Below are positions 1 to 64,000 of a stretch of DNA of 64,000 nucleotides, piece by piece. Source of the stretch: an uncultured Desulfobacterium sp. (lineage in GTDB: Bacteria > Desulfobacterota > DSM-4660 > Desulfatiglandales > Desulfatiglandaceae); the NCBI GenBank assembly GCA_900258555.1, contig LT984854.1:1690860-1754859 (forward strand), read 5' to 3'. The number at the start of each line of letters is the position of its first letter. Position 1 is the stretch's first letter. Below the pieces are notes generated by a model, which ran no database searches, was not told where the DNA came from, and worked only from the letters and a program-made list of their open reading frames with translations. A program made the position numbers and the translations under genes.

Positions 1-53
1 ATTTCTTCTTTAAGCCTGTCTTGGCGTTTTTTAAGAATGTCAATTCGCGTCAT
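1..53 (-). CDS. N-terminus of a truncated unknown protein
   Basis: Only the first 17 codons lie in the window (MTRIDILKKRQDRLKEE). The start is supported by a GGAGG-type ribosome binding site a few bases upstream on the minus strand. The fragment is too short to assign. A lysine/arginine-rich start followed by a helix is compatible with a TetR-type regulator, and the palindrome just upstream would fit autoregulation, but that is inference. Confidence 0.5.
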   Translation of the reverse strand, partial: MTRIDILKKRQDRLKEE

Positions 54-67
54 TTTGGCCTCCATCA

Positions 68-85
68 ATGAGTAATTTTACTCAT
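68..85. promoter_or_regulatory. Operator-like palindrome
   Basis: ATGAGTAA and TTACTCAT form 8-base inverted arms around two T residues. The palindrome sits directly upstream of the minus-strand gene that starts at 53. Its size and position fit the operator of a dimeric repressor. No regulator can be named from the sequence. Confidence 0.4.
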
Positions 86-172
86 ATAATTTAACCTAAA
101 AAATCCCGCAAATCAAGAAAATTCTTTGCGGGCGCTTAAAAAAATGATACCAAAGGGACTAAACTGTCACCT

Positions 173-205
173 AGCGACCCATTGGGGGCAGTGGGACGCT
201 CTTTT
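173..205 (+). terminator. Hairpin with short T-run, terminator-like
   Basis: AGCGACCCA (173-181) can pair with TGGGACGCT (192-200), eight pairs with one A-A mismatch, and CTTTT follows. This resembles a plus-strand intrinsic terminator, although no plus-strand gene is visible before it. It may be the remnant end of an earlier transcription unit. The remainder of 86-331 shows nothing else except the attC-like site at 240-290. Confidence 0.3.
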
Positions 206-239
206 AAAATTCAATTGAGATTCTGAGTCTAAAAGGTAA

Positions 240-290
240 ATCCAACAAGCAGTTTCTGACGATAGACCTGGCAGAACTGCGTCGTTAGAC
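240..290 (+). repeat. attC-like integron recombination site (candidate)
   Basis: The left 7-mer ATCCAAC fits the R'' consensus RYYYAAC. The right 7-mer GTTAGAC fits the R' consensus GTTRRRY. Between them GCAGTTTCTG and CAGAACTGC pair over nine positions with one extrahelical T, as in L''/L' arms. The loop is 13 bases. At 51 bases it is slightly shorter than usual attC sites. The orientation makes the methyltransferase at 332 the following cassette. No integrase and no second attC after that gene were found, so this stays a candidate. Confidence 0.3.
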
Positions 291-331
291 CCTGACCGAA
301 TTTATTCACAACCGTAAGGAAATTTTCAACA

Positions 332-1078
332 ATGGACATCCCACGAATATTCAACATCACTGAAAGTGCTCACCGCATCCACAACCCGATCACGACCGAA
401 AAACTCGCCACTCTCGGCGCGGCGCTGCGTCTTGAATCGGGGGCCCGAGTGCTCGACCTCGGCAGCGGTTCGGGGGAGATGCTGTGCACCTGGGCACGCG
501 ATCACGGCATCATCGGCACCGGCATCGACATGAGCCAGTTGTTCACCGAACAAGCGAAACTCCGTGCTGAAGAACTCGGCGTCGCCGATCAAGTCAAGTT
601 CATCCATGGCGATGCTACGGGCTACGTCTCTGAAGAGAAGTTCGGTGTGGCAGCCTGTGTCGGTGCCACTTGGATCGGCGGGGGAGTCGTCGGCACTATT
701 GAGCTTCTGGCGAGGAGCCTGCGCACCGGAGGGATCATCCTCATTGGCGAGCCCTACTGGCGGCAGTTACCGCCGACGGAAGATGTTGCCAAGGGATGTC
801 TTGCAAACTCAATCTCCGACTTTCTCATGCTTCCAGAACTTCTCACGTCTTTCGGCCACCTTGGCTACGACGTCGTTGAAATGGTTCTGGCTGACCAAGA
901 CGGTTGGGACAGATACGAGGCGGCCAAATGGCTCACCATGCGCCGATGGCTTGAAGCCAATCCCGACGACGAGTTCGCGAAAGATGTTCGAGCCAAACTG
1001 AGCTCGGAACCAGAGCGCTACGCCGCTTACACGCGTGAATACCTGGGTTGGGGTGTGTTCGCGCTGATGCCGCGGTGA
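332..1078 (+). CDS. SAM-dependent methyltransferase, class I
   Basis: A 248-residue Rossmann methyltransferase. Motif I is VLDLGSGSGEML near residues 40-51. An acidic GTGID end of the second strand follows, then an HGDAT motif near residues 91-95. The C-terminal half (EPYWRQLPP, then a Trp- and Arg-rich tail) is typical of small-molecule methyltransferases of the YjhP/UbiE type; the substrate cannot be read. The start has a weak TAAGGA site. Codon use is distinctly GC-richer than in all neighbours, and an attC-like site lies 41 bases upstream. Both facts point to lateral acquisition. Intergenic 1079-1272 holds no recognisable gene. Confidence 0.85.
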   Translation: MDIPRIFNITESAHRIHNPITTEKLATLGAALRLESGARVLDLGSGSGEMLCTWARDHGIIGTGIDMSQLFTEQAKLRAEELGVADQVKFIHGDATGYVSEEKFGVAACVGATWIGGGVVGTIELLARSLRTGGIILIGEPYWRQLPPTEDVAKGCLANSISDFLMLPELLTSFGHLGYDVVEMVLADQDGWDRYEAAKWLTMRRWLEANPDDEFAKDVRAKLSSEPERYAAYTREYLGWGVFALMPR

Positions 1079-1272
1079 TGCGTTGGCGCATCCGGGGGAT
1101 CGTCAACGGCTGTGCCGCGCAACAGATGGTGGTTCGCCGAAATGTGATTGCGCCTGAATTCATTTCTTATGGTCTAGTTATCATCTGTAGATAAGGTGTT
1201 AATTAAGTAAACAACATAATCTTGTTAATTTGTATGGGCTGAAGGGGGAGGGTTAATTACTTTATTACCACA

Positions 1273-2895
1273 GTGCCCTATTTACAAATGAATGTTCAGA
1301 TAATAGATACTGATGTTTTAATTATCGGGAGTGGTATTGCCGGCCTTAGGGCTGCATTAGGAGTCAAGAAATCGGGTAAACAGCCCGTTCTGGTTTCTAA
1401 ATCACCTTTAGGCAAAGCCAATAATACAGCTCTTTCTGGGGGTGGCTTTACCTTTGCAACAAAAACCTTCGGCCAGGCAGAGCATTTCCAAGAGACCTTA
1501 AACAGTGGTCGCATGCTCAACGATAGAGCACTGGTGGAGTATCTTGTATCAACGGCACCCGGCAAGGTGCAAGAACTCCTGGAAATGGGAATTGAGGGGA
1601 ATTCTGTAGCCACCGGTTTTCACTGCCAATCCCCTTTCCTGATCGGTGGCCCTAAGATAACCCAGGTACTTTGTCGCGCCTGCCGTGCCGCAGAAATCAG
1701 AATCTTTGAAAACATCATGATTACGGATTTAATTGTTGCGGATGAAAGATGCCGGGGGGCATTAGGTTTTCAACGGCAAAGCGGCCAATGGTATGGATTT
1801 TGTGCAAAGGCAACCGTCCTTGCAACTGGCGGTGCAGGCGCCATATATGGCCGTAGTGACAATGCGCCGGGAGCTACCGGCGACGGGTATGCCTTGGCTC
1901 TAAATGCCGGACTAGAGCTCATGGATATGGAATTTGTTCAGTTTTACCCTCTTGCTTATGTGGGCACCGGCTACACCAACATGATCGTGATGCCCTTCTT
2001 TGCAGACTTAGGGAAAATCCTTAATCGGCATGGAGAAGATATCAAGGAGAAATATCAATTACACGAAAAGCCGGTGGCCATTATTGCACGGGACAGGCTT
2101 TCTCAGGCCCTGTTTTTAGAAATCGATCAGGGAAACGATATTGACGGCGCACTATATCTCGATCTGCGGCATATAGACGAGACGCTTCTTCCATGCAGTG
2201 ATGAAGAAAAGGCGCGTTATAGACACAAAATGTCCTATGACAAAGTGCCGGTAAAAATCACACCGGCCTGCCATCATACCATGGGGGGGATTCCCATAGA
2301 CGTGAAGGGTCAAACGGCGCTGAACGGCTTATATGCTGCTGGTGAAGTGGTGGGCGGTATTCATGGAGCAAACCGAATGGGAGGCAATGCCTTGTCCGAG
2401 GGATTGGTATTCGGTGAACTGGCGGGGCGGGCGGCTTCAGAAGCAACAGGATCAAGCGGGGACCTGAAAGAATTCGCTGCTCTGATGAATGTGTTAACAC
2501 AAAAATGGATACGGTTCCTGAATCCGGTTCATGCCACACCATCTCCTGTACGCGATGTCAGGAGACCACTAAAGGAGACGCTCTGGGAAAAAGTAGGTAT
2601 TGTTCGGGATGAAGCATCCCTAAAAGAGGGCATTGAGCGCATTAAGTCTATATCCTCGACCCTTGAAGCGATGGTTGTCAGCAAGCCGCGGGAGTTAAGT
2701 AAAATTGTAGAATGCAGAAATGCCGTCTCTATTGGAATGTCAATCGCAATTTCAGCACTGGAAAGGAAAGAAAGCAGGGGATCTCATTCCAGAAAGGACT
2801 ATCCCGCTGAAGAAAAGGAATGGACCAAGAATATTCTGGTAGGTATGGCCGATGAAACCACCTTTTTCAGCCGCATAAAAACCATCATATCTTAA
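1273..2895 (+). CDS. FAD-dependent fumarate reductase / L-aspartate oxidase-like flavoprotein
   Basis: About 540 residues of the SdhA/FrdA/NadB superfamily. The dinucleotide-binding motif is IIGSGIAGLRAA near residues 17-28, and the second FAD segment is VLATGGAGAIYG. The capping and active-site signatures HHTMGGIPI and GGIHGANRMGGNAL are present. The SdhA histidine that binds FAD covalently is absent (ANNTALSGGG region), so FAD is probably non-covalent. The usual QFHP is QFYP here. There are no haem or membrane-anchor genes next to it, so it is probably a soluble reductase or oxidase. GTG at 1273 and ATG at 1288 are both possible starts; the GGGAGGG stretch at 1246-1252 is rather far from either. 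Confidence 0.8.
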   Translation: MPYLQMNVQIIDTDVLIIGSGIAGLRAALGVKKSGKQPVLVSKSPLGKANNTALSGGGFTFATKTFGQAEHFQETLNSGRMLNDRALVEYLVSTAPGKVQELLEMGIEGNSVATGFHCQSPFLIGGPKITQVLCRACRAAEIRIFENIMITDLIVADERCRGALGFQRQSGQWYGFCAKATVLATGGAGAIYGRSDNAPGATGDGYALALNAGLELMDMEFVQFYPLAYVGTGYTNMIVMPFFADLGKILNRHGEDIKEKYQLHEKPVAIIARDRLSQALFLEIDQGNDIDGALYLDLRHIDETLLPCSDEEKARYRHKMSYDKVPVKITPACHHTMGGIPIDVKGQTALNGLYAAGEVVGGIHGANRMGGNALSEGLVFGELAGRAASEATGSSGDLKEFAALMNVLTQKWIRFLNPVHATPSPVRDVRRPLKETLWEKVGIVRDEASLKEGIERIKSISSTLEAMVVSKPRELSKIVECRNAVSIGMSIAISALERKESRGSHSRKDYPAEEKEWTKNILVGMADETTFFSRIKTIIS

Positions 2896-2909
2896 AATAT
2901 GTAATTTTT

Positions 2910-2931
2910 GCCTTGACGCAAGGCTGATTTT
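2910..2931 (+). terminator. Weak intrinsic terminator candidate
   Basis: GCCTTG and CAAGGC (2910-2915 and 2919-2924) form a 6-pair stem with an ACG loop. TGATTTT follows, 15 bases after the flavoprotein stop. The stem and T-run are both short. Confidence 0.35.
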
Positions 2932-3029
2932 CCTCTAAGCGGCTCCTGAAAAAGTAAGTTTTTATCACGTCACGTCTAAAGTCCTACCAAAACGTGTGAA
3001 CGGTTTTCAGTTGACACTCCAACTGTCTT

Positions 3030-3053
3030 TTGACATTGTGTATCGTGTATAAT
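3030..3053 (+). promoter_or_regulatory. Possible promoter of the dynamin-like gene
   Basis: A perfect TATAAT lies at 3048-3053. TTGACA copies lie at 3011 and 3030, but their spacings (31 and 12 bases) are not canonical. Only the -10 element is convincing. It would give a leader of about 95 bases before 3156. Confidence 0.3.
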
Positions 3054-3155
3054 AGATCGTGTTTTCAGCTCGTTATACGCTTGCCAATCAAAAATACAGT
3101 TGTTGCCTTCACGATGACTTCTGGCTAGCTGCCTCTGATTTGTAAAGGAGAACTT

Positions 3156-4877
3156 TTGAAACCCACTATCATCAATGAAATCTTTGAGCATTATCGAAAG
3201 GAAGTGGCATCCTGGCTTAATGATTTGCATGCATTGATCAAAGACATCGAAGACCGTTCATTGGCCGAAGTAGTCAATGACATTCTGCTGCATGTGAACG
3301 AACCCTTCTTGTTTGTAGTCGTTGGTGAAATCAAGGCCGGTAAGAGCAGCTTTATAAATGCACTTTTGGACACTGATATTTGCCGGGTCGATCCGGCGCC
3401 TTGTACGGACACTATTCAGCAGATTGTCTTTGCCGATCAACAAACTGAAACGATAATTAACCCCCACCACCGTAAGATCGGCCTGCCCGCATCTGTACTC
3501 AGGCACGTCAGTATTGTGGATACACCCGGAACCAACACGGTCATAGAACATCACCACGAGATAACTGAGCGGTATATTCCGAACAGCGGACTGGTGCTCT
3601 TTGTATTTCCCGCCAAAAACCCCCATACCCGCACTGCTTGGGATCTCCTAGATTACGTCAGCGAGCAATGGCGAAAAATAGTGGTCTTCGTGTTACAGCA
3701 AGCCGACTTGGCAACGGAGAATGAGCTTCGCATCAATATGGCCAAAGTGCGCGAATACGCGGAAGCCAGGGGGATCCAAGCTCCAGTGATTTTTGCTGTT
3801 TCCGCCAAATGGGAGGAGGAAAAAAATCCGAAAAGCGGGTTTGATCCTGTTCGCACTTATATCAGGGAAACCGTTACCGGGGGCCGTCATCTTTATCTGA
3901 AATTGTCAACAACCCTTGCCTCCGGGGAACAGGCTCTAAGGCGTGTGTATGACGCGTTAAAGGTGGAGCAGGCCCGATTGGAGGCGGACCGAGGCGTTGC
4001 TGAACGAATTCGACAAGTCCTTGAGACCGGCAAGAAAAATTCAGAAAGGGATATTGAGCAGTTTGTGGACATCCTCTGCGGCCGCTATGATCGGATCGGG
4101 CTTGAAATTCGGTCGGATTTTGAGGAGGGGCTGTCCGTGGCGGCGCTTTACAGACGGGCCGTCAGCGGCGCGTTTAACCGAAAAAAATCCGTCACTGCAT
4201 GGTTGGAGGAACTTCAGTCCCGATTCGAAAACCGGCTGGCCGAAGCTCTTATGCAGGAGGTCGGCGAGCGGTCCCTGCAATTTATGGAAACCATTCAGGA
4301 TACAGCTGGACGGATAGATGAGGTGCTGGGGCAGTCTCTTACGTTCCCTATCGGAAAAAAGCGTAAGGGCCTGTGGAATGAAAAACGTGCAGAGCTGGTA
4401 ACCGAAATTCGGCGCAGAATAGACGCGTTAGCCGCGAAGGATCTTTTTCATGAGACGCTGGTGGCCAATCCGGCTGACATGCCCTCGCGGTTGATGAGCG
4501 GCGGCGCCTTCACGCTGCTGGGTGCGCTTTTGTTGACGACCCATGTGGGCTTTTTGGATATTACAGGCGGCATCCTCACGGGCTTTGGACTGATCATGAC
4601 TGGTGCGGTACTTGTAGCCAAGCGAGGAAAAATCATCAGGGAGTTTTCCGGGGCTATTCAACAAGGCCGTGATCAATTTCGCGACCGTCTGATTCAAGCC
4701 CTGAGCGAGCGTTTTTTACATCTTCACACGGAGATATCGGAAAGTGTCAAACCCTTTCTGACGCATATCGAGGCCCAGGAACGCCATCAGGCAGAATTGA
4801 TGGCGCGCGGTGAGGCGCTTCAACAGCGGATGCAGCTCCTTTCTCAGCAGATCAACAACGACATGGAGGCAGGCTGA
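3156..4877 (+). CDS. Bacterial dynamin-like GTPase
   Basis: A 573-residue protein from a TTG start with an AAGGAG site. The P-loop GEIKAGKSS is near residues 57-65, a threonine-containing switch I (PAPCTDT) follows, and G3 is DTPGTN near 122. The G4 position reads QQAD near 181 instead of N/TKxD. Long charged helices occupy about 240-440. A hydrophobic hairpin of about 45 residues (LLGALLLTTHVGF through GLIMTGAVLVA) lies near 445-490, and a coiled-coil tail closes the protein. This order of GTPase, helical neck, membrane paddle and C-terminal helix is that of bacterial dynamin-like proteins, which bind and remodel membranes. It has no partner gene nearby, although many bacterial dynamins come in pairs. 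No convincing terminator was seen in 4878-5027. Confidence 0.85.
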   Translation: MKPTIINEIFEHYRKEVASWLNDLHALIKDIEDRSLAEVVNDILLHVNEPFLFVVVGEIKAGKSSFINALLDTDICRVDPAPCTDTIQQIVFADQQTETIINPHHRKIGLPASVLRHVSIVDTPGTNTVIEHHHEITERYIPNSGLVLFVFPAKNPHTRTAWDLLDYVSEQWRKIVVFVLQQADLATENELRINMAKVREYAEARGIQAPVIFAVSAKWEEEKNPKSGFDPVRTYIRETVTGGRHLYLKLSTTLASGEQALRRVYDALKVEQARLEADRGVAERIRQVLETGKKNSERDIEQFVDILCGRYDRIGLEIRSDFEEGLSVAALYRRAVSGAFNRKKSVTAWLEELQSRFENRLAEALMQEVGERSLQFMETIQDTAGRIDEVLGQSLTFPIGKKRKGLWNEKRAELVTEIRRRIDALAAKDLFHETLVANPADMPSRLMSGGAFTLLGALLLTTHVGFLDITGGILTGFGLIMTGAVLVAKRGKIIREFSGAIQQGRDQFRDRLIQALSERFLHLHTEISESVKPFLTHIEAQERHQAELMARGEALQQRMQLLSQQINNDMEAG

Positions 4878-5027
4878 AAACGAGCCGGATTGCTTGTGGC
4901 TGACAATATAAAAACCTCTACGTGCTCTTAATGCAACTTGTGGATAGGGCACGGTGGTTAAACGCTTCTGATCAGCCCAACTGGAGGTAGAAAATTGTTT
5001 TGTTGACAAAAAAAATAGACTGATCTG

Positions 5028-6371
5028 TCATAAATGTTCTTTTCGATTATCTATAAGAACTCGCTTCTGTGCTCCAGGACTTAAAATGATTTCTTCAAAG
5101 CATGTTATCGGTTCAATAAAAAGCCTTTTTTTGCAGGATTCAATCTGAGGGATTATCATTATCTTCTCCATTGCAGCAGCACAAACTTCATCCCTGTTTG
5201 ATTTACTGCTAAGACTCAGGGTAATTGTAAGGCAATCTTTATTCCCACGGGTTGAAACCTCAGCTTTATAATCCATCACACCAGGCAGTGCAAAAAGTTC
5301 TTCATCCAGAAGCTGAGTGATAAGCGGCTTTTCCGAGTCTAGATAAACTGCGGCGTTCATACGGCAGAAAATTTTATCTAATCTTTTTAAAACCGTACCA
5401 CAAGGACAGGGTTTTGTAAGAAACCTGGATATATCGCCTGTGCGATAACGGATCAGGGGCATCCCTACACGATTCAGAGTTGTTATAACTACTTCTCCAG
5501 CCTCACCATCAGGTAAAACCTGTCCGGTTTTCGGATCTATAATTTCGATGAAGATATCGGCTTCGCGCATGTGATGACCGCAGTGAGCCTCACATTCCAC
5601 TCCCCCTCCCCAGCCCATCTCAGTCATACCATAATGGCTGTAAGCCTCACAGTTGTATTCACTTTCCAGCACACTGGAAATGATGTCAGGGACATAGTCG
5701 GTGGTCAAAAGTACTTTTGTAATCCTGCCTTTTAGGTATTTGCGACCATTGCCGGATTGAAATAGTGCAAAAATATGAACCGGCGCCCCTACAAGGCACT
5801 TTATGTCATGCTTTAAAACAGCCTCTACAGTTTTTTCAGGAGATATGACAAAACCGTGAATAATGCTCTCTACATTCATGCGCAACAAGGCCCGTGAAAG
5901 AAGATCCCCGACACTATTGGGTCTGTCTCCGGGTAAAAGGATCATAACTCTGTCTCCGGCCTTAACCAGAGTTGACATGCCGTAATGAAAAAAATCCAGG
6001 GTATGATTGAGGTCTTCCTTTGTGAAAAAAAGTCGTTTTGCAGGACCTGTAGTAGCAGAACTATGCAATGTAACACAGCGCTCAACAGCGCTTTGAGAGA
6101 CACAAAGAAATTGCAGCGGATGATTTATTAAATCGTCAGAAACTGTAAATGGGAGCATTGATAAGTCATTAATAGTTATTACAGGGTCACTTCCAAACCC
6201 GGCCAGAAGATTTCTATAAAAACGACTTTTTGAGCGGGCATAAGAGATGGTCTGTCTGATTTTCTCAAGTTGAAAGGCCTCAATAGCTGATCTGGTCAGG
6301 TGTGACAGTTCTCCATTTGATGAAATTTTATTTAGGATCCAGTCCTCCAAAGGAGTTTTGGAAATCATCAT
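5028..6371 (-). CDS. PaaK-like AMP-dependent CoA ligase (DVU_1553 family)
   Basis: About 447 residues of the adenylate-forming superfamily, closest in layout to phenylacetate-CoA ligase. The phosphate loop is degenerate (LHSSATTGPAKR). The AMP-binding motif is YSHYGMTEMGWGGG, followed by DGEAGEVVITTLNRVGMPLIRYRTGD. A Cys-rich insert (CEAHCGHH) and a CPCG motif are present. The start is ATG at 6371, which overlaps the upstream radical SAM stop as ATGA with a GGGGA site; a longer reading to 6437 would overlap by 70 bases. It is the last gene of the seven-gene operon. I recall NCBI naming such proteins after DVU_1553. The substrate is unknown. Confidence 0.75.
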   Translation of the reverse strand: MMISKTPLEDWILNKISSNGELSHLTRSAIEAFQLEKIRQTISYARSKSRFYRNLLAGFGSDPVITINDLSMLPFTVSDDLINHPLQFLCVSQSAVERCVTLHSSATTGPAKRLFFTKEDLNHTLDFFHYGMSTLVKAGDRVMILLPGDRPNSVGDLLSRALLRMNVESIIHGFVISPEKTVEAVLKHDIKCLVGAPVHIFALFQSGNGRKYLKGRITKVLLTTDYVPDIISSVLESEYNCEAYSHYGMTEMGWGGGVECEAHCGHHMREADIFIEIIDPKTGQVLPDGEAGEVVITTLNRVGMPLIRYRTGDISRFLTKPCPCGTVLKRLDKIFCRMNAAVYLDSEKPLITQLLDEELFALPGVMDYKAEVSTRGNKDCLTITLSLSSKSNRDEVCAAAMEKIMIIPQIESCKKRLFIEPITCFEEIILSPGAQKRVLIDNRKEHL

Positions 6372-7750
6372 TGTCCCCGGTAAATGGGTTTGTTTTGTCT
6401 GTCTGTAAGATTGTAAGCGCAAAAAGGTATCATACAACCGTCATTTGAGACAATATGGATACAGCAGTCCCTAAGACGCTCCAAATCCAGGTTCCAGACA
6501 TCCTGAAAGGCCATGCCTGAAATGGAAAAAGATCGGTTACGGACAAAATCCAGAAAATCATCCAAGTCCATACCGCTTATGGAGCTTGGAGCCCCTTGCC
6601 CTGAGGTTGTTGACCCCTGAACATCCGGCGCAGACCATTGTCTGGCTACCGAAAAGATGGTCTGTCTTGCGCCTATATCGGCCCTTACGGGCTTATTGCA
6701 GCAAGAGTTTGTTTCGGATATAATCGGCTTTAAGCCTCCGCCCGACATCACAAGAAACTTGCCGCTAAATGAACAAAGGGCATTTTCGCATCCCGGAGGA
6801 TGAAAATTGGAGGCCACTACCATACCGTTGCTTTGAATTTCAAGGGCCGTTATTATCTCGGGGATCGTAATACGGTTATGATTTTCCACAGTTCCCGGGT
6901 GTCGCCCAAAATAACTGACCGGCTGAAAATGGATACCCCTTACCGAAGGATATTCTTTTAACCCAAATTCAAGAATAGATCCGATTTCATGATCGTTTAT
7001 CCCCGGCACGATCATGGGAACCAATACAACGCCGATACCGGCCCTTGCACATCGCTCTATGGCCAGCCTTTTTTTGCCAAACAACGCTTGTCCTCTCAGG
7101 GCCATGTATACTTCATCACTGACCCCGTCAAACTGTAAAAAGGCAGATGAAAGTCCGGATTCTTTAAGGCTTGTCGCATAGTCTTTTTCTTCTGCCAGAC
7201 GGAGGCCATTTGTATTCAACTGAATAAAACCGAATCCTGCCTGCCTTCCCATTTCAATTATTTGGGGCAGATCATGTCTTAATGTCGGCTCACCACCTGA
7301 AAGCTGTATATTGCATGATGGAGCGGCTTTTATGACCCGCTGAAACATAAATTCAATCTTATTGATATCTGGATCAGGGTCATCTTGATCTATTGAAGAG
7401 GCAAAACAGTATCTGCAATGAAGATTACAGCGTTTAGTGATTTCAATAAGAGCCGTACAGGTAATCTGCCTATGAGAGGAGCACAAACCACAGTCAAAAG
7501 GGCATCCTTTTGTGATTTCGGTATAGCACACAGGTGGTTGTATAGGTACCTTCGGCCTAGTCCATGTCTCAAAAGGCGGATCTTTTCGCCAGATTACAGT
7601 AGAAAAATGACCGTGGGATTCACAGTGCTTTTCAAGATATACATCTAAGCCATTCGTCACCCGTAATGCACGGATTTTTTTAAGACATACCGGGCAAAGA
7701 CTTTCAGTTTGAGATAACACCCGGCGCTGTGAAGATGAATCAATCTTCAT
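6368..7750 (-). CDS. trsS: Radical SAM protein TrsS-like (DVU_1554 position)
   Basis: About 460 residues. An N-terminal CPVC knuckle comes first. Two CxxxCxxC motifs follow: CPFDCGLC at 83-90 and CNLHCRYC at 108-115, the latter being the usual [4Fe-4S]/SAM motif. SGGEPTLR near 151 is the SAM-binding GGE. The motif HPPGCENALCSF at about 317-328 has Cys321 where I recall selenocysteine in some homologues, which would explain the family label radical SAM (seleno)protein. The double-motif N-terminus resembles the radical SAM branch that acts on unactivated carbons. The start was set at 7750 (GGAAA site), which overlaps the previous gene by 11 bases. The product of the reaction is unknown. Confidence 0.75.
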   Translation of the reverse strand: MKIDSSSQRRVLSQTESLCPVCLKKIRALRVTNGLDVYLEKHCESHGHFSTVIWRKDPPFETWTRPKVPIQPPVCYTEITKGCPFDCGLCSSHRQITCTALIEITKRCNLHCRYCFASSIDQDDPDPDINKIEFMFQRVIKAAPSCNIQLSGGEPTLRHDLPQIIEMGRQAGFGFIQLNTNGLRLAEEKDYATSLKESGLSSAFLQFDGVSDEVYMALRGQALFGKKRLAIERCARAGIGVVLVPMIVPGINDHEIGSILEFGLKEYPSVRGIHFQPVSYFGRHPGTVENHNRITIPEIITALEIQSNGMVVASNFHPPGCENALCSFSGKFLVMSGGGLKPIISETNSCCNKPVRADIGARQTIFSVARQWSAPDVQGSTTSGQGAPSSISGMDLDDFLDFVRNRSFSISGMAFQDVWNLDLERLRDCCIHIVSNDGCMIPFCAYNLTDRQNKPIYRGQ

Positions 7751-8201
7751 TGTTTCCGGCATCAAATGGATCAAATCCGTTTTGGATAAGAATTTCTAAA
7801 ACATAATTATAGGTGTCTATGAGAAGCCGCCTGCACAGATCAGGGTCAGGCGCCTTTGATTCTTCTCCTATTATATCCCTGCACAAAGTCCCATTATAAG
7901 AGGCGCAAGCAGTTTTTTCAAACCATTCGCTCAACTCAGAGTACATCAACGGCAGTATGTCATTTTCTTCTTCGTTGTTATTTCCTTTTCCCGCGTACAA
8001 GGCAAGCATACAGGCTGCACCGGTAAAGACTCCACAGGTATTGCCGCTCCCCGCTGCCCCCATACAAAGACCTGACATGGCCCGAACAAGGTCCTTGTTT
8101 GTTTTACCTAGGGCTTCCAATGCAAGGACAATCAATGCCTGGCTGCAACAATAACCCCGTGCGCCCAACTGCAATAATTTGAAATCAATTTCGTCTATCA
8201 T
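7740..8201 (-). CDS. C-GCAxxG-C-C family protein (DVU_1555 family)
   Basis: A 153-residue protein with YCCSQA near residue 18, GLCMGAAGSGNTCGVFTGA near 44-62 and CASYNGTLCRDI near 99-110, plus a last Cys near 124. This is the spaced cysteine pattern of the C_GCAxxG_C_C family, thought to bind redox metal clusters. An AGGAAG ribosome binding site precedes ATG at 8201. The gene is fifth in the operon and overlaps the radical SAM gene. The family has no proven biochemical role. Its constant presence beside the radical SAM and CCG proteins suggests electron delivery. Confidence 0.8.
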   Translation of the reverse strand: MIDEIDFKLLQLGARGYCCSQALIVLALEALGKTNKDLVRAMSGLCMGAAGSGNTCGVFTGAACMLALYAGKGNNNEEENDILPLMYSELSEWFEKTACASYNGTLCRDIIGEESKAPDPDLCRRLLIDTYNYVLEILIQNGFDPFDAGNNED

Positions 8202-8280
8202 TACGTGTCTTCCTAGGGTCGATAGATTATAAGATGTTTTTCGTTGTTCACTTGGCCCCTAGAACCCTTGGACCCTCAAG

Positions 8281-8300
8281 CCATCGGCTTCAGCCGATGG
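8281..8300 (-). other. Intra-operon hairpin over a stop codon
   Basis: CCATCGGCT and AGCCGATGG are perfect 9-base inverted arms with only two bases between them. The TGA of the methyltransferase gene (8290-8292) lies at the tip. There is no T-run on either strand, so it is not an ordinary terminator. It precedes the largest gap inside the operon (8202-8289). It may stabilise mRNA or attenuate expression of the three distal genes. Confidence 0.5.
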
Positions 8301-9048
8301 TGGTTGACTTTTTGCAGGCAATCATCAGAAAATATCCGGGTCTTGCATTACGAACAGCCTGTCCGTGTCCATCAGAACAATCGCCCGGCAGCATTATACT
8401 TATAAGCATATCAAGAGAGCCTAACTCCCACACTATGTTAGCGGCAAGCTGCGCCAGGCTTTCAGAATGATCCTCCCACAAAAGCACGTCAAAACCTGCG
8501 CGTTGCACCAAATCGCTCACTTGCTCACGGCTCATGGCGCCTGATAGACAGGAAGAGATGCCCTCGCCATCTTTCCTTATTGACGCTAAAACTTCACAAG
8601 CACCTGAATCATGTTTATGTTTTAATCCCCGAAATACACCCGGATTTCTTAAATAAATATCTGAAATTACCAAAAACCCTGTCTTTCTCAACACCCTGTA
8701 AAATTCATGTGCGGCTTTATCGGGATAAGATAACAAGGAAAGCACGCATTCACAAAATACGCCGCTAAGCCTATTGTCTGCAAATGACAGATCTTCCGCA
8801 CTTGACTGAACAAATGGGAACTCGCCGGAAGACTTCGGTACCCGAAGATCAATACCGCAAACAGAACAGCCGTATTTTTTATGAAGAAATTTAAGAGTAG
8901 TCCCGAAGCCGCAACCAATATCTATAATTTTATCGTTTATGGAAAAGCCGCAGAAATCCGCCGCCCTTTCGGTAATAGCAAGACCCCCAGGCCTTAATGT
9001 GTCACCGGTAATTGAACCCAACTCAGAAGGTATGGTATACAGAGTCAT
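8290..9048 (-). CDS. trsM: SAM-dependent methyltransferase TrsM-like (DVU_1556 family)
   Basis: About 252 residues. Motif I is IIDIGCGFGTTL. CGIDL follows as the end of the second strand, then SSAEDLSFAD and a Tyr/Arg-rich FYRVLRKTGFLVISD, the UbiE/MenG-type class I layout. ATG at 9048 leaves four bases after the previous stop; a TTG at 9066 would overlap it by 14. Its place between the small redox protein and the C-GCAxxG-C-C gene matches, from memory, D. vulgaris DVU1556. The acceptor molecule is unknown. The gene neighbourhood suggests a cofactor or thiol/selenol modified for the Mo enzyme. Confidence 0.78.
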   Translation of the reverse strand: MTLYTIPSELGSITGDTLRPGGLAITERAADFCGFSINDKIIDIGCGFGTTLKFLHKKYGCSVCGIDLRVPKSSGEFPFVQSSAEDLSFADNRLSGVFCECVLSLLSYPDKAAHEFYRVLRKTGFLVISDIYLRNPGVFRGLKHKHDSGACEVLASIRKDGEGISSCLSGAMSREQVSDLVQRAGFDVLLWEDHSESLAQLAANIVWELGSLDMLISIMLPGDCSDGHGQAVRNARPGYFLMIACKKSTTIG

Positions 9049-9052
9049 CTGA

Positions 9053-9265
9053 TCATTTATCTTCAAGAAGCTGCTCTACTTCTGCTATTTTACCGAGAGC
9101 AAGTTCTTCGGAAATAAGCACAAAACCGCATTGAGGACATACGGGGAGCCGGGCATTGATTGTCTTACCCATATAAGTTAAGCTTGCAGGACCTACAGAT
9201 AAAAACATATCGCATTTGTGGCATTTCCATCTCAAATCTTCGGGATCAGTATAACTGTTTGTCAT
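9053..9265 (-). CDS. Small CxxC redox protein (DVU_1557 family)
   Basis: 70 residues with two CxxC pairs (CHKC near 15-18 and CPQC near 43-46), the geometry of a zinc ribbon or rubredoxin-like knuckle. The C-terminal tail is an acidic helix. It overlaps the dicluster gene by 4 bases and is followed immediately by the methyltransferase. Translational coupling and conserved position suggest an accessory electron or metal carrier; the family is uncharacterised. Confidence 0.75.
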   Translation of the reverse strand: MTNSYTDPEDLRWKCHKCDMFLSVGPASLTYMGKTINARLPVCPQCGFVLISEELALGKIAEVEQLLEDK

Positions 9266-11538
9266 TGTCCTTCCTTCCCGGAAACTTCCATACGGTGGCT
9301 GTAAGCATTATATATTGTAAAACCTCCATCAGACGGAATGTATTCCACCCAAAATGTGGTATTATACAATTTCAATGAGGCCTTGAAATGACCTGAATCT
9401 GGGTTGTAAAACTTATGCCCGCTGATTTCGGCATGATGGATAACTTCTTCTAAATCCGTTACAAGTATTCTGCGATCCTCCAGCACCTGCCATACTTCGG
9501 AAGAGATATTTAAAACAGGTCCAGCATGATCTATTCTTTCTCCGCGGTCTGTTGCCCACAGCTCATTGAGTAAATCGTTCTTGAGGCGCAAACGATTTTC
9601 CTGCCGCTGTGACCAGCCTGGTCTTTTGCGGGCAGCCGGATCAGATTCGCCGTCCTTGAGAAAGATCAGATCCAATATATGAACCGTGCGTTTTCCTGCT
9701 CCGGCAAGATTATCCCGGCAAACAGAACAATATGTCACATAATCTGCTGAACTCCGGCCGGCCAGACGATTAATAACGGTTTTTGCCAGATCAGGATTGG
9801 CATTTTGCATCAGGCCCCCGAAACCGCAACACTCCGCATATTCACTTTTTGCCGTAAGATCCACAAAAGGCTGTCCCATTTTTTGTAACAAATTACGAAC
9901 ATTGGTTTGCAGGTGAGATTCATATCGTGTAGTGCAAGGATCATGCAATGCAAGGGGCACAGCATCTTTTAAACTGGTAAAATCATGGGGCAGGCCGGTT
10001 TCATCAAGGATACTCCACAGTGATATTATGGGAGCTTCATGAAGATATGTCTTAAATATATTATAGCAGGTTGAACATGCTAAGATAACCTGCGGCCTGC
10101 CAAGATCCGCCCACTTTCTTTGCCACATTGAAAACTGCTCTTCAAAAAGTTGTTCTTCTCCGGCCCAGAAAGCCGGGGCGCTGCAGCATCCAAGCATCAG
10201 GCCCACACCGCCGGTCATGGTTTTTCTTAAGTGGGCATAGACGCTTTTTACTTCTCCCGGCGAAGAGGCGCAGAGCTGGCATCCTGGGAAAAAAATATAT
10301 GCGCTCGATTCATAAGTTGGTTCATGCAGGGCCATGGCAAACTGGTCGCTGTTACTAAACTGCATATCAAGAAGAGCAAATTCATGGGCCGATGGAGGCA
10401 TTTTGCCCTTTTGAACCATATCTCTTCGCGCCTTAAGGCACAGCGACTGCATTGCGAAACCTTCCGGGCAGACAGCCTCACACAATCCGCAAAGGCTGCA
10501 TGAATTGATCAATTTATTGGCCGGATGGCGGCCCGCGACAATGTTTGCGTTATTATAAATCTCTCTGACATATTTACGGGGATAGGAATCGAACTTCTCA
10601 AGATAGGAACAAGCCTTGACGCATTCAAGGCATTCGCAGTTTAAACAGCGGCCTGCTTCCTGTATCGCTTCTTGGGTTGTATACCCCGATGCCTGATTAA
10701 GAGGTTTTATCGCAGGAACATAGGGGACATAATCAATATTCGTATATAGGCGGGTTGTAAAAGGACCCTCTTTTTCTCTCCCTGACGTCAGTGACACCTT
10801 CTGTAAAAAGCGATCTATGGAGGTCGCCGCCCATCTGCCTTCGGCAGCCTGCCATACCGGAGACTTGGGGTCGTATTGTAAAAAACCCCGGGAAAAAACA
10901 CCTTTCAGATCTTTCAGACCGGAAGGCACATTCCTGTAATCCGGCCCTAGATATATGGCATCAAAGCGACGCGCAAGATCTTCAAGAAAATTTTCATCGT
11001 TAACGGAAGAATCCAATTCCGCTGCCACTCCTAATGAAAAAAGTATATCCAGCTCCTCTCTCACCACATTGTGCGGTAAAATTTCTTCCTTTATCGAAAG
11101 CAGATCCCCTCCAAGTTGACTGCCTGACTCAAATACTGTGACCTTATAGCCCTTGCGTGACAAATCCCAGGCTGCCGTAAGACCGCTTAACTTGCTTCCA
11201 ACAACCGCAATACTCTTGTCTTTTTTGGGCAGCGGATAAATTCGCTGCTTTGGCGACTGTGTTTTCACGCAGGCGCGCTCCAGCATCCCAATCTCAATCG
11301 CCTGCCCGGCCTCTTTGCGTTTGCAGTGCTCTTTACACGGAGCATCGCAGATACGTCCTATGATACCGGGAAAAGGCATGGCCTTTCTTAGAATCTTCCA
11401 CGCCTCTTCCCATTTTTCCTGCGACACATTTGCTATAAAGGCACGGACATCAACATGAATCGGGCAGGCAGCCATACATTCAGGTGGTTCTTCCTGGACA
11501 CATCCGCTTTCAAGAAGCCGCAGTTCATTTTGATCCAT
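9262..11538 (-). CDS. Dicluster-binding pyridine nucleotide-disulfide oxidoreductase-like / CCG-domain protein
   Basis: 758 residues in four parts. The N-terminal 4Fe-4S region resembles the glutamate synthase small subunit (Cys13, 21, 25 and CxxxCxxxC near 64-72). A Rossmann segment follows whose expected GxGxxG is degenerate (VVGSKLSGLTAA). A ferredoxin-like double-cluster region comes next (CLNCECLECVKAC and CSLCGLCEAVCP). Two CCG modules, as in HdrB/HdrD/GlpC, have CCSAPAFW and CCGFGG. A C-terminal beta domain of about 110 residues closes the protein. I recall NCBI calling the family pyridine nucleotide-disulfide oxidoreductase/dicluster-binding protein. It probably carries electrons between the Mo-hydroxylase and a soluble or thiol acceptor. 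It is 13 bases downstream of the hydroxylase gene. Confidence 0.8.
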   Translation of the reverse strand: MDQNELRLLESGCVQEEPPECMAACPIHVDVRAFIANVSQEKWEEAWKILRKAMPFPGIIGRICDAPCKEHCKRKEAGQAIEIGMLERACVKTQSPKQRIYPLPKKDKSIAVVGSKLSGLTAAWDLSRKGYKVTVFESGSQLGGDLLSIKEEILPHNVVREELDILFSLGVAAELDSSVNDENFLEDLARRFDAIYLGPDYRNVPSGLKDLKGVFSRGFLQYDPKSPVWQAAEGRWAATSIDRFLQKVSLTSGREKEGPFTTRLYTNIDYVPYVPAIKPLNQASGYTTQEAIQEAGRCLNCECLECVKACSYLEKFDSYPRKYVREIYNNANIVAGRHPANKLINSCSLCGLCEAVCPEGFAMQSLCLKARRDMVQKGKMPPSAHEFALLDMQFSNSDQFAMALHEPTYESSAYIFFPGCQLCASSPGEVKSVYAHLRKTMTGGVGLMLGCCSAPAFWAGEEQLFEEQFSMWQRKWADLGRPQVILACSTCYNIFKTYLHEAPIISLWSILDETGLPHDFTSLKDAVPLALHDPCTTRYESHLQTNVRNLLQKMGQPFVDLTAKSEYAECCGFGGLMQNANPDLAKTVINRLAGRSSADYVTYCSVCRDNLAGAGKRTVHILDLIFLKDGESDPAARKRPGWSQRQENRLRLKNDLLNELWATDRGERIDHAGPVLNISSEVWQVLEDRRILVTDLEEVIHHAEISGHKFYNPDSGHFKASLKLYNTTFWVEYIPSDGGFTIYNAYSHRMEVSGKEGQ

Positions 11539-11551
11539 GATCAGATTTTTT

Positions 11552-14269
11552 CTAGGCAGTTAACCCGGCCAACACCACTTTTGGCAGCGCAGGCAACTTG
11601 GTAATCCTCACCCCACAGGCGTTATTAATCGCATTTATGATGGCAGCTTGGGGAGTGGTTAAAGGCAGCTCTCCACAGCCGCCGGCGCCAAAGGGGCCGT
11701 CCTCTCGAGGTGTTTCCACATAAATGATTTCCATATCATCGGGTATTTGCTTGATATATGGAAACCCTGCTCCGGCCATCGAAGAATGCTTTTCAATATC
11801 TTCAAAATTTTCACTGAGCGCAAGCCCGACACCCTGCGCCAGCCCTCCATAAAGCTGGCCGTCTACAACCAGCTTGTTGTTAATCTTCCCAATGTCAGCA
11901 ACCAGTGTCATTTTCAGAACTTTTGTTTTACCGGTTTTTGTATCCACCTCCACTTCCGCCATGAAAACTCCATACATGTGGGCTCGTAGAGTATTGCCCT
12001 GGCAGTTCTCATCCAGATGATCACATTGATTTGCCCAGCCACCGGTTTGGACAACCGGAATATTTTCTTTTATCATCTCTTCATAAGTGCGATACGTCCC
12101 ATCCTGCTTGCGCATGGCCTTTAAAAGTAACTCGCACGCTACCTGAATGGCGCGACCGGTTACAAACTGAGAGCGGCTGGCGACTGAACCCATATTTTGA
12201 GGTGTTTTACTCGTATCATTCATCACAAGCCTGATCTTCTCAGGGGGCATGGCGATCGGCCGCAGGGCCTCGTGGGCGGTTCCCAAAACCCCCATATCAG
12301 CCCCCTGACCATGGTATTCCCAGGTGACATAAACTGTAACACCGTTGTCGGGCATTAACTCTATCCGTGCTTCCGCACCGTCTACACCGCCCAACCCGGA
12401 GCCAAAGATGCCGATGGAAATGCCGATCCCACGCTTCTTCCCGGCGGTTGATTCCTTCTTGGCCTTTTCCAATGCCGTTTTATACTTCGGCCGTAATATG
12501 TCTAGCATTTCGGGCAGGCTGTATACATCAGGTTTCTGGCTTGTTGGTGTAGTGGATCCCGGACGATAGACATTTTTATAACGCAGTTCCAGTGGATCAA
12601 TACCGATTTTTTCAGCCAGTTCATCCATGAGTACTTCAGAGCAGAACTCAACCGCGGTTGAACCCATGCCTCTAAAGGCGCAGCCCTGCGCGTGATTGGT
12701 ATAGACGGTTAGAGCCTGCCCCTTAATATTCGGGATGTCATAGCCCGCGCCCATATACTGTGCCCCCATCATGGCGGTTAAATCCCCCAGGTCGCAGTAA
12801 GGGCCATACCCTATTGTGATGTCCTCTTCCATGGCCAGAAGTTTGCCGTCTTTATCCGCCGCTAATCTCAATTTTGAATGGGTTGGTGGTCGTTTACCGG
12901 TCATAGTCATCTGCTGGCGGTAGTCATATTTAAGGAAAACCGGCCTGCCCGTAGCAAGACAGGCGACGCCTAAAATAGGCTGGGATGTGATTGTGGCCGC
13001 ATAACCAAAATCTCCTCCGGGTGGATTCTGAACCATAATCAGCTTAGTCGGTTCAAGCCCGATGCTCATGCAGACCTGAGCAGAGTTCATGAAAAGGGCA
13101 CAGGACTTGGAGTGAATGACCAATGTATCTTCCTCATTAATATAGGCAAAGCCGACATCAGGCTCGACAGGCATATGGGGATGTCGTTGATGATAGAATT
13201 CATCCTCTACCATGTAATCAGCTTGCTCAAAAATCGGTCCTGTTTCATTTCCCTTGGCGATCTTTTGAACAAAGTAGACATTAGGCGTCCCCGGATGAAT
13301 CTCCATAGCGTCTTCAGCCATAGCGGCCTGGGCATTCATATATGCCGGTAGTTCTTCTAACTCTACCTTTACCTTCTCAACGGCTGCCTTAGCATGGGCT
13401 TCAGTATCCGCACAAACTATTGCTAACACGTCGTCATAATGGAATATTTTCTTGTCGTTTAGAATCGGGCGATCTTGAGTATCGGCCTTGCTGCCCGGTA
13501 TGCTCATCAATGTTGGAATACGATTACTGCCCCGGACGTCTTTGTGAGTGACAATTTTAAAGACCCCGGGCATCTTCTCAGCCTCTGATGTGTCAATGGA
13601 TATGATATTGGCGTGGGACACCTTGGCCTGGACAAGGGCCAATTGTAAAGTGTCAGCAGGCAATTGCATACCTCTATCCGCCCCAAAGTCCCAGGTGCCG
13701 GTAACCTTGGCTACTCCACTGGGACGAGGGTAACTGCTGCCCCAAAGCCTTCCGTCTTCCGGGAGCTGATATGAAAGTTTGTCAATGCTCATTTCACCAC
13801 GCAGGACTTTTGCCGCGTCCATGACAGCATCCACCAACTGTTTATAGCCGGTGCAACGGCAGGCATTTTTGTGCCGGTCAAACCAGTCTCTTGCTTCTTC
13901 TCGGGTTGGGTTGGAGTTCTCATCCAACAGGGCCTTTGCAGATACAATAAAGCCAGGGGTACAAAATCCACACTGAGCTCCACCGTGAAGTACCCAGGCC
14001 AATTGCAGCGGATGTAGATTAGACGGCGTTCCTATCCCTTCAATAGTTGTAACAGCAGCGCCGTCGGGAACTCGCTTCATCTTGGTGATACAGGCACGAA
14101 TAATTTTCCCATTCATAATCACGTTGCAGGCGCCACATTGACCTTCATTGCAGCCCACTTTTGTCCCAGTCAGCAATAGTTGCCCACGCAGGACATCAGC
14201 CAGCGAGGCATCCGGTTCCACAATTAATGTCCTGTTGACTCCGTTTATATTGAAAGTTTTTTTAATCAT
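11552..14269 (-). CDS. mop: Molybdenum-dependent aldehyde oxidoreductase, MOP type
   Basis: 905 residues; the D. gigas enzyme has 907. It is a single-chain xanthine-oxidase-family protein that oxidises aldehydes to acids. The plant-type [2Fe-2S] cysteines are Cys40, 45, 48, 60 and the second cluster is Cys100, 103, 137, 139, the same numbering as the D. gigas enzyme. The Mo-pterin domain begins near 190 (PSGVAKVTGTWDFG). GAGGCGELPLT carries the active-site Glu at 867 (Glu869 in D. gigas). There is no FAD domain, as expected for MOP. An AGGAGG site precedes the ATG. It is the first gene of the operon, so the downstream genes are candidates for its maturation or electron transfer. Substrate specificity cannot be read. 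Confidence 0.92.
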   Translation of the reverse strand: MIKKTFNINGVNRTLIVEPDASLADVLRGQLLLTGTKVGCNEGQCGACNVIMNGKIIRACITKMKRVPDGAAVTTIEGIGTPSNLHPLQLAWVLHGGAQCGFCTPGFIVSAKALLDENSNPTREEARDWFDRHKNACRCTGYKQLVDAVMDAAKVLRGEMSIDKLSYQLPEDGRLWGSSYPRPSGVAKVTGTWDFGADRGMQLPADTLQLALVQAKVSHANIISIDTSEAEKMPGVFKIVTHKDVRGSNRIPTLMSIPGSKADTQDRPILNDKKIFHYDDVLAIVCADTEAHAKAAVEKVKVELEELPAYMNAQAAMAEDAMEIHPGTPNVYFVQKIAKGNETGPIFEQADYMVEDEFYHQRHPHMPVEPDVGFAYINEEDTLVIHSKSCALFMNSAQVCMSIGLEPTKLIMVQNPPGGDFGYAATITSQPILGVACLATGRPVFLKYDYRQQMTMTGKRPPTHSKLRLAADKDGKLLAMEEDITIGYGPYCDLGDLTAMMGAQYMGAGYDIPNIKGQALTVYTNHAQGCAFRGMGSTAVEFCSEVLMDELAEKIGIDPLELRYKNVYRPGSTTPTSQKPDVYSLPEMLDILRPKYKTALEKAKKESTAGKKRGIGISIGIFGSGLGGVDGAEARIELMPDNGVTVYVTWEYHGQGADMGVLGTAHEALRPIAMPPEKIRLVMNDTSKTPQNMGSVASRSQFVTGRAIQVACELLLKAMRKQDGTYRTYEEMIKENIPVVQTGGWANQCDHLDENCQGNTLRAHMYGVFMAEVEVDTKTGKTKVLKMTLVADIGKINNKLVVDGQLYGGLAQGVGLALSENFEDIEKHSSMAGAGFPYIKQIPDDMEIIYVETPREDGPFGAGGCGELPLTTPQAAIINAINNACGVRITKLPALPKVVLAGLTA

Positions 14270-14986
14270 TATGAATCCTCCTTGTCATTAATAGTTAATA
14301 TTTACTATGTGTTGAGTCGTTCTAAAATGGACTTTGACACATGTCTTCAATTTCAATACCACAGCCTTTTAAAATCATGCATCTTTACTTTCATTAGACC
14401 CGGCTATCTTCAGGTTCTCTTGTGAGTCAAACCTCCATCTAAACCAACCTTCAAGGGGTAATTTTCCTAAATTGCTTTCTGGCGGTTAATTAAAAGACAG
14501 CAGCGTTGGATCTAACCGTCATACCAGTTGAGCAGTCCAATGCCGTAATAAGCCTAAGAGACCTTTTTATCCTTTTGGTGGATGTATGGTCCATAATATA
14601 TAACTAACGTTATGTCAATACAGATAGATCGATATGCTGAAAAATAGGTAACGTTTATTCTGTCTCTATCTACTCGTTTGGTAAGGCCTAACTATATTCG
14701 ACCGTGATCAATCCTGAACCACTTGTCCCGGATGCAAAAACCAATTATAGAAACTTCCAATCAACTTTTACTTTTATCTGTAACTGGTTGGAATTGCATC
14801 CAATGATGCCTCATTCCATACATATTTTATTGTTGTTTGGTCTGGCCCTAAAGTTCACTGTCGTCTCAGTCTTCGGCATGACAAGCATTGCTTTCGGGGC
14901 GGGGATTTTTTTGTCATCAACCGGCTGCATAGCAACTGGAAAAAAGGACCGAAGATGAATTTTAAAGATTTTTCTGTAAACCGCTG

Positions 14987-15000
14987 TGTCAATATTGACA
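14987..15000. promoter_or_regulatory. Perfect palindrome, candidate operator
   Basis: TGTCAATATTGACA is a perfect 14-base dyad, about 185 bases before the iron-sulfur subunit gene. It is the strongest dyad in the divergent region. It does not match the Rex or FNR/HcpR consensus patterns I know. A dimeric regulator is inferred. Confidence 0.35.
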
Positions 15001-15003
15001 TAT

Positions 15004-15030
15004 GGCAAGTTGTTTGTTAATTTACTTGCC
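15004..15030. repeat. Inverted repeat in leader region
   Basis: GGCAAGT and ACTTGCC form 7-base arms separated by 13 bases, immediately after the palindrome at 14987. No T-run follows. It could be a second operator half or a leader hairpin. Confidence 0.3.
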
Positions 15031-15183
15031 TGAAAAAGTCATAAAAGGCCATTTATAAATATTTAAGGTAGTCCTATTTACCTAAATGCGATTACTAAGA
15101 ATAAGTGAACTTAAAGATTTTTAATCGCAAAATAACGAAATCAAACATATTGGCTGATTTCTTATTAGAGGAGAATCTAAAAA

Positions 15184-15921
15184 ATGCCTGACAATAATAT
15201 ATTAATAAATGGCAGGCAAATTTTGTTCGATGCCGGAGAGACAATTCTTGAGGCCGCATCCCGATATGATATTTCGATCCCTACGCTTTGTCATTTAAAG
15301 GAAAATGCACCCAATGGGAAATGCAGGATATGCGTGGTGGAAATCGAAGGGGAAAAAGAGCTTAAAACTGCCTGTAATACCCCATGCGGGGCAGACATGG
15401 TGATTAAAACCGAATCAAGAATGGTTGTGGCGGACAGGAAAAAGACGTTGGTGGCTCTGGTTGCCTCCGGGAATCACAATTGCGCGGCAGCGACTGCATG
15501 GAATTCGCACCGGACCAATTTTCAGATTGCTGTACAGAATTATGACCATACCGGGAATCTATGTCCCTCATGGGGCGACTGCAGATTGCAGGACCTTTTG
15601 TACTATTATTATGTCAGACAGAAGGAACCGTTTGACATGAAACAGTATTTACAGAAAGAGATAGTAAACCCATTGATCGAGAGGGATTTCTCAAAGTGCA
15701 TTTTATGTGGCCGGTGTGTTAGCGTTTGCAATGAAGTACAGATTAACAGTGTCATCGTTTTTTGCGTTCAGGATGGCATGGCAAAAAATGTCACAAGAAA
15801 TAATACTTATCTTGCGTATTCTAATTGTGTGTTTTGCGGTGCATGTATCCAGGCATGCCCAGTGGGTGCCCTTTCTGAAAAAGAAAGCAGTGTGCAGGTG
15901 GCGGCCATGAGAAGTAACTAA
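15184..15921 (+). CDS. Iron-sulfur protein, NuoG/HoxU-like subunit of formate dehydrogenase
   Basis: 245 residues. The [2Fe-2S] motif is CHLKENAPNGKCRIC with a later Cys (residues about 37-64). The His-Cys3 motif of NuoG follows (HNC, then CPSWGDCRLQDL). Two [4Fe-4S] motifs, CILCGRCVSVC and CVFCGACIQACP, sit near 178-225. This is the N-terminal electron-wire module of complex I subunit G without its Mo-like domain, as in soluble NAD- or ferredoxin-linked formate dehydrogenases and hydrogenases. The AGAGGAG site before the ATG is good. Its partner is probably the selenoprotein at 16957, although a dehydrogenase gene separates them. No NuoE/NuoF-like diaphorase is present here. Confidence 0.82.
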   Translation: MPDNNILINGRQILFDAGETILEAASRYDISIPTLCHLKENAPNGKCRICVVEIEGEKELKTACNTPCGADMVIKTESRMVVADRKKTLVALVASGNHNCAAATAWNSHRTNFQIAVQNYDHTGNLCPSWGDCRLQDLLYYYYVRQKEPFDMKQYLQKEIVNPLIERDFSKCILCGRCVSVCNEVQINSVIVFCVQDGMAKNVTRNNTYLAYSNCVFCGACIQACPVGALSEKESSVQVAAMRSN

Positions 15922-16013
15922 AATCCGCACAATCTGTCTATCTTGAAGATATTGATCGGATTATTGAGGCCATGTCTGCAATAGCCAAATCAAGTCCTTC
16001 TCAAGCTGGATAA
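15921..16013 (+). pseudogene. Possible C-terminal gene remnant
   Basis: A frame opening right after the stop of the iron-sulfur gene reads KSAQSVYLEDIDRIIEAM and continues to a TAA at 16011. It is helix-like and resembles the tails of PLP-dependent aminotransferases (VDRIVEA type). It has no start codon of its own apart from an internal ATG. It may be the relic of a deleted gene or chance. Confidence 0.2.
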
Positions 16014-16110
16014 AAGGCGATGGATTGTATTTTTTTCTCTCCGTTATGCTTATCATGGCGTAACGAAGAGCGTTCTAATAATTAACCATAAGACTAAGAG
16101 GGAGGGGATT

Positions 16111-16905
16111 ATGTCTCTGGAAAAAAAGATTATAGTTGTAACAGGAGCAGCATCAGGTATAGGCGCTGAGACCGCCAAAACGCTCAAGGCACAAGGTGCA
16201 ACTGTTATTGGTGTTGACATCAACGAGCCTAAAAATGTTGATCAATATATAAAGGCGGATCTCGGAGATCCAGCCTCTATTGTTGCAGCAGTTGAAAAGA
16301 TTCCAAATGGAATTGACGCCCTGTGCAATATTGCCGGCCTGCCGCCTTCAAAGGGCCGGGTCCCTGTAATAAAAGTCAATTTCTTAGGGCTAAGGCACTT
16401 CACCGAGCAGCTCATAAATAAGATGAATAATAATGCGTCTATCGTCAATCTGGCCTCTCTTGCTGGGTCCGGCTGGCCTGAGGCTGGAAATCAAATCAGG
16501 CCTTTCCTTACTTTGCGGGATTTCAATGGAGTTGAGGCCTTATGTAATGAAGTAGGTATTGATGATGAGCGCGCTTACTCCTTTTCAAAAGAGGTGGTCA
16601 TCGTGTGGACCATGATTAACCGCTGGACCTGGCGTGACCGTGGAATCAGGGTCAATTGCATCAGCCCCGGACCGGTAGAAACCCCCATACTTCCCGACTT
16701 TCTTGAAAACTTTAAGGATAAGCTTGAGAAGGACAAGGATGTGATGGATCGTTTTGGCCGTCCGGACGATATTGCGCCTGTGGTCGCCTTTATGTGCAGC
16801 GATTCAAGCGCATGGATAAAAGGGGTAAATATCCCATGCGATGCAGGCATGACCGCACATGTGCTTACTCAAATGTTCGGATATGCGGATGCCGCGGGCT
16901 TTTGA
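16111..16905 (+). CDS. Short-chain alcohol dehydrogenase, coniferyl-alcohol dehydrogenase-like
   Basis: 264 residues of the classical SDR family. The cofactor motif TGAASGIG is at 11-18 and an acidic Asp (GVDIN) suggests NAD preference. CNIAG is the NNAG equivalent. The catalytic Tyr156 and Lys160 are in YSFSK and the Ser is in NLASLAGS. ISPGPVETPI and the C-terminal DAGMTAH complete the fold. The overall pattern resembles proteins annotated as coniferyl-alcohol dehydrogenase, but the true substrate is uncertain. The GGGAGGGG site is strong. It lies between the two formate dehydrogenase genes, 51 bases before the large subunit. An alcohol-to-aldehyde step could feed the Mo-hydroxylase encoded divergently; this is inference. 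Confidence 0.82.
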   Translation: MSLEKKIIVVTGAASGIGAETAKTLKAQGATVIGVDINEPKNVDQYIKADLGDPASIVAAVEKIPNGIDALCNIAGLPPSKGRVPVIKVNFLGLRHFTEQLINKMNNNASIVNLASLAGSGWPEAGNQIRPFLTLRDFNGVEALCNEVGIDDERAYSFSKEVVIVWTMINRWTWRDRGIRVNCISPGPVETPILPDFLENFKDKLEKDKDVMDRFGRPDDIAPVVAFMCSDSSAWIKGVNIPCDAGMTAHVLTQMFGYADAAGF

Positions 16906-16956
16906 CCCGGGCTTTGAATTGGAAACACCGGCTTGGGAGACTTGGAGAAGGGATTA

Positions 16957-18996
16957 ATGGACTACAAATTTGTAAAAACCACCTGCCCGTTTTGCGGCTG
17001 CGGGTGTCAGATGCTGCTGGAGGTGCTGGACGGCAGACTTATAGGTACCCTGCCGTTTAAAGGCGCTCAGATGAACCAGGGAAAACTCTGCATCAAGGGG
17101 TGGAACGCTCACGGTTTTGTCCAAAGCCCGGACAGGCTTACCAAGCCGCTTATTAGAAAAAACGGAAAGCTTCAAGAGGCATCCTGGGAAGAGACATTTG
17201 ATACTGTCGCATCGAGAATTTCTGATATAAAGACACGCTATGGCGCAAACAGCATGTCATTTTTGAGCTCCGCACGGTGTAGCAATGAGGAGAACTATTT
17301 ACTTCAGAAGCTTTGCAGGGCGGGGGTTGGAACAAACAATGTAGATCACTGCGCCCGGCTCTGACACGCGCCCACTGTGGCAGGTCTTGCCGCGGCATTT
17401 GGAAGTGGCGCAATGACAAATTCCATTCCTGAGGTCGAGGATGCCGATTGCATATTCCTCATTGGTTCAAATACCTCTGAGGCCCACCCCCTCATAGCCC
17501 ATAGGATATTTCGCGCAGTAGGGAAGGGCGCGAAGCTGATTGTGGTTGATCCCAGGAAGATCCAGATGACCATGGTGGCGGATATCCACGTAAGGATTAA
17601 TTACGGGACTGATGTAGCCTTTTTAAACGCCATTATGCATGAGATTATTAAAAACAACTGGCACAACCCTGAATTTATCAAGGAACGGACAGAGGGCTTT
17701 GAGGCATTGGAAGAGACTGTCAAAAAATATTCTCCAGAGATGGCCTCTTCCATTTGCGGGGTGCCGCCTGATGTAATACATGAGGTGGCGCGCCTCTACG
17801 CCACATCAAAGACCTCCAACATCATGTACACCTTGGGTATTACTGAACACTCTCATGGTGTAGATAATGTAAAGTCTTTGGCGAATCTTGCCATGCTGAC
17901 AGGCCACATAGGAAAGCCATCTAGCGGCGTAAATCCCATGCGCGGACAGAATAACGTCCAGGGTGCCTGCGACATGGGCGCACTTCCCAATGTATATCCT
18001 GGCTACCAGGTCGTAACAAATGAGGATATAAGGGCCAAGTTTGAGAAGGCCTGGGGGGTTAGTCTTTCTCCGAACATCGGAAAGATGATTCCGGATATGA
18101 TGGACGGTTTAATTGATGGAACTGTCAAGGGGATGTATATTTTCGGAGAAAATTCCGTTGAAACCGATCCTAATATACACCATGTCCGCCATGCCCTTGA
18201 GTCCGCAGAATTACTGGTCGTCCAGGACATCTTTCTTACACAGACAGCCAAGTTTGCGCATGTGGTGCTTCCTGGTGCGGCATGGGGTGAAGTGGAAGGG
18301 ACATATTCAAATACTGAGCGCAAGGTTCAACGCATACGCAAGGCAGTAGAACCTCCTGGAGAGGCAATGCCAAATTGGACGATCTTGATGGAGATCGGCA
18401 AAAGACTAGGTGTGAAAATGCATTATGAAACGGCGGAACAGGTATTCAATGAGATGACAAGCCTCACACCCAGTTTTGCAGGTATCACATATGAGAGGAT
18501 AGACAAGACTGACATCCAGTGGCCTTGTCCGTCCCTAGACCATCCAGGCACAAAATATCTACATCAGGAAAAATTTACACGCGGCCTGGGGCTATTCCAT
18601 GCAATCGAGTACCGACCTTCTGAAGAACTGCCGGACGACGAATTCCCTGTCATATTAACAACGGGAAGGAGATACGCACACTACCACTCCCGCACAATGA
18701 CCGGCCGGTGTGCAGCCCTTGACAGGGAATTTCCAAGGCCTATGGCGCAAATACATTTTAAAGATGCAGAAAGACTGGGCCTGGCTGACGGAGATTCCAT
18801 GAAGGTGACATCCAGAAGAGGAGAGGTCATAACCCCGGTAAGGGTGGGCGATGTTGTCCCTGAAGGCTCCATATTTATGGATTTTCATTTTGAAGATGCC
18901 AATCCAAACTGGCTGTTGGGCACATCACTTGATCCTGTATCAAAGACCCCTGACTACAAGGTGTGTGCTGTGAGGATAGAAAGACAGGAGGATTAA
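16957..18996 (+). CDS. fdhA: Formate dehydrogenase catalytic subunit, selenocysteine-containing
   Basis: About 679 residues when the in-frame TGA at 17362-17364 is read as selenocysteine (Sec136; E. coli FdhF has Sec140). The [4Fe-4S] motif CPFCGCGC starts near residue 9. The Sec context DHCARL-Sec-HAPTVAGLA is that of FdhF-type enzymes. Mo/W-bis-MGD signatures follow (GSNTSEAHP, MRGQNNVQGACDMG, HVVLPGAAWGEVEGTYSNTERKV). The C-terminal dinucleotide domain has TTGRRYAHYHSRTMTGR. The start at 16957 has GGAGAAGGGA. The size fits soluble FdhF, with no twin-arginine signal, so it is cytoplasmic. If TGA is taken as stop, the gene looks falsely split. Confidence 0.95.
17362..17395 (+). promoter_or_regulatory. 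UGA selenocysteine codon and SECIS hairpin
   Basis: After the TGA (17362-17364) and a 10-base spacer, CTGTGGCA (17375-17382) pairs with TGCCGCGG (17388-17395) over eight positions, two of them G-U. The apical loop is GGTCT. The loop GGUC and the spacing match the E. coli fdhF SECIS recognised by SelB. selA, selB, selC and selD are not in the window. Confidence 0.92.
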
Positions 18997-19031
18997 TTTT
19001 TGCAGAATATGCTTATCGCCCAGATCAGATT

Positions 19032-19907
19032 TTAATACCCCAATCTTTTAAGAGCACGCGTATCCTTACTCCAGTTTTTTTCAACCCTTACTCGGAGGTC
19101 AAGATAGACCTGCATCCCGAATATTTTCTCAATCTCCTTTCTGGCGGATGCGCCGATTGACTTTATCATGCGGCCCCCTTTTCCTATAAGGATTCCCTTT
19201 TGAGAATCGCTCTCCACATGGATATTGGCTGTTATGGTCAATAGATCCTTTTTGCCTTCCTCCATTTCCTCCACTGTGACAGCGGAGCAATAGGGCAATT
19301 CCTGCTTCACATTGAGATAGATCTTTTCACGGATGATCTCTGAGACAAGAAAAGACTCGGTCTGATCTGTTTGCATATCCTCAGGAAAAAACGGGGGGCC
19401 TGGCCTCAGCCGTGACTTTATCTCATTTAAAAGGTCCTCCACCCCGTCACCGGTCAAGGCGGAGACAGGAACCAGCGCATCGAATCTGTGCATTTGGGCG
19501 TATTTGTCAATGATCGGGAGCAATTCTTCCCTGGGGGCCTTGTCAATCTTGTTTATGGCAAGTATACAAGGCTTAGACTCAATTTTTTGGATTACCTGTG
19601 AGATATGAGGGTCATCCGGTTTTTGCGCATCAATCAAGAATAAAAGGACGTCAACCTCCTGAATTGTGGCGAGGGCCGAGCCTACCATACTCTTATGCAA
19701 CGGGGTTTTTGTCGTGTGGATTCCAGGGGTGTCCATAAAGACCATCTGAAATCCATCCCCGTGATAGATTCCCACTATGCGGTTCCTTGTGGTCTGAGGT
19801 TTGGGAGAGACAATGGAGACCTTTAAACCCAGGATATGATTTAGCAGTGTTGATTTTCCAACATTAGGGGGGCCGATAATAGCTATAAAACCTGATAAAA
19901 AGCTCAT
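19032..19907 (-). CDS. era: GTPase Era, ribosome assembly
   Basis: 291 residues. The P-loop GPPNVGKST is near 12-20, switch and G3 are DTPGIH, and G4 is NKID. The C-terminal KH domain has ILIGKGGRMIKSIG and the protein ends RALKRLGY. Era binds the 3' end of 16S rRNA and helps 30S maturation. The start overlaps the stop of the upstream radical SAM gene by 4 bases. The order rnc, radical SAM gene, era resembles the rnc-era operon of other bacteria with one gene inserted. Confidence 0.97.
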   Translation of the reverse strand: MSFLSGFIAIIGPPNVGKSTLLNHILGLKVSIVSPKPQTTRNRIVGIYHGDGFQMVFMDTPGIHTTKTPLHKSMVGSALATIQEVDVLLFLIDAQKPDDPHISQVIQKIESKPCILAINKIDKAPREELLPIIDKYAQMHRFDALVPVSALTGDGVEDLLNEIKSRLRPGPPFFPEDMQTDQTESFLVSEIIREKIYLNVKQELPYCSAVTVEEMEEGKKDLLTITANIHVESDSQKGILIGKGGRMIKSIGASARKEIEKIFGMQVYLDLRVRVEKNWSKDTRALKRLGY

Positions 19908-20938
19908 ATATTAACAACCTTTATTCTTCCTGGTGTGATGCTGTCCTCTGCCTGGATATTTACCACCTTTGCTCCTGTTCTGTTCTCAATTAGCTTGACC
20001 CCCTGGTTTTTGTACCCCCTAATCAGAGGAATATCCAATTTGTAGGCCATGATCCTTATACTTTTCGACTGACCACGACCAGGCAGCATCGGAGCGATCC
20101 CTTTATGATATATTGCGGAGCGAACCAGAAATCCAAAGGCCGGGTGCCACGGTCCGGCGATAATCTGGCCTTCCTCCAGAAGGGAAGGGGAACTCATAAG
20201 GCCGATCCTGATCACCTGGATGCCCATATCCTCCAGTCTCAAACAGTTATCAGCGCAGATTTCAACAGCCTGGCCCAGCCCGAGGGGATGGTAAATCCCT
20301 TTTTCATAGAGACGGGCAAGTCCTGTCCCCTTAATCACAAGGGCCGGATACAATCTGACCATGTCGGGTTTAAGGTCAATCACCTTTGTTACTGTGGAAT
20401 GGAATTTATCCGCACTATCGCCAGGAAGCCCAGGCATCAGTTGAATCCCGACACTCAGACCATATTGCCTGAGGAGTCTTACAGCCCTTGCCGTATCATC
20501 GGATGAATGTCCTCTTTCGGAAAGGGTAAGTACTTGATCGTCCATTGACTGGGCCCCAAGTTCTACAGTAGAGACATTATAATGTCTTATTGCTTTAAGG
20601 CGTTCGTCATTGACTGCATCGGGTCTTGTTGAAACCCTGATGCCCCGGAAAAGGCCTTTGGTGATATATGGAAAGACCGTCTCCAGCAGGAAAAGCATTT
20701 GATCAAATGGAAGGCCGGTGAAGGTCCCCCCATAAAAGGCGATTTCAGGGTTGCGATTGGGATCAAACCCGGCGGAGTGGATTGCCCTTTCTATGATGCC
20801 GATTATGTGCTCTTCGCTTACAGGCAGGTCTTTCTGGGATGTTATCCTTTTTTGCTCGCAAAACACACACCTGTGGGGGCATCCAAGATGAGGTATGAAG
20901 ATCGGGACAATTAAAGGTCTGGGTCTCCTATCAGACAA
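19904..20938 (-). CDS. Elp3-like radical SAM protein without acetyltransferase domain
   Basis: 344 residues from a TTG start with GGAGG eight bases upstream; it overlaps rnc by 28 bases. The SAM cluster motif is CPHRCVFC near 20-27, followed by FYGGTFTGLP, the Elp3/HemN-type GGE variant, and STRPDAVN. The sequence follows Elp3 radical SAM domains but stops before any GNAT domain, so Elp3-type wobble uridine carboxymethylation would need another protein. It belongs to a family often found next to rnc. Substrate unknown, perhaps RNA. Confidence 0.8.
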   Translation of the reverse strand: MSDRRPRPLIVPIFIPHLGCPHRCVFCEQKRITSQKDLPVSEEHIIGIIERAIHSAGFDPNRNPEIAFYGGTFTGLPFDQMLFLLETVFPYITKGLFRGIRVSTRPDAVNDERLKAIRHYNVSTVELGAQSMDDQVLTLSERGHSSDDTARAVRLLRQYGLSVGIQLMPGLPGDSADKFHSTVTKVIDLKPDMVRLYPALVIKGTGLARLYEKGIYHPLGLGQAVEICADNCLRLEDMGIQVIRIGLMSSPSLLEEGQIIAGPWHPAFGFLVRSAIYHKGIAPMLPGRGQSKSIRIMAYKLDIPLIRGYKNQGVKLIENRTGAKVVNIQAEDSITPGRIKVVNI

Positions 20939-21678
20939 TAATAGGCCTCCTTGGCGGCCTTTTGTTCGGCCTCTTTCTTGCTTTTGCCCTCTCCTGCTGC
21001 AAGGAGTTTCTCATTCAGAGACAGCTCTACCCTGAAGGTCTTATCATGGGCGGGCCCGCTTTCGTCGGAGAGTTTATATTTCGGCAGGGCCTTAAATGAT
21101 TTTTGAGTATATTCCTGGAGCAGGCTCTTGAAATCATAAGGCGTCTCACGTGAGCCTAATTTTTCAAGAAAGGGGTAAAAAAGTACGCGAATGATTTCCA
21201 TAGTGCGCTCAAAACCTGCATCAAGATAAAGTGCGCCCAGCAATGCCTCCATGGTATTGGCAAGGATAGAGGGTTTTTTTCTCCCCAGGCTCTGCTCCTC
21301 ACCTTTTCCAAGAAAAAGACACTCACCCAGTTTAAGCCTTTTAGCAACCCGATACAGTCCGGATTCATCCACCACCATTGCCCTGTACTTTGAAAGATCA
21401 CCCTCCCTGGCATCACCGAAAAGGTCCATCAGCAGATGGCTTACGGCAAGGTCAAGGACTGCATCTCCAAGGAATTCAAGCCGTTCATTATCTTCGAGTT
21501 TTGGGTCTGTCTGTTCGTTGACATATGAAGAATGCCTAAAGGCCTGTAAAAGTAATTCATACTGACGAAATGTATAACCAAGTTTCAGGCTGAGTTCATC
21601 CAGTTTTGTTTTTGTCTCCTTAGAATACATTGCTCTGATCACATGTGTGTCAATATGGCATAAGTGTTGCAAATGCAT
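20911..21678 (-). CDS. rnc: Ribonuclease III
   Basis: Up to 255 residues. The catalytic signature NERLEFLGDAVLDL and the second acidic cluster (NTMEALLGALYLDAG) form the RNase III domain. A C-terminal dsRNA-binding domain ends KKEAEQKAAKEAYY. It cleaves double-stranded RNA and processes rRNA. The first ATG at 21678 lacks a ribosome binding site; an ATG at 21630 would give 239 residues, nearer the family length. It is first in the rnc, radical SAM, era run. Confidence 0.95.
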   Translation of the reverse strand: MHLQHLCHIDTHVIRAMYSKETKTKLDELSLKLGYTFRQYELLLQAFRHSSYVNEQTDPKLEDNERLEFLGDAVLDLAVSHLLMDLFGDAREGDLSKYRAMVVDESGLYRVAKRLKLGECLFLGKGEEQSLGRKKPSILANTMEALLGALYLDAGFERTMEIIRVLFYPFLEKLGSRETPYDFKSLLQEYTQKSFKALPKYKLSDESGPAHDKTFRVELSLNEKLLAAGEGKSKKEAEQKAAKEAYYCLIGDPDL

Positions 21679-21777
21679 TGAACTAGAGCATTATACTTTA
21701 CACAAGCCCCCCTATATTTTCAAGCCAAGAAAAACAACAAAATGCCGTTTAGGGTGTGGTTTGATAGCATTATTTAT

Positions 21778-21807
21778 TTGACATACAAAATATATTTTGC
21801 ATTACAT
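21778..21807 (+). promoter_or_regulatory. Possible promoter upstream of pyrR
   Basis: TTGACA at 21778-21783 is a consensus -35 element, about 55 bases before pyrR. No good -10 lies at the right distance; attaca/ttacat at 21801-21807 is the best fit. Low confidence. Confidence 0.3.
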
Positions 21808-21836
21808 GACAATTTTATTTCACAAAAAGGTATGAT

Positions 21837-22385
21837 ATGAAAAAGGTCGTTATTTTAAAGGAACGGGACATATCCAGGAGCATTAATAGCATTGCGCGGG
21901 CAATCATAGAAAAAAACGGCCCAATGGAAGATGTCGTGTTGATAGGGATTAGGACCGGCGGCGCATTTCTGGCCGAGCGCCTACAGGAGGCCATCTACCG
22001 TTTGATCTCCCAAAAGCCTTCGCTTGGCATTCTGGACATCACATTGTACCGGGATGACTGGACAAGGATAAGCACGGCGCCGGTTGTGAGAAAGACCAAT
22101 ATACCCTTTTCCATTGACGACAAGACTCTCATCCTTGTGGATGATGTACTTTTTACAGGCAGGACTGTGAGGGCCGCCATGGATGCCCTTATGGATTACG
22201 GGCGGCCGAAAAGAATAGAGCTTGCCATTCTCATAGACCGGGGGGAAATATACAGGGAATTGCCCATCATGGCAAATTACTCCGGAGGCATCTGGGATAC
22301 AGCACCAGAGGAAACTATCAATGTATACCTTAAAGAAGAAGGCTTTTCCGATCACGTCGCTATTGAGGAAAAAAAGGCTGCCTAA
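21837..22385 (+). CDS. pyrR: PyrR, pyrimidine operon regulator / uracil phosphoribosyltransferase
   Basis: 182 residues. The PRPP-binding motif LILVDDVLFTGRTVRAA is near 98-114 and GIRTGGAFLAERL near 37-49 is the PyrR nucleotide loop. In Gram-positive bacteria PyrR binds pyr mRNA to attenuate transcription. In this group it may act mainly as an enzyme, since no PyrR-binding attenuator is obvious in the window. carB, a pyrimidine and arginine gene, lies 2.4 kb downstream on the other strand. AAAAGG precedes the ATG. Confidence 0.93.
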   Translation: MKKVVILKERDISRSINSIARAIIEKNGPMEDVVLIGIRTGGAFLAERLQEAIYRLISQKPSLGILDITLYRDDWTRISTAPVVRKTNIPFSIDDKTLILVDDVLFTGRTVRAAMDALMDYGRPKRIELAILIDRGEIYRELPIMANYSGGIWDTAPEETINVYLKEEGFSDHVAIEEKKAA

Positions 22386-22387
22386 TT

Positions 22388-23584
22388 ATGAGTCTTAAAA
22401 AGAAGCCAGGCAAGAAAAAGCCCCTTCACACTGTTTCCACAACAAAGGAAGAAGACGCTCTTGTTGCATCCATTCTGGCTGGAGATACCTCCGATCCGGG
22501 CAAATTCGCCTCCGCGGTCCCTGATCTTGCCATTGCAAGGGCAGTAGCGGAACGGCTGTGCCTTGAAGCAGAACCCTCCATTACACTGCTTACGGTCCTA
22601 AAAGACCGGTTCAAAGATAAACAGATTAACAAGACCTTAAAGCGGGCGCTCTTTAAGCTAAGACAAAAGGGGGTCATTGTTAATGAGGCTATTTTGGCTG
22701 AAGATTCCCCTTTTTTTGACATCAGACCACGCCAGGAAGATAAACCTGAGGCATTTGTAGGGCCGATCCTCAATATGTTCGGCTCACGTGCGGTTTATAT
22801 AACTCATTTTAGAGGCGTCAGGGGATTGCACGCGGGAATGGGTTTGGTTTCGGATGAAGATGGAATCCATGATTTTTTTTATGGACCCATAGGAAAAAAA
22901 AGATTGCTTGAAGCAAAAGAAATGGTTTCTGAAAATGCAGGGCCGCTGGTTGAGACGTCTCTGTCACACGCTGCCTCAATTTTTGAAACCGCCTATCAAA
23001 GGCACCTTGAAATCAATAAAAGGGAGCACCTTGGTTTTTCTGAATTAAGGCCATGGTATTTACAGAATGCGCCACCTCTGGATCATTCCGCTATATATGA
23101 CTATGTACCGGAACAACAATCACCTGGAAGACCTTTAACGGACTCACAACTTGAGCGGCTTTTAAATCAGGGACCTATGGAGTCATGGGTGATAGATTTT
23201 GAGAGTCTTAAACCATATCTTGAAGAATTGATCAAGCTAGATGAAAGTCCTATCATACTAACCGAGTTACAAAAATCAGACCAGGCAAGGAGGCTCAAGG
23301 ATGACTGCATAGAAAAGCTCTTTTCTGATACATCCCGTGCCTTACTTAAACGCAGATTTGAGGAGATGGCCTATTTCTTCTTCAAACAAGGGCAAGAGGA
23401 TCTTTGTCACCTCTGCCTTGGAGCAGGACAAGGACTCATAAATGAAGACAGCCATGGGATGAAAAATCAGGTGCTATTCTATCTTGTAAACAGGAGCTTT
23501 ACCCTTTACCTGGATCTCGCTGAAGGCGGCAAGACGGAGAACGAATTTACTCCAGAAGAACCGACGTCCAATATCATTTTTTAA
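22388..23584 (+). CDS. Uncharacterised protein with basic N-terminus
   Basis: 398 residues starting two bases after pyrR, hence co-transcribed. The first 15 residues are Lys-rich. Residues 45-105 are helical and resemble a repeat or winged-helix segment (LKDRFKDKQINKTLKRALFKLRQKG contains the clearest part). The C-terminal half is helical and has a CHLCLGAG segment near 340. No signal peptide or membrane segment was seen. I do not recognise the family. The basic tail would fit a nucleic-acid or ribosome-associated role. Confidence 0.8.
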   Translation: MSLKKKPGKKKPLHTVSTTKEEDALVASILAGDTSDPGKFASAVPDLAIARAVAERLCLEAEPSITLLTVLKDRFKDKQINKTLKRALFKLRQKGVIVNEAILAEDSPFFDIRPRQEDKPEAFVGPILNMFGSRAVYITHFRGVRGLHAGMGLVSDEDGIHDFFYGPIGKKRLLEAKEMVSENAGPLVETSLSHAASIFETAYQRHLEINKREHLGFSELRPWYLQNAPPLDHSAIYDYVPEQQSPGRPLTDSQLERLLNQGPMESWVIDFESLKPYLEELIKLDESPIILTELQKSDQARRLKDDCIEKLFSDTSRALLKRRFEEMAYFFFKQGQEDLCHLCLGAGQGLINEDSHGMKNQVLFYLVNRSFTLYLDLAEGGKTENEFTPEEPTSNIIF

Positions 23585-23636
23585 CTCATTTGATTTTTTA
23601 AACTTCTTTAACTCCTTAAACTTGTCAGGATTCATT

Positions 23637-24029
23637 ATGCCTCAATCGATCTCAGTAAAGACTTCGTCCAGGGTTGAGATGGTGGATATCACCCCTTCGG
23701 TCCAAAAAGAAGTTTCAAGGATTGGCGTCACAGACGGCATTTGTGTCGTGTATGTGCCGCATACAACCGCAGGGATTACGATAAATGAAGGTGCAGATCC
23801 TGCTGTTTGTCATGATGTCATTTCAATGTTAAACAAGCTTGTCCCTGAAAATGCAGGATACCGTCACATGGAAGGTAACTCCGACAGCCACATCAAAACC
23901 TCTATTATTGGAAGTTCTGTCACTGTAATAATAGAAAAAGGGCATATTGTGCTTGGTACATGGCAGAAGATTTTTTTCTGCGAGTTTGACGGTCCCAGAT
24001 CGCGAAAGGTTTATTTAAAAACCATGTGA
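23637..24029 (+). CDS. YjbQ / UPF0047 family protein
   Basis: 130 residues. The signatures VYVPHTTAGITINEGADPAV and GTWQKIFFCEFDGPRSRKV identify the family. The conserved His and Glu residues (HTTAG, NEGAD, HMEGNSDSH) form its likely metal site. Some homologues have weak thiamine-phosphate synthase activity; the cellular role is not settled. ATG at 23637 has AGGA at the right distance, so the upstream TTG at 23622 is disfavoured. Confidence 0.93.
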   Translation: MPQSISVKTSSRVEMVDITPSVQKEVSRIGVTDGICVVYVPHTTAGITINEGADPAVCHDVISMLNKLVPENAGYRHMEGNSDSHIKTSIIGSSVTVIIEKGHIVLGTWQKIFFCEFDGPRSRKVYLKTM

Positions 24030-24064
24030 TTTCTTGACGTCTTACCGGTCGTGGAGAACAAGAC

Positions 24065-24742
24065 ATGTCGAAACGAAATATATTTTACGATAAATATGCA
24101 AAGACAAAAAGAAGACTTTTTGTTTTTGGAATTGTTTCAGCTTTTATATTATTCGGCTCCGGCCTTGGTGTATTGGAATTGAGCAACCTAAAGGCCATCA
24201 GCCTTGGACTTGACAGCATCATCAACGACCGGGTCATGCCCCTCCAACAATTAAAGTCTGTTTCTGACATGTATTGCATCAACATTGTTGACACAGCCCA
24301 TAAGGTTCTTAATGGAAATATCACATGGGCCGAAGGCGCAAAAAGGATCGATGAAACAACCAAAAACATCTCTGAAAAATGGGATTCCTATACCAAGACA
24401 TATCTTGTTGATGAAGAAAAAAGATTGATCGTTGAGCTTGTTCCCTTGAAGGAAAGGGCGGATATGGCCGCAAAAAAATTAAGGGATATCCTTGAACTGG
24501 GAGACCGAAAGGCGCTTGAAGAATTGGTCAAAAAGCAACTCTATCAGAGCATTGATCCGGTGCAGGAAAAGATCAGTTCTCTTTTTCATGTCCAAATAAG
24601 CATTGCCAAGGACATACACTATGAGGGAAAGACACAATATCAGTTCAGCCGGAGCCTGGGAATCGTAAGCATTGCGCTGGGGCTGGTTTTGGGCCTTGTA
24701 CTGGCGCTAAGATGGGGCATGACGAACAGGATCAGTATTTAG
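24065..24742 (+). CDS. Four-helix-bundle chemoreceptor sensor domain without signalling domain
   Basis: 225 residues. A first membrane helix is near 17-39 (LFVFGIVSAFILFGSGLGVL). A periplasmic helical domain with LPLQQLKSVSDMY-like features of the 4HB_MCP family follows. A second membrane helix is near 198-217. The protein ends ten residues after it, before any HAMP or methyl-accepting domain, so a normal chemoreceptor has lost or never had its signalling part. It may be a decoy sensor, a partner for another kinase or a relic. The downstream bases run straight into the carB stop. Confidence 0.75.
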   Translation: MSKRNIFYDKYAKTKRRLFVFGIVSAFILFGSGLGVLELSNLKAISLGLDSIINDRVMPLQQLKSVSDMYCINIVDTAHKVLNGNITWAEGAKRIDETTKNISEKWDSYTKTYLVDEEKRLIVELVPLKERADMAAKKLRDILELGDRKALEELVKKQLYQSIDPVQEKISSLFHVQISIAKDIHYEGKTQYQFSRSLGIVSIALGLVLGLVLALRWGMTNRISI

Positions 24743-24759
24743 AGTCTGATTACCAGGTC

Positions 24760-27700
24760 CTATCTTATGTCATTATGGTACTCCTGGAGCGATTTTACCC
24801 TGCCGTGTCCCTTGCGGTTGCTTGAAATTCCCTTTGCAGCGGCGAGTGCTGCTGCCAGAGTGGTTAAGTACGGCACCTTATATTTTATCGCAGCCTTTCT
24901 GATATAGGAATCATCGTGTTTGCTGAGCCTTCCGCTGGGGGTGTTGATCACCAGTTGGATATCACCATTCTTGATCACATCCACTATGTTGGGTCTTCCC
25001 TCATATAACTTTAAGATTTGTTTAGACTCAATGCCATGAGAGGCCAAAAACCTGTGGGTGCCGTTTGTGGCCCTTATCTTAAAGCCGAGTTTATCGAATT
25101 GACGGGCCACCTCTAATACAGCAGGCCTGTCGGCCTCGGTAACAGTAATTAATACTGTCCCTTCAGAAGGGAGGGTCTGCTGGGCGCCTTCCTGTGCCTT
25201 AAAGTATGCAAGGCCGAAGGAATCCGCTATTCCCAGCACTTCCCCGGTGGATCGCATCTCAGGGCCGAGAATCGGGTCCACCTCCGGGAACATATTAAAT
25301 GGGAACACCGCCTCTTTCACCCCAAAGTGGGGGATCGTCTTTGGTCTTATGTCAAGATCAGTCAGCTTTTTACCCAGCATCACCTGGGTGGCGAGCCTTG
25401 CCATGGAGATATTACAGACCTTTGATACCAGTGGTACAGTGCGGGATGCCCTGGGATTGGCCTCAAGGATATATACTGTATCATCTGCTATTGCATACTG
25501 TATATTCATCAGGCCCACAACCTTAAGTTCAATGGCAATCCTTTTTGTGTAATCGTAAATGGTATCCAAGTGCTTTGGTGGGATGCTGATCGGGGGGATG
25601 ACACAGGCGGAATCACCGGAATGGATTCCGGCCAGTTCTATATGCTCCATAACTGCAGGCACAAATGCATCTGTGCCGTCCGAAATGGCATCAGCCTCAG
25701 CCTCGATGGCGTTTTCAAGGAACTTGTCAATCAATATCGGACGCTCGGGTGTCACATCAACGGCTGCTGCAACATAATGTTTCAGCATCTGCTCGTCATG
25801 AATAACTTCCATGGCCCTGCCGCCTAAGACGTAGGAAGGCCTTACCATCAATGGATAGCCAATTTGCTGCGCCACTGAAATGGCTTCTTCGATGTTGCTG
25901 GCCATGCCCGATTCAGGCTGAGGGATGCCTAACTTGCGCATCTTATGGCGGAATCTGTCACGGTCCTCTGCAAGATCTATGGTGTCCGGGCTTGTGCCTA
26001 TAATCTTAACCCCTGCCTTTGCTAGTTCTCCCGCAATATTTAAAGGTGTCTGGCCGCCGAACTGCACTATGACGCCGTCCGGCTTTTCTTTATTGTAGAT
26101 GCTTAAAACATCTTCCATTGTAAGAGGTTCAAAATAGAGTTTGTTGGATGTATCATAATCGGTTGAGACGGTTTCAGGATTGCAGTTGACCATAATGGAT
26201 TCAAGTTTTTCATCCCTGATGGCAAAGGCCGCATGCACGCAGCAGTAATCAAATTCTATGCCCTGGCCGATTCTGTTTGGCCCGCCTCCAAGAACCATGA
26301 TCTTCCTTTTATCGCTTGTTGCCACAATGTCTTTGCCATTGTAGGTGGAATAATAATAGGCTGCATTTTCCACCCCGCTTACAGGCACAGGTTCCCAGCA
26401 TTCCACAATATTCAGGCTGCTGCGTTTAGCTCTGATATCATTTTCAGGGATATCAAGTAGGTTGCTTAAGTATTTGTCAGAAAAGCCGTCTTTTTTTGCC
26501 TGGATAAACAAGGCATCAGGCAGTTGTTTATCCTTATATTTGAGCATCTCATCTTCAAGATCTACAAGCTCCTTCATCTGCTCAATAAACCAGGGCTTGA
26601 TATGGGTCTTTTCAAATAGGGATTGGACTGATGCGCCCTTTCTCAATGCCTCATACATGATAAACTGTCGCTCACTTGAGGCTTCGGAAAGGAGATCCAT
26701 AAGCTGATCAAGTGATTTTTCGTGAAGATCCCTGGCAAAACCCAGTCCGTACCTGCCGGTTTCAAGCGATCGTATGGCCTTTTGAAATGCCTCCTTATAG
26801 ATCTTTCCAATACTCATCACCTCGCCGACAGCGCGCATCTGCGTCCCAAGTTTGTCTTCCACGCCAGGAAATTTTTCAAAACCCCAGCGGGCGAATTTGA
26901 CCACTACATAATCACCGGATGGGGTGTATTTATCAAGGGTGCCGTCACGCCAGTAAGGTATTTCATCCAAGGTCAGACCCCCTGCCAGCATTGCAGAGAT
27001 CAAGGCGATGGGAAAGCCTGTGGCCTTTGAGGCCAGGGCGGAAGACCTTGATGTCCTGGGATTGATTTCAATAACAACAACGCGGCCGGTCCGTGGGTCA
27101 TGCGCAAATTGAATATTTGTCCCGCCTATAACCTCAATGGCCTCAACAATGTCATATGAATATTTTTGAAGCCTTTTTTGAAGCTCGGGATCAATCGTGA
27201 GCATTGGGGCCGTACAATAGCTGTCCCCGGTGTGAACGCCCATTGCGTCAACGTTTTCAATAAAGCAGACTGTGATCTTCTGGTTCTTTGCATCCCGCAC
27301 CACCTCAAGCTCCAATTCCTCCCAACCCAGCACTGACTCTTCAACAAGTATCTGCCCGACCAGGCTTGCCGAAAGACCGCGGCTTGCTATGGTTCGCAGT
27401 TCCTCTATGTTATATACAAGGCCTCCGCCTGTTCCTCCCATGGTGTACGCCGGACGAATGACAACAGGATAGCCGAGATCTTCAGCCACACTCTCTGCCT
27501 CCTCCACGCTAAAGGCGGGTTGACTGCGGGGCATCTCTATGCCAAGCCGGTTCATGGTCTCCTTAAAGGCGATTCTATCCTCTCCTCGTTCTATTGCTTC
27601 AACCTGAACTCCTATGATCTTAACCCCGTATTTTTCAAGAATACCGGCCCGCGACAGTTCTGAAGAAAGATTAAGGCCGGACTGGCCGCCGAGGTTCGGC

Positions 27701-27960
27701 AGGATTGCATCAGGGCGTTCTTTCTCGACAATCTCTGTCAAGGCCTGTAAGTTTAATGGCTCAATATAGGTGACATCAGCCATCCCAGGGTCAGTCATAA
27801 TAGTTGCAGGATTGGAATTGACCAGGACAATTTCATATCCAAGCTTTCTAAGTGCCTTACACGCCTGGGTGCCGGAATAGTCAAATTCGCAGGCCTGTCC
27901 GATGATAATTGGACCTGAGCCGATAATCATAATCTTCTTAATATCGTTGCGTCTTGGCAT
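24760..27960 (-). CDS. carB: Carbamoyl-phosphate synthase large subunit
   Basis: 1066 residues. Two ATP-grasp halves are visible: GSGPIIIGQACEFDYSGTQA at the N-terminus and GGGPNRIGQGIEFDYCC in the second half, with an MGS-like allosteric domain at the end (INTPSGRLSKHDDSYIRKAA). It makes carbamoyl phosphate from bicarbonate, ATP and ammonia delivered by CarA. carA is not in the window. AAGGAGAA precedes ATG at 27960. The stop lies 17 bases from the convergent chemoreceptor-like gene. Confidence 0.98.
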   Translation of the reverse strand: MPRRNDIKKIMIIGSGPIIIGQACEFDYSGTQACKALRKLGYEIVLVNSNPATIMTDPGMADVTYIEPLNLQALTEIVEKERPDAILPNLGGQSGLNLSSELSRAGILEKYGVKIIGVQVEAIERGEDRIAFKETMNRLGIEMPRSQPAFSVEEAESVAEDLGYPVVIRPAYTMGGTGGGLVYNIEELRTIASRGLSASLVGQILVEESVLGWEELELEVVRDAKNQKITVCFIENVDAMGVHTGDSYCTAPMLTIDPELQKRLQKYSYDIVEAIEVIGGTNIQFAHDPRTGRVVVIEINPRTSRSSALASKATGFPIALISAMLAGGLTLDEIPYWRDGTLDKYTPSGDYVVVKFARWGFEKFPGVEDKLGTQMRAVGEVMSIGKIYKEAFQKAIRSLETGRYGLGFARDLHEKSLDQLMDLLSEASSERQFIMYEALRKGASVQSLFEKTHIKPWFIEQMKELVDLEDEMLKYKDKQLPDALFIQAKKDGFSDKYLSNLLDIPENDIRAKRSSLNIVECWEPVPVSGVENAAYYYSTYNGKDIVATSDKRKIMVLGGGPNRIGQGIEFDYCCVHAAFAIRDEKLESIMVNCNPETVSTDYDTSNKLYFEPLTMEDVLSIYNKEKPDGVIVQFGGQTPLNIAGELAKAGVKIIGTSPDTIDLAEDRDRFRHKMRKLGIPQPESGMASNIEEAISVAQQIGYPLMVRPSYVLGGRAMEVIHDEQMLKHYVAAAVDVTPERPILIDKFLENAIEAEADAISDGTDAFVPAVMEHIELAGIHSGDSACVIPPISIPPKHLDTIYDYTKRIAIELKVVGLMNIQYAIADDTVYILEANPRASRTVPLVSKVCNISMARLATQVMLGKKLTDLDIRPKTIPHFGVKEAVFPFNMFPEVDPILGPEMRSTGEVLGIADSFGLAYFKAQEGAQQTLPSEGTVLITVTEADRPAVLEVARQFDKLGFKIRATNGTHRFLASHGIESKQILKLYEGRPNIVDVIKNGDIQLVINTPSGRLSKHDDSYIRKAAIKYKVPYLTTLAAALAAAKGISSNRKGHGRVKSLQEYHNDIR

Positions 27961-28418
27961 ACTTATTCTCCTTGAGCTAAATCTTTACCCGGCTTTCGGG
28001 TTGTAATAGTCAGACCACCCAGACAAATTTTAGTTGCAGTAATGGATATTCGAGTTTTTAAGCTTGGCTAATATAGGGAAGCCCATTTTTTGAGTCAAGG
28101 ACAAAGAAGGGTTATAGTCGTGTTGTTCGAATTGACCTGCCCGTTTTTTCTTGCTTAGGCGGGTTGGCTGATTTATAAAAAATGTCTAATAGCTTAGGAG
28201 GTGTTTGAAAAAAGGCGTTTCCGGCAGCGGGGTCTGTTTTAAACGGCGCATATTTTGGAGCCATTCCACGACACTGCAGCATGAGCCCAAAATTTTGTAA
28301 GAAAAGCCCCATAGGAGAGAGGCCGCTTACTTTTGCTTGAGCCATTTTTCAAGCTCGTCAATTTATCCTACCCAATTTTAAGAAAGCGTCTCAGATATGA
28401 AGCGCTGAGGAGGAGAGC
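27961..28418. other. Divergent intergenic region, no gene supported
   Basis: 458 bases between carB and the hydrolase gene. A short dyad ACCCG/CGGGT lies just before carB. A 77-codon minus-strand frame (28112-28345) has no ribosome binding site and no known motif. No confident promoter was found. Confidence 0.4.
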
Positions 28419-29069
28419 ATGAAAATAAGATGGAACGGACACGCAAGTTTTACTATTACCGCCTCCGACGGGACGGTATTGGTGACAGACCCTTATGATC
28501 CAAGCGGATACGGCGGGGTGTTAAAGTATGATCAGGTCAGTGACAGGGCTGATGGCGCCCTTGTAAGCCATAACCATGCAGACCACAACTATGTAAAAGG
28601 CCTTTCCGGTTCGCCAAAAATCATAAAGGGTGATGGACATGTAAGGGAAATTAAAATAAAAGGTATCCCCACACATCATGACGAATCAGGCGGTTCTCAA
28701 CGCGGAAATAATGTTGTTTTTTCATTCGCAGTAGATGGGATAAAGATATGCTTCCTGGGAGACTTAGGTCATCAGCTTTCCCAAAAACACATTGAGGCCA
28801 TAGGACCTGTAGATCTTCTCCTGTTACCAGTCGGGGGCACCTATACTGTTGATGGGGATGGTGCTGCAGGTGTTGCTAAGGCATTAGGTCCCAAGCTGAT
28901 CATACCTATGCACTTTAAGACATCCAAGTGCAATCTGCCGCTTGCAGGCGTTGATGGATTTCTTTCAAAGATGAAAGGCGTCAAACATCTAAATAGGACA
29001 GAAATTGATATTTCTGCACAGAACATGCCTGAAACCCAAGAGGTTTGGCTATTGGACCATGCCTGTTGA
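28419..29069 (+). CDS. Metallo-beta-lactamase-fold hydrolase (YtkL/UlaG-like)
   Basis: 216 residues. The metal-binding motif is SHNHADHNYV near 47-56. PTHHDESGG, FLGDLGH and PMHFKT supply the other ligands. The short form, without a C-terminal extension, matches the UPF0173/YtkL branch of zinc hydrolases. AGGAGGAG precedes the ATG. Substrate unknown. It is followed 15 bases later by the CULT-domain gene, probably in one transcript. Confidence 0.9.
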   Translation: MKIRWNGHASFTITASDGTVLVTDPYDPSGYGGVLKYDQVSDRADGALVSHNHADHNYVKGLSGSPKIIKGDGHVREIKIKGIPTHHDESGGSQRGNNVVFSFAVDGIKICFLGDLGHQLSQKHIEAIGPVDLLLLPVGGTYTVDGDGAAGVAKALGPKLIIPMHFKTSKCNLPLAGVDGFLSKMKGVKHLNRTEIDISAQNMPETQEVWLLDHAC

Positions 29070-29084
29070 TCATACATTATACAG

Positions 29085-29504
29085 GTGACTGGCCCGTCCT
29101 TCAACTTAACTGCCTGGGTAATCGCAATGATTTTTCATTTTAATGCGCTGGATGTAATCGGGGGCAACGGGTCAAAGGTCTATCTGTGTATTTTTTGTGG
29201 CGGACTTATTGCCCATTCTGACAGGAGTCTGATTCTTAAGGGAAATAAGCGTCATCTTTTTATAAACCCTTCAGGTATTAATTGTGATTTTTATACATTT
29301 TCTGCATGCCCCGGTGTAATTGCACCAGGACCGGCCACAGAAGCCCACTCATGGTTTTCCGGATACGGGTGGAAAATGGCCTTTTGCCGCCAATGCAGGC
29401 AGCATATGGGATGGCAATATAATGCGGTTTTGAAATCGGCCGTCCCTGCCGTATTCTGGGGTATCCTGGTTGAGCACGTAATTACCAAGGAAACCTCAGA
29501 ATAA
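29085..29504 (+). CDS. CULT-domain (cereblon-like) protein
   Basis: 139 residues from GTG, or 125 from ATG at 29127; neither has a strong ribosome binding site. Zinc cysteines are Cys35/Cys38 (CIFC) and Cys101/Cys104 (CRQC). Trp90, Trp96, Trp110 and Tyr112 have the same spacing (6, 14, 2) as the tri-Trp pocket of human cereblon (Trp380, 386, 400, Phe402) and of the Magnetospirillum homologue MsCI4. HLFINPSGI and HSWFSGYGW are further CULT signatures. The eukaryotic pocket binds thalidomide and C-terminal cyclic imide degrons. The bacterial role is unknown. The zinc-hydrolase and Lon-like protease neighbours hint at protein quality control. Confidence 0.85.
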   Translation: MTGPSFNLTAWVIAMIFHFNALDVIGGNGSKVYLCIFCGGLIAHSDRSLILKGNKRHLFINPSGINCDFYTFSACPGVIAPGPATEAHSWFSGYGWKMAFCRQCRQHMGWQYNAVLKSAVPAVFWGILVEHVITKETSE

Positions 29505-29606
29505 TACCTTGTATATCTGATATATATAACATATTAATCATGTTAAACTTTAATTTAAAAGATTTTAAACGGAATTTTTAGCTATAATATAATGGAGGAA
29601 CTTTTT

Positions 29607-32075
29607 ATGCCAAGGAAATTCCAGGAGGTCTCTACCCTTGAACTCAGGGCCTATATTGATCCGGACTCACTTCCTTTTGATAACACCTCATTACTTGAAC
29701 CGCCTGAAGAAAGGATACTTGGCCAGGAAAGGGCGACCGACGCCATCAAATTCGGGATAGGAATGAAGTCGCCCGGATATCACATTTTTGTTGCTGGTCC
29801 ACCGAAGGCAGGGCTGACCTATACAGCCCGAACATATCTTGAGGAACAGGCTCAAAAGGAGCCCACACCCCCTGACTGGTGCTATGTTCATAATTTTAAA
29901 GAGGCGGATAAGCCAAAATTTCTTAAAATATCCGCCGGCAGGGCAAAGACGCTGAACAAAGATATGTCTGATCTGATCAGCGAAATCCAGAAGAAAATAC
30001 CTGAAGTCTTTGACGGTGATGAATACAGCTTTAGAAAAAGCGAGATGCAGAAGGAATTTGAAAGATTTCGGGAACAATCTATCGAGGAATTATCGCGACT
30101 TGCCGAGAAGGAAGGCTTTATACTCCAGATTTCGCAGATGGGCATGGTGCTGTTGCCTGCAACAGAGGACGGACAGCCTATGAGTCAGGAAAGACTTTCA
30201 GGGCTTGATGAGGGAAAGAAAAATGAGCTTAGAGAAAAAAGCACTAAGATCCAGAAGAAGATGGAAGAGGCTGTCAAAAAGATCCGAAAGGCAGAGGCAG
30301 AACTAAAAAATAATAGTGACAAGCTAAACAATGAAATTGCCTTGTTTCATGTGGGCCAGATTATGGAGGCCTATATTGAAAGGTATAAGGATGAGCCTGA
30401 CGTAATCGAGTTTCTGAAAGCCGCAGGAGAAGATGTCATAGAAAATATTGATGACTTCAAAAAACAGGAGACAGGTCAGCAGCCACAGATGCAGCATTTC
30501 CCTGTGCCTGATAGACAGGCGCTGTTCAGGAAATATACGGTTAACGTCCTTATTGACAACTCTGCCACAAAAGGGGCTCCTGTTGTTATTGAGTCCAATC
30601 CCACCTATCCGAATCTGTTCGGCACTATTGAAAGGCAGGCCTGGTTCGGTGCATTGTTTACGGATTTTACGATGATTAAACCCGGAGTCTTGCACAAGGC
30701 AAACGGCGGCTATCTTATAATGAAAGCGCTTGATTTGCTGAAGTGGTATCTTTCCTGGGAAGCGCTTAAGAGGGCACTTCGTGAACAGGAAATCCGCATA
30801 GAAGATCCCGGGGAACTCTATGGGCTTTTCAGTACCAGGACGATAAGACCTGAGCCAATACCCCTTGACATCAAAATTGTGCTTACCGGGGACCCTTACT
30901 TATATGAACTCCTCCATTATTATGACGATCGTTTCCCGAAGCTCTTTAAAATTAAGGCCCACATGGATGATCAGATGGACCGAAAGGAGGATGCTGTCAT
31001 CCAGTGTGCCAAGATGATCGGAAAGCTCTGTCAGGACCTAACTACCAGGCATCTGGACAAAACCGGGGTGGCCAGGGTGATTGAATACAGCATGGAGCGC
31101 ACAGAAGACAGGGAAAAGCTGACACTTGAAATAGGGGATATAGGCGACCTGATCAAGGAGGCTGATTATTATGCACGAATTGATCACGCAGAATTTATCC
31201 TGAGAGATCACGTTGAGCAGGCAATAAACAAAAGGATCTTCAGGTCCAATCTGGTCGAAGAGCGGGTTAGGGAATTGGTGGAAAAGGATATTTTATGGGT
31301 TGAGACAGACGGCGAAAAAATCGGTCAGATAAACGGCCTTTCCATAATCATAACCGGCGACCATGAGTTCGGTAAACCCAACCGAATTACAGCCACAGTA
31401 TCTGTTGGCAGGGAGGGCGTTGTCGCAATTGAACGTGAATCAAAAATGAGCGGTAATATTCATACCAAAGGAGTAATGATCCTTATCAGTTTCCTGAAAG
31501 AGCGTTTCGCCCATAATAAGCCTCTGTCTTTAAATGCATCTTTTTGTTTTGAGCAGAGCTATGGGCTGGTGGAAGGAGACAGCGCATCCAGCGCCGAACT
31601 TTTTGTCCTTTTAAGCGCCCTGGCCAGGGTCCCATTTTTTCAGGGCATTGCTGTCACCGGCTCAGTCAGCCAGAAAGGCGAGATCCAACCTGTCGGAGGT
31701 GTATCTCGCAAGGTTGAGGGCTTCTTCGACATCTGTAAATACAAAGGCCTCACAGGTAGACAGGGCGTTATTGTGCCACACAAAAACCTTCGCAATCTCA
31801 TGCTCAAAAAAGAGGTGACAGATGCAGTTGAAAGGGGACAATTTCATATCTGGGCCATTTCCACCATTGAGGAGGGACTGGAGATACTGACAGGCATGGA
31901 TGCAGGCAAGATGCAGGAAGACGGCTCCTATCCGGAAGACACTGTGTTTGGAAAAGTGGATGAAAGACTCTTCGAGATCGCCGAAATTGTTAAGAAATTT
32001 GATAAAGAACTTGATGAAGAAGAGGGCGGAATGGAGAGTGTGGATGACGATGAAGACGAAGAGGAAGGGGAGTAG
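29607..32075 (+). CDS. Lon-like protease with AAA_32-type ATPase domain
   Basis: About 822 residues. The N-terminal part has a degenerate P-loop (AGPPKAGLTYTAR, lacking the usual GK[ST]). Coiled-coil residues follow at about 150-250 and KANGGYLIMKALDLL in the ATPase core. The C-terminal S16 protease domain has catalytic Ser659 (EGDSASSAE) and Lys702 (VSRKVEGFF), 43 residues apart as in Lon. The tail is very acidic. GGAGGA at 29594 is spaced for ATG at 29607, not for the earlier ATG at 29592. ATP dependence is uncertain because of the P-loop. Confidence 0.93.
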   Translation: MPRKFQEVSTLELRAYIDPDSLPFDNTSLLEPPEERILGQERATDAIKFGIGMKSPGYHIFVAGPPKAGLTYTARTYLEEQAQKEPTPPDWCYVHNFKEADKPKFLKISAGRAKTLNKDMSDLISEIQKKIPEVFDGDEYSFRKSEMQKEFERFREQSIEELSRLAEKEGFILQISQMGMVLLPATEDGQPMSQERLSGLDEGKKNELREKSTKIQKKMEEAVKKIRKAEAELKNNSDKLNNEIALFHVGQIMEAYIERYKDEPDVIEFLKAAGEDVIENIDDFKKQETGQQPQMQHFPVPDRQALFRKYTVNVLIDNSATKGAPVVIESNPTYPNLFGTIERQAWFGALFTDFTMIKPGVLHKANGGYLIMKALDLLKWYLSWEALKRALREQEIRIEDPGELYGLFSTRTIRPEPIPLDIKIVLTGDPYLYELLHYYDDRFPKLFKIKAHMDDQMDRKEDAVIQCAKMIGKLCQDLTTRHLDKTGVARVIEYSMERTEDREKLTLEIGDIGDLIKEADYYARIDHAEFILRDHVEQAINKRIFRSNLVEERVRELVEKDILWVETDGEKIGQINGLSIIITGDHEFGKPNRITATVSVGREGVVAIERESKMSGNIHTKGVMILISFLKERFAHNKPLSLNASFCFEQSYGLVEGDSASSAELFVLLSALARVPFFQGIAVTGSVSQKGEIQPVGGVSRKVEGFFDICKYKGLTGRQGVIVPHKNLRNLMLKKEVTDAVERGQFHIWAISTIEEGLEILTGMDAGKMQEDGSYPEDTVFGKVDERLFEIAEIVKKFDKELDEEEGGMESVDDDEDEEEGE

Positions 32076-32103
32076 GAATGAGTGATATAGAGGAGACTAC
32101 TGC

Positions 32104-32559
32104 ATGACAGACAATGCAATGATTAAAATAGGCTGGGTGCATCTTGAATCCGATGCAAACATGGGAAAGATGGTGATCTTAAAAGAAGGGGCAGAAGAGG
32201 ATCGCTATTTTCTCATGTTTGTCGGCAATGCCGAGTTTGCAGCAATTGCAAAAGAAAAGGGCATGGTTGATTCTCCAAGACCCATCACACACGAATTCTA
32301 TCTGAAAATTTTGGGGATGCTCGCCGTCGAATTCCTCCGAGTAGAGATATATGCCGTACGTAATGAAACATATTATGCAAACGTTGTTATCCGTATTAAT
32401 GATCAGGAACATGCCGTAGACAGTAGACCCAGCGACGCCGTTGCCCTTGCCTTGAACAGGGGCATACCCATTCTTGTCTCATCCGGGCTGTTCAACCGCA
32501 GATTGACCCAGAAGGAAATTAAGGAATACGAGAGCATTATAAAAAGAGTCAATTTCTGA
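32104..32559 (+). CDS. Bifunctional nuclease family protein (DUF151)
   Basis: 151 residues. The signatures are FVGNAEFAAIAKEKG, an MLAVEFLRVEIYAV helix-strand, and SRPSDAVALALNRGIPILVS. Plant and bacterial members show nuclease activity in vitro. It follows the Lon-like gene by 28 bases, likely one transcript. Confidence 0.9.
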   Translation: MTDNAMIKIGWVHLESDANMGKMVILKEGAEEDRYFLMFVGNAEFAAIAKEKGMVDSPRPITHEFYLKILGMLAVEFLRVEIYAVRNETYYANVVIRINDQEHAVDSRPSDAVALALNRGIPILVSSGLFNRRLTQKEIKEYESIIKRVNF

Positions 32560-32623
32560 TGTCATGTGCGCCGTATATGGCGCTGAATTTGTCAATAATA
32601 CAATAGGGCACCAGGAGGAAGCC

Positions 32624-33277
32624 ATGAAAGAGCCTATTGATCAATATTGGAAAAAGCGCCTCACCAAGGTAAAGTTAGCGCTGGATGAAAATAATTTTGG
32701 CGCATACGTTGCAGATAATTCCAGCCAGGCAAAACAGATTGTCATGGAGGAGATAATTGACAAATTGGATATTAAATCTGTCTCCTGGGGCGGGTCCATG
32801 ACATTTGTAGCCACCGGCATTTATGAGGCAGTCAGAGACTCTTCGAGAATCGAGGTCCTAGATGTCTTCGGCAAGACGCTCCCACAGGATGAAATCAATC
32901 AGATCCGGAGAAACGCCCTGCTTGTTGACCTTTATATCACTGGAACAAACGCCGTTACAGAATCAGGACAACTGGTGAATCTTGATATGTATGGAAATCG
33001 TGTTGCCGCCATCACCTTCGGACCAAGGTACGTGATTATCCTTGTGGGAAGAAACAAGATAGTCTCAGATCTGGCTACAGCTATGGCCCGGATTAAAAAC
33101 TATGCAGCCCCTGTAAACGCTATGAGGCTCAACAAAAAGACACCATGCGCCCATAGCTCCTATTGTGAGGATTGCAAGAGCCCAGAACGAATTTGCAATA
33201 CCTGGACCATCTCAGAAAAGTCATTCCCAAAAGGCAGAATAAAAGTGGTGTTAATAAATGAGGACCTGGGATTTTAG
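32624..33277 (+). CDS. LUD-domain protein (lactate utilisation family)
   Basis: About 217 residues. The Gly-rich WGGSMTFVATGIYEAV, the NAVTESGQLVNLD motif and the GPRYVIILVGRNKIV core are typical of LutC/DUF162 proteins. The C-terminal Cys-rich tail (CAHSSYCEDCKSPERIC) is found in stand-alone LUD proteins. AGGAGGA precedes ATG at 32624. No lutA or lutB lies nearby, so the specific role is open. Confidence 0.88.
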   Translation: MKEPIDQYWKKRLTKVKLALDENNFGAYVADNSSQAKQIVMEEIIDKLDIKSVSWGGSMTFVATGIYEAVRDSSRIEVLDVFGKTLPQDEINQIRRNALLVDLYITGTNAVTESGQLVNLDMYGNRVAAITFGPRYVIILVGRNKIVSDLATAMARIKNYAAPVNAMRLNKKTPCAHSSYCEDCKSPERICNTWTISEKSFPKGRIKVVLINEDLGF

Positions 33278-33993
33278 GGAAAATTTGTTTTTCTATCAAG
33301 GTATTAAGCAAATCGGAATCTTTTGAGCCCGGCCCTAAATTTTTTTTGAATATGTGATATTTTTCACTTGACAAAACATATGAATTAAGGCAAATATGAG
33401 TGGACTCAAAAATATGGAGCTAAGGTTTTTTTTGTTTTGTAAAGTCAAGTAGCGCGTTCGGTCTTAACGGTGTTTTTCCACCATGACCTTCCACTGTTCC
33501 GAGAAGTACGGTTCGACCCATTCTGGTTCATGTCTTTGTCTTTAAAAACAAAAACCATTTAGCGCTTATCACACTCCTTTTGGATATAAAATGGCCCTTT
33601 CTTTTTGGACATCGGAAAGGGCAGGGACGGGAAAATAATCCCGGGAGGCAATTTATAACGTTCGATTTATCCCATGATCAAGGAAGGTAATCCTGCCAAG
33701 GCAGCAGGACTACCTTGGAAAGAGTAATCAATAGTGCTTAAAATCGGCTGCTTGAACCGGACCGAGCATTATCATGAGATTGGGCAAGAAGTGAACGTTT
33801 TAAAATTGCCTCCCCGGTGTGAACAGGAAAAGGATGATTCCTTAAAAGGCCGATGCAACTGGCCTTGAGTTAAACTGCAGGCAGTCTGACTTGATGCTGT
33901 AATAAGTTGAACATGATCTTAATTAGCTACCCTGAGTCTGGAATCTCAGGTCGCATTTTCTGATATTATATTTGAAAAGGAATACGATAAATA
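33278..33993. other. Gene-poor region with several hairpins
   Basis: 716 bases with no supported CDS. Inverted repeats are GCCCTTTC/GAAAGGGC (33594-33622), AAGGTA plus TCCTG pairing with CAGGA plus TACCTT (33684-33716), and CCTGAG/CTCAGG (33931-33950). A TTGACA at 33368 could serve as a -35 element. The stretch may encode a structured RNA. It does not fit the TPP, SAM, cobalamin or c-di-GMP riboswitch patterns I checked by eye. Confidence 0.35.
33684..33716 (+). repeat. Strong hairpin inside the gene-poor region
   Basis: AAGGTA (33684-33689) pairs with TACCTT (33711-33716), and inside it TCCTG pairs with CAGGA around a 9-base loop. Eleven pairs with a small internal mismatch suggest a structured RNA element rather than a terminator, because no T-run follows. 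Confidence 0.4.
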
Positions 33994-34155
33994 ATGAATG
34001 CAGTGAAAATGAACAAACTGGATGCCAAACTTCGCGAGATGTTTGAGTTAAGTAAGCAGACCGAGGCAAAACGAAACCAACGTAAGGTTCAAACTGGAAC
34101 AGGGAATATTATCCGTAGAAGAAAAGGAGAGGCGGACAAGAGACTTTCATTTTAA
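33994..34155 (+). CDS. Small basic protein, 53 residues
   Basis: ATG at 33994 with AAAAGGAA about 11 bases upstream, ending at TAA 34153-34155. The sequence is highly charged (about 30% Lys/Arg) with no hydrophobic segment. It has an internal helix (KLDAKLREMFELSKQTEAK) and a basic tail (NIIRRRKGEADKRLSF). The composition looks like a nucleic-acid or ribosome-binding peptide. I do not recognise the family. It is downstream of the structured region and upstream of the lytic transglycosylase. Confidence 0.5.
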   Translation: MNAVKMNKLDAKLREMFELSKQTEAKRNQRKVQTGTGNIIRRRKGEADKRLSF

Positions 34156-34291
34156 AAAAGTATAGTAGGTTGATTTGAGACCAAGCCTTAAATTATCCAT
34201 CAGTCTTTGAGCATTGGGTATTAAATAACTTTTTCATGACCTGCGCTCAATGAAAGTATTTTATTTTATATGTTGATATCTTGTTCTGGTA

Positions 34292-35215
34292 ATGAAAACT
34301 TTATCAAAATATGCGGCCTTTTTCTTTGCCTTTATGTCCCTGCCGCTTGTCCTATCCTGTGCAGAAAAAAAACCTGATGGAATAAATGAGTCCAGAATCC
34401 TTAGTTTTTCCAGTTTGGATGATGCTCCCCTTTTCCTTAGTCCTTCAAATATTAGAAGTGATATTACCAACATTTTTTTTAAAGATCCTGGCATCCAATC
34501 AAGGTTTGAATCAGCAACTTCTTATGAACTGACAAACTCTTACAACCCTTTCCATCTGGATTTTATTAATGTTGGTATTGCTCATTCTTCAATTATAGAT
34601 CAATTGGATTGCTTCGACCTTGAGGTATTTGATCACGCCGACCTTAAGGGTTTTAGCTCAAGAGTTAAAACTAGACTGCCAAAATATACTGAAATAATTC
34701 AGGAAACAGCTCAAGAATATGAACTTGACTGGCGATTTATTGCTGCATTGATATATCAGGAATCGCAGTTTAATCCGATGGCCAAAGGTGATACAGGCGT
34801 TGAGGGGCTAATGCAACTCACCTATGACACCGCCCAAATGATGGGTATCGAGAACAGACGTGACCCGGTCCAGAATATTACAGCAGGGATTAAATACTTT
34901 GATATGCTCTACAAGATATTTGATGAAGCAGAGGACCCTGACAGGCTGATGATTACCCTTGCGAGTTATAACGCAGGTCCTGGGCATATCTTTGACGCCA
35001 GAAAAATCGCAAGAGAGAGGAGACTGGATCCTAATAGCTGGGATGACCTTGAGAAAATCCTGCCTCTATTGCGCTACCCTGAATATTACAACAAGGCCAA
35101 GCATGGCTATTGTCGGGGGACAGAGCCGGTTCGCTATGTTAAAAAGATATGGACCTATTATGATTTACTGAAGAACCAAAGACAGTTAAAAGATATTGAT
35201 GAAGTAGAAAGTTAG
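34292..35215 (+). CDS. Lipoprotein lytic transglycosylase, MltF-like catalytic domain
   Basis: 307 residues. The signal has a lipobox (LVLSC, lipidated Cys23). The SLT domain from about 135 has catalytic Glu157 (IYQESQFNPMAKG), GLMQLTYDTA and SYNAGPGHI. It cleaves murein to anhydro-muropeptides in the periplasm. The domain resembles MltF, but the N-terminal solute-binding-like domain is replaced by about 100 undefined residues. No clear ribosome binding site precedes the ATG. Confidence 0.9.
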   Translation: MKTLSKYAAFFFAFMSLPLVLSCAEKKPDGINESRILSFSSLDDAPLFLSPSNIRSDITNIFFKDPGIQSRFESATSYELTNSYNPFHLDFINVGIAHSSIIDQLDCFDLEVFDHADLKGFSSRVKTRLPKYTEIIQETAQEYELDWRFIAALIYQESQFNPMAKGDTGVEGLMQLTYDTAQMMGIENRRDPVQNITAGIKYFDMLYKIFDEAEDPDRLMITLASYNAGPGHIFDARKIARERRLDPNSWDDLEKILPLLRYPEYYNKAKHGYCRGTEPVRYVKKIWTYYDLLKNQRQLKDIDEVES

Positions 35216-35232
35216 CGTTGTTGCAAATCATT

Positions 35233-37830
35233 TCAGCCTAGGAGTTCTATTATGCCCTGCCTTATTCTGCTTATCCTTTCAGGGTCGTGTATTTTTTGTG
35301 CCAGTGAATCCCGGACATAGAAATCGCCGCTCATATATTCCTTGTCCCTGTAAAATCTGGCGAATCTGATATTAAGACCCAGTGAAAACATTCTCTTGGC
35401 CAATTCATATAGCAACCCCACAACCGACGGAGAACGTACCTCTATTACAGTAAAGAAATCAGAAACATCATTGTCAATGTTTACTTCCCTGGGAATAATT
35501 CTGCCTGATTTTTCGGGCACGGGCATTGCCCGGCCCTTTTTCTCTATCAGATCATCCAGCGGAAGATCCCCTGACAGGGACTGATTGATCTCCTTATGGA
35601 TTTTTTTCCAACGCTCTTCTTCGCTGTATGGATCAAGGGGATTGGTAACCTCATATACGTCAAAGGCAAGTCCATTTTTCAATGTAAATATATTTGCGGA
35701 AAGGACTGTAATATTATTTAAGAAAAGTACCCCCACCATCTTGCTGAAAAGGCCTGGTCTGTCATATGTGCAAAGGACAATCCTTGTAACAGGGGCGCCT
35801 TTAAGTTTTTCAAGATGCCACCGAAGCCTGTCCTCTCCCATTGTGAGGGCCATCTCAAAATGCCTGAGCATATTCAGTGGTGTTATGTTCAAAAAATACC
35901 TCGACGGCACCTGATCAATCATATTGAGCACTTCATCAGTCTGGTATCTGCCCTTTAAAGATTCTCTGACAAACCTTTTTTTGTCTTCTATGACCCTGGT
36001 AGCATCAGCTGTGGCGAATACTCCACTCTTTAATATCCTCCTCACCTTGAAAAATAGCTCCATAAGTAGAGTCATCTTCCAGTCGCCCCGAGCAGCTGGA
36101 CCGGTGGCAAGGCTGTCCGCTACTGTCAAGAGCAACAGCATGTTTAAGAAATCCTCATTATGGATTGATTCAGCTACCTGAACACAGGTCTTTTCATCAT
36201 TCAAGTTCCTGTGCTGGGAGATATGGGCCAGGAGGAGATGGTTTTTGACCAACAGGGAAACTGTAAGTGCATCATCGTCAGAAACGCCAATCCTTACCAG
36301 TATATCCCTAGTCAGCAATTCACCCTTTAGACAATGATCAACCCCGTATCCCTTGCCGATATCATGCAGGAGGGCTGCCAAATAAATAAACTCGGGATTG
36401 TTTATGACCTGAAAGATTTTTCTTAACAATGGGGAACGATCATCATAGTAGCCCATCGAAATACTGTTCAAGATTTCAATTGTCCTTATTGAATGCAGGT
36501 CAACGGTCTCCACGTGGTAATACCCTAATTCAGCAAGATTCCGGATATTGTTGAATTCGGGGATAAAGAGGCCTATTAGACCAACCTCCAGAGACAACCT
36601 GATTATCTTTGGGCTTTTGGGATTAAGGATAATCTTCAGAAAGATTTTTTTTGCATCAGTTGAATTGACCAGTTCTTCCCCACGGGTTTGGATTATCTTT
36701 TTTGACTCCCATATTGTCTCTGAATCCAGGAAGAGACCCAATCTGTTGCCCTCGTTAAAGGCCTTCAGGATTAATGTCGGCCCCTTTTCGGAGACACGGC
36801 CCTTTTCAATGATAATATTCCCCTTTTTTACCCGCAGCGCGGTTTCAGATGTGTGTGGGGCAGGCCCATGGGGCAGGGGATCTATAATTTCAAGTGACTT
36901 TGAGATAAACTCTTCGTGACTGTAATGTATGCGATTTATATGCAGATGAATATCTCTCATAAACTTTTCCGCTGCCAGCATATTCGGGCCGTCTTCGTAT
37001 CCAAGCTTTTTTGAGAGCGTCTGCTGATATGGTAAATATAATCGGTCTTCCTTGCGACCTGTAAGGGCATGCAGATGATTCCTGAGCCTGAGGAGAAAAA
37101 TAGCAGAAGAGACGAGATCGTCAAATTCAAAATAGGAAAAAACCGCAAACTTTTTTATCTGCGCAAGATTTTTGCAATTGAAATACAGCTTGGCCATCCA
37201 GGACATGAAATGCAGGTCGCGGAGCCCCCCTGATCCTTCCTTTATATCAGGTTCCACCAGATAGGCCTCAGTATGAAATTTCTCCGATCTCTTTGCATTA
37301 TAAATCAGGAACTGCTTCAGGAATGAATTCTTTTCACGAATTAATTTGGACCAGAATGCCTCTTCAAAGAGGAGAAAAAAAGGTTGGGATCCCAAAAGGA
37401 ACCGGCCATCCATGACGGATGTGAGCACCCTGAAGTCGTTAGCACATAGTCGTATACACTCCTGGACGGTCAGAATGGAATGTCCTACTTCAAGCTTGGC
37501 ATCCCAGAGGGGGTAGATGCTGCGTGCTATGATATCACTCATCTGTTGGGAGAGTTTACCCTGATGAATGACCATCAGGTCCACATCCGAGCCTAGGCAT
37601 AGCTCCCGCCTGCCATAGCTGCCAAGGGCCATTACAGCCACGGTGTCTTGTGATGCCGCACTGATTTCTTCAGCGAGCCCGGCATGGCGAAAGAGAGACC
37701 GAATAAACTGATCCATCAGGAAGGTATATTTGCGGACTACGGACAGGTTTGCATTCTGGCTCAGGTCTTGATCTATCAAGGCCTTTCTTGAATCAAAAAA
37801 ACCTTGAACAAGCTGTTCTTGAACAGGCAA
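35233..37830 (-). CDS. glnD: [Protein-PII] uridylyltransferase / uridylyl-removing enzyme
   Basis: About 865 residues. The nucleotidyltransferase motif is LGSYGRRELCLGSDVDLM, the HD motif is ALLHDIGKGYGVDHC, and two ACT domains close the protein (RPGLFSKMVGVLF and SPSVVGLLYELAKR). It modifies PII in response to glutamine. The start is unsure: TTG at 37830 follows the glnB stop by four bases; a TTG at 37887 gives 884 residues but overlaps glnB by 53. It is co-transcribed with its target glnB. Confidence 0.95.
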   Translation of the reverse strand: MPVQEQLVQGFFDSRKALIDQDLSQNANLSVVRKYTFLMDQFIRSLFRHAGLAEEISAASQDTVAVMALGSYGRRELCLGSDVDLMVIHQGKLSQQMSDIIARSIYPLWDAKLEVGHSILTVQECIRLCANDFRVLTSVMDGRFLLGSQPFFLLFEEAFWSKLIREKNSFLKQFLIYNAKRSEKFHTEAYLVEPDIKEGSGGLRDLHFMSWMAKLYFNCKNLAQIKKFAVFSYFEFDDLVSSAIFLLRLRNHLHALTGRKEDRLYLPYQQTLSKKLGYEDGPNMLAAEKFMRDIHLHINRIHYSHEEFISKSLEIIDPLPHGPAPHTSETALRVKKGNIIIEKGRVSEKGPTLILKAFNEGNRLGLFLDSETIWESKKIIQTRGEELVNSTDAKKIFLKIILNPKSPKIIRLSLEVGLIGLFIPEFNNIRNLAELGYYHVETVDLHSIRTIEILNSISMGYYDDRSPLLRKIFQVINNPEFIYLAALLHDIGKGYGVDHCLKGELLTRDILVRIGVSDDDALTVSLLVKNHLLLAHISQHRNLNDEKTCVQVAESIHNEDFLNMLLLLTVADSLATGPAARGDWKMTLLMELFFKVRRILKSGVFATADATRVIEDKKRFVRESLKGRYQTDEVLNMIDQVPSRYFLNITPLNMLRHFEMALTMGEDRLRWHLEKLKGAPVTRIVLCTYDRPGLFSKMVGVLFLNNITVLSANIFTLKNGLAFDVYEVTNPLDPYSEEERWKKIHKEINQSLSGDLPLDDLIEKKGRAMPVPEKSGRIIPREVNIDNDVSDFFTVIEVRSPSVVGLLYELAKRMFSLGLNIRFARFYRDKEYMSGDFYVRDSLAQKIHDPERISRIRQGIIELLG

Positions 37831-37834
37831 AATA

Positions 37835-38197
<363 letters not shown>

Positions 38198-38263
38198 TTA
38201 AGGTAAATACATGTAATGGTACACATCGAAGTTGTCAATAACAAAACATTTTTTCAACTCTGA

Positions 38264-40369
38264 TTACTGGCCTGTCGGAAAGGTGACAATAACGGTCGTG
38301 CCCTGACCCGGTGAAGACTCGAATTTAATTGAGCCGCCATGATCTTTGATGATCTTTGTTGATATAGCAAGCCCGAGCCCTGTGCCGCCCATATCCCGCT
38401 TGGTTGTAAAAAATGGATCTCCTATCCTTTCTAATATTTCCGGCTTCATACCTTCCCCCTTGTCTCTGACAATAATTCTGATCTCCTTTGAGTCGGTATC
38501 CAGTGAAGTAGATATAAAGACAGGACACTCCTTATCAGGTAACGATTCGCAGGCATTGATTATCAAATTTAAGGCAACTTGCTCAAGCCTCTGGGTGTTA
38601 CCCGATATCCTTGGCAAGCCCACCCCGTATTCCACAGAAAAATGACTGGTTGAGTGTTTTATCAGATTTGAAACCAGATCAACCGCCTTTTTGATCGCGT
38701 CATTTACATTCACTTTTTCATTTAAATTTGAAGGGTTTTGTCTGGCGAAGTTTTTTAGGTCATCAACGATCCTCTTCACCCTCTTTGCCCCCTCATTGAT
38801 GTTGGATAGAAGAACTGGAACCCTGTCCCTAAGCTGAGAATACGTCGCGCTTGCAACTTTGATGTCCCCGTTTTTTTTGCAATAATTATCTAAGGCAGGC
38901 GAAATGTCTTCCCATATCTTTTGGATAATTGGACTGTTAAGCATTATAGATGTGATAGGGTTGTTGATCTCGTGTGCAACTCCGGAAACCAGAGTTCCCA
39001 GGGATACCATCTTGGCGGCCTGAAACATATTTTCCTGAGACCGCACCCGTTCAGTAATATCGCGGTCTATTCCCCTAAAGCCGATATGGGTTCCATTGGA
39101 ATCAAACACCGGTGCTCCCCTGGTCTCTACTATTATGCGTCTGCCGCTTTTTTGCTTAACAGTGCTGACATATGAGGGGAAAGGCATTGGTTTTGCGCAA
39201 AGTCCCTTCAGAAATCCATAGGCCTTAATCTTTTCCTGCTCTGTCATAAAAAGATCAAATGGACTTACCCCGATAATCTCCTCAGGTTCATACCCCAAAA
39301 GGTCTCTTGATTTTGAACTGACATAGGAATATGCACCATTAATGTCGAGTTCCCAAACCATGTCACTGGTGGCTTCAACAAGAGAACGAAATCTTTGTTC
39401 GCTTTCCTGTAATGATTTTTCCACCCTCATCCTTTCTGTAATCTCGGCATGAAGGGCCTTGTTTGCCTCCAATAATTCGGCGGTGCGCTCGTGAACCTGT
39501 CTTTCCGTCTCATCTTTGGCCCTGCGCATTGCCTGTTCCGCTTCAATTCTTTCTGTGATATCAGTGGTAATCAGCAGAATGGCGAAGACTTCGTCTTTGT
39601 TCTTAAGAGGTCCTACCATGGTCTCATACCATGACATGCCGCCATCAGGGCCGAGGCCCTTTACTATGTACCTATCCGGGTTTCCCGTACGGAAGACATT
39701 TTTAGTACATTTTTTGACTGTTAAGTGAAATTCAGGATGAACGTAATCAAGATGGTCCGTGCCCAGTACTTCTTCTGCCCTTAAAAAGGGTAATGTACGA
39801 TTGATAAACTGTATTTTTCCATTACGGTCTAAAATGATGATCATATTTGGGGCGTTTTCGACTAAAGATCGCCACTTTTCTTCAGATTTTATTAATGCCT
39901 CTTCCGCTTGGACCCTTTTTGTGATATTCCTCTCCAAGACCCAATAACCAACAATCTTTCCTGATGCGTCAAAATAGGGCGCCCCGTTTATTTCAAGCAC
40001 TACGTCATGTCCATCCTTATGAATATGGGTGCAAACAAAACCTGAAAAGCCAATGCCAGCCTCTGTAATTCTCATAAAAAAGCTTTTCGTTCGTCTTGCC
40101 TCTTCCTTGGACATGAAATCGGTTATATGGTGTCCCAGCATCTCTTCTGGCAAATAACCCAAAACATCCGTGGCCTTTGGATTTACATATATATAGAATC
40201 CCTCAAGACTTACTTCGGTAATACAGTCGCCTGCCGCATCCATCAGCGCCCGGTACTTTTCTTTTCTTACCTTAAGCGAATTTTCGATCTTTATCCGCTG
40301 TTCAACAGCCTCCTTTTCCAAGGATGTTATTCGTTCTTTCAGTTCTTCACAGGTTGGCTTACGGGCCAT
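38264..40369 (-). CDS. Hybrid-free PAS sensor histidine kinase
   Basis: About 701 residues. An N-terminal coiled coil leads to three PAS modules (starting at about KYRALMDAAGD, KWRSLVENAPN and RFRSLVEATSD), then HisKA with the phospho-acceptor His in GVAHEINNPITS, and a HATPase domain with GTGLGLAISTKIIKDHGG. No membrane segment, so it is cytoplasmic. GGAGGAT precedes ATG at 40369 (MARKPTCEELKERI), and a longer reading to 40471 has no such support. No response regulator is adjacent. Confidence 0.92.
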   Translation of the reverse strand: MARKPTCEELKERITSLEKEAVEQRIKIENSLKVRKEKYRALMDAAGDCITEVSLEGFYIYVNPKATDVLGYLPEEMLGHHITDFMSKEEARRTKSFFMRITEAGIGFSGFVCTHIHKDGHDVVLEINGAPYFDASGKIVGYWVLERNITKRVQAEEALIKSEEKWRSLVENAPNMIIILDRNGKIQFINRTLPFLRAEEVLGTDHLDYVHPEFHLTVKKCTKNVFRTGNPDRYIVKGLGPDGGMSWYETMVGPLKNKDEVFAILLITTDITERIEAEQAMRRAKDETERQVHERTAELLEANKALHAEITERMRVEKSLQESEQRFRSLVEATSDMVWELDINGAYSYVSSKSRDLLGYEPEEIIGVSPFDLFMTEQEKIKAYGFLKGLCAKPMPFPSYVSTVKQKSGRRIIVETRGAPVFDSNGTHIGFRGIDRDITERVRSQENMFQAAKMVSLGTLVSGVAHEINNPITSIMLNSPIIQKIWEDISPALDNYCKKNGDIKVASATYSQLRDRVPVLLSNINEGAKRVKRIVDDLKNFARQNPSNLNEKVNVNDAIKKAVDLVSNLIKHSTSHFSVEYGVGLPRISGNTQRLEQVALNLIINACESLPDKECPVFISTSLDTDSKEIRIIVRDKGEGMKPEILERIGDPFFTTKRDMGGTGLGLAISTKIIKDHGGSIKFESSPGQGTTVIVTFPTGQ

Positions 40370-40609
40370 AAAATTATCCTCCAACTTTTTGTAAAGCCTT
40401 GTATCCGGACATCTGCCGTCACGAGTGGATAAGGCAGGCCGGATAAGGCTTACGCCACGCAGTTCGTTCATAGCATTTCAAAATAAGTTGCTCAATAATA
40501 ATAATGAATATATTTTATCCCGATAAAAATTTAACGTGAAATTAGTGCATTCTATCTAATCAGAGATTTCGATGGTTGTTTTTTCGTAATACTAAGCGGT
40601 TGTTACACT

Positions 40610-40652
40610 GCGTTTAATATTGTATTTTACAATGGTATATTGTATTAAACGC
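40610..40652. repeat. Inverted repeat between divergent genes
   Basis: GCGTTTAATA (40610-40619) and TATTAAACGC (40643-40652) are perfect 10-base arms with a 23-base spacer. The spacer itself contains TACAAT/ATTGTA. It lies between the kinase (minus) and the prolyl isomerase (plus), so it may be a shared operator. Confidence 0.4.
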
Positions 40653-40745
40653 TGTTCATATTGGCTTTAGGATGATCCAAATATTTTATAAATACTCAGG
40701 GCCTTGGAGCCCAGACCCTGGGAGCAGGGCAGGAGAAGGGCACCT

Positions 40746-41786
40746 ATGAAATTAATCTTAAGGCTTTTGCTGATTTTTATATGTATTTTAGTTTTTTCCA
40801 TTTTACCAGACAGCTTATATGCGGAAGGAGACCAAAAGAAGATGAAAGATGGCCTTTATGCAGTTTTTGATACCTCCAAAGGCGAGATTGTGGCTGAGCT
40901 TTTTTATAAACAGACGCCTCTTACCGTAACAAATTTCGTCGGCCTGGCCGAGGGCACAAAAGACTCGAACAAACCAAAAGGTGCCCATTTTTATGACGGC
41001 CTCAAATTCCACCGGGTCATCAATGACTTTATGATCCAAGGTGGAGATCCGGAAGGAACAGGAAGGGGAGGGCCGGGGTATAGATTCTCCGATGAATTTG
41101 ATTCAGCGCTCAGGCATGACGGCCCAGGCATCCTGTCTATGGCAAACGCCGGACCGGATACAAATGGCAGCCAGTTTTTTATCACGCATAAGGCGACCCC
41201 TTGGCTGGACAATAAACACAGTGTATTTGGTAAGGTGGTTTCAGGTCAGGATGTTGTTGATGATATAAAACAAAATGACATCATTAAGACAATCCGGATA
41301 CTCAGGATCGGAGATGATGCGGAAAAATTCAAGGCCGACCAGCAGACATTTGACAAGCTGAAAGGTTTATCCTTGGAAAGAGGCCTTAAAAAACAGAAAG
41401 AAGAGCTTGAAAAACAGGCATCTTTTATCAATCAAAAATGGCCTGATGCCATTACAACAGAATCAGGACTAAAGTATGTAGTCACCAAGAACGGCGATGG
41501 GGAAAAGCCAAAAAGAGGGCAGATTGTAACGGCTCATTACACAGGCATCTTATTAAACGGGAACAAATTTGACAGTTCCCGCGACAGGGGTGCGCCATTC
41601 AGATTTCCCGTCGGCATGGGCAGAGTCATAGCCGGTTGGGACCAGGCCTTATTGGATATGAAGAAGGGCGAGAGGAGAACATTAATCATCCCTTACACCC
41701 TTGGTTATGGAGAGGCGGGATATCCTCCTTTAATCCCACCCAAGGCGACTCTGGTATTTGATGTTGAACTTATTGATTTTGAATAA
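40746..41786 (+). CDS. Peptidyl-prolyl isomerase, cyclophilin-FKBP fusion
   Basis: About 346 residues. A hydrophobic N-terminal signal ([15 protein letters not shown]) is followed by a cyclophilin domain ([24 protein letters not shown]). A charged helix links it to a C-terminal FKBP domain ([55 protein letters not shown]). Two isomerase folds in one exported chain probably assist folding of envelope proteins. GAGAAGGG precedes ATG at 40746; an earlier in-frame start at 40704 is not needed. Confidence 0.92.
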
Positions 41787-41797
41787 GACATATTGCA

Positions 41798-42472
41798 ATG
41801 ACGCCAAAACTGGTGCTGTTTGACATTGACGGCACGCTGATTGATCCTGGTCGCGTGGGAAAAATATCTGCAACCAAGGCATTCTATGAAATGTTTGGAA
41901 TCGAGGATGCTTTCTCAGATATTAGCATGGCCGGCAAGACGGATATCCAGATTATCAAAGAGGCCTTGACCGCCTACAACCTATCGTATGGAGAAAATAT
42001 AATTCCTGCTATCTTAAATGAATATGTTAAAATATTAAACGAAGAGCTTAAATTGGGCAGGATGTCTGTCAAACCAGGGGCAATAGAACTATTAAATTAC
42101 CTGAATGATGAAAATGGGTTCTACCTCGGCCTGCTGACAGGAAATATCGAAAGCGGAGGAAGGTCAAAGCTTGGGGTTTTTGATCTCAACAGGTATTTTC
42201 CCTTTGGGGCATTTGGCAGTGACAGCGAAGACAGAGACAAATTGCTGCCGGTTGCTGTTGATAAATTTATGGCTTCAACGAACATCAAAATTTGTTTTGA
42301 AAATTGTATCGTAGTAGGAGACACACCGTTGGATGTTGCGTGCGCAAGGCCATTCGGGGCTGTTTCGATTGCAGTCGCAACAGGACCTTACAGTTATGAG
42401 GAATTGCTCAAGACAGGCGCTGACCATGTGCTAAAAGATCTTACTGAAGCGAGGGAGACCGGACTGTTTTAG
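41798..42472 (+). CDS. HAD-superfamily phosphatase
   Basis: 224 residues. Motif I is FDIDGTLID near 8-16, motif II is LLTGN, and motif IV is VVGDTPLDVACARPFGA. A helical cap follows motif I (IEDAFSDISMAGKTDIQII). Resembles phosphoglycolate phosphatase, but substrate specificity is not readable. It starts 11 bases after the isomerase gene. Confidence 0.9.
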   Translation: MTPKLVLFDIDGTLIDPGRVGKISATKAFYEMFGIEDAFSDISMAGKTDIQIIKEALTAYNLSYGENIIPAILNEYVKILNEELKLGRMSVKPGAIELLNYLNDENGFYLGLLTGNIESGGRSKLGVFDLNRYFPFGAFGSDSEDRDKLLPVAVDKFMASTNIKICFENCIVVGDTPLDVACARPFGAVSIAVATGPYSYEELLKTGADHVLKDLTEARETGLF

Positions 42473-42475
42473 AAA

Positions 42476-42496
42476 CGAGCCTATTGGCTTTTTTTA
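42476..42496 (+). terminator. Weak intrinsic terminator after the HAD gene
   Basis: AGCC/GGCT with a TATT loop and seven T residues. The stem is short (about five pairs with G-U), but the T-run and position between two transcription units support it. Confidence 0.4.
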
Positions 42497-42561
42497 GGAT
42501 TGACTTATGCATTAAAATTAATTAATTTTAAAAATTTCATTTTGTTATGAAGGAGTGAAAA

Positions 42562-42873
42562 ATGTACGCGGTCATAAAGACTGGTGGAAAACAGTACAGG
42601 GTGAATCCCGGTGAAGAAGTCAAGATCGAGAAATTGCCCGGAGAAGTAGGCGATCCTGTCAACTTCAGCCAAGTGCTACTTGCTGCTGATGGCGAAAATG
42701 TGAAAGTAGGCAAACCATATTTAGACGGCGCGAAGGTGACCGGCAGTATCACTCGCCACGGAAGCGGCAAAAAGGTCGTTGTTCTTAAGTACAAACGCAG
42801 AAAGGGTTTCAGGAAGAATGTCGGTCACAGACAGCACTTCACACAGATCAGAATAGAAGACATTATCATCTGA
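42562..42873 (+). CDS. rplU: 50S ribosomal protein L21
   Basis: 103 residues. YAVIKTGGKQYRV at the start and YKRRKGFRKNVGHRQHFTQIRIEDI at the end (ends given; the middle positions are not all shown) are L21 signatures. AAGGAG precedes the ATG. A TTGACT at 42500 may belong to its promoter. It heads the rplU-rpmA-obgE run. Confidence 0.98.
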   Translation: MYAVIKTGGKQYRVNPGEEVKIEKLPGEVGDPVNFSQVLLAADGENVKVGKPYLDGAKVTGSITRHGSGKKVVVLKYKRRKGFRKNVGHRQHFTQIRIEDIII

Positions 42874-42898
42874 TTTCTTAATTTGAGAGGATTTAGCA

Positions 42899-43153
42899 AT
42901 GGCACACAAAAAAGCTGGGGGCAGCTCTCGAAACGGAAGAGACAGCGCCGGCCAGAGATACGGTGTAAAGATATTTGGGGGACAGATTGTCAGGGCGGGC
43001 AATATTATTGTCCGACAGAAGGGGACAAAACTGCACCCCGGCGCCAATGTTGGTCTCGGTAAAGACTATACTATTTTTGCTAAGATTGATGGTACAGTAT
43101 CCTTCGAGCGCTTTGGCAAGAGCAGAAAAAGAGTGAGTGTTTACGCAGCATAG
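42899..43153 (+). CDS. rpmA: 50S ribosomal protein L27
   Basis: 84 residues. [15 protein letters not shown] and [15 protein letters not shown]-type motifs (here [16 protein letters not shown]). AGAGGATT precedes the ATG. It starts 25 bases after rplU. Confidence 0.98.
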
Positions 43154-43211
43154 ACATCCAGGGGGCTACCTGAGCCTATTTATTTGCGATTCCGTTTGTC
43201 TTGAGTAGACA

Positions 43212-44222
43212 ATGGGTTTTTTGGATGAGGCCGAAATCACGGTTGTATCCGGCGCAGGAGGCAATGGCTGCGTCAGTTTCCGGAGGGAAAAATTCATACC
43301 CAAAGGCGGACCTGACGGCGGCGACGGCGGAAACGGCGGCGCAATTATTGTAAGGGCGACAGGAAGAATACAAAGCCTTTCCGAGTTTAGCTCCAAAAAA
43401 TTGCTCAAGGCCAGGAATGGCGCACCTGGAAGAGGAAAAAATCAGTCTGGAAAAAACGGTTCTGACCTTATCCTTGATCTTCCGCTTGGGACAATAATCC
43501 AGGACCTGGATACAGGCCGTTTACTAGCTGACCTCATACATGACGGTGAAGAAGTGCTTCTTTTCCCTGGCGGAAGGGGCGGAAAGGGCAATCAGCACTT
43601 CGCCACATCTACAAACAGAGTGCCAAGATTTGCCCAGCCAGGCAATCCCGGTCAAGAGAAAAGGCTTAAATTATCTCTCAAATTTCTGGCCGATATCGGG
43701 CTTGTCGGTCTTCCCAATTCAGGCAAATCAACCCTACTCTCCTGCTTGAGCATGGCCCGCCCCAAGGTGGGAGGCTACCCTTTTACAACTCTAATACCCA
43801 ATCTCGGTGTTATGAACCTTGATGATCGCTCTGTTGTGATTGCAGATATACCAGGGCTAATCAGGGGCGCGGGAAAGGGCAAAGGGTTGGGGCATCGCTT
43901 CCTCAGGCACATTGAACGCACATGGCTCTTGCTGCATGTTTTGGACATCACATACAGACCTGATAATGATTTACTTGAAGACTACAAAATCTTAAGAGAT
44001 GAAATGGAGGCTTATAACCCAGCGCTGATCAAAAAGCCGGAACTTGTGGTTATAAACAAAATGGATCAATATGGGCCTGGGCTCAGGGATGTCAAGAAAC
44101 TGCAAAAAGAGCTTCATAAAATCGGCATAACTTCCTTAACTATTTCTGCGATTACCGGGGAAGGGCTTGAAAAACTAAGGCAGACTATTTCTGTTTCCAT
44201 CAGCCTTCAGCCTTCGAAATAA
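43212..44222 (+). CDS. obgE: Obg GTPase, ribosome assembly and stress
   Basis: 336 residues. The glycine-rich Obg domain (GAGGNGCVSFRREKFIPKGGPDGGDGG) is followed by the G domain with GLPNSGKSTLL, DIPGLI and NKMD. The C-terminal OCT extension is absent, as in many proteobacteria. Ribosome binding site weak. Conserved order after rpmA. Confidence 0.97.
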   Translation: MGFLDEAEITVVSGAGGNGCVSFRREKFIPKGGPDGGDGGNGGAIIVRATGRIQSLSEFSSKKLLKARNGAPGRGKNQSGKNGSDLILDLPLGTIIQDLDTGRLLADLIHDGEEVLLFPGGRGGKGNQHFATSTNRVPRFAQPGNPGQEKRLKLSLKFLADIGLVGLPNSGKSTLLSCLSMARPKVGGYPFTTLIPNLGVMNLDDRSVVIADIPGLIRGAGKGKGLGHRFLRHIERTWLLLHVLDITYRPDNDLLEDYKILRDEMEAYNPALIKKPELVVINKMDQYGPGLRDVKKLQKELHKIGITSLTISAITGEGLEKLRQTISVSISLQPSK

Positions 44223-44261
44223 GTGTATATTCATGGAATTGATGTCCGGAGGAATTATAGT

Positions 44262-45404
44262 TTGAAGAATGTCTCTCGAAAAGACCTGCTCAAATCAATA
44301 AGGAGGGTTGTCATAAAGGTTGGAAGTGGGGTACTGACCACTGATAAAGGCATCAATACGGCTATAATTAATGACTTGGCAGCCGGGATTAGCGATATCA
44401 GACAAAAGAAGATAGAGGTAATTCTGGTATCCTCAGGTGCTATCGCCTCCGGCGTAAAGAAGATCGGTTTTTCCAGGAAGTCCCGCTCCGTTGCTGAAAA
44501 ACAGGCCTTGGCTGCTGCCGGGCAGTGTCGCCTGATGATGGCCTATGAAGAGGCATTTGGGCGTCATGGCAGTAAGGTTGCCCAGATACTATTAACACGC
44601 GATGACCTTAATCACAGGCGCCGCTACCTTAATGCGCGAAATACAATACTTACCTTGCTCAGCTGGGATGTTATTCCAGTCATTAATGAAAACGACACCG
44701 TTGCTGTTGATGAGATAAAATTCGGCGACAATGACAATCTGAGCGCCATGGTAACCAATCTGACCGAATCCAACCTGCTGGTCAATCTTACGAATATTGA
44801 CGGCCTTTTTGATAGTGATCCACGAACCAACAAGGATGCGAAATTGATAGAGGTGGTGGAAAAGGTGGATCGAAAGATATCAAGATACGCAAGCGCTATT
44901 CCAGGTTCTCTGGGCACGGGTGGTATGGCGAGCAAGATCAGGGCCGCAAAAAAGATGGCACTTGCAGGTGTCCCTACAATCATAGCAAATGGTCTGATGC
45001 CTGGGATATTAAAGTGCATTTTCTCAGGGGAAAAGGTAGGGACTATTTTTATTCCACGCGAGGTTACTCTTTGCAGTCGAAAGCATTGGATAATGTTTAC
45101 CAAATCTGCAAAGGGTGATATTGTCCTTGATGCAGGGGCTGAGAATGCCATTGTCAATCATGGAAAAAGTCTCCTTCCCTCTGGTATTAAAGAGGTAAGA
45201 GGTAGATTCAGGATCGGCGACGCTATCCGGTTGATAAATGAATCAGGCAAGCAGGTCGCAGTGGGAATGGCCAATTATGATTCAAGCGATGTCAAGAGAA
45301 TTTCAGGGAGAAAGACCTCTGAGATAGAATCCATACTGGGTTTTAAATATGATGATGAGGTTATACACAGAGACAATCTTGTATTGGCCGATAAGATCGA
45401 ATGA
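44262..45404 (+). CDS. proB: Glutamate 5-kinase
   Basis: About 380 residues. The kinase domain has KVGSGVLTT, SSGAIASG and NENDTVAVDEIKFGDND, and the C-terminal PUA domain begins near residue 280. It catalyses the first step of proline synthesis. TTG at 44262 has GGAGGA nine bases upstream; GTG at 44223, directly after obgE, is in frame but has no such site. proA follows. Confidence 0.96.
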   Translation: MKNVSRKDLLKSIRRVVIKVGSGVLTTDKGINTAIINDLAAGISDIRQKKIEVILVSSGAIASGVKKIGFSRKSRSVAEKQALAAAGQCRLMMAYEEAFGRHGSKVAQILLTRDDLNHRRRYLNARNTILTLLSWDVIPVINENDTVAVDEIKFGDNDNLSAMVTNLTESNLLVNLTNIDGLFDSDPRTNKDAKLIEVVEKVDRKISRYASAIPGSLGTGGMASKIRAAKKMALAGVPTIIANGLMPGILKCIFSGEKVGTIFIPREVTLCSRKHWIMFTKSAKGDIVLDAGAENAIVNHGKSLLPSGIKEVRGRFRIGDAIRLINESGKQVAVGMANYDSSDVKRISGRKTSEIESILGFKYDDEVIHRDNLVLADKIE

Positions 45405-45462
45405 TGAGAGATGGTTAAGTGTTTCGGGTCACGCGTTAGCGATTTAGATAAGGAGGAGATTC

Positions 45463-46719
45463 ATGTTGCTTTCGGTCATGATTGAACAGATGGCAAAAGA
45501 AGCCAAGGCCGCCTCAAGACAATTGAGACGGATCGGCAGGGGCCAGAAGGATGCGGCCCTTGAACTGATGGCAAAGAGGCTTATGGATAAGAAATCTGAT
45601 ATTATAAAAGAGAACCAGAAGGACTTGACAAGTGCAAAGGCCGCTGGGCTTTCAGTCGCCATGATTGATCGTCTGGCCCTTGACGAAAAGACCATAACCG
45701 CCATGTCTGAGGGACTTAAGGAGGTGGCTGCCTTGCCCGACCCGGTGGGTGAGGTTACAGGGATGTGGTTAAGGCCTAATGGATTACAGGTTGGTAGGGT
45801 TCGGATACCTCTCGGTGTTATAGGCTTTATCTATGAGTCGCGTCCTAATGTGACAGTGGATGCAGCAAGTCTTTGTCTAAAATCCGGTAACTCCGTAATA
45901 TTAAAAGGTGGATCAGAGGCAATTCATTCCAACATAGCCTTGGCGGCCTTGCTCTCTGATGCACTCAATGAAACAGGGCTTCCTCCAAAGGCAGTTCAGG
46001 TCATACCCAGTACAGATAGAGAAGCTGTAAATATATTGATCGGGCTGGATGAATACCTGGATGTAATTATACCCAGGGGAGGTGAAGGCCTCATCCGTTT
46101 TGTGACGGAACACTCGAGGGTCCCGGTTCTAAAACACTACAAAGGAGTTTGTCATGTTTATGTGGATAAGTCTGCTGACCTGGAAACAGCCAAAAAGGTC
46201 TGCTTCAATGCCAAAGTGCAGAGGGCTGGAGTGTGTAACGCCATGGAGACGATGCTGGTACACCAGGAGATAGCGAATGTTTTTCTTCCTGAAATGATAA
46301 AGGTTTTTCAAGATGCAGGCGTTGAAATAAGGGGTTGCCCAAAGACGCAGGCCCTTACAGACGGTGTGATACCAGCCCAGGAAGCAGATTGGCCCGAGGA
46401 ATTTTTAGATTTGATACTCGCGGTAAGGGTTGTATCAGATATGGACGAGGCCCTTGATCATATTGAAAGATATGGGTCAAATCACACCGAGGCTATCATC
46501 ACAAAAGATTATGATCACGCGCAGAGGTTTTTGGCCGAGGTGGATTCATCTGTGGTCCTTGTCAATGCCTCCACCAGATTTAACGATGGCAACCAGTTGG
46601 GTCTAGGGGCTGAGATAGGCATAAATACATCAAAACTTCATGCATTTGGACCAATGGGTCTTAATGAGTTGACCACAACTAAGTTCATTGTCCATGGCCA
46701 AGGTCAGTTGCGGTCATAA
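45463..46719 (+). CDS. proA: Glutamate-5-semialdehyde dehydrogenase
   Basis: 418 residues. The catalytic Cys lies in [34 protein letters not shown] and ILKGGSEA are family signatures. It reduces glutamyl-5-phosphate made by ProB. GGAGGAG is close to ATG at 45463. Confidence 0.97.
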
Positions 46720-46731
46720 CAGGAGCCGATA

Positions 46732-47391
46732 TTGAAGATAGGTATTCTTGGCGGAACCTTTGATCCTATCCATCTGGGCCATCTCAGGACAGCAGAAGAA
46801 GTGGGAGAGGCGCTTGGACTCAAAAAGGTCTATTTAATACCGTCTGCTTCTCCGCCCCACAAAACCGGTGAACCTGTTACACCCTTTTTTCACCGTCTTG
46901 AAATGACTCGTATTGCCACTGACGAATCCCCCTTACTCGAAGCCCTGGATCTGGAAGGAAAAAGGCCTGGCCTTTCCTATTCAATAGAGACCTTGAAAGA
47001 GCTTTGTAACACATTGGGGCCTGAATGCGACTTATATTTTATTCTTGGCACGGATGCTTTTATTGAAATTGAGACCTGGAAAGAGTATTATAAACTTTTT
47101 GATTATGCACACTTTGTGGTTATAAGACGTGCAGGGCACGAGGTGATAAGTCTTGAGCCTTTTTTGATCTCCATAAGAGAGGACATCAAAAAGACGGCTC
47201 TACCTGATATCTATGTCACAGGTTCCAACAAGAACGTGATAATCATGTCGTCTACACTTATGGAGATATCTTCTACGCATATAAGGCGTGAAGCAGCCAG
47301 GGGCAGGTCAATCCGTTTTCTGGTTCCTCACTCTGTCGGTGAATACATTACACGGAAAGGCCTATATCTAAACCATGCTGGCGCTCGATAA
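46732..47391 (+). CDS. nadD: Nicotinate-nucleotide adenylyltransferase
   Basis: 219 residues from TTG with AGGAG seven bases upstream. GGTFDPIHLGHL is the nucleotidyltransferase motif and ISSTHIRR the C-terminal signature. NAD synthesis. It overlaps rsfS by 17 bases. Confidence 0.96.
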   Translation: MKIGILGGTFDPIHLGHLRTAEEVGEALGLKKVYLIPSASPPHKTGEPVTPFFHRLEMTRIATDESPLLEALDLEGKRPGLSYSIETLKELCNTLGPECDLYFILGTDAFIEIETWKEYYKLFDYAHFVVIRRAGHEVISLEPFLISIREDIKKTALPDIYVTGSNKNVIIMSSTLMEISSTHIRREAARGRSIRFLVPHSVGEYITRKGLYLNHAGAR

Positions 47392-47752
47392 GTCAAAACT
47401 GTGCCTAAAAATTATTCAGGAGAGGAAGGCTATTGATCCTGTGGTACTTGAAATCGGAGGGCTTACCACAATCGCCGATTATTTCCTGATTGCCAGCGGA
47501 AGCTCGAGCAGGCAAGTTCAGGCCATTTCCCGTCATCTTGACAGGAGAATGAGAGAAGAGGGCTTTAAGCCGTATGGCGTTGAGGGTGAGCAGGAAGGGC
47601 ACTGGGTGTTAATTGATTACGGTGATGTTATCGTCCACCTGTTCTACCAGCCATACAGGGAATATTATGATCTTGAGGGACTCTGGGTCGAGGCCCCGCG
47701 TCTTTCTTCAAAAGGGACGGTACCGGAGGAAAATGCCGATGAAGATCAATAA
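47375..47752 (+). CDS. rsfS: Ribosomal silencing factor RsfS
   Basis: 125 residues. VLEIGGLTTIADYFLIASGSSSRQVQAI and GDVIVHLFYQPYREYYDLEGLW are RsfS signatures. It binds L14 and blocks subunit joining in starvation. The usual nadD-rsfS pairing is present. Confidence 0.96.
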   Translation: MLALDKSKLCLKIIQERKAIDPVVLEIGGLTTIADYFLIASGSSSRQVQAISRHLDRRMREEGFKPYGVEGEQEGHWVLIDYGDVIVHLFYQPYREYYDLEGLWVEAPRLSSKGTVPEENADEDQ

Positions 47753-49199
47753 AAAATTTTATTTTAAGCCGATCATATTTTTTGTCACACTGGCACTGGT
47801 ATTGTCGTCATTTTCATACTGCCCTTCCAAGGCCATGGCCATTTCTATCGAAGCTGAAATAGAGATGGGCAGGGAATTCCTTGGACAAATCAAACGGCAG
47901 TGTGAATTCCTTGATGATGATTTTGCGAATCAGTATTATTCGGATCTGGGGCAGTATCTGATCTCATTTCTTGAAACCAGACATTTCCCGTTTCATTTTT
48001 ATATGATAAACGATAGAACCTTAAATGCATTTGCGGCCCCTGGTGGAAACATATTTTTCTTTTGCGGTCTTATAAATATTATGGATGGTGTAGATGAAAT
48101 GGCTGCGATTATGACCCATGAAATCGGCCATGTCTCCGCCAGGCATTTATCTGACAGGATGGAAGCCGGGAAAAAAATCGGTATTGCTTCATTGGCCGGA
48201 GTCCTAGCAGGTATTTTCATGGGAGGCGCTGCGGCAGGGGCGCTCATTACAGGATCAATGGCTGCCGGGATACAGGCGCAATTGAATTACAGCAGAGAAG
48301 ATGAACGTCAGGCAGATCAATTGGGTTTCAAATACATGAAGGAATCCGGTTTTAATCCATATGGGATGATGACTACACTTAAAAAGATCGAAGAAGAAAG
48401 CATGACGCATCCGGATCAAGTGCCTGCCTATCTTAAGACACACCCTTCAGGTCCTGAGAGGATGTCAAATCTGGACTCAATGTTAAGTGGTTATAAGTCA
48501 GGAAAACCTGATAAAGAGATAGAAAAATTTAGAGAGCTTTTTCCTATGTTTCAGGCCGTTGTAAGGGCAAAAAGCCTTGAACCGCATGAGGCCGAAAGGG
48601 TCTTTTCCTCTGAGCTCGGAAAAAATCCTGGTTCTGTAGCTGCAAACTTCGGAATGGGGATTTTTAACATGGAGAGGCAGGATTTTGCTCAGGCGATTAA
48701 GCAACTTAATACTGCTTTGGCCGGGAGCCCGGATTTCCTGCCGATCCTTACCCACCTGGGTGAGGCCTACCAGAAGAATGGGGACGATAGCAAGGCAATA
48801 TCCCTGTTTGAAAGGGCCATGAAACTGGATGATGAAAACAAGGCAGTCCCTTATCTGCTGGGAATATCTTATGAAAACATGGAGCAATATGACAAGGCAA
48901 TTCTTTTTTTCGAGAGGGTTGCATCCAGACCGCCTGTAAAAGATGATGTGTATTACCATCTTGGAGTCTCATACGGCAGGGAGGATAAGCTTCTTCCGGC
49001 CCACTATAATTTTGCAATCTATTTCATGAGGATAAACCAGTTGAAGAAGGCGATGTTTCATTTGGATAAGGCCTATGAGCTGGCAGCCTCTGAGCCGGAG
49101 ATGCAGGAAAAGATTATGATGCATAAAAAGGCCATTAAAAAAGGCTATTGGAAAGAGGTTGAGGAAGATCTAGACAGAGAAGAAAGGGAGAGACGTTGA
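47739..49199 (+). CDS. M48 metalloprotease with TPR repeats, BepA-like
   Basis: About 486 residues. A signal peptide (FFVTLALVLSSF region) precedes an M48 domain with zinc motif HEIGHVSARH near 124-133 and the third ligand in SREDERQADQLG. The C-terminal third has TPR-type helices (AANFGMGIFNMERQDFAQAI, LGEAYQKNGDDSKAISLFERA). This is the layout of BepA/YfgC, which clears misassembled outer-membrane proteins. GGAGG at 47725 is spaced for ATG at 47739, overlapping rsfS by 14 bases; longer frames are unlikely. Confidence 0.92.
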   Translation: MKINKKFYFKPIIFFVTLALVLSSFSYCPSKAMAISIEAEIEMGREFLGQIKRQCEFLDDDFANQYYSDLGQYLISFLETRHFPFHFYMINDRTLNAFAAPGGNIFFFCGLINIMDGVDEMAAIMTHEIGHVSARHLSDRMEAGKKIGIASLAGVLAGIFMGGAAAGALITGSMAAGIQAQLNYSREDERQADQLGFKYMKESGFNPYGMMTTLKKIEEESMTHPDQVPAYLKTHPSGPERMSNLDSMLSGYKSGKPDKEIEKFRELFPMFQAVVRAKSLEPHEAERVFSSELGKNPGSVAANFGMGIFNMERQDFAQAIKQLNTALAGSPDFLPILTHLGEAYQKNGDDSKAISLFERAMKLDDENKAVPYLLGISYENMEQYDKAILFFERVASRPPVKDDVYYHLGVSYGREDKLLPAHYNFAIYFMRINQLKKAMFHLDKAYELAASEPEMQEKIMMHKKAIKKGYWKEVEEDLDREERERR

Positions 49200-49212
49200 G
49201 GAACTTGTTTTC

Positions 49213-49905
49213 ATGACAGATTCCATTGCGTTACTATTTTTGCTGGTCGGTCTTGAGCTTGTTTTGGGAGTAGATAATATTCTTGTAATAAGCATATTTG
49301 TCGCAAGGCTTCCAGAGTCCCACAGGAACAAGGCGAGGATAACAGGGCTGGCCGTAGCCATGGTTGCGCGGATAATAATGCTTTTTTTATTACTACATCT
49401 GTCAAGATTAACCGAAAGTGTTATTCTTCAATTTTCCATACGTGATCTGATCCTGCTTGCAGGCGGGCTATTTCTTTTATGGAAGGCTGTTAAGGAGATA
49501 CATCACACCATTGAACTCAAGGATGAAGGTCATCATTTCACTGGAAATATCTCAAAGAGCTTTTTCAAGGTAATATTACAGATCGTTTTACTGGATATAG
49601 TGTTTTCAATTGATTCGGTAATTACTGCTATTGGTCTAACCAACAAGGTCTGGATCATAATTTCAGCAGTCATACTTTCCTTTTTAGGTATACTGGGATT
49701 TTCCAAGCCCATTGGTGAATTTATTATAAGACATCCGGCCCTGAAAATACTTGCCCTTTCATTTTTGATTACCATTGGCGTTACAATATTCATGGAGGGG
49801 ATGCATCAGCATGTTCCAAAAGGTTACATTTACCTGCCCATGGGTTTTGCGCTGGTTGTTGAAATATTACAGATGAGGTATGAGTATAATAAGCGTAAAA
49901 TATAA
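49213..49905 (+). CDS. TerC family integral membrane protein
   Basis: 230 residues with about seven membrane helices. The acidic motif LELVLGVDNILVISI near 13-27 and its repeat LDIVFSIDSVITAIGL near 130-145 are the TerC/YgdQ signature, perhaps a metal-ion site. Some TerC proteins help metalate exported proteins. It starts 13 bases after the M48 gene, so they may share a transcript. Confidence 0.92.
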   Translation: MTDSIALLFLLVGLELVLGVDNILVISIFVARLPESHRNKARITGLAVAMVARIIMLFLLLHLSRLTESVILQFSIRDLILLAGGLFLLWKAVKEIHHTIELKDEGHHFTGNISKSFFKVILQIVLLDIVFSIDSVITAIGLTNKVWIIISAVILSFLGILGFSKPIGEFIIRHPALKILALSFLITIGVTIFMEGMHQHVPKGYIYLPMGFALVVEILQMRYEYNKRKI

Positions 49906-50000
49906 GGTAAAGGTACACTGTATGCTGTGAAGCTTACAAAATTCATGGTTTATGGTTGAACGCAGAGATGTCTAGTGATGATTCTTACATAGGAGGCTTT

Positions 50001-50549
50001 ATGCGTACTTTTAAATTATTTATGATCGCACCGTTAGTTTTGTTGTTTTTCGGCTTTACTGAACCCATTCCTTGCTATGCAGGGGAAGCGCAGGACTATA
50101 AGCTGGGTGTAAAACTTGGTCTGAATGCCATGAAGCACGATGAGATCTTCAGGCTTTATGAGGTCTACATGGTATCAGGGCTTCCTTGGACTAAACATTG
50201 GCACAGTGGATGGATAGGATATACTGGTCTTAGTTTCAATGCAGGCATTCAAAGGGCTGCTGATGATAGCGGATTGGTGGCTTCTATGGGGCCGGTTTTT
50301 TCCCTTACAAAACGGGACAGTCGTATATTTTTAATATTTTCTTTCAGGTTTGCCCTGATGGATGATTATCAATTCGGTCATGAAGACCTTGGAGGGCGCT
50401 TTGCGTTTATTGAGGAGTGTGGCTTCAGATACTACCTGGGATGGAATATGTACGCGGGATATCAATACAGGCACATGTCAAACGCGCATATATACGACAA
50501 GAATCCTGGCGTGGATATGCATACATTGGAACTGATATATAACTTTTAA
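50001..50549 (+). CDS. PagL-like lipid A 3-O-deacylase
   Basis: About 182 residues. A signal peptide ends near CYAGEA. The rest is a small beta-barrel. The C-terminal YRHMSNAHIYDKNPGVD matches PagL: His158 and Ser160 fit the catalytic His-x-Ser, and the position of the catalytic Glu (H+14) is Asp172. The protein ends in an aromatic Phe, as outer-membrane barrels do. It would trim the 3-position acyl chain of lipid A in the outer membrane. AGGAGG precedes ATG at 50001. Confidence 0.85.
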   Translation: MRTFKLFMIAPLVLLFFGFTEPIPCYAGEAQDYKLGVKLGLNAMKHDEIFRLYEVYMVSGLPWTKHWHSGWIGYTGLSFNAGIQRAADDSGLVASMGPVFSLTKRDSRIFLIFSFRFALMDDYQFGHEDLGGRFAFIEECGFRYYLGWNMYAGYQYRHMSNAHIYDKNPGVDMHTLELIYNF

Positions 50550-50560
50550 TTAATGCCATT

Positions 50561-51370
50561 ATGATCGGGGTGTTTGATTCAGGTTTTGGTGGTTTGACCA
50601 TCCTTCAGTCATTCATTGATGAACTGCCCGCTTATGATTTCACTTACCTGGGCGATAACGGCCGTACGCCGTACGGCAACAAGTCCCTTAATGTCATATA
50701 TGAATACACACGTCAGGCGGTGGAATTCCTCTTTGGCTTCGGCGCTGGTCTTATTATCCTTGCCTGTAATACGGCCTCTGCCAAGGCCTTAAGAAAGATC
50801 CAGCAGGAATGGCTGTCCGTTAATTACCCTGATAGACGGGTGCTTGGTGTTGTTATCCCGCTTGCCGAGGCGGCAGTTGAGGCAAGCAAAAGCGGCCGCA
50901 TAGGTGTTATCGGCACCAGGGCCACCATAGAATCAAGGGTCTACGATCAGGAGCTTAATAAGCTTAGAGAAGGCCTGGGCATCTTTTCTCAGGCATGCCC
51001 CCTCCTGGTCCCGCTGGTTGAAGAAAACTGGGTGGGGAAACCTGAAACAACGATGATTTTGAAAAAATATCTAAGACCACTAAAGACAAAAAACATTGAT
51101 ACGCTGATCCTTGGTTGCACTCACTATCCTTTTCTTAAAAATGATATCAAGAGGATAATGGGAAAGAATTGTCACGTGCTGGATGCCCCTGGGATTGTAG
51201 CCGGAAAACTTGCCGATTATCTGAAACGTCATCCCGAAATAGACGGGAATCTATCGAAAGACGGCAAGAGGGTTTTTTATACCACGGATGGAGAAGACAG
51301 GTTCAGAAGTTTCGGCAGGAAATTTTTCGGTAAGCATATCTCAAATGTAAGGACCACAACTCTGGAATAG
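50561..51370 (+). CDS. murI: Glutamate racemase
   Basis: 269 residues. IGVFDSGFGGLT, the first catalytic Cys in LACNTASA and the second in LGCTHYPF. The usual YxGDxxRxPYG reads YLGDNGRTPYG. It makes D-glutamate for peptidoglycan. It starts 11 bases after the PagL-like gene. The following 250 bases (51371-51618) are AT-rich with no gene seen. Confidence 0.95.
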   Translation: MIGVFDSGFGGLTILQSFIDELPAYDFTYLGDNGRTPYGNKSLNVIYEYTRQAVEFLFGFGAGLIILACNTASAKALRKIQQEWLSVNYPDRRVLGVVIPLAEAAVEASKSGRIGVIGTRATIESRVYDQELNKLREGLGIFSQACPLLVPLVEENWVGKPETTMILKKYLRPLKTKNIDTLILGCTHYPFLKNDIKRIMGKNCHVLDAPGIVAGKLADYLKRHPEIDGNLSKDGKRVFYTTDGEDRFRSFGRKFFGKHISNVRTTTLE

Positions 51371-51618
51371 CCCTCTATTTTAAAATATCGAAGTTTTACA
51401 GCTTGATAAGTTGAAATTTTTATATTATTAATCAAATATTCTTTTTGTCGTCGCCGCTAATCATTTGAAATTTATCAAAATTTATAGTAGTCCGTTTTTG
51501 GCAAAAGTTTTGCAAGGGGTTAATTTTAAAATGGTTTATAGGGAGTCCTTTACGGACGAGCGTAAATAAGGGGTAATAGGCTAAGAATATCGTATAGAAT
51601 CTATTAGGAGGAACGATT

Positions 51619-52305
51619 ATGTTAGTAAAAGATTTTATGACACAAAACCCACTCACAGTAAACGGAGATATTTCTGTAATAGAGGCGGCGGAGTTGATGA
51701 AAAGACATCGGGTCAGACGATTTCCTGTCCTCCGAAACAATGAAGTGGTTGGTATTGTTACGGACCGAGATCTGCGTTCAGCAGGACCATCTCAGGTAAT
51801 CAATTTTGACAAGGCCGAGAGAAAACTGTTTCCTGATTTATATGACTTACTCACCAAGATAACCGTAAAGGACATTATGACCAGAAACATTGTCACAATC
51901 AGTCCTGAAAAGACCATTGTTACCGCATCCCTCACCATGCTGAAGCACAAGATCACCGGTCTGCCGGTGGTTGACGACCAGAAGCGTCTTATAGGGATCC
52001 TGACTGAGGGAGACATTTTCAAGGCCCTTGTTGGATTTTCTGCCAGCCACCTTGGAAAGACCCTTATCGGCCTTACCCTTGAAGACCGTCCTGGCGTACT
52101 GAAAGACGTTGCTGACGATATCAGAGAAAGTGGTGGGCGCATGGCAAGCATTTTATCTTCCATCAAGACCGGCGAGAAACAAATGCGCCAGGTTTATATC
52201 AGGCTTATGGACGATCCGCCTGTTAATTTGGAAGAATTGAAGAAATCTTTGGAAAAGGAATTCGAACTGCTTTTCGTCATTGAGGACGATGTTGCCATTC
52301 CCTGA
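51619..52305 (+). CDS. CBS-pair and ACT-domain protein, AcuB-like
   Basis: 228 residues. Two CBS motifs cover about 1-130 (MTQNPLTVNGDISVIEAAELMKR and TRNIVTISPEKTIVTASLTMLKH, ends given). A C-terminal ACT domain begins GLTLEDRPGVLKDVADDIRE. The combination suggests sensing of adenosine nucleotides and an amino acid. AGGAGGA precedes the ATG. Confidence 0.9.
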   Translation: MLVKDFMTQNPLTVNGDISVIEAAELMKRHRVRRFPVLRNNEVVGIVTDRDLRSAGPSQVINFDKAERKLFPDLYDLLTKITVKDIMTRNIVTISPEKTIVTASLTMLKHKITGLPVVDDQKRLIGILTEGDIFKALVGFSASHLGKTLIGLTLEDRPGVLKDVADDIRESGGRMASILSSIKTGEKQMRQVYIRLMDDPPVNLEELKKSLEKEFELLFVIEDDVAIP

Positions 52306-52331
52306 TTGGCCTGAGTGAAAAAAGGCTAAAG

Positions 52332-52369
52332 GCAGCGGGCCGCTAAAATTCAGGCCCGCTGCTTTTTTA
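52332..52369 (+). terminator. Strong intrinsic terminator
   Basis: GCAGCGGGCC (52332-52341) pairs perfectly with GGCCCGCTGC (52353-52362), and six T residues follow. It ends the CBS-ACT transcript. Confidence 0.93.
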
Positions 52370-52513
52370 TAATTGGCCCTATAGGGCTTCTCTTCTTCTG
52401 GTATTCCATTTTACAGAACTTTTTGTATAGAAATCCCCAAAACAATATGTTAATAGACAATGTCCTGGCCGATTATGGTCAGACTAGCAAATATTAACAG
52501 GATGGATAAGGCT

Positions 52514-52741
52514 ATGACATTAAAGGAAAAGGTCGAGGAGGCGCTCCAGAAGGTCAGGCCATCGCTCCAGGCGGATGGAGGCGATGTTTTGCTTGTTGAT
52601 GTTGACGATAGCGGTGTGGTCAAGGTGAGATTAATGGGAGCCTGCGGTGGTTGCCCGATGTCACAAATGACGCTGAAGATGGGGATAGAAAAGATAATTA
52701 AACAGAATGTGCCGGAGATCAAGACCGTTGAATCGGTTTGA
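52514..52741 (+). CDS. NifU C-terminal domain Fe-S scaffold
   Basis: About 75 residues from ATG at 52514. RPSLQADGGDVLLVDVDDSG and GACGGCPMSQMTLKMGIEK carry the CxxC scaffold motif. Stand-alone NfuA/NifU-C proteins carry Fe-S clusters to targets, consistent with the many iron-sulfur enzymes here. Earlier ATG at 52502 cannot be excluded. Confidence 0.88.
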   Translation: MTLKEKVEEALQKVRPSLQADGGDVLLVDVDDSGVVKVRLMGACGGCPMSQMTLKMGIEKIIKQNVPEIKTVESV

Positions 52742-52853
52742 GTCCTGCTGCGTGCGGGTTTGTATTTGTTCTCAATTTAGCATTAACCTTGGAGGCCATA
52801 GGGTTGGTGCGTTTGCAATAACATAGCGTTTAAAAAGCAAGGAGGATTGATTC

Positions 52854-53714
52854 ATGGAAATCAAAAAGATTGGCGTTGTCGGCGCTGGAACTATGGGTAA
52901 TGGTATTGCCTTGGTTGCGGCACAGATTGGATGCGATGTTGTTATGCGAGACATCAAGGATGAATTTGTCCAGAGGGGTATGAAGGCCATTAATGGTTTC
53001 CTCTCAAAGAGCGTTGAAAAGGGAAAGCTTGAAGCAGCTAAAAAAGATGAGATTCTTGGTCATGTCACCGGGACAACCGATATGTCTCTTATGAAGGATG
53101 TGGATTATGTAATTGAGGTCGTGGTGGAGGACCTCAATCTCAAAAAGAGTGTCTTTAAGGAATTGGATGAGATCTGTCGGCCCGAGGTGGTAATTGCATC
53201 AAATACATCTTCAATGTCGATTACGGAAATCGCTGCCTCAACCAAGCGCCCGGACAAGATCTGTGGTATGCATTTTTTTAACCCTGTGCCTATCATGAGA
53301 CTGGTTGAAGTGATCAGAGGCCATCTGACCAGTGAAGAAACAGCAATGACCGCTATGAATCTGGCGAAAAAGATGGGCAAGATCCCGGTTGATGTCAAGA
53401 AAGACAGCCCCGGCTTCATTGTTAACAGGATCATGCTTCCCCATCTGCTGGAGGCGATAAAGATAGTTGAGGAGGGCATTGCCTCCATAGCCGACGTGGA
53501 TATCGCGGTTAAAAACGGGCTGAATTATCCCATGGGACCATTTGAGCTTATGGATCTTTCAGGGATTGATATTGCGTACTTTGTGACGGAATACTTCTTT
53601 AAAGAGATGAACAAGGAACTCAAATGGGTATGCCCGACCATGCTTAAAAACATGATCCGCGCAGGACGTCTGGGAAGAAAGACAAACGGCGGATGGTACG
53701 ATTACAGTAAATAA
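52854..53714 (+). CDS. 3-Hydroxyacyl-CoA (3-hydroxybutyryl-CoA) dehydrogenase
   Basis: 286 residues. The NAD motif GVVGAGTMGNGIALVAA is near 7-23. HFFNPVPIMRLVEVIRG carries the catalytic His and its Glu partner lies in the usual EVVVED and SNTSS segments. The length is that of the short monofunctional enzyme. AAGGAGGA precedes the ATG. Used in butyrate-type or beta-oxidation metabolism. No partner thiolase or crotonase is in the window. Confidence 0.94.
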   Translation: MEIKKIGVVGAGTMGNGIALVAAQIGCDVVMRDIKDEFVQRGMKAINGFLSKSVEKGKLEAAKKDEILGHVTGTTDMSLMKDVDYVIEVVVEDLNLKKSVFKELDEICRPEVVIASNTSSMSITEIAASTKRPDKICGMHFFNPVPIMRLVEVIRGHLTSEETAMTAMNLAKKMGKIPVDVKKDSPGFIVNRIMLPHLLEAIKIVEEGIASIADVDIAVKNGLNYPMGPFELMDLSGIDIAYFVTEYFFKEMNKELKWVCPTMLKNMIRAGRLGRKTNGGWYDYSK

Positions 53715-53763
53715 GTTAGACAATAATGGCCGGTGTTCATAGCAAACGCCGGTTCGATAAATC

Positions 53764-53803
53764 AAAAAGGCGGCTTCGGATAAAAAGCCGCCTTTTTATT
53801 TTT
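53764..53803. terminator. Bidirectional intrinsic terminator
   Basis: AAAAAGGCGGCTT and AAGCCGCCTTTTT form a perfect hairpin with an 8-base loop. The A-run and T-run on either side let it serve both the dehydrogenase (plus) and the small ribosomal-type gene (minus). Confidence 0.92.
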
Positions 53804-53817
53804 AGGTCACCGGGGGA

Positions 53818-53907
53818 TTACTTGTTCTTATGACGAGATTTCTTTTTCAGCTTTCTGTACTTGTGCTTGGTAATTTTCTTACGACGCTTTTTGACAACGC
53901 TGCTCAT
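53818..53907 (-). CDS. AURKAIP1/COX24-domain small basic protein
   Basis: 29 residues (MSSVVKKRRKKITKHKYRKL, then a Lys-rich end). It matches the bacterial relative of the mitochondrial ribosomal protein AURKAIP1/COX24, which binds the small subunit. GGAGG lies seven bases before the ATG, and a bidirectional terminator follows the stop. Intergenic 53908-54095 holds no other gene seen. Confidence 0.88.
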   Translation of the reverse strand: MSSVVKKRRKKITKHKYRKLKKKSRHKNK

Positions 53908-54095
53908 TCGTAGCCTCCAGGTGATTTTTAATTTATCGGCGGACCTTATTCTTTTAAGGAAAGGATGTCAATATGTATTTCTAAGGCCTTAGACAAAATC
54001 AAAAGCCTTGAAAACCGGAAAAACAGCTCACCATAAAAAGTTTACATAATATACATTATCAGACATTCCAGTTATTCAGTGGCTGAGATTAATTT

Positions 54096-54989
54096 CTATT
54101 CTGAACTAACACCCGTGACTCCCGCCTCCTTCTTTTTGTCTTTTACCTTATAAAGGTTCTTGTCAGCCTCAGCGACAAATGCCTCCGGGGTCATACCAGG
54201 TGCATATATGGCATAGCCCATACTTACGCGTTCTCCGCATTTTTCCTTAAAGGCGGTTGAAATACGTCTGTTGATGGTCATGCAGATATATTCGTCTGCA
54301 TCATTTAAGATGATTGCAAATTCGTCTCCTCCATACCTATATCCTGAATCAACGCCCTGACGAATCTGTGCGAGTATGATCTTTCCGAATTTCTGGAGAT
54401 GTTCATCCCCAGCAAGATGTCCATGTGTGTCATTGAATTTCTTAAAATCGTCCAGATCCAAAAGTATCAGTCCTAGTCTATGTCCCTTTCTCTGGGACCT
54501 AATGATCTCATCTTTGAGGCGTGCATAAAAATGTCTTTGATTATAAAGGCCTGTAAGAGAGTCAGTAATCGTAAGTCTTTTTAACTCCTGCCTGATATTT
54601 CTCTCGATAATCGCTCGCCTGATCTTTGCCTCCAGTTCTTCTATACGAAAAGGCTTATTTATAAAATCTGTAGCACCTGCATTTATCACTGAGACATATT
54701 TAAATTCCTCAGAAAATCCAGTCATTACAATGATGCATACTTCAGGGAATTCAGTCTTTGTCCTCTTTGTCAATTCCAGGCCGTCAAGGCCCGGCATCAC
54801 GATATCAGTAACCAAAAAGGTGTATGACATCTTCCTTCTCAATTCGTTTATACCCTCTTCGCCACTGGAAACATGGTAGGCTTTAAAGCCAAGTCGGTTT
54901 AACAGCTCAACGAGAATCTTTCCGAATTCTGTCTCATCATCCACCACAAGGATATTTTCATCGAGATAATTTATGCTTTCTTTTTCCAT
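54096..54989 (-). CDS. Response regulator with GGDEF diguanylate cyclase domain
   Basis: About 297 residues. The REC domain has ILVVDDETEFG, phospho-acceptor Asp in FLVTDIVMPGLDG, and KPF. A GGDEF domain follows (DSLTGLYNQRHFY, RYGGDEFAIIL). The inhibitory RxxD site upstream of GGDEF reads QGVD, so product inhibition may be missing. It would make c-di-GMP when phosphorylated. ATG at 54989 is preferred; GTG at 55007 is in frame. Confidence 0.92.
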   Translation of the reverse strand: MEKESINYLDENILVVDDETEFGKILVELLNRLGFKAYHVSSGEEGINELRRKMSYTFLVTDIVMPGLDGLELTKRTKTEFPEVCIIVMTGFSEEFKYVSVINAGATDFINKPFRIEELEAKIRRAIIERNIRQELKRLTITDSLTGLYNQRHFYARLKDEIIRSQRKGHRLGLILLDLDDFKKFNDTHGHLAGDEHLQKFGKIILAQIRQGVDSGYRYGGDEFAIILNDADEYICMTINRRISTAFKEKCGERVSMGYAIYAPGMTPEAFVAEADKNLYKVKDKKKEAGVTGVSSE

Positions 54990-55047
54990 GAGATCCAGGC
55001 CTTTCACCTCGGAATTATGGCAATTTTAAATAAGGAAATAGATGTGT

Positions 55048-56343
55048 TCACCCAGAAAGAGAATTTGAAGTACAGCTATCAATTAATACATTAACTAATT
55101 CACCTATTTTTTTATTATTGCTTATAAAATTAACAATCTTGTTTGTGCTGGTTCGACCGGTCAACTGACCGCCTTTCTTGCTTTGGCCCTCAACAAGAAC
55201 TTGGACATGTCGGCCGATAAGGTCTTGGTTTTTTTCCAGGGTTATTTGTCTTTGAATCTTCTGAAGGACTTCCAAACGATGGATCTTAAGTGATTCGCTT
55301 ACTTTGTTTTGCATCTTTGCAGCCAGTGTACCTTTTCTGTCGGAATACTTAAAGGAAAAAAGGTTATCGAATCTGACCTTTCTAATAAGATCAAGGGTCT
55401 GCTCAAAATCCGCCTCGGATTCTCCGGGAAACCCGACCATAACATCACTGGTAATTGCAATATCGTGATCAGCCTCTCGTAATTTTTCAGAAAGAATTAT
55501 GTATTGGTCCCTTGAATATCCCCTCCTCATACTCTTTAAAATTGCATCTGAACCGGCCTGAAACGGCAAATGGATGTGAGAGCAGAGTTTATCTATACTC
55601 GCAAAACACTGAATAACATCCTTGGATAGATGCTTTGGGTGAGATGTGGTGAATCTTATCCTCAAAAGACCATCAAGCCCAGCGATTTCGTTTAGAAGGG
55701 AAACAAAATTACAATCATTCCAATGGTAGGATATCACATTCTGACCCAGCAGAGTTATTTCCTTAACACCATCGGCAATAAGGTTACTGGCCTCCGCAAT
55801 TATATCGGCAGGTGGACGGGATACCTCGCGGCCACGCACATATGGGACGATACAGTAACTGCAAAAATTATTACACCCCTCGGTAACTGAAATGAAGGCC
55901 GAAACTTTATCCCTGAAATATCCCTTGCAGTGAATTGGGCTGGCGGGTAAAGAATTAAGATCTGTTGCGACGATCTTTTTTCCGTCATAGATAATTTTTT
56001 CCAAGAATTCGGGAAACTTTTCGAGTTGTCTTGGGCCCATTACAAGATCAAGCATCGGAAATCTTTTTATCAGACGAGACCCTTCCTGTTGTGCTATGCA
56101 CCCGACAATGCCCAAGATTAGATCAGGCCTTTTATTCTTAAAGGCGGCCATTCGGCCAAGGAAGCTAACCGCCTTTTGTTCCGGTTTTGCCCTGACTGCG
56201 CATGTGTTGATAAGAATGATATCCGCTATGGCAGGATCATTGACAGGAATGCATCCCTTTGTTATCAAAGAGCGCGCCAGACAGTCGGAATCATATTCAT
56301 TCATCTGGCAGCCCATGGTCTTTATATAAAAGGATCGAGACAT
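55048..56343 (-). CDS. miaB: tRNA-2-methylthio-N6-dimethylallyladenosine synthase MiaB
   Basis: 431 residues. An MTTase domain (KTMGCQMNEYDSD) precedes the radical SAM motif CNNFCSYC and a C-terminal TRAM domain. It adds the methylthio group to A37 of tRNAs. Its start overlaps the stop of the DUF4911 gene by one base (TAATG). Confidence 0.97.
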   Translation of the reverse strand: MSRSFYIKTMGCQMNEYDSDCLARSLITKGCIPVNDPAIADIILINTCAVRAKPEQKAVSFLGRMAAFKNKRPDLILGIVGCIAQQEGSRLIKRFPMLDLVMGPRQLEKFPEFLEKIIYDGKKIVATDLNSLPASPIHCKGYFRDKVSAFISVTEGCNNFCSYCIVPYVRGREVSRPPADIIAEASNLIADGVKEITLLGQNVISYHWNDCNFVSLLNEIAGLDGLLRIRFTTSHPKHLSKDVIQCFASIDKLCSHIHLPFQAGSDAILKSMRRGYSRDQYIILSEKLREADHDIAITSDVMVGFPGESEADFEQTLDLIRKVRFDNLFSFKYSDRKGTLAAKMQNKVSESLKIHRLEVLQKIQRQITLEKNQDLIGRHVQVLVEGQSKKGGQLTGRTSTNKIVNFISNNKKIGELVNVLIDSCTSNSLSG

Positions 56344-56582
56344 TATAATTCAGTTATAGATAACCCCTCATTGCTTCGAAGCGAATCAAGCAATCCGAAA
56401 ATAATTTCCTCACAACCAGGGGCAATCGCAACCTCGACGCGAGCGTCATATTGATCTATGGTACTTACCACGGCCATGCCGTCATAGGATTCAAGGGTTG
56501 TTCTCAGATAGGCTATGTCTTTTCTATCCACACGGTACAGCCTCCTGATGGTCCTGGCTATTTCACATGCATGTTGCTTCAT
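56343..56582 (-). CDS. DUF4911-domain protein
   Basis: 79 residues from ATG at 56582, coupled to nadK by an ATGA overlap and to miaB by TAATG. The sequence RRLYRVDRKDIAYLRTTLES and IAPGCEEIIFGLLDSL resembles DUF4911. Function unknown. Its fixed place before miaB suggests a tRNA-modification or radical SAM-related helper. Confidence 0.75.
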   Translation of the reverse strand: MKQHACEIARTIRRLYRVDRKDIAYLRTTLESYDGMAVVSTIDQYDARVEVAIAPGCEEIIFGLLDSLRSNEGLSITEL

Positions 56583-57454
56583 TTGCTGTATGTCGCACCG
56601 CCCCACATCAGTTTGTTTCTTAGTAGCTTGAAATAGCTGTGGTCAGGAGGGGTGAGAAGCTTTATTTTTTCATAAGACTTGGAGATGATCAATTCGTCAC
56701 CGTAATAAAAATCAAATCCGACCTGCCCGTCAAATGTCAGTATCGCCCTTTCCTTGGTGGGCTTGCCCATCCTGATCCTGATAACCGCGGTGTCAGGTAT
56801 GATGATCGGCCTGTTGGTCAGGGTAAAGGGACATATTGGAGTCAGAACGAATGTTTCCATGGTGGGGTATAGTATCGGTCCACCTGCAGATAAATTATAT
56901 GCAGTGGAGCCGGTCGGCGTGGCTGTAATAAGACCATCCGCCCTGAAGGTTGTAAGGAACTCGTCGTTGATGGTGACATCAAGGTCTATAATTCTGGCGA
57001 GGGTCCTTTTGTTGATTACCACATCATTTAAGACATGAAATCGGATTATCTCTTCTCCATTCCTCATAACCCTGTTTTCCAGCATTACCCTGTATTCAAC
57101 CTGCAACCGTTCTTCTATCATCATCTCTATTATGGGGTAAAGGCGCTCCAGGGGTATGCCCGTAAGAAAACCCAGGCCGCCCAGGTTTACACCCAATATT
57201 GGCAGGCCATATCGGCCAAGCATGCGTGCAGCACCAAGCATGGTGCCGTCACCGCCAAGCACGACAACCCAGTTGACTGTATTTGGAATAGCGGATAACT
57301 TATGCCTGGATATGTTGACTAATGCCTCAGCCTCCATTTCTTCTGCAAAGGGCTCGATGCCCCTGGCGCTGAACCAGTCAGAAAGCCTGCTTGCCTCGGA
57401 CCTTGCCGGTTCGTAATCGTGTTTATAAATGATTCCAACTGATTGGCCGGACAT
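56579..57454 (-). CDS. nadK: NAD kinase
   Basis: About 291 residues. VVLGGDGTMLGAAR carries the GGDG motif, and TPTGSTAYNLSAGGPI is the NE/D loop. It phosphorylates NAD to NADP. AGGAGG precedes ATG at 57454; a longer reading to 57484 is not needed. First gene of the nadK-DUF4911-miaB operon. Confidence 0.96.
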   Translation of the reverse strand: MSGQSVGIIYKHDYEPARSEASRLSDWFSARGIEPFAEEMEAEALVNISRHKLSAIPNTVNWVVVLGGDGTMLGAARMLGRYGLPILGVNLGGLGFLTGIPLERLYPIIEMMIEERLQVEYRVMLENRVMRNGEEIIRFHVLNDVVINKRTLARIIDLDVTINDEFLTTFRADGLITATPTGSTAYNLSAGGPILYPTMETFVLTPICPFTLTNRPIIIPDTAVIRIRMGKPTKERAILTFDGQVGFDFYYGDELIISKSYEKIKLLTPPDHSYFKLLRNKLMWGGATYSK

Positions 57455-57501
57455 AAAACCGATCCTCCTATGGGGTTTCAGCAACCTGATTTGAACCGCA
57501 G

Positions 57502-57591
57502 AATATCGAACAAGGAATGTCGAATGTCGAAGTAGTGAATCGCCTTTTCTTAAGTCCTAATTTCTGCATTCGTAATTCCTTGTTCGATATT
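57502..57591. repeat. 90-base imperfect hairpin repeat
   Basis: AATATCGAACAAGGAAT (57502-57518) and ATTCCTTGTTCGATATT (57575-57591) are perfect 17-base inverted arms. Two bases inside, CGAATG pairs with CATTCG. It fills the nadK-ade gap. The phrase resembles an interspersed palindromic repeat I recall from Desulfobacterales and other genomes, perhaps MITE-like. Confidence 0.65.
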
Positions 57592-57614
57592 GGATATTCC
57601 CTATCATCCTTGAG

Positions 57615-59378
57615 CTAATATCTAACAGTTAATGGCTGATCGCTCAACTTAGAAGTAAACAATGGAACGATTTCAAACCTATTTACATCCACCAATCCCA
57701 TATCGGTCAATTTTAATTCCGGTATAACCGGGAGTGCAAGAAAAGATAGGGCCATAAAAGGTTTTTTAATAACACAGCCTAAGTTTGATGCAGCCAATTC
57801 AACAGACTTCAATTGACGGGAAAGTACATCTATAGGTTGAACAGACATGAGCCCTGCAACTTCCAAGGGTGCCTTTGCGATAATATTTTCTCCAGAAACC
57901 ACCACAAGCCCTCCGCTCATTAGCCTTACCGCATCTATTGCAGTAAGGATATCCTTGTCGCATATTCCTGCTGCTATCACATTGTGTGAGTCATGTGAAA
58001 CGGATGAAGCAATAGCCCCGTTTTTCAGGCCAAGGCCCCGGACCAGGCCAAGTCCGATACGGCCGCTTCCTCTATGCCGTTCCACCACACAAAGCTTAAT
58101 GGTGTCTGAGGCTGTATCAGATACCACAAAACCATTATCAGATTTTACATTATCAAAAACCATTTTTGTAATGATCTGTCCCGGGATAATTTCAATTATC
58201 CTCGCCTTTTCGCCTTGATGGGGGATTAAGAGACTATCCCGGTTGAGCGGAGCGATATTCAGAGTTGATGAAGAAAAAGGCGATATCCTGTTTGATTTGG
58301 GGAAACTTACTAAACGTCCATCCTCTACTAGCGTTATACCGTTTTTGTATACAGAAATTACGTTAAAGCCATCGAGGCTATCCAAAACGACCATATCGGC
58401 GCGACGGCCTGGCGCAACAGCTCCCCTGTCATATAGGCCAAAATATTCAGCCGGGTTTCTGGTCACCATTTGAACAGCGGTGACAGGATCAAGGCCAAGC
58501 AAAAGGGCCTTTTTGACAATGGCGTCAAGATGCCCGGAGTTTAGGATGTCTTCAGCGGACAGATCGTCAGAGACAAAACAGCAGCGGTTGGAGGTTCGAT
58601 GGTTGATTACAGGCATCAACTCTTCAAGGTTCTTTGCGCTTGATCCCTCTCTGATCATAAGCATCATGCCGCCTTGAATCTTTTCTATCGCCTCTGAGCG
58701 GTCGGAGGTCTCATGATCAGAACGAATCTGCGCAGTCATGTATGCCTGAAGTTCATGGCCTTTCAATGACGGACAATGACCGTCAATGATCATTCCTCTA
58801 AAATGATATATCTTCTTAAGTACCTCTTCATCGCATGAAAGAATACCTGAAAAATTCATCATCTCGGCCAAACCCAGGATTCTTGGTTCATTTTTAAACT
58901 TCAAAAGATCAGCCGTGTTCAACTCAGCACCAGATGTTTCAAGGCCGGTTGCCGGCACACAGGAAGGGGCCATGAAGAAAAAATCAAATGGTAGATCGGC
59001 GCTTTGTTCAAGCATCATCCTGACTCCTTCAAGGCCGGCAACATTTGCAATCTCATGCGGGTCTGATACAATGGCGGTTGTGCCGTGAACCAGTAAGGCA
59101 GCAGCAAGATTATGGGGCAGGAGCATGGTGCTTTCAATATGAAGATGTCCATCAATCATACCTGGAATAATATATCTTCCACTGACGTCAATCTCTTCAT
59201 TTCCGGCATATTCAGGTCCAACGCCTACAATAACCCCCTCACAAACTGCCACATCGCATCTTTGAAACACGCCTGAAAACAAATTAATCACTGACCCGTT
59301 TTTCAGGACAAGGTCTGAAACGACCTCCTTTCTTGCAGCGCGTATCCTCCTTTTTTGCAATTCTAAATCTGAGTTCAT
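57615..59378 (-). CDS. ade: Adenine deaminase
   Basis: 587 residues. The amidohydrolase metal motif is GMIDGHLHIESTML, and SDPHEIANVAG and DDLSAEDIL follow. It converts adenine to hypoxanthine in purine salvage. The close purine genes guaA and guaB lie 3 kb upstream on the same strand. Confidence 0.94.
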   Translation of the reverse strand: MNSDLELQKRRIRAARKEVVSDLVLKNGSVINLFSGVFQRCDVAVCEGVIVGVGPEYAGNEEIDVSGRYIIPGMIDGHLHIESTMLLPHNLAAALLVHGTTAIVSDPHEIANVAGLEGVRMMLEQSADLPFDFFFMAPSCVPATGLETSGAELNTADLLKFKNEPRILGLAEMMNFSGILSCDEEVLKKIYHFRGMIIDGHCPSLKGHELQAYMTAQIRSDHETSDRSEAIEKIQGGMMLMIREGSSAKNLEELMPVINHRTSNRCCFVSDDLSAEDILNSGHLDAIVKKALLLGLDPVTAVQMVTRNPAEYFGLYDRGAVAPGRRADMVVLDSLDGFNVISVYKNGITLVEDGRLVSFPKSNRISPFSSSTLNIAPLNRDSLLIPHQGEKARIIEIIPGQIITKMVFDNVKSDNGFVVSDTASDTIKLCVVERHRGSGRIGLGLVRGLGLKNGAIASSVSHDSHNVIAAGICDKDILTAIDAVRLMSGGLVVVSGENIIAKAPLEVAGLMSVQPIDVLSRQLKSVELAASNLGCVIKKPFMALSFLALPVIPELKLTDMGLVDVNRFEIVPLFTSKLSDQPLTVRY

Positions 59379-59388
59379 GGTTAATATA

Positions 59389-60003
59389 TTATCGCGCTGT
59401 TCTGCCTATAACAGCCCACTGTTCAATATTGGAGGATGATGTATCAACCAAAATGTGAATGATGTTAAGGTTAGGATAAAGGATTTTAAGGTCGTCTATA
59501 TCAACCTTTTCAAATCTCTTTTCATTATTCAAGTAAGCCTGTTCTGTTATGGCGTTGGATGTATATTTTTCTATGCTCCTTCTTGCGATCCGCTCAAGGC
59601 AGACATCTTTTGGGCACTGTGTTTGGTGGATGACGAGTGTCATTCCATGCCTTGCGGCTATTTCAGCAGCTCGACGCCGCAAATCCTGTGTTATAAAGGT
59701 TGCATCCAGAATAACCGCTTCTTGTCTTTTGGCCGACTCCCCTGCCCTTCTGAACATTTCATCGTAAACGATTATTCTTTTATCCATACTGGATGCGACC
59801 TTTTCATCAAAGATATCTTCATCCTTCAGGACATCAAGTCTTATCATATCAGAGCTTAATATCTTAAAGCCTTTTATTTCCGCTATCAACTGGGCTATCC
59901 CTGTTTTGCCGGATGCGGGAAGTCCACATGATATCAAGATCACTTTATTATCCAATTCCCTTTTTATAAAATCTTTAAGGGATTCTCTCATGATAACATT
60001 CAT
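59389..60003 (-). CDS. P-loop kinase-like ATPase (COG0645 type)
   Basis: 204 residues. The Walker A is GLPASGKT, and a lid-like RIARRS segment and ILDATFITQDLRRRA follow. Proteins of this type are often fused behind an APH-like domain. Here the APH-like gene lies upstream on the same strand as a separate gene. Substrate unknown. Start at 60003 or the ATG four codons later. Confidence 0.78.
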   Translation of the reverse strand: MNVIMRESLKDFIKRELDNKVILISCGLPASGKTGIAQLIAEIKGFKILSSDMIRLDVLKDEDIFDEKVASSMDKRIIVYDEMFRRAGESAKRQEAVILDATFITQDLRRRAAEIAARHGMTLVIHQTQCPKDVCLERIARRSIEKYTSNAITEQAYLNNEKRFEKVDIDDLKILYPNLNIIHILVDTSSSNIEQWAVIGRTAR

Positions 60004-60046
60004 TTTCTATCATTAAGCTGATAGCTAAAAACCAATAGCTGACTGC

Positions 60047-61057
60047 TCATCTTATGTATGAATAAGCAAGCCCGAAATATTTTCCTGCGGTTTGTACAAT
60101 TTCATCTTTTTTCTTCGCGCCGATGGCCTGATCATCCAACTGGAAGCTGTTCACCTTTCCCCTGACAAACGCCCTGTATATTTTATAAAAATTAAGGAGG
60201 GATTCCACATCACCTTCACCTGCAAGTCTCTTATAATTATTCCACAGGACATCAGAATATCTATAACCTCCATAGTATTCCAGATCCATAAGAAGGAAGG
60301 CGATATCAGCCAGTGTATCACTGTAACGAAATCTTTCATTAAACTCTATACAATCAATTATAGAGAGTTTTTCTGTAAAACAAATATGTTCCATGTGGAG
60401 ATCACCATGGCAGTCCCTGATCTTGCCATCACTGATCCTCTTTGCAAAAAGCGCCTGGTTTGTCTTGTAGAAATCTGCTGTCCACTTGTTTATGGCGTCA
60501 AACTCATTTTGTTTGATTGTAATACCAATGTATTTCCTTACCTGGTCGAAATTTTCATCTGTGTTTACCTTAAAGCTCTCGGACTTGCCGAATTGATCTA
60601 TCTGAGGGTTTCTTTCAGCATTTCGGTGAAAACCGGCCAATACCCTGGCTATTTCTTCAATATGCTCATTGGTCAATTCACCCCTGCTGAAGACGGATTT
60701 CATCAGCCTTTCATCCGGGATGCGTCTCATCTTTACAGCATATTCCACCACATCTCCATTTCCTGATTTAAGCGTATGCCTGCGACCATCAAACAGTACA
60801 GGCAAGACCCCAAGATAGATGTCCTGAGAAAGCCTTTTATTTAATTCCACTTCCCGATTGCAATAAAACAGTCTCTTTTCGAGTGTTGAAAAATCAAGGA
60901 AGCCAAAATTGACAGGCTTTTTGATCTTATAAACAAACTCATCGGCTATAATGACATTAGAGATATGGGTTTGTACCAATGATGTCTTTGTAGTCATATC
61001 TGGTAATGATGAAGGATCTTGCAGGTCATCAACAATAGAGTTCATAAGTAGAATCAT
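60047..61057 (-). CDS. APH-like phosphotransferase (COG2187 type)
   Basis: 336 residues. CHGDLHMEHICF is the Brenner-type catalytic motif and IDCIEFNERFRYSD carries the metal-binding Asp. ADEFVYKIKKPVNFGFLDFS is characteristic of the COG2187 family. In many bacteria it is joined to the P-loop ATPase into one bifunctional protein. Here a 43-base gap separates the two genes. Not evidence of antibiotic resistance. Starts at 61057 or ATG at 61045. Confidence 0.8.
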   Translation of the reverse strand: MILLMNSIVDDLQDPSSLPDMTTKTSLVQTHISNVIIADEFVYKIKKPVNFGFLDFSTLEKRLFYCNREVELNKRLSQDIYLGVLPVLFDGRRHTLKSGNGDVVEYAVKMRRIPDERLMKSVFSRGELTNEHIEEIARVLAGFHRNAERNPQIDQFGKSESFKVNTDENFDQVRKYIGITIKQNEFDAINKWTADFYKTNQALFAKRISDGKIRDCHGDLHMEHICFTEKLSIIDCIEFNERFRYSDTLADIAFLLMDLEYYGGYRYSDVLWNNYKRLAGEGDVESLLNFYKIYRAFVRGKVNSFQLDDQAIGAKKKDEIVQTAGKYFGLAYSYIR

Positions 61058-61107
61058 TCAATAGTTAATTAATTTATTTAATGTTTAACTTTATTAAAAA
61101 TCAATAT

Positions 61108-61989
61108 CTATTTAATTTGAAAATTGAATTGAACTGCAACATAAGCCGGTACCTCGACTGTTCCTATTGATACAGGTTGCTGATGACAGTCTGAACCACC
61201 AGTGACTATGAGGCCGTTATGTTTGGCAAATCGCTCATATGCTGCAGCTGTTTGCATGTCATGATTCGGGTGCCAGCACTCGATGCCGTCCAGATAGGGC
61301 AGCATTTTATCTCTGATTATCTGTTGTTGTTCATTGATGCTTTTCGTAAAGGCGGCCAGAGATGTCCCCTTGATATTATTAGGATGGGCGAAGACCAGTT
61401 TGCCTCCGGCTGACCTGATCAGTTCCGATGCCTCTTCCAGTGAAACAGGCATCTTTGGAACGTTACACTTAACGAGGTATCTGTCAAAGGCGGTCTGTCT
61501 GTCGGGAACGATCCCCTTTGTCACCATGTAGTTGGCAATGTGGGGTCGGCCAAAGGATCCGTCCACCGTCTCCTCAATTGCAGCCAAGTCTTTATGGGTG
61601 AATGGTTCGATATGGTTGGTTATCAACTCATGGTTGATCTTTTCCAGAATCTGCTCGGCCCTCTTTTTCCTGAAATTCCTCAGTTCATGGAGCTTTCTGT
61701 TTAAGGCTTGGTTATAAATGTCATACTGGTATCCAAGCATATCAAGGGATATCGGCCTTGAATTCAGATATTGAGGGTGAGAAAAAGAGATATTTAATTC
61801 AACTCCTGTAAGATATGCAATACCATGCTCAAAGGCCAATTCACGTGCTGTTTCCTGGCAGTCAATAGAATCATGGTCTGTAATGGAAATTAAAGAAATC
61901 TGTCTGCTGACGGCCTCGTTAAAGATTTCCATCAAAGGCATCTTTCCATCTGAACAGTCTCTGGAATGAATGTGCAGGTCAATTTTCAT
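61108..61989 (-). CDS. PHP-domain phosphoesterase (YciV / RNase AM-like)
   Basis: 293 residues. DLHIHSRDCSDG and SITDHDSID are metal-binding motifs, followed by GVELNISF, GKLVFAHPNN and a final GGSDCHQ. The length matches YciV/RNase AM, which trims 5' ends of 23S, 16S and 5S rRNA. Identity with that enzyme is inferred from family and length only. Confidence 0.85.
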   Translation of the reverse strand: MKIDLHIHSRDCSDGKMPLMEIFNEAVSRQISLISITDHDSIDCQETARELAFEHGIAYLTGVELNISFSHPQYLNSRPISLDMLGYQYDIYNQALNRKLHELRNFRKKRAEQILEKINHELITNHIEPFTHKDLAAIEETVDGSFGRPHIANYMVTKGIVPDRQTAFDRYLVKCNVPKMPVSLEEASELIRSAGGKLVFAHPNNIKGTSLAAFTKSINEQQQIIRDKMLPYLDGIECWHPNHDMQTAAAYERFAKHNGLIVTGGSDCHQQPVSIGTVEVPAYVAVQFNFQIK

Positions 61990-62047
61990 GTAAAATGATC
62001 TTCTACCCCCAATTCAACATTAAACATTCAAAATTCAACACTAGGTT

Positions 62048-63604
62048 CTATTCCCATTCAATGGTGCTTGGCGGTTTGGAAGATATGTCATATACAACAC
62101 GGTTAACGCCCTTGACAGTGTTGATGATCCTGTTGGAGATCCTTCCTAGAACATCATATGGAAGCTTGGACCAGTCCGCAGTCATCGCATCCAGACTGTC
62201 AACCACCCTGACAGCGATCACATTATCATATGTCCTTTCATCACCCATTACGCCAACTGTTCGCACCGGGAGAAGAACAGCAAAAGACTGCCAAACCTTT
62301 TCGTAAAATCCGGCCTTTGTTATTTCATCCAACACAATGACATCAGAATTTCTCAATATCTCGAGTCTATCCGGGGTGACCTCCCCTAAGATCCTCACCG
62401 CCAGACCAGGACCTGGAAAAGGTTGCCTCATCACCAGTTCTTGTGGCAACCCCAATTGTCTGCCGACCTCTCTGACCTCATCTTTAAAAAGCTCTCTAAG
62501 GGGTTCAATCAGTTCAAGCTTCATCACCTCAGGCAGTCCACCGACATTGTGGTGGCTTTTTATGGTTGCAGAAGGACCTTTAAAGGAGACACTTTCGATT
62601 ACGTCCGGATACAATGTTCCCTGTGCAAGGTATTTTGCCTTACCCAATACCTTCGCCTTCGATTCAAAGACAGAAATAAACTCTCTTCCTATTATTTTTC
62701 TTTTTTCCTCCGGATCTGTAACACCCTTTAAGCGCTTCAAAAAATGCTCTGCTGCATCAACGAGGTGCAAATCCATTCCGTAGTGATTCCTAAAAACTTC
62801 CATAACCTCCAGGGCCTCACCCTTCCTCAGCAGACCATTGTCAACAAGGATGCAGGAAAGCCTGTCTTTAATTGCCCTGTGTAATAGTACGGCGGTTACA
62901 GATGAGTCCACTCCTCCTGACAGTCCGCAGATCACCCTTTCATTTCCAATGGTTTCTCTCATGGAACGAATAGTCCTCTCTATAAAGGATGACATTGTCC
63001 ATGTCGGCTCACACCCGCATATCCTGAATAGAAAATTTCTCAAGATTTTCGTACCGTCTGGGGTGTGTGCGACTTCAGGATGAAACTGTACCCCAAAAAA
63101 TCGCTTTGAACTGTCAACCATCGCTGCCACAGGGCAGTTTTTGCTGCTGGCCAGGGCAACAAATCCATTTGGCATGCGGTCAATCCTGTCGCCGTGGCTC
63201 ATCCACACTGTATATCTCTTATTGCCTTCAAGTCCTTTAAAAATAGCTTCATCCGCATTGACGCGGATTTTTGTATTCCCATACTCACGTTCCGCTGCCT
63301 TTTCAACTATCCCTCCAAGGGCATGGGTAATGAACTGCATGCCATAGCATATCCCCAAAATCGGCACTCCAAGGTTAAATATCCCTTTGTCCGCCATTGG
63401 CGCATCCTTATCATATATGCTGGCAGGACCACCTGAAAGTACAATGCCCTTGGCGCCGAATGCCTTTATCTTTTTGATACCCATATTGCACGGATGGATC
63501 TCACAATAGACATTCGCTTCGCGGACCCTCCTTGCAATCAGTTGAGTATATTGCGAACCAAAATCCAGAATAAGAAGCTTTTGTCTGTAAAGATTGGTTT
63601 TCAT
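62048..63604 (-). CDS. guaA: GMP synthase (glutamine-hydrolysing)
   Basis: 518 residues. The class I glutaminase domain has LGICYGMQF with the catalytic Cys, and FHPEVAHT. The ATP-pyrophosphatase motif is [12 protein letters not shown], and the C-terminal dimerisation domain ends in [12 protein letters not shown]. It aminates XMP. It follows guaB by 6 bases. Confidence 0.98.
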
Positions 63605-63610
63605 TACATG

Positions 63611-64000
<390 letters not shown>

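Follow-up and report, generated by a model that had tools for sequence, protein, structure and literature searches.

A conserved seven-gene operon joining a molybdenum aldehyde oxidoreductase to a Tes-like radical SAM protein: a candidate pathway for a redox cofactor

Why should a molybdenum aldehyde oxidoreductase be encoded together with a radical SAM protein, a methyltransferase and an adenylate-forming ligase? The question is raised by a 64,000-nucleotide stretch of DNA from an uncultured Desulfobacterium sp., referred to here as the window, in which a run of genes on the minus strand between positions 5028 and 14269 begins with such an oxidoreductase (MOP). A sequence-only reading of the locus had spoken of both six and seven genes; seven is the correct number, as seven open reading frames were confirmed at their original coordinates, each matching an NCBIfam model of its own (Table 1).

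Table 1. Features of the operon in the window. Paired scores are bits and the curated NCBIfam cut-off, which all seven proteins exceed.
Feature	Position	Strand	Details
MOP	11552..14269	-	905 aa; NF045668, 1516/1100 bits
DICL	9262..11538	-	758 aa; NF045663, 1027/530 bits; Pfam Fer4_20, NAD_binding_8, Fer4_17, CCG x2
CTD (C-terminal domain of DICL)	9262..9522	-	
DUF7479 (DVU_1557 family)	9053..9265	-	70 aa, two CxxC; NF045645, 87/60 bits; PF24292
Codons for DUF7479 C-terminal Glu-Asp-Lys	9056..9064	-	stop immediately after
MTase, class I SAM methyltransferase (DVU_1556 family)	8290..9048	-	NF045667, 216/155 bits
Perfect 9-bp hairpin at MTase stop and MTase-CGC gap	8280..8301	.	no T-tract on operon strand
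CGC, C-GCAxxG-C-C protein (DVU_1555 family)	7740..8201	-	NF045669, 167/103 bits; PF09719
TrsS, radical SAM, Tes-type metal-site architecture	6368..7750	-	NF045646, 665/490 bits
TrsS Cys codon in PPG-C-ENALCSF	6788..6790	-	
LIG, PaaK/F390-synthetase-like AMP-forming ligase (DVU_1553 family)	5028..6371	-	NF045666, 458/300 bits; PaaK structures 4r1l, 2y27

Read from the sequence, the better start codons are ATG at 7750 for TrsS (TTG at 7774 being discarded), ATG at 6371 for the ligase (TTG at 6437 discarded) and ATG at 9048, or else TTG at 9066, for the methyltransferase. Stop and start codons overlap at 9265/9262, 7750/7740 and 6371/6368 and the DUF7479 and methyltransferase genes nearly abut, which argues for co-translation of the genes. 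Searches of the 64-kb window returned no Rfam family and no tRNA.

The neighbourhood, comprising TrsS and the DVU_1553, DVU_1555, DVU_1556 and DVU_1557 families, has already been catalogued, although its function has not. The seven families are identical to those of the NCBIfam set NF045645, NF045646 and NF045663-NF045669 and, by family names, the content in D. vulgaris is equal; the window differs in that its TrsS carries Cys rather than Sec, and the catalogue entries give no function. The linking families had been described as lacking any known function, which holds for function but not for identity: each has its own name in NCBIfam, and PMC13188914 (citing Haft & Tolstoy 2025) lists TrsS as a selenoprotein family. 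No functional data came out of a literature search on phenotypes of the DVU155x genes.

Conservation of the operon was assessed in a sample of 80 TrsS loci taken from GTDB genomes. All seven genes occur in 52 of them, spread over four phyla, and a single order is kept in 50 of these 52 if a swap of the methyltransferase and CGC genes is allowed, while pairwise protein distances among the seven families correlate with r = 0.78-0.93. The conserved gene order described in the sequence-only reading is upheld, and so is its view of the genes as one functional unit with MOP. Among 199 Desulfovibrionaceae genomes, MOP and TrsS are both present in 123 and both missing from 62; 14 have only one of them, and of these mismatches nearly all that were inspected are explained by contig ends or by TrsS having been scored piecewise, one genome (G561) being a real mismatch. 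Likewise, in 300 genomes of the Desulfosporosinus phylum, MOP is found in all 16 that have TrsS. Neighbours were counted by directed searches, clustering of stop-to-stop frames having been discarded as swamped by antisense frames. In most other species three further genes extend the operon, for an XdhC-like maturase (in 57 loci), for an NTP transferase of the DVU_1551 family (in 55) and for a histidine phosphatase (in 50); none of them is adjacent to it in the window.

The system divides into two modules, a split which is new here: module A consists of MOP, DICL and DUF7479, and module B of the methyltransferase, CGC, TrsS and the ligase. The two are found apart within the same genomes, as MOP-DICL-DUF7479 (loci L119 and L120) and as a CTD-DUF7479 fusion followed by methyltransferase, CGC, TrsS and ligase (L054 and L071), and each separated module retains a DUF7479 part. 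Accessory genes in the absence of MOP, which the sequence-only reading had named as a refutation, were found in part: five genomes of Desulfobacterota (L109-L113) and one of Desulfovibrionaceae (L167) have a TrsS-centred core but no MOP, although the flavin-binding half of DICL is missing there as well and so, for the most part, is CGC. The MOP-linked TrsS proteins group together in a clade of their own, apart from the MOP-less one (SH-aLRT 98 and 92). Where MOP is missing, module B is accompanied by redox proteins of other kinds, namely an HdrD-like protein and HGD-D/BcrAD (L110), cytochrome b/HdrD (L111), corrinoid, DMSOR and RACo proteins (L113) or HGD-D (L167).

The most obvious hypothesis, and one of those raised in the sequence-only reading, is that TrsS, the methyltransferase and the ligase mature the molybdenum cofactor or active site of MOP by altering the pterin, the nucleotide or a molybdenum ligand. 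It would fit the strict co-occurrence of MOP and TrsS, a sister radical SAM family that adjoins DMSO-reductase-type molybdenum enzymes, and the presence of MoeA-like, XdhC-like and NTP transferase genes in the longer operon. The D. gigas aldehyde oxidoreductase, whose crystal structure was the first for the xanthine oxidase family, bears directly on it. The MOP of the window is a xanthine-oxidase-family molybdopterin aldehyde oxidoreductase with a full-length NF045668 match and only Fer2, Fer2_2, Ald_Xan_dh_C and MoCoBD_1/2 among its Pfam domains, that is, two [2Fe-2S] domains, two MoCo-binding domains and no FAD domain. It aligns end to end with the enzymes of D. gigas (1sij/1vlb), which has equal domains, and D. 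desulfuricans (1dgj), and keeps the catalytic Glu segment GxGELPL (GAGGCGELPL against GASGVGELPL in D. gigas). D. gigas itself, the source of the classic structure, carries the complete operon, an observation new here: MOP, DICL, DUF7479, methyltransferase, CGC, TrsS and ligase lie together, and this MOP is 100% identical to the crystallised chain over 309 aa. At 1.28 A that enzyme holds an ordinary molybdopterin cytosine dinucleotide (MCD; PMC10223205). Because a complete operon coexists with plain MCD at this resolution, no modification of the molybdenum cofactor by the accessory genes is visible in D. gigas, and a stable covalent change is largely refuted. Module B is, moreover, unneeded for MCD synthesis or sulfuration, because dedicated genes exist (XdhC-like, DVU_1551), and the TrsS core is found where MOP is not. 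On this comparison of literature and genomes we reject modification of the cofactor as the main reading and regard it as quite unlikely, which narrows the experiments worth doing.

Published work regards the D. gigas enzyme as standing alone, with flavodoxin as its putative partner, and the part of PMC10223205 available to us makes no mention of DICL, its neighbour in the operon. DICL fuses a Fer4_20/GltD-like flavin-binding half, a dicluster ferredoxin, HdrD-like CCG domains and the CTD, and we propose it as the electron acceptor of MOP and as a candidate for the missing flavin/Fe-S partner of the D. gigas enzyme. Module A would then be an aldehyde-oxidising complex. Hydroxylation of an aldehyde by MOP would yield the acid, and two electrons would pass through the [2Fe-2S] centres of MOP to DICL by way of a putative contact, DICL contributing a flavin and 4Fe-4S/CCG centres, which are absent from MOP. 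The docking or carrier part could be formed by DUF7479 together with the CTD.

The CTD is a separate gene of ~90 aa in three loci (L110, L112, L113) and is fused to DUF7479 in three others (L054, L061, L071). Its fold gives RelE/HigB-like Foldseek matches at non-significant E only, a weak lead, and identity with DUF4258 was rejected, the hhalign value of 29% being no better than negative controls at 22-24%. DUF7479, which had been described as a Cys-rich small redox protein, is better defined as a two-CxxC zinc-ribbon or rubredoxin-like protein matching YgiT/MqsA-type zinc fingers (hhalign 94%). It follows the CTD as YgiT follows DUF4258 in pairs of a RelE-fold protein with an MqsA-type zinc finger, but neither the CTD nor DUF7479 resembles an active toxin-antitoxin here. 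A further new observation is the near-invariant end of DUF7479: (L/I/M)EDK-stop is the exact C-terminus in 92 of 94 genuine copies, DICL or CTD fusions included.

This tail invites the idea that TrsS, the methyltransferase and the ligase build a redox prosthetic group of a new kind and attach it to the terminal Glu-Asp-Lys, as lipoyl and biotinyl ligases do with their carrier domains; DUF7479, a zinc ribbon of probable antitoxin ancestry, would then be a shuttle for electrons or acyl groups, with MOP or another redox enzyme at one end and the HdrD-like centres of DICL at the other. The persistence of DUF7479 in both modules after their separation and the adenylating ligase within module B are in keeping with it, but the tail may be a docking motif or a helix cap, and it is absent from the G081 copy (L110) and the fused An276 copy. 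We consider a carrier of this kind doubtful.

What TrsS might make can be approached through its relatives. It matches NF045646 over positions 2-441 of 441, and its nearest solved structure is the tetraether synthase Tes (GDGT-MAS, MJ0619; 7tol/7tom), with a sequence E of 1e-81 and a fold E of 8e-43 (model pLDDT 89). Judged against the Tes ligands in PMC9433317, the metal-site columns are invariant at C27, C30, C51 and H54, which correspond to the rubredoxin site C-x2-C-x20-C-x2-H; at C91, C95, C98 and H101, the N-cluster C-x3-C-x2-C plus His; at C116, C120 and C123, the CX3CX2C radical SAM site; and at C437 and C452 of the C-terminal cluster, M421, at the labile-Met position, being near-invariant. 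One could therefore imagine that TrsS joins lipid tails as Tes does and that the operon produces membrane-spanning lipids, given that all four metal sites of its closest solved homologue are retained and that bacterial homologues are noted in the Tes paper, where their role is left unassigned (PMC9433317). TrsS, however, scores 343.5 bits against the Tes model NF045702, short of the cut-off of 450, and Tyr459, strictly conserved in archaeal Tes (PMC9433317), is replaced by Ile/Val (CCIHY becoming CCIHI/V); on these two grounds membership of Tes was rejected. In a comparison of the hydrophobic double lipid pocket, chain positions 332-453, between two Tes-aligned segments, are unaligned by sequence, although the whole predicted fold superposes on 7tom with TM 0.80; the replaced stretch carries the TrsS-specific PPG[C/U]ENALCSF. 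With TrsS strictly tied to a soluble aldehyde oxidoreductase, and other Tes-like bacterial homologues forming separate, lower-scoring matches, a lipid product appears highly improbable. TrsS keeps every Tes metal site but not Tyr459, and this combination, like the position of its sister family beside a DMSO-reductase-type enzyme (L133-L135, L138), is new here.

A biosynthetic role for the radical SAM, methyltransferase and ligase set, as first suggested from the sequence, nevertheless remains the best reading. In the PQQ and mycofactocin systems, radical SAM biosynthesis genes are inherited with alcohol or aldehyde oxidoreductases that use the resulting cofactor, and by analogy module B may make a small redox cofactor or prosthetic group for the aldehyde-oxidising MOP-DICL complex; we hold this tentatively, at somewhat below even confidence. 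The ligase, which conserves the adenylation core motifs SGTTG..KR, HYGMTE and RYRTGD, would activate a carboxylic acid as adenylate or thioester; TrsS would carry out radical chemistry at an unactivated carbon with participation of an auxiliary cluster, forming a C-C or C-S bond in the manner of Tes; and the methyltransferase, with its conserved N-terminal motif G-x-LRPGG (family consensus), would finish the product. The near one-to-one occurrence of MOP and TrsS, the separable modules, the other redox partners of module B where MOP is missing, and the alcohol and aldehyde genes that often lie near MOP-type loci speak for it. The evidence favours a helper molecule for electron transfer over an altered molybdenum cofactor. 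The analogy extends to the travelling of biosynthesis genes with an oxidoreductase, but in place of a SPASM-type maturase, an RRE protein and a peptidase the operon contains a methyltransferase and an adenylating ligase. Neighbour searches of the TrsS loci found no conserved RRE or peptidase gene; TrsS is best matched by the TrsS and Tes models, only distantly by MoaA/PqqE, and is not a SPASM maturase; and DUF7479, compared with RiPP precursors, has an invariant C-terminus but is a folded two-CxxC domain, sometimes fused to DICL or the CTD. Two reports count against a cofactor: the D. gigas enzyme can donate electrons to flavodoxin in vitro with no added cofactor reported in the available part of PMC10223205, and the text of a D. 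vulgaris transposon survey mentions no phenotype for the operon genes.

A shared operon would suit a simple catabolic pathway too, in which MOP oxidises one particular aldehyde to its acid, the ligase converts this to the CoA thioester, TrsS and the methyltransferase act on the carbon skeleton and DICL carries the electrons, no cofactor being made. The ligase is of PaaK type; ALDH (20), Fe-ADH (15) and sigma-54 activators (25) are neighbours across the 80 TrsS loci, frequently at MOP-type loci; and thioester-type HGD-D/BcrAD genes are neighbours in MOP-less loci. The genes conserved around the operon, however, include no set of thiolase, hydratase or dehydrogenase, and D. gigas MOP has a broad aldehyde specificity. 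A Tes-type radical SAM protein and a methyltransferase kept with MOP in acetogens, sulfate reducers and Sulfurospirillum resemble biosynthesis more than breakdown of a single substrate. Catabolism is rather unlikely in our estimate and, with tetraether lipids and cofactor modification, less likely than a module B cofactor. The product of TrsS would then be, after DICL, a second candidate for a missing partner of the D. gigas enzyme; if it is indeed a new cofactor, it joins the few redox cofactors that are built by radical SAM enzymes, and bacterial Tes homologues gain the function left open by the Tes authors.

Two smaller observations concern the nucleotide sequence. At the Cys of the TrsS motif PPG-C-ENALCSF, Desulfocicer vacuolatum (L087) has Sec, read from an in-frame TGA, and the Syntrophorhabdus group has Thr; apart from the L087 TrsS, no credible in-frame Sec was found in other operon members, and TGA codons in many DUF7479 scan matches were rejected as out-of-frame noise. 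The hairpin between the methyltransferase and CGC genes is possibly a site of mRNA processing or attenuation.

The operon consists of seven genes encoding a xanthine-oxidase-family molybdopterin aldehyde oxidoreductase (MOP), a fusion of a flavin-binding half, a dicluster ferredoxin, HdrD-like CCG domains and a C-terminal domain (DICL, the last domain being the CTD), a protein with two CxxC motifs (DUF7479), a methyltransferase (MTase), a C-GCAxxG-C-C protein (CGC), the radical SAM protein TrsS and a PaaK-like ligase. Start/stop overlaps are directly visible in the sequence at DICL/DUF7479, CGC/TrsS and TrsS/ligase, and a gap of ~0.9 kb 5′ of MOP is followed by a divergent gene. Since every product scores over the cut-off of its own curated NCBIfam family, the gene order DVU1553-1559 named in the sequence-only reading was right in substance; DVU_1553, DVU_1555, DVU_1556 and DVU_1557 lend their names to four of the families, and DVU_1559 is the aldehyde oxidoreductase of Desulfovibrio vulgaris (PMC10920352).

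Coordinates of features in the window and in related loci
Feature	Sequence	Coordinates	Strand	Remark
Dynamin-like GTPase gene	Window	3156-4877	+	Converges on operon 3′ end
Seven-gene operon	Window	14269 to 5028	-	
TTG start for TrsS numbering	Window	7774		
Perfect 9-bp hairpin	Window	8280-8301		At MTase stop codon inside operon; operon strand without T-tract
HoxU/NuoG-like Fe-S protein and short-chain dehydrogenase	Window	15184-16905	+	Just 5′ of formate dehydrogenase gene
Formate-dehydrogenase-like Mo/W enzyme	Window	16960-18996	+	Split by ORF callers: 16933-17364 and 17377-18996
TGA read through as Sec	Window	17362-17364		CARL-U-HAPT
Nitroreductase-family gene	L143 (D. gigas)	6963-7568		Inserted between MOP and DICL; apparently in G591 too
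Two diverged tandem TrsS-like genes, ligase, HGD-D protein	L167	8234-13316		Contig without MOP

Scanned once with TrsS, the GTDB species genomes yielded 80 loci, which belong to Thermodesulfobacteriota, Bacillota, Campylobacterota, Chloroflexota and a few MAGs with other labels. All seven genes are present in 52 of the 80, in a single common order in 50 of those 52, and the median span from MOP to ligase start in complete loci is 8.0 kb. Between the seven families, protein distances show correlations of 0.78-0.93, figures that still include relatedness; the families have thus largely been inherited together.

Phylogenetic profiling of TrsS against MOP, along the lines that the sequence-only reading had proposed, bore out the association, MOP and TrsS being nearly always together, but not its exclusivity, as MOP-less TrsS genomes exist. 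Among 247 Desulfobacterota genomes TrsS occurs in 28 and MOP over the cut-off in 22, of which 21 have TrsS; the exception (G220) has MOP fragments at contig ends, and in G103 TrsS is present and MOP is cut by a contig end. In the Desulfosporosinus phylum (300 genomes) every one of the 16 genomes with TrsS also encodes MOP, one copy being cut short at a contig end. Shared ancestry is not taken into account by Fisher tests on such tables, and comparison within a family is more telling: the 199 Desulfovibrionaceae divide into 123 with both, nine with MOP only, five with TrsS only and 62 with neither. Seven discordant loci were fetched for inspection; TrsS proved to be in place in two (G638, G654), MOP sits at a contig end in two (G714, G748), one sequence begins within DICL (G726) and one genome is an incomplete MAG (G709). 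The only true mismatch among the seven, G561, has two tandem TrsS genes and a ligase with no MOP or DICL nearby.

The genes are also separable. In two Syntrophorhabdus-like genomes MOP-DICL-DUF7479 (L119, L120) lies apart from [CTD-DUF7479]-MTase-CGC-TrsS-ligase (L054, L071), and in Desulfovibrio An276 the parts are spread over three contigs, two of which carry a DUF7479 copy. In MOP-less genomes the first gene encodes instead a free-standing HdrD-like protein that corresponds to the central part of DICL (NF045663 positions 310-663). A separate CTD gene (positions 673-757) comes next, then DUF7479, MTase, TrsS and, in most cases, the ligase. Neighbours of these loci are 2-hydroxyacyl-CoA dehydratase/benzoyl-CoA-reductase-type proteins with a BcrAD activator (L110), cytochrome b and HdrD (L111), a DMSOR-type Mo enzyme, corrinoid protein, RACo and TRAP transporter (L113), or HGD-D (L167). 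In a TrsS tree made by a quick method and rooted on a sister radical SAM family, the seven MOP-less proteins form one clade (SH-aLRT 92, two long branches included) beside all MOP-linked ones (98); the MOP partnership was thus gained or lost once and has hardly changed since. The sister family, which scores under the TrsS cut-off, directly adjoins a DMSO-reductase-family molybdoenzyme in four of seven loci (L133, L134, L135, L138), of ~727 aa in three and with a longer ORF in L138. In L134, MoeA, MobA/MobB, MoaC and Mog-like genes lie alongside, and in the rearranged operons L115, L121 and L122 a DUF5714-type Cys-rich protein adjoins TrsS.

The reading that covers most of these facts is a biosynthesis module whose predicted product serves HdrD-type redox complexes, the commonest being the MOP-DICL aldehyde oxidoreductase; the ligase, TrsS and MTase would make the product, and CGC and DUF7479 would be redox or carrier parts. 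Its main rival is a simple catabolic pathway: MOP would produce an acid, which the ligase would then use as substrate. Fe-ADH, ALDH and sigma-54 activator genes in the vicinity fit alcohol/aldehyde metabolism.

The sequence-only reading had also considered a modified cofactor, an idea that Desulfovibrio gigas speaks against where the Mo cofactor is concerned. A 309-residue N-terminal stretch of the D. gigas MOP chain, taken from a PDB alignment, matches genome G575 at 100%, and its locus (L143) holds a MoeA-like gene, MOP, a nitroreductase gene, DICL, DUF7479 (ending LEDK), MTase, CGC, TrsS (607 bits to our own profile) and ligase. Yet the 1.28 Å structure of this enzyme shows ordinary molybdopterin cytosine dinucleotide and no flavin (PMC10223205), so that TrsS, MTase or ligase are very unlikely to alter the Mo cofactor in a stable, covalent way. 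In the same paper flavodoxin is the putative partner; DICL, which combines Fe-S centres with a Rossmann half of flavin type, would be a better candidate for that role on genetic grounds.

The closest solved relative of TrsS, both in sequence and in fold (Foldseek E 8e-43 with a model of pLDDT 89), is tetraether lipid synthase (Tes, PDB 7tol/7tom). Across 46 aligned proteins, every Tes metal ligand described in PMC9433317 has an invariant or near-invariant TrsS counterpart: a rubredoxin-like site (C27-x2-C30-x20-C51-x2-H54), an N-cluster (C91-x3-C95-x2-C98 with H101), the radical SAM site (C116-x3-C120-x2-C123) and a C-terminal site (Met421, Cys437, Cys452). In contrast, Tes Tyr459 is Ile/Val in TrsS, and between two matched segments TrsS does not align to Tes and carries its own motif, PPG[C/U/T]ENALCSF, the first Cys of which is Sec in Desulfocicer vacuolatum. 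TrsS thus plausibly resembles Tes in its chemistry (a radical attacking an unactivated carbon, in which an auxiliary cluster participates) and differs from it in substrate.

DUF7479 ends in exactly Leu/Ile/Met-Glu-Asp-Lys-stop in 92 of 94 genuine copies, CTD- and DICL-fused ones included, and differs in two (out-of-frame matches were discarded by eye, and overlapping loci may double-count a few genes); this conservation to the last residue suggests a C-terminus that is recognised or modified, or that serves as a docking tail. Profile comparison relates DUF7479 to YgiT/MqsA-type zinc fingers at 94% (mismatched controls 22-24%). Genes for the latter adjoin DUF4258 genes in relatives, and L149, L150, L151, L152, L157, L161 and L165 each have a DUF4258 gene followed by a YgiT-type gene, a pair that CTD-DUF7479 resembles; a link of the CTD itself to DUF4258 is unsupported by sequence (profile comparison 29%).

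The gene families and the name TrsS are already known (NCBIfam; PMC13188914, a selenoproteome review that cites Haft & Tolstoy 2025); the literature searched gave no function for these families. As far as searched, there is no earlier description of the D. gigas link, the separation into modules with a MOP-less clade, the sister family linked to DMSOR, the comparison of Tes sites or the DUF7479 tail, although Haft & Tolstoy 2025 may hold some of them.

The Sec-type TGA in the formate-dehydrogenase-like gene indicates that the source organism probably uses Sec, although its own TrsS has Cys, and the HoxU/NuoG-like Fe-S protein is probably an electron-transfer partner of that dehydrogenase. The 5.4 Mb source genome has 12 Ald_Xan_dh_C (xanthine oxidase family) matches, a large set.
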